This document shows positions 1-64,000 of a DNA stretch of 64,000 nucleotides, piece by piece. The stretch comes from Hydractinia symbiolongicarpus. Lineage: Eukaryota; Cnidaria; Hydrozoa; Anthoathecata; Hydractiniidae. How positions within the stretch are numbered: position 1 is the first letter of the stretch; the number at the start of each line of letters is the position of its first letter. The stretch is taken from the NCBI RefSeq assembly GCF_029227915.1, contig NC_079885.1, forward strand, positions 7,566,001-7,630,000, read 5' to 3'. Under the pieces are notes generated by a model that made no database searches, was not told the DNA's origin, and worked only from the letters and a program-made list of their open reading frames with translations. Made by a program: the position numbers and the translations under genes.

Positions 1-158
1 ACTTAATGCGATCGCTTCAGTCGCATCAATTTTAAAATTCGTTATTATTTCTAGAAATGCAAACGTCTAAAAAAGACAGTTTGTCATCTGCCTCTACTTC
101 GAAAATAGACTCCTGGAATTCAACATGGTTGGATACCATCTTTGGAATGTACCTTCAC

Positions 159-482
159 AATAAATCAGGAAAACTAACACTCTATTCCAGCTTATTCTGC
201 GATCAAAGGAGGTAAACATCACACTTTTATAAGAGTTTATTAAGGATAAATCACGTTCTTTCGTGGTAACTTTTCTTGCCGTGTTTTGTTTTAATGAAAA
301 GTACACTTGAATATTTGAAGAAAATTGATATAAAGGAAGTTAAAAAACGGAAAAAACATGCTTTCGTCTCAAACAAATTCTTATAAAAACATGTTTTTTC
401 CCTCCTTTTTTTCTGATATTGTAAAAGGATTTAGAGCCGTAGGAACACATGTACAATTGAATTATTGTAAAGGTGTATTAAA
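159..482 (+). repeat. Dispersed repeat, copy 1
   Basis: Shares GGAAAACTAACACTC, ATTGATA.AAGGAAGTTAAAAA, GCTTTCGTCTC.AACAAA and GAGCCGTAGGAAC with 18564-18794. Copy 1 has about 90 more bases near 200-300. Confidence 0.6.
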
Positions 483-1956
483 CAAAACAAAAATATCATC
501 AACGTAACGTTTATAATACTTCGGTTTGAATTCAACTCCACATTGGCTAAGCCAAATCTTTAATAATTAAAAAAGAACGCATTTGCTAGGGTTGGTAATC
601 CCATTGCAACATAATAAACTTGCCTTTAGTATTTTCCATTAAATAAAAAGATTGACTTGGTCACCGCCAACATTAGAAGCTCCTTAAATCTTCTTTCTTG
701 ATACCATTGATTTTACCATGAGGTAGATAGATGTGCATATTTTACATCGATAGCCTCACTAATATCGAGGGATATACCCTGTCTATTATTTCCAGGAGGG
801 GCCATGGCTTAGATGGAGAGTCCTAGAGTATTTAATGCTCATTTTGAGCCATACGCAGACCCAATTAGGGCCTGCGCTCTACTAGACAACTCCCGGCAAC
901 ATCCAACAGCCCACACATGGAGCCATCTCCCCAATTTCCCTCATATGGCTTGGGTTAACCCAGGGCTATGGTAACATTCACTCACCCATGTTAAATCGTC
1001 ATCAAGAAAAATCGAACCCCAGTCTCCCGCACAGAGTACGAGAGCTATAATCACTAATCTGCGCCACAAAGGTGTTGTGGATATTTCTTTAATGATATAA
1101 TCGATCCTTTCTGTGAACCATCTTTTGGGGGCAACGTTAATCCCTCCCTCCTTCCCTAAACTATTATTGTTGTTGAGTCTAAAGACATAACTTACAAGGG
1201 TGTACAAAATTATCTGATGGAGATACAGAACAAAATATGAATACAGGATAAGCATAAGGGTGCCAGTAAGAAGAAATAAGTCATTCAATTCTTTTCATTT
1301 TAAACATGATTTCAAACTAAAGCAATTAACATTTGTCTCCGCCAACTGTAACTTAAAAAAGCTGCCTTAAACAGATAAAACTAGAGATATTTGTTATAGA
1401 CAGATTCTGTCTATAACCGCTACCAAAAATGGCTAAAATTTATGGTTCCCTTTTGTGGCTGTTTAAGACAGGATTGACTGTATTTCACTGCAATGTATCA
1501 TAAGCATTGATGTACTACATGAATTCCATTGCCAAGCGCAAAAAAAGTTATATTTTAAAATTTTTAAATGCAATTTATTTTTGTGATTTGTTTTATTCAG
1601 GAATTTGTTTGTCTTTGTTAATTGGTACTAATTGGTACTCACCAGGCATCTATAGTCATGCCGTAAATGGTCTAAACTCCCCATAAATAGGACTGCTAGA
1701 AGTTACTAATTAAGCACTTGTATATATAGTTGTGCTGTTTTGTTATAGATGCATGAAACAAAATTTTTTGTCCATCATATTGCTTTATCATAGCAATAAA
1801 AACAAAACAGTGATGATTATGAATAGCCAGACACAGTTTATACCATTGTTACTGCTAGCTATATAGGAAATGCTTTTTTATTTTCACAATACAGGTATTC
1901 TTCATGTCTTTTTTAGTATTCATAAACATTGATACTATATAAGCAGATTGTTCAAG
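483..1956. other. Intergenic DNA upstream of the TMLHE gene
   Basis: Contains the SINE at 900-1075. No coding region is supported. Promoter elements cannot be assigned with confidence. Confidence 0.5.
900..1075 (-). repeat. tRNA-derived SINE, copy 1
   Basis: On the minus strand TGGCGCAGATTAGTG resembles an A box and GGGGTTCGATT a B box. The body (CTCATATGGCTTGGGTTAACCC on the plus strand) matches the copy at 55282-55425. Confidence 0.5.
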
Positions 1957-4900
1957 ATGAATTTAGTAAAAAGCTGCAGCAAATTATTCATCCAGTCCAG
2001 ACCAATAATGGGGTGTCGGATTACAAAAGAAAGCTTTGTTATCTCAAGAGGTCTCAGTTGTACTGGAGTACATAGAAATGTGGTAGACGTAAAAGAATCT
2101 GGGAAAAGTGTGACTGTCACATTCAATAATAATTCAAAGCATGATTTGTGAGTACACATGATTTGTTTTCTGTTTTGGAACACTACACTACAATATGGAC
2201 GGGGTGGATGCTTCGAGTATGCAGGTACTAGCACACAGGCCACATATGATCTATTTTTATCGTACATGATAAATCTGGCTTGGTATTCAAGAAATGAAGA
2301 AAATATGTTGAATTAGCTGCCGTATCAAACGTTGATTTTCTATCGAAAGGTCATTGCTTTGCTGCTAATTACATAATATCTTGAAGATCAAGTGATTAGT
2401 TTTAGTTACATTCATGAAAGAACTTGACAAAACTTCAGATTTATCTTGCTTCTCCACCACAAGCATTTATTCAAACAAAATAAAAACCAAAATAAAAAAA
2501 ATCGATATATATAAAATAGAAATTTGAATGTGAAGGAGGGTCACAGTAAAAAAAAATATCTCAATCATTCCTAAAGTAGATCACAGAGAAAAAACAAGTA
2601 TTGTGCAATACTTAATGCATAAAAAAAATGTTCCTCCATTTCAAGAATATAATTGACTTGATTTAATTCAAATTTAAAAACCTTTAAAAAAATTTAAAAA
2701 TTATGCCCAATAAATCCATCGAAACACCTGCAAAACAAAGTTGCTTATAGCTTTTTTTATGTAGGATGGAGAAATCAATTGCGTCATAGTTTTTTCATTT
2801 GATTTGCTAATTTTTTGATTTCAAATTTTTATCTAGCCATTATGTATGGTTGCGAGATCATTGCAGATGCAAAAAATGCTTTAATGCTGCTACAAATCAA
2901 CGAGAAGTTGAAAACATTGTAAGAAAGTACACTTCACTGTTTTGATTTTAACTTATGAATGACAAAATATTCTAAACAAAAATAGTTTTATCACTTGTGC
3001 CTGTCAACCTGTCAAAATGGGAATTAATTGGCTTTTATTTTAGATTCCTGTGGATATACAACCTAAAAGTGTTGGAAAACTGGATGATAAACTTCAAATA
3101 ATATGTAAGTTGCATATTCAAAGATTATAACCACTGTATGTATGCCAAACGTACAGTAAGAAATATATACAGGTAGAAATTATTTTGAATGTGCATGTAT
3201 GTACTTGAGCAAAAGAGAAAAAAATATATATAACATGCAATTAATACCACTTTGGCAAAATTTATTGCCTATACTTCAAGTAAAAAAGGGTAAAAGAAAT
3301 ATTATAACCAATTTTTTCTAAAAACCAGGCATAGTTGGGAAAATTGTTGTTTTTTCTTTAATTTTCCTTTTTTATAGGAAATAGATAAATAAATATGAGC
3401 ATTTTATTTACGTGAATATGTTTTTAAAAAATCAAGTTTAAATTGTCCTAAATTACTTTTTGCTATATGTGAGAAAGATCAAATATTTGTTCACACATAA
3501 TCATCTACAGTATTAAATGTTACTACTCAATTAAGTTCAAGGTTACAATGATAGCAGCCTCCAAGAGGAAACTGATTTTTGTATGTAGTTAAAAGATTCT
3601 TTTAAAGTTTTTCTCTGACACTTCCCATAAGGATATTCTTTCTTTCTTTTTTTATTTTGTCTTCTGAAGTGAATGTGTTTTACAGTGAAATACATTACAA
3701 TCAGTCAACAGTAAATTAAAATGTCCTATCATTGTCAAGTTTTTACAACATCAAAAAAGTGAAATCTAAAATAAAATTTTTTGACTCCCAAGCAAAAAAG
3801 AAAATTGACACAAAAATGCTTCTACCAAGCAAGTGCTAGTCAAAAAAAATTGTAGAAGCTGTGTCATCTAACGATAGTGATGTGAGCAATAACTTATTGA
3901 CAAATTTTCTGCCATTGGACCATTGATATAAATATGTTAAAAAATCTTTACCTATAACAGAGCAAAAACACTTCAAAACTGGTCTGGGAACATTGTGTTT
4001 ATTGTGCATTGCAAAAATGAAGCATGCGACACATGGCAATGGTCAGTACTCAAAAGATACTATAGTTTAAACATGTTATTTAGTTGCAATGTTATGATCT
4101 TAACAAAGATTTTGTCTAGTATTTAGGCTGTTTATTAAAAAATTTGTTTGCAGACGTAAATTTTAAACTTTCCCTAGGGAAAGATGATCATGTCACAACA
4201 TATGAAGGATCGTGGTTACAAAAACATCATTATGGTCAAACCTACAGCTCCATTTTGTTAAAGTAAGATTATTTTATATTCTGTTTACAGCTCAAAAGTC
4301 ATCACCCACCTCTAACAATATTATTTTTGTTTAATCTCGTTTTTTATCAATCATTGCACCTTTGAGTACAAAGTTATATCAAGCAACATTTATCATACAT
4401 TTAAACCCAAAGCATATCTAGCAAATAGAGTTTTCAACTTATTGACATTTAAACCTTGTAAACAAATTAAATCTTGTAAAAAATAACTTTATAGTTTTCC
4501 TTTTTTCCTATTTTTCCATAGATTTGTTTTCAATTTAAACTAAAATATTTTCACTTGTTGTCATTCATGTCATTCACAATTTTTAGAATTATTTTTGGCA
4601 CCATTTTAAACAACTGTTTTTTTCTTTAACTTGTGCACGCTTTATTATTAATGCCCTGTTTTACAATTTTTCCTTCTTATTATTCTGTCTAAGTTAAATT
4701 TGTCAAAGAGGACTACAAAAAAAGCTGTTGATTTTTTATTTTGGTGACTTACACAAAAGTTGAGCTGATGTTGGGGTAGACAAAAATAATGAGGAAAAAA
4801 AGATTTCTTTGATTTCATATTGTATACCCAAATAATACGACAGAAAGGTTCTTTGCAAATATTTGATGTAATTTACCTTAGCACTTACCTTGATTTTAAA

Positions 4901-7900
4901 CCAAGTTTTCCGGTAAAAGAAAATTATTTTCTTCTAAATTCTGCACAAAAACATACCAAATTAAACTTTTTAGAGGTGTTAACCACTTCATTCTTAGCTA
5001 TTAAGAATAATATTTTTAACAAATACAGTCCCTCGTGTTGTCTTTGCTTTCTCATCAAAACAAACTTTTATTTCTACTGTTATATACTAATTATATTTTT
5101 CAGACTGTATAGCTTCTTTTACCACTAAAAAAGAATACTGAATAATACTGAAAGATAATGTATCTATGGAGATAATGTATCTATGTAGATAATGTATATA
5201 AAAATGTGGCATGTGTGAAATATGGCAAATGTGGTCTGGCATTTTGTAGCCGTTTTAATTTGTAACTTACATTTTACATGCCATATGTAGTGGTTTATTT
5301 CAGTTTTAATAAAAGTATAGTGTTTCTTTCTAAGTTTGTGTTTACTTAACTTTCATACTCTTTTTTAAGTTATGGATGCTGATTCAATATTAAACCAGAT
5401 ACTGGAGTAGTCACAGCAGAAAGCCATTACATAATGGCTATCAATATAGCACTTTATCAATCAGTGAAATGCTATCTCTGTTATTAACAATGCAGATAAT
5501 GGAAGACTTACGTTTTACGATTTATGTATTCTTTTTAGTGAAGTTGATCAATATTTCTGGGGTAGTGAATTGAAGGTTAACATGCCACCAACTGTAAATT
5601 ACACAAAGGTTTGTTAAATGTTTTCACACATCAAAATCATCAAGTTATTCTCCAAATTACACAAATTTTTGTTAAAGGGTGTTTGCCAGCTATCTGGAAA
5701 ACTTCAAAACCCATTGTTCTCTAGAGAAAAAACCTTAAATTATGATTATTTCCAAAAATATTTCTGTCTAGTTATACTTTTTCTCATTCTCCAGAACATT
5801 TAAAACAACTGAAAAACTGAGAAAGAAAAATTTATTTTAGCAAGTTATTAATTTTCCTTTTTTATCATAGTTGTTAACAGAAGATACCGAAGTTTTAAAG
5901 TTGCTTGAAACAATTGTAAGCTGTGAGTTAGATATGGAAGACGAGGGTCAAACCTGATTTGTATTCTATTTATTTTATTTATTTTTAAAAGTGATATCAG
6001 GTTCTGAAATCATGTTTTGAAGTTGAGTTGCGAATGCGATGAGAACTCCATTCCAACGCCGCACAATCTAATTCTGTATAAAAAAAGCTACAAGTGTTAT
6101 CACTACTCTTGGTAACCTAATTGTATTTTGTGTGTGGGGTGTGGCGAAGGATATTTTGAGAAGAAAAAAAATCCGGTTTGACCCTTTCGATATCCATATT
6201 TCTTTTTTTTGCTTATACTGTCTATATTAACTGTCTTCTGAGAAAACAAGAGATATGTGTTTAGATATAAATTTTTATTTGTTGCTTACTATAACTTTTT
6301 CACAGATGAACCTTCACAATTAGTGTTACTTATGGTTCTTACAAGAGTGCTAAAATTATATATGCGTGTTCTAGGTACATATTGCATGTATATATTTATA
6401 TTTCTTCCTCCTAGACAAAGTATGGTTTTGGCTTCGTTTCAGAAACTCCTACAACTGTAAAGGTGAATCTTCCTGAGGTTATTTTTGTGTAAAGTTGTTA
6501 GGCGAGGGTTTATATTTTATTTTTCGATCGCCAACAGTATTAGTCAGCGACCAGCTGTGGTAGCATGCTCTGTCACGTCACGGCATAGGTTAATGAAGAA
6601 AGATGTCTAGAAAACAATGGAAATAACTATGGTTTAATGTCAATACTTGCAAAAAGAAATCATTTAACAACAGTGCTGACTGCAAACCCTGATAAGTGAG
6701 CAATTAATTTTCATGTGTTAATTGTTTTAATAAAATGAGCATCATAACCGGGCCACAATTTTGATAAAATTTTATTGGGACAAAAAAGCAACTTCTGAAA
6801 GTAGTTTTAAATGCACTTTCATGTGCATTATGAACTTGTCAGTGTTGACAGCAGATTTAGAATCTTCTTATTCAGTTAGTTGCTGCTAACGTCGGTATAA
6901 CCCCTCTTGTCAAATTTCAAAATGTGTGCCTTACTATGAGTTTCAAGCAGATATTCATCTGCAATGTGTGCACATTGCTTTAGGTATCATATAGCACTGC
7001 ACGGACATTGCCTATGGTGTCTTCATATATTACGTCTTTGATCAGCAATGGAATAAACAGATTAAAAGAGAAATATTTCTTTTCACAGGGGATGCGAGAT
7101 GTATGCGATACGATTGGACCAGTCAAGCACACGTTTTATGGTGGTGTAGTTGAATTTTCTAACATTTCGCTTGATCAGCTAGAACACTTCGATACCTCAT
7201 ATCTTAACGTTTTATTGAACGGTCATACTGATGGCACATACTTTTCAGATGCACCTGGGTAAGTAAAGACTTGTTGACGTTTTCATTCTAGGTTGAAACA
7301 TCTGTCTCGATCATTTAAGCACAACATTTGCAGATTCTAATATACGCTTTCTCACATGATGAACAATTTGTTGCATTTTTCGTGCTGCAAGTGTTTTTAG
7401 TGCAGGCCTAAATAGGCTGAAACTACAGATTTATCCACAATTGTAGCCTTAGTACCACACCCTACTGGACAAGTCACTCTTTCTGAATTAAAATATCAGA
7501 GTTCCGTAAAAGTAACTTTAAGCCTTTTTCTTTTTAATTCCCCAATATTAGCTTTCGTGACACCTGCAAAATATACAACTGGTAAATAAAAAGAAGACTG
7601 AATAAATGAATGAATGATTAGGAACGGGGTTAAAATCTAAACTTTACAACAGAAGTAAAAATTTTGTTAGGTTGCAGTTGTTTCATTGCCACCAACATAC
7701 AGGTGGTGAGGGAGGAGAGACACTTCTCGTGGATGGTATTGGTGCTGCTTACAAACTAAAGGAGTGTGATCCTGAATCGTTTGAGTTTCTGTGCTCTAAA
7801 GCACTACCAGCGCAATATTACGTAAGTTTTGTCATCACTGAGTATATCGCGTTTGTCGTTTGTTGTCCGAGAAACAACCATTATCCTTTACAGTGTGTTT

Positions 7901-10877
7901 ACGCTTAGCGCGAATTCACTGAGTAAATTTTTTTGTGTAATTGGGTGACAAATGAATTGCCAAATTAATAAACACTAATACGACACATTTAGATTTTACG
8001 TTGTGACGCTACGACGTCCCAACATATATCAAACAGGAAACGTGTAGAGAAGTAAAAGTCGACGAAACGAAATACAACAGTTTAAAATGAGAAATTCTAG
8101 ATGGTGTATCGTAAGCACCAAAGCTTTAGAATAGTTAACAAAGTTTTCAATTTTGCTTGTTGTAGTTGTTCATTGCATTGCGCCAGGTATTTTTTGTTTT
8201 ACAATTAAAATCATTTGCAGCGGCTGCCAAGGAGGTGAAAAAAGATTTGACTCCTTTGCTAGCCACAGCGTATGGAAATTAGGAGAAATTACCATAGCTC
8301 TTGCGCGTGGTCAATAATTGATCTGTGTATTAGTTAGTTTAGTCAGTCGATTTATATGTGATTTTTTTGACACTTTTCGACACTTCGCAAAGTAGCGTAG
8401 AAAAGATGTGTCTCTATAAATGCTTCTATTTTGCGGCGACACTAATTTAGTCCACTGTCATGAAGATAAATCACTTTACTGCAATAAACCAAGAATTAGG
8501 TAGTACCAACTAATGGCAAATGGTTCTTTAACACCAATAAGAGCTCGTATGTGAAAAGAGCCCTGCAAAGTAACAGCTGACGTAAAACAAACCGATAATG
8601 AAGCGATAATGTGCTCTAAAAACCTGCTTTTTACCACTACTAAACCATGTGAGAAAAATGTTTTTGGTTTGTACAGGAACCTGGCAATTACAACAAAATA
8701 TTGGATACGATGATAAAAATTGATCCATCCACGAAGGAGATCTGTCAAGTCAGGTATGCCAAACTTATCTTTTTTTCTCATCTTAATAAAAAAAGCACAA
8801 AAATAAGGACCCACAGATTTTTTTAATTTAATCAAAACGAATTTTAATTCCTAAAGTTTCATAAAAGGTTTTGAGCAAAGTTTATTTTCAGTAGAAAAGA
8901 GAGCAGGGGGAATTGCAATCCTATTTAGCATATTCTTTACGCGCTTGTTAATAACAGCATCATTAATATTGCTGTCTATGTTTAAAAATTATTTACCAAT
9001 GGCTAGCAAAATGATTAGAAACAAAATAATTCCATAGTTCCTAAAATTTTTCATGATTCAGTTTGCTATAAACCGGGTTTTATATTCTAAGAACCCTGTA
9101 CACTGTTGTGCATGTTGCCCCCTTTATTTTCAAAAATGGTAGTCTCGCAATATAAACAAAACAAAGAAAAAGTTGCATCGAAAGTGTGTTTGGATATTTT
9201 GCTCGCCATGGTTTTGCTGTTCCCGATACAAGAATTTCTGACTTTTTTTTTTTTGCTTCAACAAAAAAAATTGTTTTAGTATTTCATGACAAAACGTGAC
9301 AAACTCAGCGGGCGATGGATTAAAGCATCAACAAGGGAATATGCTTGGCGAAGATCCCTGTGTGTCAAATGGCAAGATCTGTCCATTGATGGATCTTAAC
9401 ATACTTTTTCAAACTTAAGTGGAGGCCATTCCTATTCTTTGATTCTAATTCACCTAGTTACAAGACCTATAAGGTGATTACAAAACGGCTCAACTCGTCT
9501 TTTATAATTATTAAATAAATGTTTAGTAGTGACTATCTCCGACTGATTATTGTTTTATTATGCAGAACATTTAGCGAACCAATTCCAGGGCCTGTTAGCA
9601 GTGCAAGACGCCTGAAAAACTGTCCCAATTCTGTCTCAGCGCAAACCAGTGTGGCTAAGTTTGGTCCAAACCGGAATAGACTTAGCACATAGTAAAACAA
9701 AGATGTATGTTTGTCCGTAAACACTAAATAAAATACAACCTTACTTAGTAAACAGACACAAGAAGAACATTAATTATAAAACAAAACAAAAAAAACCCCG
9801 CCCATACCAGAGACAGGAATAATAACTTTCCATAAACACAACATAAACAAGATGAACAGCAAGTGGGCAAATGTGGGAACAGAAAATGAATAAATATTTA
9901 ATTAATACTAATAAAGTTCGAAAAAATAAAAATCCTACTAAACCACTTTGAAAACCACCATATCAAGACAAGATACACACCCAGCAAACTACAAACACAA
10001 CATAGTTCTGATCTTTTAAAAAACAAAAGGACATAAGAAAGAACACAATAGGTCGTTATCATGTTTGGTTCTGAACTGTTCCCCATTACATTTACGCTCC
10101 TGATTTAACTTTAGCGTGTATGTCCTGCCCTGCTAACCATCCGCTGTTGTCGTCGTCTTTGTTGTCGCCGTATTGTCGTCATTGTAGTCTTCGTATCGTC
10201 ATTGCTGTCTGTTTATCGTCGTTATTGTCTTCTTTATATCGTCGTTGTTTTTGTCGTTATAACGTCGTCTTCTTGTATTTGTCCTTGTCGTTAATACTGC
10301 TTGTCTCTAGGTTTTCGAATCGTAGGATCATTTATATATTTATTTTGTTGTTTCTCTTAGAATAAACAACTACGACCGCGACGTGTTGACGTGTATGTCG
10401 TACGACGACGTTGAAAAGTTTTACAAATCTCTGTATAGCTTCATGTCTATTATAAAGAATCCGGAAAACGAACTCTGGTTTAAATTGACGCCGGGAAATC
10501 TGATTGTTATTAACAACTGGAGGTAAGAACATTTCGTTCCACACCTTCTCAAATCTTCTACGAATTGCAAACTTTCTTTAATTCTCCTCAGAAAATACTA
10601 AAAAATTGATATTTTACTTCATTTCTTCTCAAATTTTGAAAAAATGAAGAGGCTACCTTGGTATGTGTTGCTGGGAACTGCGGCGTTTTGTCGACCTTTT
10701 TAGAGCCGAATTGTACATTCATGTTGTAGCTAGTAGACACGGGATCGTATTTTCATTTTATCTCATAGAGTTTTACACGGACGATCTTCATTCACTGGTT
10801 CAAGAACGATGGCTACTTGTTATATGTGTATGGACGATGTTTCAGGTAAATTGAGAGCTTTGCGGGAAAAATATTAA
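1957..10877 (+). CDS. TMLHE: Trimethyllysine dioxygenase, mitochondrial (12 exons, complete)
   Basis: Fe(II)/2-oxoglutarate dioxygenase that hydroxylates N6-trimethyllysine, the first step of carnitine synthesis, in mitochondria. Exons: 1957-2147, 2837-2918, 3044-3104, 4154-4262, 5539-5608, 5871-5915, 6415-6462, 7089-7258, 7671-7821, 8677-8753, 10361-10522, 10769-10877. All joins keep frame and give 424 residues; human TMLHE is about 421. The basic, Ser-rich N-terminus looks like a mitochondrial presequence. The N-terminal zinc site shows as DHCRCKKC plus the His of KDDHVTTY. The iron triad is HTD in GHTDGTYF and the His of WRVLHGR; the Arg of FTGSRT should bind 2-oxoglutarate. The family's NNYDR motif is present. 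The start is the ATG at 1957; an in-frame TTG just upstream is ignored. An acceptor-like tttttttag at about 1908-1916 may end a 5' UTR intron or be a trans-splice site. The paralogue BBOX1 fits less well around HTD and the C-terminus. Confidence 0.88.
10138..10290 (+). repeat. GTC/GTT-rich simple repeat in the last long TMLHE intron
   Basis: Irregular run of TCGTCGTT and TTGTCGTC words just upstream of the exon at 10361. The open frame across it is low-complexity and not a gene. Confidence 0.6.
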
Positions 10878-10969
10878 TATCAAGAGCTTTATTACAGTTT
10901 AATTAAAAAACGCATAATATATAAAAATATTATCACAACAGTTTTAAGGTCGACCTGTAGGACAGGTTT

Positions 10970-10975
10970 AATAAA
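10970..10975 (+). terminator. Polyadenylation signal AATAAA for the TMLHE gene
   Basis: An AATAAA hexamer lies 93 bases after the TMLHE stop; a second one is at 11135. Either could direct 3' end formation. Assigned from position only. Confidence 0.4.
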
Positions 10976-11680
10976 AAAGAAAGATTTTTGAGTAAATCCA
11001 CGTGTCACGGTATTATTGTTGTCAAAGACAATGGAGCAAGAATTTTTTAATGAACAAAGGATAAGGGGGTGGGGGAGAACAAAGGAGGGGGTGGGTTGGT
11101 GTTGCAACCTTCGTTTTTAGTTTTCTAAATTTTCAATAAAAAAGTTTATTATACTTTTTAAAACACATTATTGCAGAGTAATATATTTTTTACGATTCTT
11201 ATAAATAAAAACTTTGATAGTATACAGTGGTCAGAATATAAACTTATTTTTTTTGACCTGATTTTTCGGTTTCTGTATGTGGGTAGCTTTAGGGCGCTTA
11301 TTTTCCTAATTTTTAAGATAAATTAGAAAACTTTATTACAGTTTTAAAAACACAACATTATAACAGAATAATTTATATTTTAATATATTTTTTACGATTT
11401 TAACAAATAAAAATTTTTATTTCATACAATGATATATTTTTATATATATTTTTTTTCAGAATAAACCTATCCAACATTTTTTCATACATATTTCGTTGTT
11501 TCTGCAGTTCTTCTAAGCTTGTTAATAGTTTCGTGAATTAGGAACCGACGTGGGGATAGAAGGTACTCGAAGCATGAATGTTTTCTACTCTTTTTCTTCA
11601 AATGAACTTTTTAATTTGGTGGTTGATTCCAAACCATAAGCTCCTGATGCATTTGACTCGAATATCTGGAACGACCTTTT

Positions 11681-11740
11681 GTGTGTTTGTGTGTTTGTTT
11701 GTTTGTTTGCTTGTTTGTTTTTGAGTTAGCTTGATTGGTG
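11681..11740 (+). repeat. TTTG microsatellite
   Basis: About 12 imperfect TTTG/TGTG units. Confidence 0.6.
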
Positions 11741-12289
11741 TGTAGAATTTATTTTAGAAATTTGAAGAAAACGTTTTCAAAACTAGGTGAAATATTTCCT
11801 TTAAGATGTTCTTTCAACCGAATGGTTGATTTGCTTGTTTGGCTTTTGTATATGTAGCTTTGGAGCGTTTATTAACCGTAAAATTAATTCAAAATGACAT
11901 TACGGAATTAACCTAGTTTGCGACGGATTACAATATCGGACATAAGATATATATTCTCGGGGAGAAAGCTGGGTTTAGGTAAGGGGAAGTTTAGTCACCA
12001 ATACGGATAAGGAACAAAAAATGCAGTGTTCGCACACTTCTAAAAATCCCAAAATTTCCTGTTGTTTTTTTTGGAGAAACTCAACTTATATAAAGGATTT
12101 TCTTTTGTAAAATAAATTTCACAATATTAAAGTCAAATTTTGTGTACGTGTTTTCCTAGCTGATCGTAAGAATTTCTTTAAAAAAACCGTTGAAACACTC
12201 CTAAATATCCTTAAAAAATGAGTGCGAACCCTGAAATGTTACTCCTTTACCTCTCTACTTAACCTCGGCATCTTGTAATTTTACTGACC

Positions 12290-12367
12290 CCGGGACGGCG
12301 AAAAGAACATGTTCGTCTCGTTCTCCCCATATAAAAAAGAGACAACAGGCACTGGGAACGAGGTTGC
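12290..12367. repeat. Repeat fragment ending CTGGGAACGAGGTTG
   Basis: CACTGGGAACGAGGTTGC recurs as CCCTGGGAACGAGGTGTTG at about 44337-44355, and inverted as TCTCGTTCCCAG near 27621. It is a short dispersed element of unknown class. Confidence 0.35.
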
Positions 12368-13110
12368 TTTCTACTGCATTAGCTAATCTTAAAACTAGTC
12401 GGTTGAGCATAAAAATTAAAATAGGCCCGTAGAAAAATTAACTTTTTTGGCACCCTTGAAAAACTTAAGTCACCCTCTATTAAAATTCTTAACTTATTTT
12501 CCCAGCTCTAATATTTGATAGAACAGCGAAATTAAAAGGGAAAAAAAATTATTCCATACCGCTGAATTTTCTTGCAATAAAGTAGTGTGTAAATCGCTTC
12601 TAAAAGCATAAAAATGATATAAAGCATGCAAACACTTGGAGCTTGAGCCACATTTACTCGTAAACGATGCTCACGTCAGCGTGTCCTATGTTGCCGTATC
12701 CACGAACTTTCACAGACGCTGTAAAAACAAGGATTTGAGGCCTATTCACTGCCAAAATAAACCTTTCGTAGCCTTACTTATTCTGCTAGGAGTTTTGCGT
12801 TTATCGATTTTTAAAAAAGACAAAAAAATTATTTAAATAACATGTCCTGGGATGTAGCAACCTTGTCCCCAGAGACGTAATCTAATGCTTTAAGGGAAGA
12901 TCTTTAAAATTGGCTGAAAAGGACGGTTTTAAAATTATGTTTATTTGACTTTTTCTCTTTCTTTTAACAAAATAACTACAATTGAAAAAAAATAAACGTA
13001 CTATGTTATCCACACTGTATATCGTCCAGCCGACATATCAATGGTGAAACTTAAATTTATAATTTCTCTTTATCATTTTTGTACAGTTTTTATAATCAAT
13101 AGAATTGTTT

Positions 13111-13116
13111 TTTATT
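13111..13116 (-). terminator. Polyadenylation signal for the haem peroxidase gene
   Basis: AATAAA on the minus strand, 60 bases past the peroxidase stop codon. Confidence 0.5.
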
Positions 13117-13175
13117 TATCAAAGAACTCTGTTTTGAACCTACACAAGTTTGTTCCCGAAGTTCATGTAACCATT

Positions 13176-16100
13176 TCACCAAAGTCTCATGTCTAATCCT
13201 GGTATTGATGTGCATTCAGGACGCTTAGAGCCTGGAATAAACGCCTCCAATGCTTTTCGCTGCATCGAAACTACACCATTTAAGGTATTACACAAAACCT
13301 TCGCCATTGTCATCCTATTGATACTCCTTCTTTGTGCCCAAGTAAAAACACCCGGTCGTTCATAATAAAACCGATCTCCGTTCCGTAATCTTTCGAACTG
13401 GTTTGTTACAATGCAGTGAAATGTTTCACCCAGGACTTTACCACGCACGTGTTTTTCTGCAATGCCAGCAGCGAATAGGTCGATATCATGTGGGCGCTTG
13501 TAAAGCTTCTTGAAGGCCTTTATAACGGATGCTGGGATCAACCCAATAAGGTCCTTCCATGTATTTAAGGTCTTCAATCTACATAATCGTCTCCAATGAC
13601 CGTACGTGCGAATACCGTGATCGCGCCCTCTTTGTATATTCAAAGCGGCAAGATCTGAGTATCCATGGTGACCAACGGGCACAAAAAGCTTTCGGACCAA
13701 TCCAGACGCAAATTTTGTATCGACGACTTGTGATTGGTTGGCACATAATCCGTAAACAATGGGTTCGATTCCATGCGTGCGAAGTGACGTAGTGTTGAAA
13801 AACGAAGCTTGTAGGGAAATGTCATCCATGGCTTTGTTAAAGCTTTTATCCAGCATGGCCCATGAATTTGGAACAAGGCTGTGTCCAAATCTGAACGCAG
13901 CTGTTGAGAATACAGCCACTATACTTGCATCAACGTATGGCTTGTACCCTCTATATCTCTCAACAGTACCTAAAACAGATACGAACTCGTTATAAACGAT
14001 CTTCTGATACACTGCAATGTTTATCTTCCTTGCTGTCTCAAACAACTTATGTTCGTTCCATCGTCTGTGGCGTCTTTTTAGAGCTCTCGCTATGATGTTA
14101 TGATGTCGAGCGAAGAGGGTGTGCATAGCACTTAACACAATATTTTCGTCTCCCCTTTCATCGCCAACAAGAGAACAGCCAGCTGGATTGCGACATGATG
14201 ATGCTGATGCAGGGACAGCAATTGGGAGAAGATTTGATGACGTCATTTTCAATTCTCCACTTCCTAAAGGCGAAAGATATGATTGCTAAAAATGTTCCAT
14301 TTACTGCTGCAAAAAAGAAGCTTATATTTAAAGATCATGCGTTAATATTATTTCCCGCGGTAACATTACTCATCAAAGTAAAGTATAGAAAAATTAGCCA
14401 ATGTCATTTTCTAAAAGCAAATTCTGTAGGCAAAATGCAGCATGATTGTTTAGAAAAGCTAAAAAAGTAGTAAGTAGAAGTTTAGCCTGGTGTAGAAAAA
14501 TCATAACTAGGGAGTACCTAATAGGGAAATAACATTTTTTCCTGATACTTGAGTTTTTCATTAGTGCACTAACATAAGTATGCAATAAAACATGCAAAAT
14601 TTGTTTGTATAAACACCGGGAGTGCTTTCGAGAGATCTTTAACCCGAGAAGTGCTTTCGAGAAATTTCGTAACCCGAGTAGTGCTTTTTGAGACATTTCG
14701 TAATCCGAGAAATGCTTTCATAAAGGCAGATTGACACAGACCCGGTTATCAAAGCATTATTTTCTTCCATTTTTTTCGAAGTGGATTCCAAAGTCGGCTT
14801 GTTAGAAGCACCCTTTCTACGGCCTATTAACGCTAGGTCGTTACTAGAAAATGCATTTTGGCGCGAAAGTAAGACGGAAGGGATTCTCAAAGTACGCATG
14901 TCCCCAAGTAGGTGAGAAATTGGGCGCTTACCGTCTAATTTTCTCAAGCTTTGATGAACCTTGAATTCATTGCTGTAAACTTGCGACAGGTCAAGGTACG
15001 AAGATAATACATTTGGAAAGTCCCTCTTTTTCTTACTGTTGCCCTGACAAACTGGAAAAGAACGGCCAAATGAAGTGCACCTTGAACCACTGTTTGAAAA
15101 TTTAATTGGGAAACATGGATATTTGAATGCATCGAGTGATCCGCATCTAAAATGAAATGAATAAAGTGATTATACGAAATGAACTGATTGTTGAAAGGGC
15201 CGACGAAACGGGGGAAGGCGACAGCAATAGAATTTTAATAGTGTTTTAGCAGTCTGGTGGTTTGAAATTACAAACATTTCTAGGGGGGCCTCAACTGTGG
15301 TTAAACATGCCTTCGTTAGTCACTATATAACCCCCCAACCGTACTTTCAAAACAAACTTCTATACGCTGATCTATATTTTTCTCCGTTTTTCTAAAAAAA
15401 TTGAATTAACTCGTTGGACAACAGTCAGTTACGACTTTTACTAGAAAAATATTGTATAGCAAAGCGAAGCAATAGAAGATGAAGGAAATATAGTTTTATA
15501 TGGTTATAGAAATTAAGAATTCACTTGAGATTGACTGTAAATGAAACAATATATCTATGGTTTGACTTATTAAAGAATGTTTTGTTAGAAATATAGGTAA
15601 ATATACCCAGCAGACACGTTGCACGATGCATGTGGTGTAAGGGCAAAGTCATGATCAACAAACTGTCCAAAACCCATAAACAAACTTGACAATCCTTTAG
15701 CATGCTGTTTGTTTCGATATTGCACACCAAACACAGCACGGGAAACTTCGTGAGCTGTTGGAACAGAGGGAGTCGTGCCAGGAAAACCACGTGGTGTATC
15801 CAGCCTTTTCGGATCATAATAATCAGGAGCTGGAATAGGAAAAAGAGAACAAAATTAATTTTATAGTTAACAAACTGTCAACAATACACTTTGCTACGAC
15901 TTTGCGATGTCAATAAAAAAATCAGGGCAATAAAACCGTGGCGAGGAGTTTTATCTCTACACACAACGTTTGTGACAAGATGTGGCTTTAAAAATTAGGT
16001 ACGTGATTAGTCTTGATATTTGCTCTTGTAATGCAGTGCAGGGAATATCCTTATACCCAGGAAGAGTTTAGCCGTTGCTTAGCAACATATAGACAATAGC

Positions 16101-17275
16101 ACCAACAAGGACCAGTGACAAATTTTATCCTTTGTGGATTTCGGGTTGCTAATACGGAACGAACAAAGTGCAACCGACGATTTCACCCTTCCACGCGAGC
16201 ATGTAAAATTGCGGTCGGTGTAAGGCCGTTCGAAAAAACCCTTTCGGAAAAAGGCTGTCGAAAGATCGCTTTCTGTGTATGATTGAAAAGTCGCTTATGA
16301 AATTAAAGTTTACGTAACGCGGAACATGCAGGAAAATGTACTTTTGGACTTCCACGTGATTAATTATAATTATTTAATCTAATACAATTAGACTTCAAAA
16401 AGATAAAAAAGCCACGGCCTGCAACATAAAGTACTAGCCTTAACATTCTTTTAAATAACTACCTACTTATCAAAGGAGCACGTGTTTTAATGAGCGTTAT
16501 ATAACAAGCTACAACCCTTATTTATTACTAATAAATTTGTTTGTAGTCAGGGGTATTTTAAGGAACAGTACGCCCCGATATTTTGGTATATTGTTTAATG
16601 TGCTTTTATTTGAAGACTCTTTTATACAACTTGGAGATGTAGTAAAAAGTACTCTCTGTGCGTGAATGGTTTTGTCATAAACACGGTAAACAATCCTATT
16701 CCTATTTTTGGCGCGGAAATTGACTAAACTAAATTCCCGTCAGTGTATGGAAATTTCTGAAAGGTATTTAATAATAAAGAAAGTAAAAAAACAAACAAAT
16801 AAACAAAACATATCCTACGTAGTAATCTTCCTAAGAAAGTGTGAGCAGCTCCTTGTGTCTTTCTCCTCAAATTGTTACACGTTCCATCAATAGTTCGGAA
16901 GGAAGATTTTCTGTAGTATCCTCGACATGTTGTGCATTTGATGACGGGGTCGCAGTTACTGTAAGTGTTTCCAGGTGAAAACGTTGATGCTAAAAACAGA
17001 TATAACCTTGTTGATCTTTTGTAAAAATAGATTAAATTTTTTATAGCTATCGCAAATTACATTATAGAAATAAAACATAGAAATAAAATGCTCTCGATGT
17101 ATCTTAATAATTTTCAAAACTTCGAACTTGAACGAGGAATTGATCAAGACAAAAAATCCTCGAAGATACAGGCATGGTATAACCTCTAAAAAATAGGTCT
17201 CTTTTTAAAGCTAGCATTATTCTTACCAGTTAATGGGACGATTGAGACGAACACAAAACAAAATAACATTTCCAT
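13176..17275 (-). CDS. Secreted animal haem peroxidase (5 exons, complete)
   Basis: Oxidises halides or phenolic substrates with hydrogen peroxide outside the cell or in a secretory compartment. Exons in coding order: 17275-17227, 16989-16819, 15829-15607, 15146-14932, 14263-13176; phases match and give 581 residues. Exon 1 encodes a signal peptide (MEMLFCFVFVSIVPLTA). Exon 2 has the N-terminal Cys region with RTIDGTCNNL. Exon 3 has the distal site GQFVDHDFALTP (Gln, haem-ester Asp, distal His). Exon 5 has the catalytic Arg and second ester Glu in GDERGDE, the AMHTLFARHHN helix, the proximal His in FRFGHSLVPN, and NIQRGRDHG. The residue matching the myeloperoxidase sulfonium Met is Asn. Subfamily (peroxidasin-like, ovoperoxidase-like or other) cannot be decided; there are no Ig, LRR or VWC domains. 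An acceptor-like site at 17318-17319 suggests a 5' UTR intron or trans-splicing. Confidence 0.9.
14620..14720. repeat. Short tandem repeat in a peroxidase intron
   Basis: Three to four units of about 32 bases carrying AGTGCTTTCGAGA, TTTCGTAACCCGAG. It lies in the intron between the exons ending 14932 and beginning 14263. Confidence 0.6.
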
Positions 17276-18386
17276 ATTGTCACCACTGTTACCTTTCTTC
17301 TCAACGTACCAACGAATCTGAAAGAAACATACAAGTGTCTCTTATACTAATCCAGCCACCCACACAATAAAAAAACATTTTACAATCTTTAACAATAATT
17401 ATCAATGCTACCAGCTTCGTGCCCATTGTTTTTTGGTGCTTAATAAAAAGAAATTAAAAAAGACTGGAAACGAAGTTGAGATAAAACCACATGTTTTCTG
17501 TGATCTCTTTCACTTATGTAATAAGCAATTAGCGCTAATTTTCTCAAGGAATATTGATAATTTCCTCTTGTCACTATTCGCGATGACATATTTTAAATAA
17601 ATCGATCTTATTTTTAAATTTTGTTAATAGCAACCGTCATAACTATGGTAACAGACGACGGTGGGGGTTAAAAAAATTAAAACTCGATAGAAAGCAAACA
17701 TGACATTCATCTTCTTTACAAGCTTAACGCATTGATCATATTACTGAAACTCTTTCGTGTTTACTGGATTATTTAAATTCATAACAAATATTATTCAATT
17801 TTTTTATAGGAAACTAAGCACCAGACCTCTAAGAGAGAGAACAGAAAGTAAAAAAATAGCAAAATACGTCTGCTAGGCGTCACTAATAAAATAGACCTAT
17901 TTCTAACTTGAACTTAGATCAAATTAAAAAAAACTTATGGAAGTAGACCCCATGCAAGTATTCTTTGAATAAAACGCGCAATTTGAGATTTGATCACTTA
18001 GGACAGTTAAGTTCGTTTAAAAGAATATCTTATTATGTGAGCGAATGTTGCTCCACTACAGAAATGAAAGTAATTTGGCTTTGAAGTGAAAACATAAGAT
18101 GGAAACCGCTTTGACGCACAAAACCATAAATTTCAGCTTTGTTTGTTTTCAATTGCTGACAGCCATTTTGTTTAGAACGCACCAACAGGGACCGAAACCA
18201 ATATTGGAAAGTGAAAGAACGAAAAAGACTTCAAGATATGCTTTTTCACACAGACAAAAAAGATTCGTGTTATTGTTTTCAATCATTTTTAGCTGACAGT
18301 CAAAATCATTATTAAACTTTGAAGTTGACATTCCATACTTGTTTTTTTAGAAGGGCAAGTCTTTTCAGGAATAAAAGACATTACGA

Positions 18387-18509
18387 ATATATTTTATGAT
18401 ATCCGTATACGTCTGTCTGTCACACAAAATGGTAACCGCAGTATTGAAACACACGAAATGCGGAAAATAAAGGACGGAAGAACCGTGGATTTATCCACTT
18501 GCCAACTAG
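18387..18509 (+). mobile_element. Diverged short Helitron-like element
   Basis: Carries CCGTATACGTCTGTCTGTCA, CAAAATGGTA, GGACGG and GTGGATTTATCCAC, ending CTAG before T at 18510. The left end is approximate. Confidence 0.5.
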
Positions 18510-18563
18510 TAGTTTAAAATTCATTAGGGATTATTTACGAACAAGAGCGTCTGCTAAATAACC

Positions 18564-18794
18564 AATAAATCGGAAAAACTAACACTCCATCGCAGCTTTT
18601 TTTGCTATTTTATTATTATTAACGTTTCCTGAAAATTTGAAATAAATTGATACGAAGGAAGTTAAAAACTGGAGAAAACACGCTTTCGTCTCTAACAAAC
18701 TCTTATAAAGCATGTTTTTACCTCCTTTTTCACGATATTGTAAAACGATGGAGAGCCGTAGGAACGCACGCACAATTATCGTAAAGGTGTATTG
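18564..18794 (+). repeat. Dispersed repeat, copy 2
   Basis: Second copy of the repeat at 159-482, same order and orientation, shorter by about 90 bases. Non-coding, class unknown. Confidence 0.6.
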
Positions 18795-20659
18795 TCCAGT
18801 ATATACTAAAGCCTTTTAACTTTATGGATTGGACTTGTGAAGTGGTTGGTGGTTGGGAAAGGCTGAACGTGGTGGTCTGGGCATAAAAGATAGGGAATAG
18901 TGAAGTGGCGGAAAGTGTAATGTTTTCAAACTATTTAGCTTGACAACCTTATGTATCCAGACAAATATGTTATGGTGGTTGTTTATGGTGCGAAAAATTT
19001 TGAAGACGTCATATGCATGCCTTATGACATCATAGGTAAAACAGTTAAAAATTGGAAAATAAAAACCTCAAAATATAATTTAATTACCTGATCTTAATTT
19101 TACTGTTAAAGCCTTTTTTATCAAAACTAGATATTATTATACAAAAAATGAAAAAAGACTGCATGAAAAGACTGAAATTCCTGGTAATATTGAATAGCTA
19201 AGTGTAAAATCTTAAAACATTTGGAATCATTTAGTAGGATCAGATAACTATGACTACTAAAAATAATGAGACTCAAACTAAAAATTACAGAGCCAGTTCT
19301 TATAGATAGGGTGTAGCTAATCACCAGATAAATGTTCATTAATTTATGAAAATTTATGTAAATTTCTGCACACGCGCTGACAGTTACAATCTAAGATATT
19401 TTGTAGAGGTCAAAATATAGCCTTCAAAAACATGGCTTTCAGCATGGAGCATATGCAACACACAGGATATAAATAACAAATTCCTCTTTAATAAAGTATT
19501 ACATCATTAAGTTGTTCACAATAGTTTTAACATACACAAAATGTCGCTGTCAATACATAGTATAAAAAGAGTTTAGCATTCTTGGGAATGAAAAAACCTC
19601 GCTCCTACCTGTCCGCCCTTCTACGTTTGCTCTCCGCCTCTCTGCATCTGGTTTCATGTCTTAGATATATAAGAGTTGTAGAATCATAATACGTCTGCTT
19701 TTAAGACTTTGTGGTCCACAAAAAATATCCACATGGCAAAATGCTTTGAAAGTATGGCGGAGGAAGTAAAGAGTAGCCGAAATGATGCGGTTACACCGCA
19801 AAGGCGCTCGCAGAGACATCACTGTCAATTTATGCTCATAAGATACAAACAAAAGTAAAAATCCTTAGCCCACTAATTCTGGTTGAATATTCCAGAATGT
19901 GCTACATTTGATCATTTTACAATTGAAAACATTTTGAAAACATTTTGCCACTTTTGTTAATTACTTCAAATCGGGGCAGGGGGAGTACAGGCAACAATGC
20001 CCAACCTGGTATGAGTTTGTTGTTTTTATTCGATGATCAAGATGAATAAAGTACAAGCAACTAGGGGATAAAAACGCAGAAAAATAAAAGGAGCTTTGAA
20101 CTAAGAACACTGACAGAAACTTAAAAAAAGAACTGAGTAAATAGAAACAGGAAACGCTACTGAAATACATAGTAAGGTTACATAAACATTACGAAAAACT
20201 CAGTAAAAAAACAAAGTAAACAAAGAATGTGCTCAGTAAAAGTAGAACACACCATAACTACCATCACCCACCAACATTCGACCAAAAACGGGTGCAAATA
20301 CGACATTTTTCCACGTACTCTACTCACCCCACCCTCCTGTTTTACTCTGTTATTCTAATTTTTGTTCTAAACTTGATACCTGCATACGTTTGAGAACGAT
20401 GCTATACAGAGAGAAATGTTATAGATCTGTTTGTGTTTTTGTCGTATCGTCTTTCTTTCTTTTACATACCCTATTTCTATAGACCGCAATTATTAACTAT
20501 CCGAAGTCTACGGTACGTAACAATATAATTTCTACTACATGACCTTGTGCATTGGAGGAAATACCAAAAATGTCGCCAATTGGTCATACTTCTTAATTGC
20601 ACAATTTAAAATATCACAATTGAATTGTAAGCCGTACGCAAAAGAAATACATTTCCCTA

Positions 20660-20730
20660 TCAGTGGTACACAACTCCTCTGTGGTACACAACTTGGTGCA
20701 CAACTCCTCTGTAGAACACAACTCCTCTAA
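20660..20730 (+). repeat. Short tandem repeat ACACAACTCCTCTGT
   Basis: Three to four imperfect units of about 16-20 bases. Confidence 0.5.
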
Positions 20731-22551
20731 TGTTGATTTAGCGGATGACCAAAAATCAGTTTAAAAATAAAGAGCTGTCAGCCGAAACTTGTTGAAAAAT
20801 GTTGATCGCCCATAGGTAGTGTAATAGAAAAATATGTTTAAAACTGTAGGCTCGCATCATACAAAGTTAAAACGGTCGTAGTGCCAAACGCAGAGCAGAT
20901 TGGTTATGCGTCGCTGAATAAAAGTGACAAAAATACTATTAAGTGACGGGGTTTATTACGATTAAAAATTTCTGTCGTATTATCAGGTATTCAGCAAGCA
21001 TCAATCGATGTTGATTCTCTTTTTATCCAATCAAACTTTGTAGTTTTATGTAATGTACACCCGCATACACAGTTCTTATTTTGAATATCTTTTTTATGGC
21101 AAAAAGCTGTTACGAAATATGTTATTTTAACATACAACATTATTAAACATAATATTTTAATTATCTGTTATATCATGCTGGCAAAAGAATGATTGAGACT
21201 ATAATTAAAATCTTCCTGTTCTTGTAACGACTCTAATTACTGATTACTCACAAAATTAGTTTTTGCAATTTCATGGTATCGATCACAATTTTCCGTGAAA
21301 CTCAGAATAAAAACTGTTTTCCACTTCAAGGATATTTTCAGCGGAACATAGCGGATAAGAACAAAACAGAACATTTTAGGACAGAATGTAAGCACACTTA
21401 CACAATAACACAATTTGATTGGCTGACTAACTTTTCACCATCGTTTACGCACAGAACGCAAAGAAAAAGTTAAACCCGATTCTACTTTCCCCAAATCGGA
21501 AAAAACAAGAAAATGTTTCCGCTCACGTGGTGGAAACATTTTAAGTACGCAGCTCAAAATCTTTTTATTAAGTGAAAAACAAATGTTCATAATTTACCAT
21601 GAATTTCCAATATAATTACCTTGTAGAACAAATCTAGAATTTTAAGGACGTGTTAGTGATTTCCAGAAAACACAACGTTTAAATATCTTTGTCAATCATG
21701 TTTCTTCCAAATTTTGCTAACAACGCTTTCTCAGGATTTCCTATTTAGATAGTAGTCCTGTATGTAAAATACCAAAATAAATAGAACTGTTGATAAAGTA
21801 TGCCTTGTATTAAATTGTAGCAACGCTGAATGTTAAATCTGAAGATTTCCAGAATTCACTACTGTTTCGAGAAAATGTTATAGGCAGAAAATCATGGATT
21901 AATATACTGGATCATCTATTACTATATCATCTCATTTCATCATCAGAGGTAAAATCGAATTGAAATTGAGACCAAGATAACTACAACTGCGTATATAAAA
22001 TGTTTGGAAGACGTCAAGTTTTCAGGTTTCTTCGGAAATAACAACGCCTCTACAACGAGAAAGCTTGATTTTATCCAAATGTTTAAGATCCAAGTAGATA
22101 GGTACAAGTTCCACAAAACCGCAACAATTGATTTTGTGAAAGATTTTGCCTTGAAAGATGTTTTCTACGTGTTTTTGAAAAAAAGAGATTATCAGTAAAT
22201 TTCCAGCTAGCATTGTTATTATTTTGTTCTTATGTTTCAGCATTCTTAGCCTCATTGCTCTTAAAAATTCTTCCTCTGCAGAAGTGTAGTTCTTTTTTTC
22301 GTCGGTTAGTTGTGTTATCGATAAATCGTTTGTACGGTAGCGAGTATTTAATTTTAAAATGAAATTGTAACGTTTTTCAATTTGAATTGATATATTAACA
22401 AAAAATGCACTAAAGACTGATGCCTATTTGTGAAAGACGGTGTCGCCACTAGAGAATTGACACTTATTTACAGAAAAATTTGTGCTATGGGGACACAAAA
22501 TAACGTGTAATTTAACAGACGGGCGACTCCGTGGTTTTTTTTCACGGGTTA

Positions 22552-22787
22552 ACTTATATTAATACCTCTATCTGGTGTTTAAAATGACTGACACGTAGGT
22601 TTTTTTTAAACCAGTCGCAGAGTAATACATTGTGCTGAGGGCCGTAACCGTGAATGTTCCCACAGGTTAACGACTAGTCTCTTATATCAATACCTTATAT
22701 TGTGTGTTCAAAATCACTGGCACACATTCTTTATCCAATTTAGGCTGACGGTCATAACCGTGAATGTTTCCACGGGCTAACGATTAG
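22552..22787 (+). mobile_element. Two tandem short Helitron-like elements
   Basis: A first unit ends CACAGGTTAACGACTAG at 22677; the next begins TCTCTTATATCAATACC at 22678 and ends CACGGGCTAACGATTAG at 22787. A third degraded end (CACGGGTTAAC) precedes them at about 22551. Shared text includes CCGTGAATGTT.C.CA. Confidence 0.5.
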
Positions 22788-23689
22788 TGTAGTTTTTAAA
22801 TGACAATAGGTGTAATACTGTGTGGTAGGGAGCTACCACTTTGTCTTAAACTGTATCTGTAAATCAGAACGTCAAATAGTTCTAAGAACGAGTTAGATTA
22901 TTGATGGAATTACATATTTTTCCAAGCTCTTACGCCGATCAAAAGAACTGTGCAGTGCTGAGAAAATCTTATACAACCCCGTTCCCGTGACTTCTCTCTA
23001 TTTTTTATTAAAAAATGAAAAAGGCGCTGTAGCAAAACGTAAAAAGAAAAATGTCATCTTTACTTTCTCCTTGTGTTATGAATAAAAACAGTTTCTTAGA
23101 AGGAAATATAGTACTCATAAAACGCAAGATCAAATTAGTTTAGTCTTTTTCTTCTTCTTGAATACAATAAATACATGCTAACAAACATGAGCCTTGTGAC
23201 GTATTTATAGCCTACACTTTTAATATTCCTCAGCTTCTCCATACAGCTGCTAAAGCACATGTATCAAATGTGGCATGTACCTACACACTGGAATCAAAAG
23301 ATAAGATTGCCTATTAGTGGTAACTCATTTTTAAGGATGCCAAGAATGTTTTATAACCGTTGGAAAAAGCTAATTTTCACCCAAGACGAAAAATGTGAAC
23401 TTGGTTTCTCTAGCCCCACTACCAAACACTCATATTCGGGGTTAAATAATTCTGTTTTTATAGAACATTCCTCCTGGCACAAAACAAATCAGCCCTTTTT
23501 TTCCGAGTTGGCTATCTATCCTTCCCTTCTCGTCCACATTATAAAGCATTTATAAGTGTTCAGTAATGGTAATACCGTGTGTGAGACAGAAATGATAGTT
23601 CGCCAGGATTGTCTTACCATGAGTGAACTTGTCTCAGTTACGGATCAGTACTGGCTTATGTATCTCTTCGCAAGGTGGTCTTTTGTATC

Positions 23690-23915
23690 AGCTTTTTATC
23701 AATGATGCCAGTTGCTTTTCGTCTCTGTGCCATTTTATAGTCGTCTTGAACACACGAAAATACGATATACAAAGGACGGACAAACCCGTGTATTTTTAGC
23801 CTATATTGAATTTTCGCTCTCTGAGCTGCAAATAGCAACGGGTGAACTCTCGTGCATTTTTCTAATTGGTAAATTACTGTCGGTTCTTTCACGGGCCTAC
23901 GCCTGTTTTGCTAGT
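23690..23915 (+). repeat. Degraded Helitron-like fragments
   Basis: Contains ATACAAAGGACGGACAAACCCGTG followed by TATTTTTAGCC, and a second partial end TTTCACGGGCCTACG near 23890. Ends cannot be placed. Confidence 0.3.
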
Positions 23916-25383
23916 TTAAACTTTAAAAACCTTTAAGACAGCCAACGGTATACACAAAAAACTTTCAAGTAAAGAGTAAAACCGAAAAAAAAAAATGAAA
24001 TCATGATAAATTGCACTACCATTGTTAAGATGCTTTTGGTTTGAATTTTAAAACTTTAGGAGTTAAGTATCCTTAATTAATTACTGCTGTGGTGTTTTAT
24101 AATCAACAAAAGCGCAGGTTATCAATATAATGTCGACATGTTTGTGGTTTGGCCTTACAATGGCATGTTGTTTATATCTATCGAACACAATATCATATGT
24201 ATATATCTGCCAGAAAATCAGAATTTCTTAGTTGTTTGTAACAATGTAAAACTTGGAAGATTGCAAAAATATATTAATACAACCATGATAACAATTTAAT
24301 TCAATTAATTTTAGCGCAAAATTATTTGTTGCGGGATTTCTTTTCGCACGATTAATTTTCGCGCACCTACAGCAAAATGTTTTTTTCGTACAGGATTGAT
24401 TTTCGCACAGCTAAAACGCGGTGAAAAGGTGACAACTTTAACAGAGAATGCTATATCAGACCAATTTTTAAGACTCACTGTAAAAACTTATATACAACTT
24501 CTTTAACTTGCAAACTTTTTCCTAGCAGTGAAATTCTTACTTTTAAGGAAAAGTACGATATAAAATCCTTTAATCGATGAAGCTACAGAAACAAAACTTT
24601 GGTTCCGTCTACTTCTGAATTTGAAATCCTCCTGCACTATTTACATCAGGTACTGGCAATAAAAACCATTAATGTAGAACGACATCCGCTTTATTTCGTT
24701 TAAAAATGGACATGGATAATCTACGCAATATCCTTTAATCATTTTAGTACACTTACACAATAGGAAATACTAAGGAGAAATATTATTAGTAACATTTTTT
24801 CTCCATAAACAAGTAATAGAGAGAATATCTCCTCCTACCTTATCCTTCTTAGTTATGGTTTTGATTCGACCAACGTTTGATACAAACAAACTGCTCGGTT
24901 GACCGCAGCTGTGCTTTGACGAACTACGCAAATGTTTCTCGATTACAAATAGCAAACGATTAACTCATTTAATAAGTAGTTATGCAACAGTGTTTTAAAT
25001 TGTTGCTTGATATGATCACAGCATGGCTGATTGATGGCAAATAGATCATTTAATGCAGGTTATTTCCGATGTCTTTAAATGACAACTTTATCTCTCGTGG
25101 CAAGCTGCAGGCAAAATAAAAGGGTTGTTGTTTGATTGAATGGAATAACAATAAATAATTTATAATTTTTTTTAGAACGTACAAATGTCGGTACTGTGAT
25201 ATATCACTTCGGCAGATGGAAGCAAGCTGGTGCTACGCATTATGTCTTGAAATCCCCGTTTGTGTACTTACTTGTTTTTTTGTAAGCATCCGTTAAATTT
25301 GGTCATCATTTTTTTAGCATATGCTATTTGGTCATTTTTTAAGCTTATATAATAAATAATATAATTTATAATAAATAAACATA

Positions 25384-25489
25384 TCTATATGATAATGCCC
25401 GTATACGTCTGTCCGTCTGTCTGTCACGCAAAATGGTAGCTTAGCTGCGACGGGCGAACACGTGGATTTTTCCACGGGCTAACGACTAG
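25384..25489 (+). mobile_element. Short Helitron-like element (HINE), 106 bases, clean ends
   Basis: Starts TCTATATGATAATGCCCG after A and ends with hairpin GTGGATTTTTCCAC, then GGGCTAACGACTAG before T. The A|TC...CTAG|T boundaries match Helitron insertion. It is the reference copy for the family: GTATACGTCTGTC, CACGCAAAATGGTAGC and CACGGGCTAACGACTAG. Confidence 0.65.
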
Positions 25490-25929
25490 TATAATAAGGT
25501 GTTGTTAATTTTTTTATGTTTTTGTTTCGTGAGCAGTTTTTCTTTATATCTGAATTCACCGATATTTAGGACTTAAATTGTAATTACTGATGTTTAAAAT
25601 TCAAATGTTTTTTTTCTCTCTTTAAATAAGCATAATTTGAGTCTGATCATGTCTTTTTCATAAGCGTATTCCAATAAATATTTTTGCCATTTAAGCATGA
25701 CCTAAGCATATTTTGAAAAGTACTTTGCATAAGCATCCTTAAGCCTCATTTTGGAAGTCCTATTGATTAAAAAGAAATACGTGAAGTGATGAGTTACCGA
25801 TTTCTAGAGAGGTGCCCTCGTGGGAATAGATGCCCAAATATCTAAGCAATTTTCTGTTGGCTACAAAGGAAGTTTTCTTGTGGAAAAAATCTAATAACAC
25901 AAATTACGTTTGTTGTAAGAACAATAGTC

Positions 25930-26046
25930 GTTCACCCGCGATAAATCCACGGGGTCGTGCGTCTTTTGTATACCGCATGTTTTTGTAGCAAGACTTTCTT
26001 CTTGGGCGAAAACAGACAGAATTCAGGCATATCATTAATATAGAGA
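25930..26046 (-). repeat. Degraded Helitron-like element, reverse orientation
   Basis: Reverse complement has a TCTCTATATTAATGATATGCC-like start and a TTTATCGCGGG-like end; internal ACAGACAGAATTC matches the second subfamily seen at 43688-43811. Confidence 0.35.
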
Positions 26047-26899
26047 TGATGTGATACAACACACGTATTGAAAATAATTATGTGCACCTAATCAAACAGA
26101 CATTAATAATTGAAGAGGAAGATGGCAGTCTCAACAATATAAAATTCATTTCAGTCTTACAGAAATTTAAACTAAAGTTTTCCACGAACGGTACATTTTC
26201 ATTGGAATCAAGTTAGGGTTTACTGGGAAGGAACTTAACATTTGCCATATTCGGTTTTGGCATATCAAAAAAGTAGTTGTTCTTGAGTAAGGGTCTTAAC
26301 CGACGAGTTAAATAAATGATTGAAACATTTCACCGAATGAACTTGATAAACTTTTCCACTATGGCGATCCCTCCAAAGTCATTATTGGAAATGGAGTTGC
26401 AAGTTTTACTCATTTGAAATATACTAATTGAGTAGGCGAACAATAGAAAAGATAATTAAACATTCTTGATGATGTCAGTAATGATCTGTCAATGTACAAA
26501 AAATTAAAAATAAAGTTCCTCTTTTGTATCAATTAATTTGTTGATTTTAGTTGTAATTTGGAAATAAGATAGACAACAAACGAACTTCCAATATTAATCA
26601 GCCACAAAATTTGTATATTAACTTTAATAGTTTTTTGTCTAGTAAATCGGAGTAAAAAAACCTCCGTGTAAGCATAACGCATAGAATATACAACAATCTT
26701 TCTGTGTTTTAAGTTCACAACGCCATCCTCGTTTAAATAGAGAGAATAAATTCTTAGGTTATCTTCATAAAATTCCTGTTTTTCACGTAAAATAAGTTAG
26801 TAGACAGTTACTGGTTTTACCAACGACCGTCTCGCACTAAGAACAAACACTTTACTACCTACTCAACAGGCTTCCAATACCGTCGTCATATCACACTTT

Positions 26900-27310
26900 T
26901 GTTTTGCAAAATACATATCTGGGTTTTATTTTACCTAGTTTGACGATAAAATTTACATATTGTTCTTCTAACTGCACAATCACAGGTCTGGTTACCAATT
27001 ATCTCGGTTTTTGCTAAATACATTATGGTTTTCAAATTACAAAAATTACACATCTGGTCTTTATTTTACTTTGTTAAACAACCTAATGACCTAGTTTCCC
27101 TAGTTTTGCATTGCAATCTAGTCTGTAAAATACGCATCTAATCTTTTTTCAATATATTTTATATCAAACACAGGCATTAGGTCTAATACCAGGTCTTCAT
27201 TTTATTTTATTTTATTTCGCAGAACATAATTTTGGTATGCAAGATACTCAATTGGTCTTTGTTTTACTCATTTCCGCAGAAACACATGTTCTGCAAAACA
27301 CACCTGTAGT
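26900..27310. repeat. Decayed tandem repeat
   Basis: Phrases such as GCAAAATACATATCTGG.TTTTATTTTAC recur about every 70-80 bases (near 26905, 27045, 27125, 27190, 27240), strongly diverged. Confidence 0.35.
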
Positions 27311-28538
27311 TAATATTTTCCATTTTAGATCGAGATGGTTGAGTGGTAGGAAAACATTAGTTACAAGAGTCCATTGGTAGGTTCAAAATTTCGCAAAAAA
27401 AAAATAAATAATCCAAGTTCAGCCAGTATACTGCAAAGCAATAACTCTTATCCAAATCAGCCAAAAATACTCAAAAAATACGTTCACACTTCATCTCCAG
27501 GCTTTCTTTGCTTACACTTTGCTCGAATTTAGACTATCGTAGAAATACACACGCTGTTTGTTTCACGAGGGTATTTTACATTAGCTATGCATATCCAGTG
27601 CAGGGATCCTGTGTGCCAATCTCGTTCCCAGAGCTTTTTTTTTTACTTTCTAGATATACATGTTTTGGAATGGAATCTATCCAATCCTGGGAACTGTTTA
27701 AGCAGTAGATTTTGTGCCATGTTGATGGATTCATCGGTGAGCATTTTGTTTCATAATATGACGTCTTTCTCCTGAGGTGAAAAACAAAGTTTCCTCTGGG
27801 TTCTTTTCGATCCTTCCGTGGGACCTTTTTTGCTTATGATTCATACTTCGTCATTTTCCGAACAGTCTACATGTACATTACAATATTTTGGCAATTATTT
27901 CCTCTACCCCTACAGCGTTTGTGTTTTCATCGTCATTGACGTAACATATATACATGAAATTCAAATATATGAAATATATGTTAACGTAATTTTCGACTAT
28001 CGATCATAAATGTTGTCTTTTTAGCCTTTCTGTAATACATTCGCCCAAAAGTTGTGACCCATAGAACTCAAAAAAAAATTTTTTGAAACTCTCGATCATT
28101 TACAATAAAGTGATCCAAGTTCGTTCTTATGACACATTGATTTATGAGTTCGATGACAGATTTTTAGAAACTGTGAAAGAAAATAATTCGCTTTGCATTG
28201 TCCCAAAAAAATCAATATTTATTACAAAATTTGCATCACTTTTCTTAGATATTACATTATTGCACATTAAACTATATTTTAAGGCCTAGGAGGCTAGCTT
28301 TCTAACGATGAATATCATAGTATTATATTAAATTAAAATTATCATATTAAAGAAGGAAATAATAATTAGATTTAATTTTCAATTGCAATAATCACTATCG
28401 TTTGCATTTTCAACTTTCGAAATTTTATGTAATTATTATGCAATCAATCTTACGAATCTTCTCACTCCCCGATATCCCAATTTTACCATCTAACCCTAAG
28501 CCTCCCCCCTTGACATACCTTTATAAAACCTTTTATTA

Positions 28539-28680
28539 CTAGTCGTTAGCCCGTTAAAAAATCCACGGGTTTGCCTGTCCTTTTTATACCGAATTGCCTG
28601 CGTCTCGCTATTTGCGCAGCTAAGCTACCATTTTGAGTGACAGACAGACGGACAGACGTATACGGGTATTATAATAGAGA
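28539..28680 (-). mobile_element. Short Helitron-like element, reverse orientation
   Basis: Reverse complement runs from TCTCTATTATAATACCCG (28680) to a GTGGATTTTTTAAC hairpin remnant and CTAACGACTAG (28539). High similarity to the copies at 25384 and 43537. Confidence 0.6.
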
Positions 28681-28845
28681 CATTGAAGGGGCTGACGACC
28701 CCTTTAAATTTACCCGTCGCAACAGAGTGGATAAAAATATATCGCATTTGATATTCGTGTTTCCGTAGCACGTTTTTTTAACTCAGACGGGAATCCGCGC
28801 AGAGACAGACAAAATAAGGCTATTATTAAAGAGATAACCAAATTC
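28681..28845 (-). repeat. Second-subfamily Helitron-like fragment next to the previous element
   Basis: Reverse complement begins TCTCTTTAATAATAGCC and has TTTTGTCTGTCTCTGCG; the other end is diverged (near 28685). It lies directly beside the element at 28539-28680. Confidence 0.4.
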
Positions 28846-30959
28846 TGGTCCTGGGATTGAGGTTGTAAATCAGCATATCTTCGTGTCATGTTTCAACATT
28901 GCTTTGTATTTGAAAGTAATTAAATAGAAAAAAAGGAAAAAGATAGTTATTTAAATGTTTCACTTTAGATAATCACCTATTTATAAAAGTGCAATTTTAC
29001 TAAAACAATGACGCTGGAGGTAGATGAAAAATAACCACATAAGAACGATGCTAAGAAAGCTGAAAACTTAAAATATTTTCTTTTGTTTTGCTGTTTCTAT
29101 AAGAGGGAAAACGGAGTATCGGGATAATTTTTGTCTCGCCTTAATCTAGATGTTGTCTTCTTTCAATTAAAATACACAGAAGTTATCTTGTCCACTCCGG
29201 GACGGTGTGCTTGTATGGAAAAGGTCTCACCTGAGCCGATATCTTGATTAGCTCAAGCGTGATCCTGCTTTGTTGGGACTGGACGAAATTATCCTGGAAC
29301 AAAAATTTTCCATATAAGGATGAAGTGAATTTTAGTACAATTAATGATGAGGGCAGGATCCTGGTAAACGCCCTGTCCTGGCATTTGCCCCGTCCAGCCT
29401 TTCATTTTAACACTCGCTTAGATATACTGATGGTAAACAAATTATACATTGAATTGAAAATGCCTAAAACAAGTCTGTTTTAAATTTTGACATTTTTTTA
29501 TATTTGCATATAAGGATGTCAAAATTTATCCCAGAGGACAGTGCAAAATGTTTTTAGTTAAGATTGTCCTTCCAACACCTACTCTATTAGGTTTTGAAAA
29601 AACGTCAGGTAAATTTTGTCCTATTATGGCATTGTATTTCGTGCATTTTTGGTGGCCTAATAGCACGAAGAAATGGAATTTGCATAGACGGGGTCTAGGA
29701 TTATTATTGACTATGAAAATTATTGATTTCCGCCCGCGCCAAGCGAGGCGTAATCTTTTTACTCGCTTTATGATAAATAGAGACATGGAGACAACCCAGA
29801 ACTCGAACGCTTTGTTGTCTATTAAACCCCTTAAAAATTGTCATTTGTTAAGGAACCAATAAAAATGCTTTGATTTTGTTTTCAACCAATTTGCGCGGCC
29901 TACTACAAACGATGTAATCCGTAGCTAGCTAAACATCCGCGAACTGACCGAGGTAGAACATTCTTGACCAAAACTTACACTTCAAAAGCACTCCACGGTT
30001 AAATGTAATGAAGGCAAACAAAAAGACTTAAAGCTGTGTGGGAATGCGTGTAGTTAAATCCGAGACATAATTGGTTAGAATTGTTGAATTTTTGATAGCT
30101 AGTCAAGTAGTCTGACTTAATGAGTGATAGCTAGCCAGCTAATCTAGGCTACTTTTGCTAACTGCGATATGAGTTTTATAGCTATATTTCTCAAATAGCA
30201 TAAAGTTAGTAGAAAAAAGATAATTGTTCTGACAATAGGAATTAAAGAAATTTGTAGCTATTAATCAGCTAGACTTTTGATCTCTTGCATCGTAGCAGCC
30301 CTTATCTAATTTTTGATTAACCGAAAACCCGAAATTTAAAAGTGTTCACCAAATAGCAAACCAAAGCCTTTTTGTAGGCTTTGCTACCAAGAACAGAGCT
30401 TTAAAGTTCATTTTCGCTCCAGCGATAAAAAAATTGGATTCTTTCCGAAATCACGTATGCAATGGATAGTCAGGAAAACACTAAACGCCAGATCACGCAA
30501 TTGCGGTACATATACCGTGATTGAAAGAAGAAATTTAAAGCAGGGTCTCTGGTCGGCGCTTCACGTCGACGGACAATGAGTTTAATTTGATCCTTTATAA
30601 TACTTCTAGTTATTTTGAAAGGGATTCATGCGCAAGACATCTTTCAGTCCTAGACCACTTTCACTTTTGGCACACCACGCTCCCTCCTCCACTTGGATTT
30701 GACAATTTTGAGAATCTGTCGAAAGAGTGCGAGAAGCAAAAGTTTGTTGGAACGCGACAGATGTTTTTCGGTATGTCAGGATGGTTTAGAGAGATTTACT
30801 CATGATTGTACAGGAATAACATACAGTCATCCTTATTGTGATAATACAATTCGAACCTAATTCCAGGCAAGTACAGATATATCGACAATTATCTTCGTAC
30901 AACCAAGACAAAATATTTAAATGTAGCTAGATTCGACGATATTTTCGAGAAATTGGTAT

Positions 30960-31925
30960 GTGTAATTTGTAGGAGGTTGGAAAACTACGTTTTTGACAAA
31001 TGGATCCGGTTGGATAATGTCTAGGAATATAGGTATGGATGTAGAAAATAATGTGTTTAAACGTTGAGAAAATCAAGCTGTGTTAAACTACTACAACAGG
31101 TGAAGGCAACAAATAATAAACGTTAAAAACAATGACAACAAATGTTTTATGTACGCAATACTATCACCACTTCATCCACAACCCAAGGACCCAGAAAAAC
31201 CACAATCCCAGCTTTGATGGTAAATAATTCTCAGTAGTTTAAGGGACAGAACAGTTTAAAAGTTAACGTGTTCGAGTACAAAGAAATCTATCTATCCAAT
31301 AAGACTTACAGACCACGAAAAAGCAATCGCCGTTCTACTAATATTCAACGAGAAAATCAGTCATTATTGTTGGATTAGAAACTTTCCAAAGCTATTTATC
31401 ACGGATAAAAAAAACACATTCATTCAAAATTTATATAAAAAAACGCTACATCAATCCATTTTAGTTGGGATCCAGGTATAAAAAACATGTTGAGTCATGT
31501 TCGACAAAAAAAGATGATAACAGTCGACGTGCCGAAGCTCTTTTTAAAGCAAATGTTCGATAACTTTAGTAAGGTCAATGCGATTATCTTTTATGATATA
31601 TGCCGACTTTGAACCCATCACAAATAAAATGAATCCAATCAAGAGGTGGATAGCAAGGGCTTATACACAACAAAGAGTCAACATCACAACCATGCAAATT
31701 CTAAATCCAAGTCGAAGGCATTACAAAGTACCATCCAACAAGTTATCACGGAGAAGATGGTGCAAAGTTCTTCGTCAAAAAAGATATAAAACGATCATCT
31801 GAAACCCATAAAACCAATTGAATGACCAAAGACGATTGAAAAAGATATTGGAATGGCTGTCACATTTGCAAGAAACCATTAGGGGATGGACGAGTTCCTG
31901 TCGTAAAGATAAAGGGTTTTCGTTT
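30960..31925 (+). pseudogene. Broken protein-primed type DNA polymerase B of a Polinton/Maverick-like element, 5' part
   Basis: Three-frame reading shows a series of conserved patches of the PolB proteins common in invertebrate genomes, in the right order but in shifting frames: FLTNGSGW near 30995, VKNNDNKCFMYAI near 31125, LLIFNEKISHYC near 31340, KHVESCST near 31485, FMIYADFEPI near 31590 (start of the exonuclease region) and the zinc-binding CHICKKPLGDGR near 31860. Frameshifts and stops interrupt it throughout, so it is not functional. The sequence then diverges at about 31920, where about 300 bases of unrelated DNA intervene. Confidence 0.72.
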
Positions 31926-32221
31926 GCCGGCAACTAAACTGCTTTCATTCGGCGTCTCATCAAAAATAAAAACATTTTTGAAAACTACAAGTCTTATGGG
32001 TTTTAGTGGTGAAAAAATAATTTTAAAAATTGTTCGGGAAATAAGTTTACTCCCTGGGTACTTTCTTTGTATACATTCGACTATGCGGGCCAAGACCGGG
32101 ATTTACGGGAAATCGCGGGTTTTCACATTAAATAAACACATTAAATATTGACTAGAAGGATTGTCACACGACAAACAACTGTCACAAATGTAACAAACAA
32201 GTAAATAATCCAAGAAAAAAG
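31926..32221. other. Unidentified insertion of about 300 bases inside the PolB relic
   Basis: The PolB zinc motif breaks off just left of this stretch and resumes just right of it, so this DNA does not belong to the polymerase. It holds open reading frames of about 75 codons on both strands with no recognisable motif. Ends are not clear enough to assign an element class. Confidence 0.35.
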
Positions 32222-32258
32222 GAACACCACCACATCACAGAAAAATAAAGAGGTCCGG
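32222..32258 (+). pseudogene. PolB relic, short middle segment left of the Ginger-like insertion
   Basis: Codes for a patch like HHHITEK-RG-P, matching the DHCH...GKYRG segment that normally follows the CHICKKPLG zinc motif. It ends exactly at the target site of the inserted element and resumes at 35463 with AHNNCNLNYK. Confidence 0.6.
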
Positions 32259-32716
32259 CGTCATGGGGAATTAGGAAGCAGGGAATTAAGACTCCAGAGC
32301 CAAAATTCCCTAGTGAATTAGGATTTGCAGTAATTTTTTCCTAGCATTTTAAGACTTAGGCAGTTTAAATTCCCTAGTGATTTAGGAATGCATCGGTGAA
32401 TTAAGACTCCAAAAAAGAAATCATACAAAATTAAAAATAAATTGTATATCTAAATGTTTATACAATATTAGTATTGGGTGTATGTATACATACATACAGG
32501 AGTATAAAAATATAAAATTGTGCTTTAAAAATAATATTAAAAATGGAAACGATACTATTTTAACAAATTCCAAAAATAGTTCCATTGAAAGTTATTTCGC
32601 TCAAGGTACAGTATTTCGTTGTACTTTCGGAAACAGTCGCAATTCATTCTCCATTAAACGTGAAATGAGCTGGCTTCTCATCTGCCGCGCATCGAGCTTC
32701 CATGGATTTCGGCTGC

Positions 32717-32974
32717 TTAAGCAATGGCAAATACACCACAGTTGAAACCGTCTTCTTGCTTTTGAACAGGAAGAAATGACATTGCATGTAGCAACTGTAT
32801 GTGCTCGTTATTAACTGCTCTGAATAGATAATTTGTTTTCTTTTGTGAATTAAGCACTGACTGGAAGCGGCGTATTTTGCCTAAAGCTTTGCATATAAGT
32901 TTTTGGGCAACGTTCATTATGTTTTCGTTAATAGTCAGGTAGCTGAGAGCATAAATAAATGGAAAACTATGCAA
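32717..32974 (-). pseudogene. Ulp1-like (C48) cysteine protease relic of the Ginger-like element
   Basis: The last part reads FLPVQKQEDGFNCGVFAIA, the Gln and nucleophile Cys block of Ulp1-family proteases (Q...DGxNCG). A stop follows immediately where family members continue with a helix; the His and Asp regions upstream are not intact. Proteases of this type occur in several cnidarian DNA transposons. Confidence 0.6.
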
Positions 32975-33815
32975 AACTTCAGGACAATTTCTAACCTACA
33001 TAAAATCAAACTATAGATAAAAATAAACAAAAAAATCTTTACTGGACACAATTAGTTTATTTCATTCGACAAATATCATTCAAATAATAAATAATTCTTA
33101 CAAACTTTTTACACTACTTTAAGACGCCATATTTAACGCATTTCGAATTTTAATATTGAACACATGCATTCCAATGTAAAAATATTTAGGGGGTGTATAC
33201 TTCTCAAAAGTAATTGATTTTAAAATTAAAACCAAAATATGCCGATACGTAAAAATTATTTATTTATTTCAAATAGTTTAAAATTTTAGATAAAAGTCAT
33301 TAAAAAACTGTCTATGTATTTAAAAGAAAAAGGGATCCCCCCGTCCTACCTGTACATTACAAAAAAAAACGTAACTTAAGCGGAAAAAGTAGTCTTTCCG
33401 TGATAACATTGACGTAAATTATGAAAAAAGTTCTGCTTCTTCTGACGAAGGATCCGATTCTTTCTAAATAAAATTAATTTTAGCCATGTAATTATTTCTT
33501 GTCTGTAGGTATAGCAGTGCTTTAGGTTTTTGTACGGCGTAACATTGTAAAGACATGTGACGTCATTAACTAAGCTTTACGGGTGTTTGTTCGTTCTGTG
33601 TAACGAATTACAATTCATTGTTTTTTAACTTTTGCTCTACAACACAAAATCTATTGTTTCATGTGCTTAAAAAATAAAATCGATTATTTTCATTTATTTT
33701 CCTATTGTGTGACGTCATCATTATAAAGTCTCAATAGGCCACAATAAATATAATTTTCAATGCCGGTAACTTTTTTCAACATCACGCGTCCATGGTCGTC
33801 ACGATAAACAGCATT

Positions 33816-34359
33816 TCACATTGTCCTAAAGTTTTCCAGTAAATCGATGCTCTCAGCTACCTGACTATAAGCATCTTTAGATATCAAAATGTTGTTATCT
33901 TCTTCTTTTAAGTAATAAAACTCGAGTAATTCAACAACATTTTTCCAGTAAATTTTGAATACGATGTACCATGAATACTTTTCTTTACAAAGAATAAGCC
34001 AAGCTGATCTCCATTTCTTTTCGCTGATAAGATTTGATATGTCTAAGATAAGTCCGCTATTTTGACCAAATACTTTCGTCAATTTTCTGACACTAACATT
34101 GATCAGATTTTGGTGGTAAGAGTGCTCGAATTCTTCATGCGTCTAAATATAAACACGCGGAAGCAGTTGTATTCCTTTTTGTTTTACGATTTGAAACCCA
34201 GAGGATGTTCGAATTATTAAATAGCATTCCTGTATTGAATTTTTCCACTATTTCATCTAATAATTTATCCCATAGATTAGTTGATTCGGTTGGCTCGTCG
34301 TTTAGAGATGGTTTGCCGCACTCCATCGGTTTAAATAGGTTATTATCACCCAGCATCAT
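33816..34359 (-). pseudogene. Middle coding relics of the Ginger-like element
   Basis: Two minus-strand open stretches (34359-34135 and 34082-33816) of 74 and 88 codons lie between the integrase and protease relics and probably continue the same polyprotein. No motif is recognised. Assigned from position and strand. Confidence 0.35.
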
Positions 34360-34484
34360 TTTTTCTTCAGTTATGCTGACATGGTCATCGTTGGTTCTTT
34401 AATAAAGCTAAGCCATGATCAGTCAAGTTTGTCACCTCGTAAGCCCCCAACCACTTAAATATAAATTTTCCTCCTTTTCTATCA

Positions 34485-34905
34485 TTACGCACCTTCAATA
34501 ACATATGGCCAATCTGTAGGGTTACTATCCAACACTTTTATAAATGAATTTTTAATTGTTTTATTCTGTCTTTCCACAAGACCATTTGCTTGTGGGTGGT
34601 ATGCACTTGAAACACCGTTGACGAACTCTCGAGCTTGGTCATTTATTTGGATATAGAAGCAACCGTGTATGCAAATTGACTCGTACATATGGCCGATTTA
34701 TCTTTAAGTTTGGTTTCGCTTCAGACTGTTTGCTGAAGTAATCTATGCATACAACTAAACAGCAAAACCCATCAACCTCTGGTAAGTTACAGATATCGAT
34801 GCCAATCTGATTCATCACGGTTGTTGGAACAGGTATACTGTGCAGCTCAGTTTTCTTTTGAAATTTCTTTTCAAGTCCAAAAGGTTTATTCGCGTGAAAT
34901 TTCTA
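34485..34905 (-). pseudogene. Integrase core relic of the Ginger-like element
   Basis: Reads TVMNQIGIDIC and LVVCIDYFSK (first catalytic Asp region), then after a break NDQAREFVNGVSSAYHPQ (second Asp region, degraded) and NGLVERQNKTIK (catalytic Glu). This is the rve fold of Gypsy/Ginger integrases. Part of the segment between the first and second Asp is missing and frame shifts occur, so it is inactive. Confidence 0.68.
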
Positions 34906-35462
34906 AAATTGTTCAAACGCGAAGTTATTCCATATAGAGTTTATTTGAATTTAAGGAAGTAATTTTGCTTAAAAAATTTGTTTTGGCAGGTCCATGTGAC
35001 TACATCCATCCATAAATAAAAGTCAACTCAAGAGAGACCATCGTTTTGTACAAAAAAATTACGAAAAGAATATACAAAAAAAATATATATGTAGAAATAT
35101 GTTAGTAAATACGCACCTCTCCTGAAGTTAAAAATATTATTCCGGATAGTCTCTATCTCTAATAAAATCTTCAATTATGAAAAATCGTAATGTTGTTAAG
35201 ATGGCATCATTTTGTTCTGATTTTATACCCACGTGAATTAAATTTAAAAAATAAATTCGGATAAATTGAGTTCGGAGTTCGAATAATCTATTTCAAAATA
35301 AAATTCACTAGTGAAATATGACTTTATTATTACAACGAGTCGTATTTCTGGTAGAGTCCTAATTCCCTAATGGATTCTAATTCACTAGGGCATTAAGACT
35401 CCCCAAATCAAAAATAAGGATTTGGGACTCATGGGTCTTGAAGTCCTAATTCCCCCGTTACA

Positions 35463-35890
35463 CTGGCACATAACAACTGCAATCTCAATTATAAAAATAC
35501 CATACCACAACACTACACACAATAATTTTCTAAAGTTATAAAATTCCATCTATACCAGTAATGTACCACAACCTACAAAGATATGACTCTCACCTATTTA
35601 TAAACTAACTAGGAGAAATAGAGGGAGAAATAGAAGGAAACATAGACTGCACCCAAATGAATAAGTTAAAGTACATCTCGTTGTCAAAAAAAGATACCCG
35701 TCGGCGACAAGGAATACATCGAACTAAGATTTACAGACAGTTTCAAGTTCATGGAAATATCCCTTGAGAAACTATCTAAAACCCCACGGAACACAAAAAA
35801 AGCCTCAAGTCACTATAAAGGTAAGCAGCTGGACTTGATAAGATGGAATGCTGTTTATCCGTACGAATGCATGGATAGCTTCGAGAGTTA
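35463..35890 (+). pseudogene. PolB relic, continuation right of the Ginger-like insertion
   Basis: Resumes the same polymerase: AHNNCNLNYK near 35467, IPVMYHNLQRYDSHLFI near 35555, EIEGNIDC and LKYISLSKK near 35620-35690, ELRFTDSFKFMEISLEKLSK near 35720, and YKGKQLDL with YPYECMDSF near 35815-35880. Frames change between patches. The palm-domain motifs that should follow are absent; the relic ends near 35890. Confidence 0.7.
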
Positions 35891-35979
35891 TAAATTAAAA
35901 TAGTTAAATTAATTAGAGAAATAAATTAATGTATTGAATCTATTTTAATCAATAATGAGGTTTAGATTAAACAACCCCC

Positions 35980-36110
35980 TGGTTTCTAAAAAATCGCGCA
36001 GAGACCAAGGGAACCTTATGTGCACAAATAGACAGAATACGGCTATTATTATAGAGACTGGTCGTTAACCCGTGAAACATGCCACGGAAATTCGCCGTCG
36101 TTATTATTTG
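35980..36110 (-). mobile_element. Junction of two Helitron-like elements, reverse orientation
   Basis: An element beginning (reverse complement) TCTCTATAATAATAGCCG at 36057 touches a second element ending CACGGGTTAACGACCAG at 36058. Both bodies are degraded. Confidence 0.45.
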
Positions 36111-36582
36111 CGTACTGCTATTTCGCGAACCTGGTATGAATTACTCTGCGGTAGTTTATCGAAAGTAATGTTACGCCGCTTTCTCGTAAAATTCATATAT
36201 TTAACAATAATTCGTACGTTTTTATGGCTTGGGTTAAAAAAGAGGCTCCTCTTGTAAACAAATGTAGTGTTTCTTACACTTTTTGTTCAGTTAAAAACAT
36301 AATAAGAACAATTATAAAAACTGTAAATGGTTAAAGATGAAATAAAATTTACGAAATAAATTCTGAATGCATGTTTGAAACAAACAAAAAATTCACTTAC
36401 AAAATCTTCTTAAAATTTATTGTTCTCTTCTTCTTATCATAAAACTTCTTATGTTAATGTCTTTAAAAAGGCGCGAATAATTAAAACTGTCCAATGAAAT
36501 AGACAACGCAATGTTAATTGTCCGTAACCTTGACCCTGCGCGTATTCTTAACAAAAAAACTGCATCGAGGGAATAATAAAAG

Positions 36583-37640
36583 CTAAGGTGTTTTAACAGG
36601 ATTTCAAAATGTTTTCCCATAAATCCTCGGAATCATAGAGGATTTACCACACGGTGTTAATTAGAAGACACGCTATGCCGAACTTGTGTCTATGTCCTCA
36701 CATTGCTACCAGAATGCTATGCTTAAATTTTATTTCAGACAAAAAAAGTAAACCACGAAACATTTCGTTTGCGTCCTGCTAAAAGTTGACTTTTGGGGAT
36801 ATCACACAAGAATAATTTTTTTTATGCAAAGTTGTCAAAAAGACATATTCTACGCATGTACACTTTTCATGTGGAATTAAAAAAGTTCATGTCAATAATG
36901 CCTTGCTTCGGTGCAATAAGCGGAGTTGAGTAATTATTAGTGCGTCTCCTGCTAAAAAACTCAATTTTAAAGAATTCAGGGCGCAATATCACACAAAAAT
37001 ATTTAAAGTAGCCATAACATCAAATTTTTGTATTATGACGTACATATGCGTATTTTTTTTATAAAACTTTTTTTGTTGCAGAATGATTGAACTCGGTTGT
37101 AAATTGGTTTAAGTAACGGCTTTATGAAAATGTTAGTTCATTGTCGACCTAAAACCATGTTTTATCAATTTCGAAGAAGCTCGTTAATATGACAAATATT
37201 TTCCTAAAGGAAGCAATATTATTTAGCCACTATTTGTTATTTCGACAACATACTCTAAAAAGCTCCATAAAATGCATTTTGTGTCCGGTGTTCATCTACG
37301 TTGTATTTTATCTCCACAGTTGAACAAAATTGCACAGTATAAGTTTCAATATGGATTGATATCTGCATGTGTTGTGTGTAAGGTGTTTTAACAGGATTTT
37401 AAGCTGTTTTCTTATAGATCTTTGAAATAATAGAGGATTTCCCACACGGTGTCTATTAGAAGAAACGCTATGCCCAACTTATGTGAATGTTCTCGCATTG
37501 CTAGTGGAATGACAGGTTAATACTTCATTTCAGTCAAAATGACGAAATCAGGCAACATTTCCGTTTGTTTCTTACTAAAACTTGACTTCGTAAAATTTAG
37601 AGTGCAATATCACACAAAACCATTTGAGCCGCATAAACAT
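36583..37640 (+). repeat. Diverged direct duplication, about 800-base spacing
   Basis: 36583-36830 and 37378-37640 share TAAGGTGTTTTAACAGGATTT, TAGAGGATTT.CCACACGGTGT and ATTAGAAGA.ACGCTATGCC. A third partial copy of the tail (GCAATATCACACAAAA) lies near 36985. Confidence 0.55.
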
Positions 37641-38681
37641 TATTATTAACTTATTACATCTTACAGACATATTAGTGTAGCAACAGATGTATCCTGCTCT
37701 TCAAATTTTCGTTGCAAAACCTAAGAAGGTAATATTGTGGTCTAGATAAACCGGGGTTGAATTGATTACACTTGCACGTGCGTTTTGATTGGAGAGAATT
37801 ATGTAAGTCTCGTGCAAAAACGTTTGTTTACGATTGAGCAAGCGAATAATTGAGTTTAGCTTTCCAAGCAAAAATTAAAGTCAAAAAACGAAACAAAACA
37901 AACTTTCAACCTCGAGTCCAGGACCTGTTGGTGTCACCATAAAACATACCCCGCTAAAAGTTGACCTACTCCCCAGTAGTAATTTACTGGGAAATAAGTA
38001 CTCCCCAGTACTTATTTCACAGGATGTTGTGGGTCTGGTTTCTGTTTTTCAGTGGGACCATCAAAATCTATCTATATATATATATATACAAGCTTTTATA
38101 AGAAGCAAGAGTTGTTTAAAGAAATGTCAATACAAAAAGCTTTCAGAATCAAATGATTTTAATTGTTTCTTATAAATGGTTGGTATATATGCAGCTGAAC
38201 TTGGCTTTAGAATAATCATTTGATCATTTCAAGATCATTTGATAATCTATTTTCTCACGATAACTACAACATTACAACGAAAAACTGTAATAAAATGAAT
38301 AGGAAATAAATTTAACAAAATACAAAAATGCACAATCGGTTTTGATTTTAAAAACAAAATGATTATAGCTAACAAATCACAAGAGAAAGAACTTTTCGGA
38401 GCTTGAGATTTTATAAAATCTGGAAATTATCAAGCTTAAAAACTCATAAATGAAATAAATAATAGATTATTAGAGCTTTAAATAATAAAAAAACAAACTT
38501 TTGACCTTGAGCTTAAGAACCTATCGGATAAGGTAAATAATAGTATTTTATTGTAGACAAAATAAACGTTTGAGTTTCAAAAATGTATGAAACAAAGTAA
38601 AAATAACTGGAACTTGACACTCTAGAAAAACATGTTTAAGAGATGATTAAGATTAGAAATCGATAAAACAAAGTATAAAAA

Positions 38682-40990
38682 TCTATATAATAATACACTA
38701 AGTGTGTCCGTCTGTCTGTCAGGCAAAGTTTATATCGTCATTTTCCTTTGATGTTACCGAAATTCTCTTTGAAGTCCATTTTGTTACCAGGTTTACTTTG
38801 TTTACATCACGTGATGAAAACGACTCAAATTGAGTTGCTAAAATAAATTTAACGGCTAACTTTCGAACAATGGTGTCCTCTCGCCACCAATAAAAAACCA
38901 CAAAAGAACGATCTTGAAAAAAGTAAAATAAGTGGTTCAAAAAAGCATATTAAAGAAGAAAAAAGTCCAAGTAAAGAAGTAGAAAAGTGAAGTTGGAAGT
39001 GAAAGTGGAGCTATGTGGAGTTAGAAGTACAATAAATTTATAAGTAGAAAATAAAGGTCACCAAGAAAAGCACAAAAGAACGATCCGTTTACGTTGAAAA
39101 AAGGGAAAAAGTGGTTTAAAAAAGCATAGCAAAGAAAAGAGACCAAGTGAAGAAGTAGAAAAGTGAAGTGAGAAGTGGAGGTAGATGTAAAGTAAAGTTA
39201 GAAGTAGAAAACAAAGGCTAAGGTTTAAAGTGGATTTGAAATCAAAAAAAGTAAGAACTTTGATATTTTTAGACGTTTGGTTTTTATGCTGGTGGAGCAA
39301 GCAGACTCGCATTTCCCAGGAAAAGCCACAGTTCTATATTTTATCGCGTATGTAGCCATATTTGTTTACGTTTTGTTGCATACTTCATGTGCTCTGGCGC
39401 GTAACTAATGTATTGTCCTAAAATTCAAAATGCTACATAAAACTGTTGCCTGACTAAAAAACGAAAAACTTTGGTTTGTTGAACTGTAATGTTATTATTT
39501 TAAATTACTATTGCTTCTCTTTATATGTGTTTTACTAAGCATAAATAGCTAGCTTTAGTTTTAGCTAAGTGTTCCCAGTTTAATTATATTTAACTGGATG
39601 TCTTGGCTACTGTTAGCTAGCTAATGTTAGCCTCCAAGTCCACCTCCCCCTCCCATGGCTAGCTCTAACCTATGACTTCTGTTGTTATTTCTCTTTTTAA
39701 TTATCTGTAGCTAACTACTATAGTTTCCAAATTTCCCTTCTTTCATAAGAACCAATTATACTGTAACAAGCTAGCTAGCTACCTACAAAATCTTCCAAAG
39801 ACTTGAACTTTCGCTGGATAGTAAGAAGTATTTTTACGCCCATGGAGTATAGATGAATTCCGTTGTTTAAATTATCAGTGGTAAGCTCTTTCGGCTTTGG
39901 CATTCGCGTGGCAGGGAAAAAGATTGCGGTGCTAGGTGAAGCAAAGAAATTATCAGTTCATTTCTTCAAACAAAGGCATTCTTAGGCCGTCATCAAAAAT
40001 ATGTTGTGTTCGCGTCCTCTGACCGACTCACTTTTGGTAATAAAAAACCCGAGTCGGTAAGTCGGAAAAAGACCGGGAAAGAGACCGACATATTTTTAAA
40101 GAAATCCACAGTAAAAGAACTTTCTTCACTAAATCATAGCATCTTTTTTCATTCCATGCAAAAGCCAGAGCCAAGGAGCTTACCGCTAAAAAGTAAACAA
40201 ATGACGTCATGCTGGAATTCATTTATAATTTTTTTCACCTTACCTGTGCACTTTACAAAGGGGACCACATGCAATATGACAAGTGGAACGAATTTTATAG
40301 AATTTGAAGTGTGTGTTAAGTTATTTATATATTATTGTTTTGTTTCTGATTTTGTAATCTAATGGGTGATGACTGTATGTACTGAAATGAGTGATTTTTC
40401 TAAAATTTGATGTGTTTCATAACCTTTTTATGGAAGATTGATGGGTAAGGGGAATATACTACAATGTGAATGAAATAATTTTGTTTTACATTTTGTGTAA
40501 ACTTTTGTTTACGAACCGTGTACAATATTTCCAAAATAATGATCTTTTTAAATTCAAGTTTATTTCTTGCTTATTGATTTTTTAACATTTAGGTTCAGAA
40601 TTGTTGGTAAAGAACAGTACGGATCATCATACTAAAAAAGAAATTTTTTTGTCCTCTTACTTGGTTGATTTTTATATTTTGTGTACATACTGTGGGAGAG
40701 AATGGTATGCAACTGACTGATTTTTGTAGATTTACATTTATTGTTTTCTAAACTATGGCTTTTTCATATTTTTGTATAAGCTTTTAAGGGGAAGACAATA
40801 TTTAAAATGCGTAAAAAACTTATTTTTGTTAATTTGTGCTAACTCTTGCAGGCCAACTTTTTGACATTTCAGAATAAAATACCGAATTTTGTGTTCTGAC
40901 ATGTCTCTGCTGACGTCATCAAAATTTAAATGACGTTGTTTTTCTCTGTTATCCTGCCCAAGTGGATCAAGCCCAAGTCTTATCGACTAG
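38682..40990 (+). mobile_element. Helitron-like non-autonomous element, 2.3 kb (first of a head-to-tail pair)
   Basis: Begins A|TCTATATAATAATACAC and shares its first 90 bases or so with the next element (GTCTG runs, then ATCGTCATTTTCCTTTGA). Ends TATCGACTAG at 40990, directly joined to the TCTC of the next element. TC start, CTAG end and an A flank are Helitron traits. No Rep/helicase coding sequence is visible. It contains a purine-rich tandem duplication. Confidence 0.55.
38890..39230. repeat. Purine-rich tandem duplication of about 170 bases
   Basis: Two copies, about 38887-39055 and 39056-39230, share segments such as ACAAAAGAACGATC, GAAAAAAG and AGAAGTAGAAAAGTGAAGT. It lies inside the 2.3-kb Helitron-like element. 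Confidence 0.6.
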
Positions 40991-41711
40991 TCTCTTATAA
41001 TAATACAGAGACTGTGTCTGTTTGCAACAGGCAAAGTGGATATCGTCATTTTCCTTTGACGTCGCCGAAAAACTTATGTTTAATATGCTAAATTTTCTGA
41101 CTCTACGGCGCGACGTCAATAACACTACTTTAACGTCAATCTGCTATATTATATTAATGAAGCCATTACAGTGCACCTAAAACTTAGAGGCCAAATAACT
41201 TGGAAACTCAATGATTTTTTACCGCGTAGGTAACTAGGGATCACCTAGGATCAATTTGGGTAATTTTCCAAAACTTGGTTACCCAATCCGCTTCGGAATC
41301 GACGAGCTGATGACGTCATCAAAAAACCTTCAAACCCCAATATCTCTGCAACCTTTTGTCAAAAGTACATGATCCTATACATTTTTTTGATCATCGTTTC
41401 AAGGTCTATACGATGAAGGTAACAGGGATATAATTTTCTGAAAAAAATTTTTCGCGTTTTAACGGGTCATTGCTGACGTCAACAAAATTTTTAAACCCTT
41501 TTATGTCCTTAGTCGTTCGTAGAAAAGATATGATCCTATACATTATTTTGATCAGCGTTTCAACCTCTACAAGTTACAGACAACGAATAAACTAAATTTC
41601 GCCAATTTTTTTTGGATTTGCAATGCTGACGTCAGTAAAACGTCTCAAACAACCAACTTTTTTAATGTCCTATTGCCTAATTGGATTTTTCCACGGGTCT
41701 TTATCGACTAG
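40991..41711 (+). mobile_element. Helitron-like non-autonomous element, 0.7 kb (second of the pair)
   Basis: Begins TCTCTTATAATAATACAG immediately after the CTAG of its neighbour and ends TTTTTCCACGGG...CGACTAG with T following at 41712. Inside, a diverged unit of about 180 bases repeats (GCTGACGTCA, then a phrase like GATCCTATACATT near 41370 and 41550). Non-coding. Confidence 0.55.
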
Positions 41712-41974
41712 TTATGAATAAAGGAAGCTCGCGCATTCGAATTTGCAATGGAATGTCTTCATGAGATACTTTTAAAGTGTGCGCAAATGCGTCAAACTTT
41801 TCATCAAACTCCATAAAACTAGCGAGTTTGATGAAAGTTTTGATGCATTTGAGTCGAACCATCAAACACGATTTTTTCGAAAAAATGAGATAAGAAGAAA
41901 AAAATTGAGTTTGATGAAGTTTTATGAAGTTTTATCGCGTTCAAACTTTTCAGAAAGTGAAACAGAGATCAAAA

Positions 41975-42301
41975 ATGGCGATTAGATTGCCAAAAAAAAA
42001 AGAGAAGAAGAAAACGGCTGCTAAAAACAAAAAAGAACTAAAGTTAAAAGTTGATAATAAAGCCAAGGCTGCCAAAGATTGGACAGATGAAGAAACTTCT
42101 GAACTCATCGAATTGCTTGAAGTCAACCCTTGTTTGTGGGATATTTTCCCTAAGAATTACACAAATCGTGATTCAATGGGATTAGCATACTCAGAAATGG
42201 CAATGTCTTTGAATACCACCGTCGATTCAGTAAAGACAAAGATAAACAGTCTGATAACACAGTTGGGAAAAGAGCTTTCTAAGGAAGGAAGCACAAGTTG
42301 A
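41975..42301 (+). CDS. Harbinger accessory protein, Myb/SANT or MADF-like, truncated at the C-terminus
   Basis: 108-codon ORF starting MAIRLPKKKEKKK, a basic nuclear-localisation stretch, followed by a trihelix/MADF-type DNA-binding domain (WTDEETSELIELLEVNPCLW, KINSLITQLGKELSK). In Harbinger elements this partner protein brings the transposase into the nucleus and onto the ends. The ORF stops shortly after the helix region, where related proteins continue, because of the internal deletion. The start at 41975 precedes the basic stretch; an in-frame ATG lies upstream at 41924. Confidence 0.7.
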   Translation: MAIRLPKKKEKKKTAAKNKKELKLKVDNKAKAAKDWTDEETSELIELLEVNPCLWDIFPKNYTNRDSMGLAYSEMAMSLNTTVDSVKTKINSLITQLGKELSKEGSTS

Positions 42302-42309
42302 TGAAATCC

Positions 42310-43099
42310 TATTGAGGAGACGGCTTCAGCATAAACTGTTTCAAAGCAAAGGCGTCATCTCCAAGAAAAATATAAGGGGCTTCTTCACCATTAGGCAATT
42401 TCGCGTCCTTTGGAAAAGTATGCCTTGAAGTAGGGACATTTTGTTCCATACACCTGAATCATTTACCCTTCCATTAGATCCAACATCGGCATATAAACAT
42501 TCATATTCAGGACCTGCAATTGCCACTAAAATAATGGAATGATGATGTTTATAGTAAAATGAACCACCATTTTTGGATTTTTGCTTCCCGTCTATTGCTC
42601 CTAAAGCGTGCGGAATATTCTATCTTTCTTCAAATTTTTGAGAAATTTGTAACCACTCCTCGTCAGAAGATGGAACTTTGATGAATTCGGTCGCTATTGT
42701 TTCTACTATTGCTTTATAACATCCTTTGACAATAAATGACACATCGTTTAATGATATGCGGAACTGGAAACTTAGAGATTTAAAAGCTTCCCCGATAGCT
42801 AAAAACCGTAAAGCTAATGCTAGCTTTTCATCAGCATTCACGGGTTTGGTTCCACCAACTCTCTCCTTAGGCGAAAGTAAATCCGAAATTTTGGTTAATA
42901 TAAACTCAAAATCAACAATATCCATTCGGAACATTTCTCGGAATCCAAATCGATCTTCGATTTTTAGTTCCTTTACAATGTTATTTCCCTTTTCATCTCT
43001 TCGTTTTATCCAGCTGCGTGTTTTTCCTCGATGTGGCTTTTCATCATTAGAATCAATAAGCTCACTCAATACCAGAAGTTTCGCCAGACCAGCCGCCAT
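42310..43099 (-). pseudogene. Harbinger (HARBI1-like) DDE transposase, one nonsense codon, one frameshift, C-terminus lost
   Basis: Starts MAAGLAKLL at 43099. The N-terminal helix-turn-helix region (EKLALALRFLAIGEAFKSLS) and the linker IKVPSSDEEWLQISQKFEE are intact. A TAG at 42622-42620 replaces the usual Trp codon (TGG) before NIPHALGAIDGK, which has the first catalytic Asp. YADVGSNGRVNDSGVW follows with the second Asp. A frameshift near 42420 separates this from FLGDDAFALKQFMLKP. The final catalytic Glu region is missing. Confidence 0.85.
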
Positions 43100-43536
43100 T
43101 TTAAAATGTTGTAAATGAATAGACCTTAAATCATTTCGAATGTTTTGATAAAACGTTTTTTGACGAGTTAACGCAAATGGAAAATTCGATTTCATCAAAC
43201 ATTTGCAGTTTGATAAAATTTTCATCAAACAGTTTGATGAGCTGTTTGATGAACAGTTTGACGCATTTGCGCCCGTCTTTACTGGGAAAGTTAGTTTTTA
43301 CTGGGAAAAAAGTAATTTACCATTCATAAAAGAGTGATTTCAAGGGAGTAATAATTTCCGTGTTGGAGTAATAATTTCCTGGGAAATTATCACTCCAGGT
43401 ACGGGGGGAGTAATTTTTTTCGGGGAGTAATTTTTTACAGTTATACTGGCTCCACACTTTTTTGCCAAGAATTGATGTTTTTTTTAAGGTTATTATGTGT
43501 TTCAATCAATTATTAATTGATCAATATATATATACA

Positions 43537-43687
43537 CTAGTCGTTAGCCCGTGGAAAATCCACGGGTTTGCCCGTCCTTTTCAACCGCATTTTTTTAATC
43601 GCATTGCGTGCTTCTCAATATTGCGCAGCTAAGCTACCATTTTGCGTGACAGACAGACAGACGTATACGGGTATTATAATATAGAGA
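43537..43687 (-). mobile_element. Short Helitron-like element, first subfamily, head-to-tail with its neighbour
   Basis: Reverse complement starts TCTCTATATTATAATACCCG (43687), contains GTATACGTCTGTC and CACGCAAAATGGTAGC, and ends GTGGATTTTCCAC, GGGCTAACGACTAG (43537) before T. Confidence 0.65.
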
Positions 43688-43811
43688 CTAGCCGTAAACC
43701 CGTGGAAAAATCCACAGGGTCGCCCGTCCTTTATATATCGCATTTCGTGTTTCTGTATCAGGACGCGGTTTCCGCGGACAGACAGACAAAATACGGCTAT
43801 TATTAAAGAGA
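43688..43811 (-). mobile_element. Short Helitron-like element, second subfamily
   Basis: Reverse complement starts A|TCTCTTTAATAATAGCCG (43811), has TTTTGTCTGTCTGTCCGCGG, and ends GTGGATTTTTCCAC, GGGTTTACGGCTAG at 43688, touching the previous element without a gap. Confidence 0.65.
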
Positions 43812-46467
43812 TATATATGCTCTGTATGAGATCAGCAATGTTTCCAGCTCGTTTCAACTCCATCTCGATTCTCAATTTCCAAAAAGATAGGACTGACAAA
43901 CTAGACTTGATCTAAATTGCCAACGCATTTGTTCAATTGCACGACAACAGAAGGGAGTATTCTGAAAATTTACAAAGGAGGACTGGTAGTTGTAATATAC
44001 TATAACCTTTCTCTGCATTATCTTTATTTTGCTTTGATGTTACTATTGCTTATTTTAAAAAATTTATCTTACATAAAATATGGCGTTTCTATATATAATC
44101 TCCTGCGTTTTGTGAAGACTTCCGAGCGCAAAATTCTTTAAGTATGTTTTAACCAATCTAGGGGGCCAAAAGTATGAAAATTTTCTTAGCCCGTCTGCCC
44201 CAACCATGGACGGGTATCCTTTAATACTGAATAATTTAGCCTCTCCACTTTAAAAATTGCTCCTCCGGGCCTGTCTTTTCGTATATCTGACGGCGAAACA
44301 AAAGGGACATAAGTGCAGCGACGGTGAGTCAAAAAGGCCCTGGGAACGAGGTGTTGACAAGCTCTGGTACAAAGCAGAAAAGGGTGGGCGGGTTGTCAAA
44401 ACTTTTTGCATGCTTTTTATCTCATTGACCATTCTTAAACACTGTGGAGAGGTTTTTTTGAAAAGAAAATAAAGCACATGGTTTTATTACACAAGCTTTT
44501 ATCATCCACGGGTGAGATCATTATGCAGAACAAGAAAAAAAACTGGCTGAACGAGTTGCTGAAAAAAAAGGATGGCATATATATAACATATAGATAACAT
44601 AATTATATTTTATAAATATTTTATACAAACGTTTACATGCAAATTTTCCAGTTAAAACACAAGAAGTTCCAGGATAAGCAAATAAGGAAGGATATTGATA
44701 ATTTCTTGCACTAAAATGAATGCAGACAATAGCTGGTAGCTAGCTTAATAGACTATAGGGTTTAAATTCTTGCGGTTGGAATGTTCTCCTTCGATGCTCT
44801 CCGTTAGAGTACAAAGTGGACTTTTCACGGCCAAACCTTAAATCTTAAAACAAAATTTACAAGCAAAACGGCGTTAGGATGTCGCGAAATGGAAAAAGTT
44901 AAGCAGTATCTAAAACATAAAAAAAATTTGACTAAAAAAAAAATTGTATTTATGAAGGTTTCACCACGAAAACATTATGATTACGGCATTTGTACACCAT
45001 TTCATAATGGCTGCTTAATCCGAATACTGGTCCGTGATTGGTTCAACCAGTATTATGACGCGAACCCGACCGCAAGAATAGCTATATAAAAACTTGTTTG
45101 GTTTAACTTAATGAAAAATGGAAAAGTTCTCCTGCATAATGTCTTTACATTTTAACTAACTATAAGGAACTTTGCAAACATAACTAACCATAGTAAAAAA
45201 AAAAATCTTAGATTATAAAGATATTTAAAGCTTTCGTCTTTCATTCAGTTGCATTAACAAATTAATATGAAACATTCTATTAATCCAGTGTGCTGCCGCC
45301 GCGACACAAATCCGTACGTGTGGTCGGCTAAAGTATTGTGTAGGCATATAATTTTTATAGTTGTACAAGTTTAGGATTTGTTACGCACATGTTACGTATA
45401 TGCAAGGCGGAAGGTTTTGAAATTTACAAACGACTTGTAATATTTCTACTCTAAGCATCCTGATAATACATTTGTTCACGCAAACATTTGTTCCGTGAAT
45501 TATCAAGTTCTATACTACTTCATAACCATATATATATACATATCATTTGTGCGTACAAGAACCTGAATACTATCTAACGACGTATTTTCTTCGGTAATTT
45601 TAGAATACGCCATATGCATAGCGTTTAAAATCTGCCAATTATATCTTGTAGGACGGCGGCATTACGGAACGCCTGCATCTACGTCGGGACAAATCTAGGT
45701 CATGAATTCAGAAAAAGTAAATATAGGACAGATGAATGTGTGGTTCGGAAAATAATGTTGAATGAAAATGGGTGTTGTACAAATGGCATGTTTGGCGGCA
45801 GACATCAGTATAAAACAAAGATGGGAAGTTATTTGCTTAGCATGGAGCGTGTTTTTCAAAGTAGAGGGAAAATTTCGCGTGTGCATTGCGCATAATAATG
45901 GGACATGTGTGTATCTATCTAAATTTCAAATTTTTTTGCAAATCACAAATTTTGCACTGTGAAAGATGAATTCTTTTCCGCAATACCTTTTTGCTTTCTT
46001 CGCTGTTTTGGGGAAAGAAACATTCTGGTCTGCAGAATACACATTTAATACTTATTTTACATTGCTCTCTGATTCGTAGTTTCAAAAACACCAAGAAAAA
46101 AAAAACGGAACATTTTTTTCTGCCTTAATGATAGTGCTGACTTGACAAAGTCCTTTTTTTATTTTAAGGACGAAGAACAGAAAGATACTTTCATTTTAAC
46201 TATTATTCATCATTGCAAGATATATAAATATTTTACAGTAATTTTTACAGTAATTCAGATAAAAAAAATTTTCAGTTACTTAAAACGTGCAATTTTTTTT
46301 TTCATGTGCATCGACTTCTTTTTATACGCCCACCTTTTGTGCCACGTTAACATCATAGAAAAAAGGTCAGTAAATTGGACCAAAAAACAACCAATAAAAA
46401 CAAAATTAATTGTACACAATTTAAAACTTTAGCATGTTGGTTAAACATTATGTTTTTAGATAGCTAC
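43812..46467. other. Gene-free DNA downstream of the receptor gene
   Basis: A possible repeat fragment at about 44250-44470 (CTGGGAACGAGG) is the only structure noted. Confidence 0.45.
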
Positions 46468-46473
46468 TTTATT
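46468..46473 (-). terminator. Polyadenylation signal for the receptor gene
   Basis: AATAAA on the minus strand, about 170 bases past the stop at 46640. Confidence 0.4.
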
Positions 46474-46639
46474 TTCAAACTAAGACCGTATTACTTCCGT
46501 ATTCAGCGAAACAACAATATTTAAAAAAAAAATTCACACAATTATGCCAAAAAACAATCTTAAATCTGCCAGACAAAACAATCCCCTACTCAATAGCTTC
46601 CAGTAAGTAATAATATATACATGATCATGAAATTCAGTT

Positions 46640-49600
46640 TTAAAGGCTTGTGATTTGATACAGTCTACGTCTTCTTCTTCTCCCGTTATATTCGACTAAC
46701 TGTGGTACGTTCCCTCTTTTTACATGTATACTATAATTTCTTTTCAAGTCGTTTAGTTGAACCCTTTCACTTGAGTGTTTCGCGTCGTACGAATTAACCA
46801 ATTCTTTGAAGCTCGTTTTAAACTCTTTAAATATGTCCTGGACGTTAACTAGGTCATCGTGAAGAATTTCCATATCGTCTACAAAAAAGTGACTATTACA
46901 AAGCAGGAGCTAATTCCGAAACTAATAGGGTTTAAAGACTACACAGCCTGTATGACTTAACTGACTGGTCCTCAAAAAGTAATAAAAAATGGAATATTAA
47001 AAGAAAGGAATCAGTTGCCTGGGTACAATTCATTTTTTGCATTTATTGCAATCTTTAATTTGTCCTTTATTTTTAAATCTCATATAAAATTTCAATCTGC
47101 TCTCTCACACAAATATAATACTATAGCTATATATTTAATACTATATATAATACTATATATACCAATACTAAATCCAGGAAAAACAATGCCAAACACCTAT
47201 TTGTCAAGAATTTGTCTTAAAACGATATGGTATAATGGACACAAAGTTGCTTCCAAGACTATTAGATTTTTTTACAAAAAACTTTTTTCGTTCTTGAGAT
47301 ATTTGTTGTACTGTAGACTGTAGACTTTTCAGTATGCTATTTTGGCATTTGCAAAGTTTGAAAGTTTTACAATGATCCTTAATTACAGAGCCATTATCTA
47401 ATATCACAAATTTTCAAGCATTTATATGTTAAGAACTAAGAAAATACTTTAAAAAAATCCAAACTACGTTATATATGTTTTTGTTAAAAAATGCTATTAC
47501 TAGTTTTAAGAAGGTAATTAATACCTCTAACAAGATTTTAAAATTCATTGTTGTTGCTTCGGCTGGCTTGTGTGCAATAAAAAAATGTCAGAATATAATT
47601 ATCATTTTTCGTGTTATGGTTTCGTTGAAAACACTACTTCTACACGAACCCCTTGATGTTCAAAACTTACCTTGCGGTTGAATCTTTTTAAATGGTCGTC
47701 TGGAGATGAAGAAGAACCAGATGAAGCAACCAATGCAAGCCATAACCAAGTACATGATAATAAGATACAACACAGCTGACGTTGATTCTTCGGGTGTCAA
47801 TAGTAATTCCTCGACTTCCAGAACTTCAGGCTGAAAAAAGATGATACACCTATGCCATTTTGTTTATTAAAAGGGCTACAAAACGATACAATAAGCTTAC
47901 TCCCCCACATTTCGAAGAATGGCGTGTAATAAACGGACCACTCAAAAGGTTAAGATAATTATACACACTTTAGAACCACATAGACGTCTAGACAACTTGT
48001 TTAAGAGAAAAGTCTTCTTATTGGCGGTAAAATAAGCTATGATCTGTAAAATAAATTAAATATCAGTAAATCGAAACTTTGTTTTTGATGAAGGAACCTC
48101 TGTTCACGAGGAAATGTTTTTGTTAAAAAATGATGATACTAGCTTTAAGAAGGTAGTTAATACCTCTAACAAGATTTAATGTTTATTGTTGTTGCTTTGA
48201 CTGGCTTTGTGAAAAAACACATATAGCTAGGTAGTTCAAAAAGTTCGAAGTTTATTTTATTATAAAAATATGAATAAAAAGCAAAGTAAGTAGTGTTTAT
48301 ATCGAATAAATTATGGATATGGATTAGGATATGCAGGGAACTTTTCTGTCATTTCCAGTTATCTTTATATGCCCGAGATGATATTCAAGAAGATTTAAGT
48401 TGTTGTTTTTGTCCTTAGTGATCATAAACCTTTTCACCGCCATTAGCTAGATTCGTGTAAGTCACTAAAATCGAAATCCAAAAGCCATTTTGTATTCCCT
48501 TTTTAATAACTTAGGAAAGAGAATGCGCAAACACATGGGAGAAAATAAAGAAATTACTTGGAGAATTCCAATTTTCTTTTCAACAAACAGCGAAATACGA
48601 GCTTGATTAGAAGACACGTAGCTTCTCATGTCATCTTCAAGCCTTTTAAATTCACCAGACAACACCACTCCATATCCACTTTGAAGATCAAGAATTTTGT
48701 AAATCTTCAAATTCCTTTCTTTCAGTGCAGCATTATACCCTTTAGTCGCGAACGCATCAACTATACCCAACTCGACATTGCCATTGGAGACAGCGTCCAT
48801 AACTTGAGTGATTGTTGTATAATTTGATTGCGAATCAACAATTGCATTTCGTAAAATGGACATTCTTTGCTCAAACGAATTATTGATGGCGGCAACCTTT
48901 TGGAAAAAATGGAAAATAAAAATAACAAGAAATTCTGATCAATTACCAATCCACTACCATACCAAAGCTAAATAACAAACAACGCGGATAGGTAAATGTT
49001 AATGGTATAACGTATGCGAAACATACCTTTGTACCATACAGTTTATATTCTTTATCTAACGAGCTCACACTCATCCCAGTCGAAACAGTGCCACCAAAAA
49101 TACTCACAATAGCTAAGCCAACCAGAATCCAAACAATCATAAAAGCTTTGGAAACATTTGCAGCTGGGACGTAATCCCCGTATCTGGAAAAACAAATGAC
49201 ATCAATATCGGTATTCTGTTTCTCTGTTAAAAATGGTTGCTTATTTCCGCATTTTTAGGAAGCAAAGAGTTATTAAACTAGAAAGAACATTTTAATCGCA
49301 CCTATAGTTATAGCAAAACCCCCGGCAGCTAAATTTTATTACTTCGTGCTAACAGGTGAGCATGGGTGCATGAAATAGCAATGCAGGAGATATGTACGAC
49401 AGAAAAATAAAGACCAGCGAACCCGTAGATTCTGTCACGGGCTAACGACTAGTCTTTTATATTAATATTAATATTTGAATTTGTGTGTTGATAATGGCCG
49501 AGTGCAACTTTGTGCAACGCAAATAGTCTATGAAAATTAAATGCTTTGGTTCCTAATAACTGTTTGTAATTCTAATATATAACATTTTAAAATGTAAAAA

Positions 49601-52600
49601 TAAGATGTATTATTTTCTCATTTTGTGAAGATCTGAAAATATTAATATATATTTACCCCAACGTTGTCATGGTAATGAATGACATCCAAAATGCTTCATA
49701 AGCTCCGTAGATACTTCTATCTTGAGTAAGGTCAGGTGAATCAGCGCTTTGTTCCTTCAAACAAAGTTAAAAAAATACATTTGTGAAGAAGTGCGGTGAC
49801 ATCCAATTTTGATGGACCAATTTTTGCGGTTTCTGTAGCTTTTAACTAAACTTGATAGATATCAAAATATCTTATCGCAAAAGTCAATCACAAAAAGTCA
49901 ATAAACTGTGATTTACACCACAGTCACAAAGAACGCAATTTAATTCACATGAAATTAAAAAATCAAGCGCAGCCACCAAATTTATGACAAAATTAAAACT
50001 CGCGAAATTAAAGACCCACAAAAAGGTAGTACCATTAAAGTAGCTTAAAATGCTACAATTCCCTTTTGTTTAAAACAAATTGTAAGCAAATAACACAAAT
50101 CAACGACAGAAATACGCATGAGATTGCTCTGAACTGCCTGCCACACACGCCGGTTCGCGGTCATCAGATTACATTTAAAGTGCGCCAGAACATCGAACCT
50201 GCAATCTTATGACTCCAAGTCGAATGCGCTACCACTACACCATCCTTGTTATGTTTTTTTAAGACTTACCAAGAACCATAGTATCCATCCAGACATCATT
50301 GCTAACAACACGGCAATGAGAACTACAGGCCATGCGGTAAACACTGCTTTGAAAATATTCACAAATCCCACAGTTTTATACTCTGGTTGGTAAACAATCA
50401 ACGCACTTCCCTGCGAACTAATTATCCCGACAAACGGATGTTCACCTGCAAAACGTGTCAGCGTAAACCTGCCAAAGATTGGAAACGAAAAATGCACATT
50501 GTCGTCCAGGTATTTCTTAACATTGGCCACATTAGATTTCTTTGAGGACCGTCCATCTCTAGTTTTGTTGTAGTACATGGTGGAATGGTGAGAGCGGCAA
50601 CCAGTGCAAATAGCATCCACCACCATGGTCAATATATCGGGATATAATCCTTTAACGAGATCTGAAGTGCTTCCAATTTGTTCGATGTAAGGCTTCGACT
50701 CGAACCAATTGTTGAAAATATATTTCGGACACTTGCATGTATCTAGAAGCAACATGATTGTTATAAGCAAAACTATTGGATTTCCTGGTGCAGAGATATT
50801 TTTTAACTGTCTTTGGACCCGCAAGACATATATTAATAGACCAATCTCGACTACAATTTGCATTAGATATTTAATATTACTATTAAAATTATTATGGTTA
50901 CTTTTATTGCCACAATTTGTTTTGGAAATCGCTACATTTAGGCGCAAGAACTTATTTCCGCGAATCCGACCCCTTTTAGACATTGCGTGGGATATCATTT
51001 TCGCCAATAAGCTTTTTTATTAACTAAGAAAATTTCGAAATTTTAAACTGAAATCGCATCAAGCTCCAGTTAATTTTGGAACAAAACAATTAACTAAAAA
51101 TTGCTAAAAGCTTCACGTGTAGTTTTAGTAACTTTTTTTAAAGAGGGTTAGTCTCGCGAATTAGTCAACAAAAATTTTGCAATAACTTTCTCTCTTCGCG
51201 GAAATATAAATTCACTAATGGAATGACAAAAATCACCAACCTCCTAATAACACAACTTTCGGTCCATCCCCATACACAGAGAACGCATACAAAGTAATTT
51301 CATATTGAGTATAACTTTCCAAACCAGTCATAAGGTAGCGTTTTGTGAATCGGTCAAGTATTACATCCACAAAGGGTTCCCCAGAGGGCAAATCCACGCC
51401 GGAAACTTGTACACGCCTGTAGTACAACCTATAGCCAGCTAGATATCCATTCTCGTTTTCTTTTGACATAAAATCCCAAGTGACAAGCATCTCCGTTGTT
51501 GATTCACGTTCGTGAGCAGTCGCATTTGGCGGGGCTATCTCAGGAGCTGTAATATGATTGAGGTGATACGTGTATATACATATAGAAACGAATGCACTAT
51601 GATTGATAGAATCACAGTGAACAAGCAAGATGTGTAAACAATGAAACAAAAGGGAGATAGAGTAGTATAAAACAAAGAGAAGCAATGGTGGATAACTAAA
51701 CTTCTTCTTTATTTCTAAGGGTTGATTCTTTAAGAAGGATTCTTGCGTGAAAGGAATGATCATCCTTATTACGTATATAAATCATGCGCACGAGAAAAAT
51801 ATTCCTATCATCATAAAAGTTTTTTTTTAATAATACTTAGGCTTACCACCAGGAGGTGTCTGGAAAACAAAGAGCTCAAAAGGTCCAGTTCCCGCACTGG
51901 TAAAACCAGCTACCTCCACCCAGTACCATGTATAAGGTCTGAACGTTGCAACAGTTTTTTGAGACATTGTTTCATCTGCAATTGAATAATGGGTGTTATT
52001 CTTATCGAAATACTTGCGATATTTGATCTCGTATCCACGTAGTATTCCTGGAACTTGAACCGACGGTATTTCGCTCCAAGAAAAGTATACGGTTTTTGCA
52101 TCGAGAATCAGATAGCTACAGGATGGAGGCTTGATATACGGCTCTAAAAACAACAACAGGTAACACATTAACTTAAAGTTAGACCAAGAGACCAACCATC
52201 ACACGTCTGGTGTGTTTCTGTGTTGTTTCGACAAAGATTAGACAAGAGCAGTTACACCAATCAAATTCATTAGCCTTGTTTTAAAGTAACATCCCTTCGC
52301 TGACACAAACAGATTAGTGGTATTACGCAGTACTACGTAGTAATTTGCCTACATGCGTGGCAGTTTTTTTAACAATGGAAACATGAAAATAAATGACAGC
52401 AAATTTCGCACATGTCTTACAACCATCAGGTGACGTAAAACAGGTAATTTCCTATATATTACAGATAAACAGTTTCAGAAAAAAAATTTTCAGCTATAAA
52501 GTTATTACGTTGATTAAACTAAATCTCTACATGGATGTTATTCTCACTTTTGTGTATCGTCTTTGTGTACATCGCTGCCTTTTTTAAATATCTAACGCCC

Positions 52601-55600
52601 GCTTTAGATCACGTGACTAAGGCTATTGTTTATTGAGGAATCTTTGTTGAATCGCATATTATCTTCAAAAAAAATACTACAGCTCGCAGAATGTGAGCGT
52701 TTAGCATTACAAATATATCTTACTTCCTTCGATGGTACGTATAATAATCTGCGAAGACGCTACACCATTGCCAGAATGCGTTGCAGCTAACACGCGAATC
52801 ACGTACTCTGTACCCGGGTCCAAATCAACAAGCTGGTAACTTTCATTCGCCGTCCCAAAATTATCCCACGTATTATCTTGCACTTTCTTATAGAAAACTT
52901 GATACATATAAAAATTTCCATTGATCATTGATGCATTGACTGCATCCCACGACACATTGATAGTGAAGGGTGTGTCGGATTGTGCAGTTACTTGAGGAGG
53001 CGGACTATTAGGAACTAGAATAAAAACGAAGTACATATTCACGAAAACATCGCTAATTCAAATATGAAATAATTTAAAAAATATGTTCGAATAAAGAAAT
53101 GTTTGAATTAACCAAATCGAAATAGTAGATGCAGAATTTATAAATGTGTAATTTTCTTATTTTTTACAAAAAAACAATGGAAAAAACTTTTATCATTTAA
53201 CATGATAATTCAGTAGGCAAAGTTTCGGGAGATTTTTCTTTTACTAAACTATCTCTACAGAAATCAAAACTATTAACTTACGTGTAGACACGGACACTTG
53301 CTTTAGACCAACAGGCATAGCGTTAAGGAAACCGTTCTCAATTGTGTGCTGTAAAACGAGAGCTTCGACATGTGGCACTGCTTGATATTCAATACTAAAC
53401 TGAACAATCACGCTGCCTTTGCTAGAAAACAAAACAATTGAATTTAATATTAAACATAACATTCTCCTTCTTGACGTGAACAATACAGCTTCTAACTTTC
53501 AAGCCAGCGGTTCAAAAGATTTTGTACACAAGAAGAACCAATAAAAGAATACCCTTCATAGACAAAAAATTAATAAGAGGAATTTTATAAAATTTCCTTA
53601 TTAAAAAGTGCAATTTTAAAAGAGCGTTTTTGTTTTTGCGTTTGTCTATAATTTGCAAAAAAAAATTGACATAACTTGAAAAAAATTGTTTTGCTATTCG
53701 GTAGTGTTTGGTAACTGTCTTGAAAATAGCTTAAAAACCATGTTGTAAAAATTCTCTTTTACAAAACGTTTTTTGAAGCGTTCAATGAGCACGTAATAAC
53801 AAGATGCAAAGCGGAATTTAAACTCCCTAATTTTTGATTCGTAAAACTGAAATTTTTTTCGGTCTACAGACTGGCTTTTACAGCCTACCCTTGGTAAACT
53901 CATTGTAGGGAGGGAGGCAGGCTTATTTCCTTTTAATCAATAGTTAGATAGGGTTTAATAAATTGAAGGAGGTTGATTCTCATTCTAAAATTGGTAGAGA
54001 TGGGGGGTGGCGATACTTTAGTAGGGGAGGGTGATTGAGTTTAAAAATTGGAAAGAGTGATAAAGTTTGGTGTTGTCTCCAACAAATTAGGTTACTAATC
54101 GAAAATTAGTGCCATTCCACGTAATTAGCGTGTCATAGAGTGTCATGTAATTAGCGAGTCATGTAATCAGCGTGACATATACATACAATTAGCGTGTCAT
54201 GTAATTGGAGGGTTATGTAACTAGCGTGTCATGTAATTGGCGTGTCATAGAGTGTCATGTAATCAGCGTAACATGTAATTAGCATGATATATACATATAA
54301 TTAGCGTGTAATGTAATTGGCGGGTCATGCAGCTAGCGTGTCATGTAATTAGCGTGTCATGTCACTATCAGCGTGATATGTAATTAGCGTGACATGTAGA
54401 TATAATTAGCGTGTCATGTAATTGGCGGGTCGTGTAATTAGCGTGTCATGTAAACAGACTGACACGTAATTAGCTTGACATGTAATTAGTGTAACATATA
54501 CACATAACTATCGTGTCATGTATTTAGCGTGTCATTTAATTAGCGTGTCAAGTAATTAACGTGACACATGCATATAATTAGCGTGTCATTTTATTACTAT
54601 CACAAATAATCATACCTCATGCTATGAAAGTTAATCCTGATTTCTTTTTCCAGATCATACATTGTCATATTGGCATAGAAATAACGAATCTGGAAAAAAG
54701 AATGAAAAAATGAAATATGCCAGGAATTCTTAGATTGAACATTTTAATGGTTCTAAAATTTCTTTCAATAGGACACTGACCTTCATAGCAATAACTTATA
54801 TTATAAAAAGTAGCAGGTTATACGATTACTGTCTAATCGAATGCATACCTCTTTTTCAATTCGTCGACTAAGATTTACTGACATCTCATTGCTTAAAACA
54901 TACATTGGAAATTGCCAAACCTCATCAATGAATCGAACATCAAAAAAATACTTAGCACCTGAAATAAATAAAAAATTCTATAAATAAATTTCTCACATTA
55001 ATTCGCATACTTACTGCTAAAAACCTACGAAATAGTGCTGTCAGGATGAATGTGTTGGACTTTGTCCTGAAGTGATACAATCAGCAATCCATGGGATCTT
55101 TTCAAGCGCTAACGACTACTTTTTAATTAATGCCCTCAAATAATTCTTTGGAACCTAAAATTGTCACGTGTTGATGACAAGCCAGTGATTATTATTATTG
55201 CGAATATTTATACAGAATATAATTACTTCAGTGTTGAAAACACTGTTATCAATGTGGGCCCTTTGTTCTAAATGTATACAGGTATACACCAACAGTGCCT
55301 ATCCAATTCTCTCACATGGCATGGGTTAACCCGTAACTCTGGTAAAGACACTTGCTAAACATGCCTGCTAATGACCACGGACCTTATGATTACGAACCGG
55401 ACTCCCTAGTCACACGTCATTATTTATCACAATATTGAAGCAAAATTCCACACTGGTCGTTAGCCAGGTCCACGAGGGATATCCCTGTCGTATATATTTC
55501 CTACACCTTTATTTCGTGCTTTATTGCCAGTCTGTTAACATAAAACAATGAAATTTGCTTGTACGGGGGTTATTACTATCATTATAGGCGCGATTATAAT

Positions 55601-58600
55601 GTCGTTTTCGGTTACAACACCCCCAACTTTGAAAATACCTCAACGACAAACAGCGATTAGTGGCTAGCCTGTAGATATATCCATACATTCACCCGTAGTT
55701 TATAGACAGATAGACAGACACACAGACAGACAGAATACGGTGGCTATTCTTAATATAGAGATACTTACGAGTGCATGGCAAATTTTTTTCACACGGAAAC
55801 GTTCTATTATTATCACCAACACAATTTCGTCCACCAAACAATGGCACAGGATGTGTACAGTATCTCATTTGTACTTTCTTCCCATTCAAACTGCAAGAAT
55901 GTTTACACTCCGAAACAGATTGCCATGGACCCCACTGTCCATGCTCTAAGGACAATAAGATATTTGAATAAATTGAACCACCATGTGATTTGTATATAAA
56001 CTTAAGGGAATAAATTATTTCGGAAAAAAAATTCGAAAGAAAAGAATTTGGCAGGTATTAAACAACTTTTATTCCGCAGTTTTTATTCGCAATCTGAAAT
56101 TTCGCATTTTTAGCGTGTTTTTAATTTTCAATTCTATCTAATTTCTTATGTAAATTTAACATAGATTGCACTTCAGACTTGTTATACAAGCAAAATCAAT
56201 TCCAAGTTGCTATATCGACATATTTAGTTCAACGATTTCAAGAAAATGTGAGCATTCGAAATTTTTCTTAGACTCTATTCATAAATTTAAATTCAGCAAT
56301 AACAATTTCTTCCTCAAACAATTTCTTCCCCAAACAATTTCTTCCCAAACAATTTCTTCCCCAAACAATTTCTTCCCGAACAATTTCTTCCCCGAACAAT
56401 TTCTTCCCGAACAATTTCTTCCCCGAACAATTTCTTCCCCGAACAATTTCTTCCCCAAACAATTTCTTCCCCAAACAATTACTTCCCCAAACAATTTCTT
56501 CCCCGAACAATTTCTTCCCCAAACAATTTCTTCCCCAAACAATTACTTCCCCGAACAATTTCTTCCCCGAACAATTTCTTCCCCGAACAATTTCTTCCCC
56601 GAACAATTTTTTCCCCAAACAATTTCTTCCCCAAACAATTTCTTCCCCAAACAATTTCTTCCCCGAACAATTTCTTCCCCGAACAATTTCTTCCCCAAAC
56701 AATTACTTCCCCAAACAATTTCTTCCCCGAACAATTTCTTCCCGAACAATTTCTTCCCCGAACAAATTTTTCCCAGAACAATTTCTTCCCCAAACAATTT
56801 CTTCCCCGAACAATTTCTTCCCCGAACAATTTCTTCCCCGAACAATTTTTTCCCCGAACAATTTCTTCCCCAAACAATTTCTATCCCAAACAATTTCTTC
56901 CCCGAAAAATTTCCTCCCCAAACAATTTCTTTCCTTCATGTAGCAGTGTTGTCACAATATCATTTTTTTCGACAAAACCAATCCGTTGCACTGAGATAAT
57001 AAAATTTCAATACATTTTTTGCCTATTTAAAGGTGCCATATTTTCAAAATCTCAGACGAAATTATAGTTTTCCCTCGCGGATACATTTAGTTTAACAAGC
57101 CACCTCTTTCCCTTCATCCCTTATTCCTAAACCCTCTTCCCTTACCTCTTCTTAAAATTGTTTCCTACGGCACTGGGAAACACGAGAGAAGTGTTTTTAA
57201 AATAATATTTATTCAAATTTAAAACGATGCTTGAGATTGACACCGCATCAGGTTGAAACTATTTTTTATAAAATTCAACATGAAATGCTGATATCAGTAT
57301 AAAATGTCAACTTGGGCTTTTTGGTATTAAATGGAGTATATCATAATAAAACAAAAGATAAATTTGACATATACTAGCATTTTGTTATTTTCTTTTCCAG
57401 TTCTTGCAGTTGTACAATTATTTTTTCGATAGAGTGGCTTTCAAACTTTACCTTATACAAGGGTGCGCACAGGAAGTCAGTATGGTTATGAAAAAAAAAT
57501 ATTATAACTCATTTTCCCCAAGACCTTTTTTAAAAGGGTTTATTTTGTTTCTTTCAAATGATATCAAGAAAGTACCGACTCTCAGCTTATCTATATCCCT
57601 TTTTCAGGGTAAGTAACTGAAACAATTGGACAACACAAATTATTAACCTCATCAGAAAACAGAATTACTTAAGATATACTATATAATTTTTTAAAAAATA
57701 GACACATACGTGGACAAGGATACGGATTGCACCCTTCCAATTCTTCGATACCTCCATCTGCATCACATTCTTTACCGCCATACTCTGCTTTCGGTGAATC
57801 ACATGATCTTGTCCTGACACGTTTTCCAAAACCACATGGTTTACTGCAATTTGAGAAAAGCGTCCAATCACCCCATTCACCATCAACTAAAAACAATAGA
57901 AAACTAGACGGATGCAACGACATTCTTCTGAATTAGCTTTTTGTTCTTACATTCATTTTGACAGTAGCAATAAAGATCAACAGGAGAACAACAAAACATA
58001 TGAATAGCCATACGAATTGTTACAAAAATGTAACAAAACAACAGATGGCTGAGGTAGTAAAAGTAAATCTTATCACCGCTTTTAACAAAATTTACGCAGC
58101 TGTTGCATTATTGAATCGTGATAAAAACTTTGTTTTGCTCTTGTTGCAATAACAATTTCCTACAAACATTTCTAATCAATAAAATCAATAAAAAAAATAA
58201 ATAAATGAACAATGCTACATACTTGGGCAAGGATTAATGTTGCAATCTTGAAAATCAACATTAGAGCCTGTACAACCAGTGTTTGAAAGGCATTCCCTAT
58301 ATCTTTGATATTTTCCAGAACCGCAACTTTTCGTGCAAAGTCCCCAATTCGCCCATTCGCTGTACTGAGCTGATTCTATACATAGTGTAAGGTTGAAAAC
58401 ATGTCATATATTATCTACAAATGATCTAAAACTGCTCAAATTAATCTACACATTAACAATTTGTGACCAAAAATTTGGCACAACGGCTGTTATTTGACCT
58501 TTTTTTCTACTCTGCAGGCTGCAAAAGTGTAACTTCTGCATAGGCAAGCAGGCTAAACAGCGCTTAGAATTAGCAAATCGCACTGTGTAACACGCCGGAA

Positions 58601-61600
58601 AAACGAAATAATCTACGTCAGGTTCAACAAAGGGTGGAAATATTTGGGAAAACCGTTGTGAACATTAACAAGTTTAATTTGGGTAAATGCAATATAGAAA
58701 TAGCTGAAATTACTACTTGTGGCGACGGACTTCAAAATGTGCATTATGCGATAACATTTTTTCTTCGTGATTATAGATTCAAACGGAATCTATCAAATCT
58801 ATTACCGTTGAAATTAAAAACGTTGTTTAATATCTTTAAAAAGTGTTTTGAAAGAATATAAATCAACATCGTTTACCTTGTCTAAAAGTCAAAAAGCAAA
58901 AGAACAAACGCAAAGATCACCTTCATCAATGCATCTACACAATCGCCTCTGTGAACTATCCGGTTTAGCACTACAGGAAATACTTTTCGGTACACCTACG
59001 AAGCCATTGCAGCGTTTATTTTTAACATCATAGACAGGATCAATGGCTCTTTTATACACACTTCTACTTTTAGTTACGTTGCAAGCGACATCCACAGATC
59101 GAGTGTAATCTCTTACATCAATAGCATCTAAAAAGCGTGCGCTTGAATTGCCTAAATCCATGAAAAATGCACAGTCGAAATCTTTTCCAAGGGATTGACA
59201 GGAATCAGCACAGCTTTCTCCTTCTCGACTGAGATAAAATCCTAAAAAAAAAAAAAAAAGAAAAAACCTAGATGTTTTTGGGAAATAATAATTTTAAAAG
59301 GCTTCCAACACACCAATTAGTTTGAAGAGAGATATTTAACAACAATGCGTTTAAACATCGTTCTCTAACTCTAATACTTACCAGGACATGTAAAATTATT
59401 GCATGTTTTGAATGTCTGATTTACTCCCGGACAATAATCCCCACCAGAGTCCGGTTCAGGATTGGTACACCATCTGTATCTGGTTTCATATCCCAAACCA
59501 CAACTTTTGCTGCAAGCGCCCCAATTTGTCCATATTGTCCAGTTACCGTCAGCTGAACAGGGAAATTGTAAGGACGTTTATAAGTTAGGAAATCAAGTAT
59601 GACTTAAAGGAGTGAAGTGCAAGTTTTCACCTTCTCACTTTGTGACCAGTTTTTACATTTAGCATATAAAATGCTGGTTGTTAAAATCAGAAAAAAAGAA
59701 TAATAAATGGTAGCTACAAGGCCACTAGGTAGCTAGAAGGTTTTTTTTTCGCTATCCCTAACAATACTTACTAAATTCTCCAGTTGTAGCATTAATTTTC
59801 GCACTTAGTGGACCCAATCCAATGCTTGTGTATCCTGCAACTTGAATTACATAGGGTGTATGCAATGACAGTCCTGCTATGATACAACTTGTTTTTTCCT
59901 TTCCAACACATAAAAGGTGACCATGCAATTTATTACCACGGGTATCAGTAAAACTCTCCTCAACGTCGAATTTAATGTAATATCCAAGAAGAACTCCTTC
60001 GTGATCACTCGGATGAATAGGCAGCCAGCTCACATTTAAGCTGTTGCTACTTGTATCAACTCCTGTTACATTTTGAGGTGCAGCACTTGGAACTAGAAGT
60101 TTTTTAAAAAAGCAATTTAGTAAATAAAATTCTTTAGCTATTTATAAGCTTTAAAAATAATTCAACATTTGAATTTTGTTTTCTCTTCACTTTACCGAAC
60201 TCAGTTTTAATATGCATATATAAAGAAATTCCGCTACACTACTTTGCAAATAAAACAACAATATTACCGGTTTCATTCGTCGTGTATACAATCTCTTCAG
60301 TAGTAGGACCTGCTCCAATTTCAGTGTAAGCGGCAATGTTAACCTTATAAGAAGTGTGATTGTCCAAATTATTAGCCAACACGTGGGTAGTGTTGCTTAA
60401 ATAGAACAGAGTGACCTCATCTTCCATTTTTTGCCATTCTGGATGAAGAATATTTGTCAAGCTGATGTTTTTATAAATGATTACACCGCGTCTCTCCATT
60501 GCATAAACATTGGACCAAGAAATATTAAAGCTATTGCTTGTGAAGTTAGTAGCACTAATGTCATTAACAACTCCAGATGGTACTGAAATAAAATAGGGTG
60601 ATAAAATAAGGAAACAACATTAAATAACTTGTGATTACTAATTTCCGCTGGTTGGGAAAAATTTCGCCGGCATTCATTTTTACGGATGATTCTTTCGAAA
60701 ATGAGTATAAATGCTATCAAATATTTTAAAACAAATGCATTTTTCTTAAACAACATTCCAACTAATATAAAAAAATGATTTCTAGTTTTTTATAAATAAA
60801 CTTCAGTTTATGATTTTTGGAGTAAGCATTTCATTTTTTTCTTTGCGTGCATGAAATTGTCGTCTTTCTCATTCTGAGATAAAATTTCACAAATTATTTG
60901 CCTTTTTAAATTTTATTTTCGCGTTTGTTAACTTTCGCGAATAGTATCTTGTTTGTAGGGATATAATTCACGGAACTTCTTCTATTGACTTCCTTTATTA
61001 GTACGATATAATTTGATTTTAATCGTATGTCAACGAAAAGGAAGCACAATGAAACAACAAAAGCACAAACCCATTTCTAAAGTCCTTCCTTCGACATTGC
61101 CAACTTCACCACAGCCTTTTCTTGTGCAAGCACGTATCCGAAACTTATATAGCGTAGCTGGAAACAGATGTAAAAAAGTATATTCATAATCCTTCACATA
61201 AAAATTTAACGTCTGTACTGTTCCATTTTCCAGGAAGCCTTGTCCAGATATATTGAAATCAACCAAAACACCATGAAGGCTGCGTGGTGGTACATCGCTC
61301 CATTTTAACTTCAGTGAATCATTTGTTATATCGATCATTGAGAAATTTGCAGGCGGAAGAGTTGGAACTGAAATTAAAAACAAAATCATCCTACATACTA
61401 AAGAGGTACTAAAGTATATGACTGTTCTTTTTCATCATCTATTATAAAACCTAACACATAGGAATATTTATAACATATTTATTGTTTAGCCCTTGTGTAA
61501 AAATAAGTCAGTAAGCAAGACAAATATCAATAACTTTGAATGCTTCAGGGATAGTTTCTATTAGTTGTTTGAATAAGACAGGATTTCGATTAAACTGTCT

Positions 61601-63581
61601 AGGGTTAAATGAGTTGAAATGCAATTAAAGTTTGGAGTACGATACACCTCTTCACTGAAGAATGCATGATACTGTTTTAGTACTGCTTGTTTAAAAATTT
61701 TAATTCTGATTCGCATCTTCTGATATCACAAGCCTAACTAATCAGTTTCATTCTCTACTAAACCCTAAAAAACAATTGTTTTACGCTGCCATACCACAAC
61801 AAACATTAATTATGTATTAAGGACCTGATTGAGAGATAGCAAATGAATATGAATAGTCGACTTTTTTGTTAAAACTTTAATCTCGTTACTAAAAACATGG
61901 CGTAGAAATCTCTTTTCTAATCCTTGGGATTTAATAAAATCAAATTATATAATTCTTCTTCGTAATATATACCCTTCAATATCATACATAACATGTCAGG
62001 AGGACAATGAGATAATCAAAAATGCAAATACAATGTTTTCAAAGTAAAATTTATTCATAAAACACACAACATAAACAACTTACTATCCTCCAATGTTCGA
62101 TTATATAACATTACAGATGGTCCAGGACCTATTCTTGTGAACGCCGTCACTGTTATGTTGTGATACATAAATTTGGTCATATTAGCAAACATGGTCCACG
62201 TTTCATCGCCAGTCACGTTAATAATTCTTTCAACATGATCACCATAACCATTTTTGACGCTGATGTTGTATTTGATATTTCCATTGATTAGATAACGATT
62301 GGGTTTTCCAATGCAGAGTGAAAAAGTTGTAGAATTGTAATGGACAATACCGCAATTTAAAGGTGGACCATGTGGAACTAATGAAAAGGATATAATATAC
62401 TTAAATCAGATTAATGTACAGTAAACGCCTCCAAATTCCCCAAGGTGGTACATTCCCTTTAGGGGAATATTTACAGCGATACGTATTAACAATATCACCA
62501 TAACCATGTCATTGTATTACAGGTTGGTTATGCAGAACATCAGGTACACAGAATATGATATATTAGGAGGGATTAGTTTAAGCTCCAAAAACATTGCCAT
62601 AAAAAAACTAATTTTAATCGTCCTTTTAGACCGTTTTTGATTTGAAACTAAGTATTTCACTGTAGATATGTGTACAATGTCGTTACCTTAGAAATATATT
62701 TTTACTTGATAATGTAACACTGTTACAAAAAGCTTCGTGCATTTTTATTTTTTATTTTAAATAAAGTGTTTTTTGAAAATACATACAAAAATACACAATA
62801 CTAATCACAACAGGTAAAAACTTACCATCTTCATCAGTCATAGCATGAACTGGCACAGAAACGTTTCCTACTCCATAGTTATTTTCTGCATAAACAAGAA
62901 CAGTATAATTCCAATATTCACGCAAACCAAAAAATTCAATTTCTGTTCCCAAAGTTTTATTAAAGTGAGACAGTTTTTTGACTTCCTCTATGGAGGAAGA
63001 ATTTAACATCATTTTTTCATACACCTCACTTTCAATGACAATGACACCATAAAACAAAAGTTCACCAGCAAGACAAAAATGGGTTATTTCTGCAAATGAA
63101 ACATTCATAGAAGTGGAGCTCGTATTAAACAGGGTTATATTTTCTGATGGACAAAATGGAATATGTCCAATCGTTCGGAATAAAATGCTCATATTAAATT
63201 CACTGCAACCTTCTTCACTGCAAGCTTTGCCAATCATTGAGTAGTTGGTATAATATATCAATGGAAAGAGATGGTGTTGGACGATCTTTGATGAGGCTTT
63301 AACAAGAGAAGTTGAACCATTTAACTGCAATCGTGGGCACTGAAAGAATCCTTCCTTTTGACTGTCCCAGAGCTCTACATCCTCCATCGTGTGGTTGATA
63401 CTAACATTGAACACTTTCCAATCATCTTCCCAATTCATTATTCTGAAGTGTATTTGGTAGTATGTGACTACTGTATTTTCTTCTGCTAAAGGTATCAACC
63501 CAATAGTAATATTCTCTGACGTAGTATCGTTTTCCATGGCATCACCAAACGTCACGTTCAAAACAGTAATCTTCCCCGGAG
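46640..63581 (-). CDS. FN3/TSP1/SEA ectodomain receptor with an iGluR-like, potassium-filter channel core (22 exons, 5' end outside window)
   Basis: Exons in coding order: 63581-62826, 62377-62084, 61367-61071, 60582-60268, 60092-59772, 59552-59382, 59241-58921, 58369-58223, 57886-57710, 55945-55769, 54958-54849, 54689-54616, 53421-53282, 53014-52724, 52143-51847, 51546-51241, 50742-50270, 49754-49657, 49183-49027, 48896-48558, 47830-47671, 46878-46640. They join in one frame for 1885 residues plus a stop, beginning mid-codon, so an upstream exon with the signal peptide is missing. Order: FN3 x6, TSP1, Cys-rich domain, TSP1 x3, SEA, FN3 x3, ligand-binding S1, M1, pore, M2, S2, M4, cytosolic tail. 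Expected to be a plasma-membrane channel with a long adhesive ectodomain and potassium selectivity. The 51241 donor (GTTGGT) and 61071 donor (GTTTGT) are weak. Most exons are phase 1, so joins between domain blocks are plausible but not proven; a break before S1 is the main alternative. Confidence 0.72.
49385..49451 (+). repeat. Helitron-like 3' end in a receptor intron
   Basis: ACCCGTAGATTCTGTCACGGGCTAACGACTAG at the end of the interval, then TCTTTTATATTAATATT, which resembles a second element's start. It lies in the intron between the pore exon and the M2 exon. The left end is unclear. Confidence 0.45.
50165..50245 (-). repeat. tRNA-like degenerate sequence in a receptor intron
   Basis: Minus strand reads GGATGGTGTAGTGGTAGCGC (A-box-like) and GCAGGTTCGATGTT (B-box-like). 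The anticodon stem does not pair properly, so this is a tRNA relic or SINE head, not a working tRNA. Confidence 0.4.
51241..53014 (-). other. Exon block 14-16 of the receptor: three membrane-proximal FN3 domains
   Basis: Exons 53014-52724, 52143-51847 and 51546-51241, window residues about 1101-1398, each phase 1-1 with one FN3 domain. Typical segments are INVSWDAVNAS, YVIRVLAATHSGNG, VYFSWSEIPS, YWVEVAGFTSAGTGP, LVTWDFMSKENENGY and YEITLYAFSVYGDGP. The last exon ends after KVVLLGG with a GTTGGT donor of low quality; its phase fits the S1 exon of the channel. Confidence 0.82.
53282..54958 (-). other. Exon block 11-13 of the receptor: SEA domain with an autoproteolysis-type motif
   Basis: Exons 54958-54849, 54689-54616 and 53421-53282 join with phases 0 and 2 (unlike the phase 1-1 modules) into about 108 residues, window residues 993-1100. 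The first part resembles SEA strand 1 (KYFFDVRF, EVWQFPMYV); the last part carries KGSVIVQFSIEY, the position of the G/SVVV self-cleavage site of mucin and adhesion-receptor SEA domains, followed by GFLNAMPVG. SEA domains usually sit close to the membrane in such receptors; here three FN3 domains separate it from the channel. Confidence 0.65.
54105..54590. repeat. Minisatellite in the SEA-encoding part of the receptor gene
   Basis: Many imperfect units of about 17 bases, (TAATTAGCGTGTCATG)n, with interspersed longer units containing ACATATACATA. It lies in the intron between exons 54616 and 53421. Confidence 0.8.
55282..55425 (-). repeat. tRNA-derived SINE, copy 2, in a receptor intron
   Basis: Shares TCTCACATGGCATGGGTTAACCC, CTCTGGTAA and CCGGACTCCC with copy 1 at 900-1075; the B-box region (GGTTCG) is retained, the A-box region is degraded. 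Confidence 0.45.
55453..55761 (-). mobile_element. Helitron-like element(s) abutting a receptor splice donor
   Basis: Reverse complement starts TCTCTATATTAAGAATAGCC at 55761, only 8 bases from the end of the exon at 55769, so the donor GTAAGTA is followed at once by the transposon. It ends near 55453 with TAACGACCAG. A CTAG near 55660 suggests two elements in tandem. Confidence 0.5.
55769..59552 (-). other. Exon block 6-10 of the receptor: TSP1, Cys-rich domain, three TSP1 repeats
   Basis: Exon 59552-59382 is a TSP1 repeat (WTIWTNWGACSKSCGLG). Exon 59241-58921 is a roughly 107-residue Cys-rich domain that I do not recognise; it has at least eight Cys, starts with GESCADSCQ and ends with RRLCRC. 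Exons 58369-58223 (YSEWANWGLCTKSCGSG), 57886-57710 (WGDWTLFSNCSKPCGFG) and 55945-55769 (WGPWQSVSECKHSC) are TSP1 repeats. The W-x2-W and C-S/T-K-x-C motifs support C-mannosylation; the usual O-fucosylation Ser/Thr is visible in several. Confidence 0.85.
56305..56935. repeat. 16-bp minisatellite in a receptor intron, about 39 units
   Basis: Units of AACAATTTCTTCCCCR with R being G or A, some shortened by one C. It lies in the intron between exons 57710 and 55945. Long open frames on both strands across it come only from the repeat. Confidence 0.9.
59772..63581 (-). other. Exon block 1-5 of the receptor: six fibronectin type III domains
   Basis: Exons 63581-62826 (two FN3 domains in one exon), 62377-62084, 61367-61071, 60582-60268 and 60092-59772 (one FN3 each), window residues about 1-661. 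Each shows the FN3 pattern: a proline-rich start (VPSG, VPSAAP, PTLPPA), a Trp or Phe in strand B (ISWSNV, VSWLP, LKWSDV), and a Tyr-rich strand F/G end such as YKVNIAAYTEIGAGP or YVIQVAGYTSIGLGP. Many N-x-S/T sites indicate an extracellular location. The one-domain exons are phase 1-1, the usual form of mobile extracellular modules. Confidence 0.85.
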
Positions 63582-64000
63582 CTAGAACGAGAAATCAGAG
63601 TAACAAAATTACATTCTGGTCTAGTTAAGTATTATTTTTTTACAACCAGGCATAAGAGTATAAAAGAACCAGGTAATTACCACTAATTCACCATCACTAT
63701 AGCAAAAATGAATTGATAATATTTCAAGTGAAAAATTCAAATTAAACCTATGTGAAGAAATAATCATTTAAATAACGTTTTAAAAGCATGGCATCAGGGT
63801 ATAAAGATTCAAATCAGAATATTTATGGTTATAGTGTTCGAATAAGCTAAATCTGTAACTTAAAAATATTCAGGCTAGTAAATATTTAGTTAGGCTACTT
63901 GTAACTCAAATAATACACCAACTATTTTTTCTGATCTACGTTTTTAAAATAATTCTCATTTTAAAATATCCAGTTAAATCTAAATATTATGTCCAACCTT
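63582..64000. other. Receptor intron running off the window
   Basis: Follows the acceptor TTCTCGTTCTAG of the first visible receptor exon. No further exon is seen, so the 5' end of the gene lies beyond 64000. Confidence 0.6.

Follow-up and report, generated by a model that had tools for sequence, protein, structure and literature searches.

The locus and its gene model

The window (that is, the whole 64,000-nucleotide stretch of Hydractinia symbiolongicarpus DNA analysed here) contains on its minus strand, at 63581..46640, a gene of 22 phase-compatible exons with GT/AG borders that amount to 5666 nt (1887 codons and a stop) and read through without an internal stop, the 5′ end of the frame being still open. 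A first-pass annotation had described 22 exons forming one frame of 1885 residues, and rebuilding the gene from its GT/AG sites returned 22 exons with 1887 codons. Judged against intron composition, the odds of such an open run are ~10^-66, a rough control only that ignores the freedom in choosing splice sites; GC content is 0.397 in the exons versus 0.317 in the introns. Our initial model comprised 23 exons and 1912 residues, and the Pfam run on the whole protein used this version; the 75-bp segment at 48043-47969 (minus strand), which is open and has splice-like borders, was discarded as an exon because it has no counterpart in the aligned homologues (missing from 8/8, including the closest of them, P0008 of H. 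symbiolongicarpus). A leave-one-out splice score marked two donors as weak, those at 61071 (0.3) and 51241 (0.6).

In the direction of transcription, the in-window part opens with an FN3-like exon (exon 1, 62826..63581, aa 1-251; placed by acceptor, donor and frame, and not the first exon of the gene), followed by FN3 exons at 62084..62377 (exon 2), 61071..61367 (exon 3, with the weak donor TGG/gtttgt), 60268..60582 (exon 4) and 59772..60092 (exon 5, with the best fn3 stretch, 558-655). TSP1 modules are encoded at 59382..59552 (exon 6, with the best TSP_1 stretch, 668-716), 58223..58375 (exon 8), 57710..57886 (exon 9) and 55769..55945 (exon 10), and between the first two of these lies a cysteine-rich module (exon 7, 58921..59241) that by eye also occurs between the TSP1 modules of the same-species paralogue P0004. 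A SEA-like region, recognized by a profile, is spread over exons 11 to 13 (54849..54958, where Pfam SEA stays below its cut-off, 54616..54689 and 53282..53421), and FN3 exons 14 to 16 (52724..53014, 51847..52143 and 51241..51546) complete the ectodomain; exons 2 to 4, 8 to 10, 14 and 15 were assigned by splice sites and Pfam. The channel part begins in exon 17 (50270..50742) with the S1 lobe (DTCKC..., aa 1400 on) and M1 (within aa 1521-1557), and continues with the pore helix as far as TTLG (exon 18, 49657..49754), the YGD of a K+ filter and the inner helix (exon 19, 49027..49183; helix at aa 1602-1629), the S2 lobe with an invariant aspartate at aa 1689 (exon 20, 48558..48896), M4 (exon 21, 47671..47830) and a cytosolic tail with the stop codon (exon 22, 46640..46878). 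Phase 1 is found at the end of 14/16 ectodomain exons, and such phase-1 ends are the usual pattern of shuffled modules. In the 23-exon version, Pfam recognized fn3 in 7 stretches (E 6e-61), TSP_1 in 4 stretches (E 1.2e-29) and Ion_trans_2 (E 1.4e-12), while Lig_chan, at E 7e-4, failed to reach its cut-off and SEA was not among the matches.

The gene is incomplete in the window and runs on past its 5′ edge. Upstream there are three further FN3 exons, bordered in phase 1, at 64614-64288, 65129-64815 and 65680-65378 in continued window coordinates. Beyond them, open frames on the same strand give Pfam matches above cut-off to C-type lectin, MAM and one LamG (the MAM and this LamG entry being joined from neighbouring frames) and weak matches to SEA, EGF and two more LamG. 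The paralogue P0004 combines C-type lectin domains, TSP1, FN3 and the channel behind what by eye is a likely N-terminal signal peptide. Pfam found no LIVBP-type domain in the window protein or in ten upstream frames, a span that ends short of the N terminus.

Other elements of the window include, on the minus strand at 13176-15169, exons of an animal haem peroxidase (Pfam An_peroxidase, E 8.5e-108 and 1e-8), which form a separate gene. An open reading frame of MADF/Myb-SANT-like type at 41918-42298 on the plus strand (Pfam E 7.6e-10) and one at 42623-43297 on the minus strand, which by eye resembles a Harbinger-type transposase and has no Pfam match at E 0.01, perhaps together constitute a DNA transposon. 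The introns of the channel gene hold minisatellites of 16-bp period at 54136-54563 (~25 copies) and 56301-56931 (~40 copies), and the intron after exon 17 contains at ~50250-50180 (minus strand) a stretch with, by eye, a tRNA-derived look, perhaps a SINE; ARAGORN found no tRNA gene across the window.

The join between ectodomain and channel

The first-pass annotation had joined FN3, TSP1, SEA and FN3 modules with a glutamate-receptor-like core including M4 in one gene, the doubted step being that from the exon at 51546-51241 to the exon at 50742-50270. The donor at 51241 is weak, the channel reading frame stays open up to 51016, and some short family members lack these modules (P0015, P0016 and P0017), all of which would suit two adjoining genes, that is, one for an adhesion protein with FN3 and TSP1 modules that stops near 51241 and one for a GluR0-like channel that begins in the open frame upstream of 50742. 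However, in 9/9 homologues of FN3 type whose sequence covers S1 (six genera of anthozoans and hydrozoans, the records being mostly predicted gene models), the last FN3 module leads at this same place into the (G/A)-x-T-C-x-C start of S1, and P0001 of Actinia shares the module order TSP1-SEA-FN3x3-channel with the window gene. The animal's own genome (480.9 Mb in 76 contigs) holds at least 18 paralogue loci of the family, and at least 19 matches to the S1 exon, the window's included, begin at query residue 1 or 2. A same-strand FN3 match lies within ~1.2 kb upstream in 12/12 paralogue loci examined among the 18 (L024 and L025 being near-identical copies), an AG acceptor directly precedes TCxC in 11/12 (L035 gave no motif), and TSP1 is found within 5 kb in 5/7 loci covered that far. 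The short forms, for their part, fall outside the FN3 group in the core tree. We therefore reject the two-gene reading as very improbable, because the homologues are fused at the same place and the paralogue loci have an FN3 exon upstream on the same strand; the doubted join is upheld by conservation and not by the strength of its donor, and, to the extent that gene models reveal it, the adhesion ectodomain and the channel are encoded as one gene.

The SEA-like region stays below the Pfam cut-off both as the window piece alone (E 0.026) and in P0001 (E 1.5e-4). Turned into a profile, these two regions (whose own motifs are thus not independent finds) also retrieve the region in P0014, P0009 and, weakly, P0007, and the aligned region contains GS[V/I] in each case (GSVIV in the window, GSVIA in P0001, GSVYS in P0014, GSIIA in P0009 and GSILA in P0007). 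GSVIV, at aa 1057 in exon 13, resembles GSVVV, which we take to be the cleavage site of self-cutting SEA domains, and the SEA domain of the window protein may likewise cut itself. Because the profile has no match in P0002, P0003, P0004, P0005 and P0011 (P0004 showing GSILA by eye nonetheless), such cleavage cannot be a feature of the whole family.

The K+-filter pore and the predicted ligand-binding domain

The pore carries the K+ filter T[V/L]GYGD, with GYGD in 22/22 family rows, and K+ channels make up the best 60 of 175 and the best 60 of 409 rows of sequence matches in the PDB. Scanned with a consensus DNA pattern of the filter, the window gave no match; an intron splits the filter. This intron (49656-49184) divides the first glycine codon of GYG, and many paralogue matches start nearby (query 184-191). 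In K2P channel genes, the GYG of the first pore is likewise interrupted by an intron, and the likeness may be a coincidence or a hint on the origin of the pore. The SYTANLAAF-type M3 gate motif (S-x-YTA), which is present in 7 canonical exons of the own genome, is absent from the family rows. An M4 helix follows S2 at aa 1771-1797 of the window protein and also in homologues.

In the structure models of homologues from Actinia and Porites, the ligand-binding domain is predicted to form a clamshell of GluR0-like fold, with GluR0-type proteins as the top structural rows; the span S1-M1-P-M3-S2-M4 of the models aligns to AMPA and NMDA receptors, and an FN3 tandem fold is predicted as well. Profile comparison also places the family closer to bacterial GluR0-type channels than to iGluRs, with sets biased in that the bacterial one was gathered by family-pore patterns and the iGluR one is small and mostly lacks S2. 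Of 80 bacterial loci, 75 were retained as rows; they come from a collection of bacteria and archaea only. With hhalign, neither S1 nor S2 alone gave a significant match to GluA2.

At the S1 column of the agonist-holding arginine, R occurs in 0/19 family rows against 7/7 canonical exons of the own genome, in an alignment that is loose there. Lysine stands in this column in 2/19 rows (P0004 and P0007), and the window protein has an arginine two columns on. Among the 24 family sequences on hand, the count omits P0008, P0014, P0018, P0019 and P0023, and the canonical exons represent seven of eight loci (without L002); by eye, P0014 and P0018 have no arginine in this column either. Bacterial relatives carry the arginine in 70/75 rows, and hhalign pairs it with a leucine in the window protein, as does the 19-row alignment; a joint MAFFT alignment with the bacteria, in which S1 is shifted by several columns, gave a family count (0/20) that is not independent. 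The S2 aspartate is D in 22/22 family rows, and in the joint alignment it is found in 20/20 family rows and in 73/75 bacterial GluR0-type channels. We judged the MAFFT placement of the S2 acid of GluA2 (0/19 acidic) to be wrong, and the S2 aspartate rests on its 22/22 invariance and on the bacterial comparison. Four cysteines of S1 are invariant in the eight-row alignment and, in a larger one, are kept in 17/19, 18/18, 20/20 and 15/20 of the rows with letters.

The earlier description as a glutamate receptor-like channel holds for the S1/S2 clamshell core with M4, and gives way on the pore, which has a K+ filter, and on the fold and profile, which come closest to GluR0. Because the agonist-holding arginine appears lost (the case being strong but not final, with R in 0/19 family rows), 'glutamate receptor' is unsafe as a functional name, and we reject it as such. 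With the arginine apparently lost and the fold kept, a ligand is suggested that is probably not an ordinary alpha-amino acid.

Relatives, origin and possible function

Protein searches scored only the ~7,990 candidates that shared most words. With the channel part as query, fusion-length proteins gave seven matches, all joined to other modules (Actinia, Nematostella (two), Oculina, Hydractinia (two) and one eukprot entry), and a profile search among shorter proteins gave 15, of which 14 are family members; P0023 was dropped, as it resembles a bacterial voltage-type channel. Shorter FN3-type members come from Porites (two) and Stylophora and CUB-Ig-type members from Acropora, Actinostola and Nematostella, and eight members are short or partial and without FN3 or CUB-Ig modules; a search for unfused homologues with the window's channel alone returned one truncated protein. 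In Nematostella, P0005 (LOC5501884, LamG-TSP1-FN3) and P0013 (LOC5501882, CUB-Ig) have the same core, unlike ectodomains and close locus numbers, and lie on contigs of equal length, a pair that suggests tandem duplication with module exchange. The own genome has 25 further matches in long single open frames (283-529 aa; contigs C13, C4, C5, C7, C12, C6, C11 and C1), 15 of which also match Lig_chan; one of them, L039, was inspected and shows TTVGYGD and an S1-like stretch, with no adhesion modules in the frame seen. These are perhaps a large unfused branch, and some could be ordinary K+ channels.

In a tree of the core (without P0008, P0018, P0019 and P0023), there is a single group for each of the FN3 (support 88/91), CUB-Ig (100/100) and short (64/60) types, with the window's branch long and its placement unsure; the tree fits a single FN3 fusion before the split of anthozoans and hydrozoans. 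That corals and sea anemones share this build points to a type of receptor that is old and apparently undescribed. When bacteria (36 rows) and iGluRs were added and P0008, P0018, P0019, P0020 and P0023 left out, fewer columns remained, the inside of the family was unresolved and the FN3 group was not recovered; the family branched with a Bacteroidota sequence (98/93), and the iGluRs elsewhere among the bacteria. This branching and the profile comparison (on its biased sets) would favour an entry of the channel core into cnidarians from bacteria, as a Bacteroidota-like GluR0, separately from animal iGluRs. However, a topology in which the family and the iGluRs are joined is not significantly worse (p-AU 0.293), the branch leading to the family is very long (2.42), making long-branch effects likely, and eukaryotes are sampled by the cnidarian family and iGluRs only. 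We hold such an entry to be doubtful, and an origin separate from animal iGluRs to be possible.

To our knowledge, the described GluR0-type ligand-gated K+ receptors are bacterial, with AvGluR1 of a rotifer as the one exception. The first-pass annotation knew of no described iGluR with TSP1, SEA and FN3 modules, and open-licence PMC yielded, among the matches listed, no paper on this family and no described relative; the word 'fibronectin' is absent from the main text of PMC12226733 and PMC6307864. AvGluR1, from Adineta vaga, is an animal iGluR with a K+ filter like that of the window family, and is described with a eukaryotic iGluR architecture (PMC12332018); the likeness is one of description only. 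The prokaryotic GluR0-type channels (Synechocystis, Nostoc and relatives) share with the window family a clamshell split by M1-P-M2, the GYGD filter and the S2 aspartate, and provide the top structural rows for the homologue models as well as the best profile match tried. In contrast to them, the family has conserved S1 cysteines, a cytosolic tail and a huge adhesion ectodomain, lacks the S1 arginine of 70/75 bacterial relatives and adds M4 to their two-helix layout, the bacterial frames displayed ending shortly after S2. With animal iGluRs (AMPA, kainate, NMDA and epsilon) it shares the predicted S1-M1-P-M3-S2-M4 layout, yet a K+ filter replaces the Q/R/N site and both the SYTA-type motif and the S1 arginine are missing. 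The FN3 tandem fold is shared with FN3-chain adhesion receptors (LAR and Dscam) and the SEA-like region with GS[V/I] with SEA-domain proteins (MUC1 and, as an analogy, adhesion GPCRs), but LAR, Dscam, MUC1 and adhesion GPCRs end in a phosphatase, a tail or seven helices and not in a channel.

From the sequence, the protein is most likely a K+-selective, adhesion-tethered GluR0-like receptor, that is, a very large multi-pass membrane protein with a core of S1-M1-P-M2-S2, then M4 and a cytosolic tail, in which an ectodomain of FN3 repeats, TSP1 repeats, a SEA-like domain and three FN3 modules would take the place of the LIVBP-type amino-terminal domain. Four subunits would assemble, and on binding of a non-canonical ligand the clamshell would open a K+-selective pore; alternatively, the trigger may be the ectodomain being engaged or pulled by matrix or by a neighbouring cell. 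On opening, K+ outflow would quiet the cell, and the ectodomain would set where this quieting happens and might also gate the pore. If the SEA domain cuts itself, a non-covalent heterodimer would result that could be pulled apart or shed, force or shedding becoming part of the signal. We consider this picture (a GluR0-like K+-filter channel with M4, cytosolic tail and an adhesion ectodomain replacing the LIVBP-type domain), including the gating that we infer, to be probable.

Two other readings of the ligand-binding domain have to be set against this adhesion-tethered receptor. An ordinary glutamate receptor, gated by amino acids but bearing an unusual ectodomain, would agree with a predicted clamshell like that of GluR0 and AMPA receptors, with an S2 aspartate that is invariant and placed as in bacterial GluR0-type channels, and with the lysine of P0004 and P0007 and the nearby arginine of the window protein; the S1 arginine, present in canonical exons and most bacterial relatives and in none of the 19 family rows, speaks strongly but, in a loose alignment, not finally against it, and we regard it as quite unlikely. 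The same loss, together with the large adhesion ectodomain, could instead mean that the ligand-binding domain is dead or structural, in which case the protein would either serve in adhesion while leaking K+ constitutively or act as a modulatory subunit of other channels. As the S1 cysteines and the S2 aspartate have been kept over long divergence, which a dead domain would not need, this too seems unlikely, if slightly less so. Relative to the first-pass annotation, the finding gains in interest through the K+ pore and the family of swapped ectodomains, and is less secure in the glutamate name and in the guess at a cell type (stinging cells or neurites).

A wider proposal, which we offer as an improbable one, is that cnidarians possess a large class of receptors derived from bacterial GluR0-type K+ channels separately from animal iGluRs, in which the amino-acid trigger has given way to swappable adhesion ectodomains (FN3/TSP1/SEA, CUB-Ig and C1q-EGF) and, in part of the FN3 branch, a self-cutting SEA domain, which act as contact- or force-gated inhibitory K+ receptors. 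If true, this class would be the ion-channel counterpart of adhesion GPCRs. A cnidarian multigene family with the K+ filter kept, the amino-acid arginine apparently dropped and adhesion modules in place of the amino-terminal domain would in itself mean that ionotropic receptors, like GPCRs, have been joined to adhesion ectodomains. The family also matters for the question of one or two bacterial-type ancestors behind these channels and animal iGluRs, and it opens to testing how, in animals whose nervous systems are simple, contact with matrix or with other cells could directly set the membrane potential.
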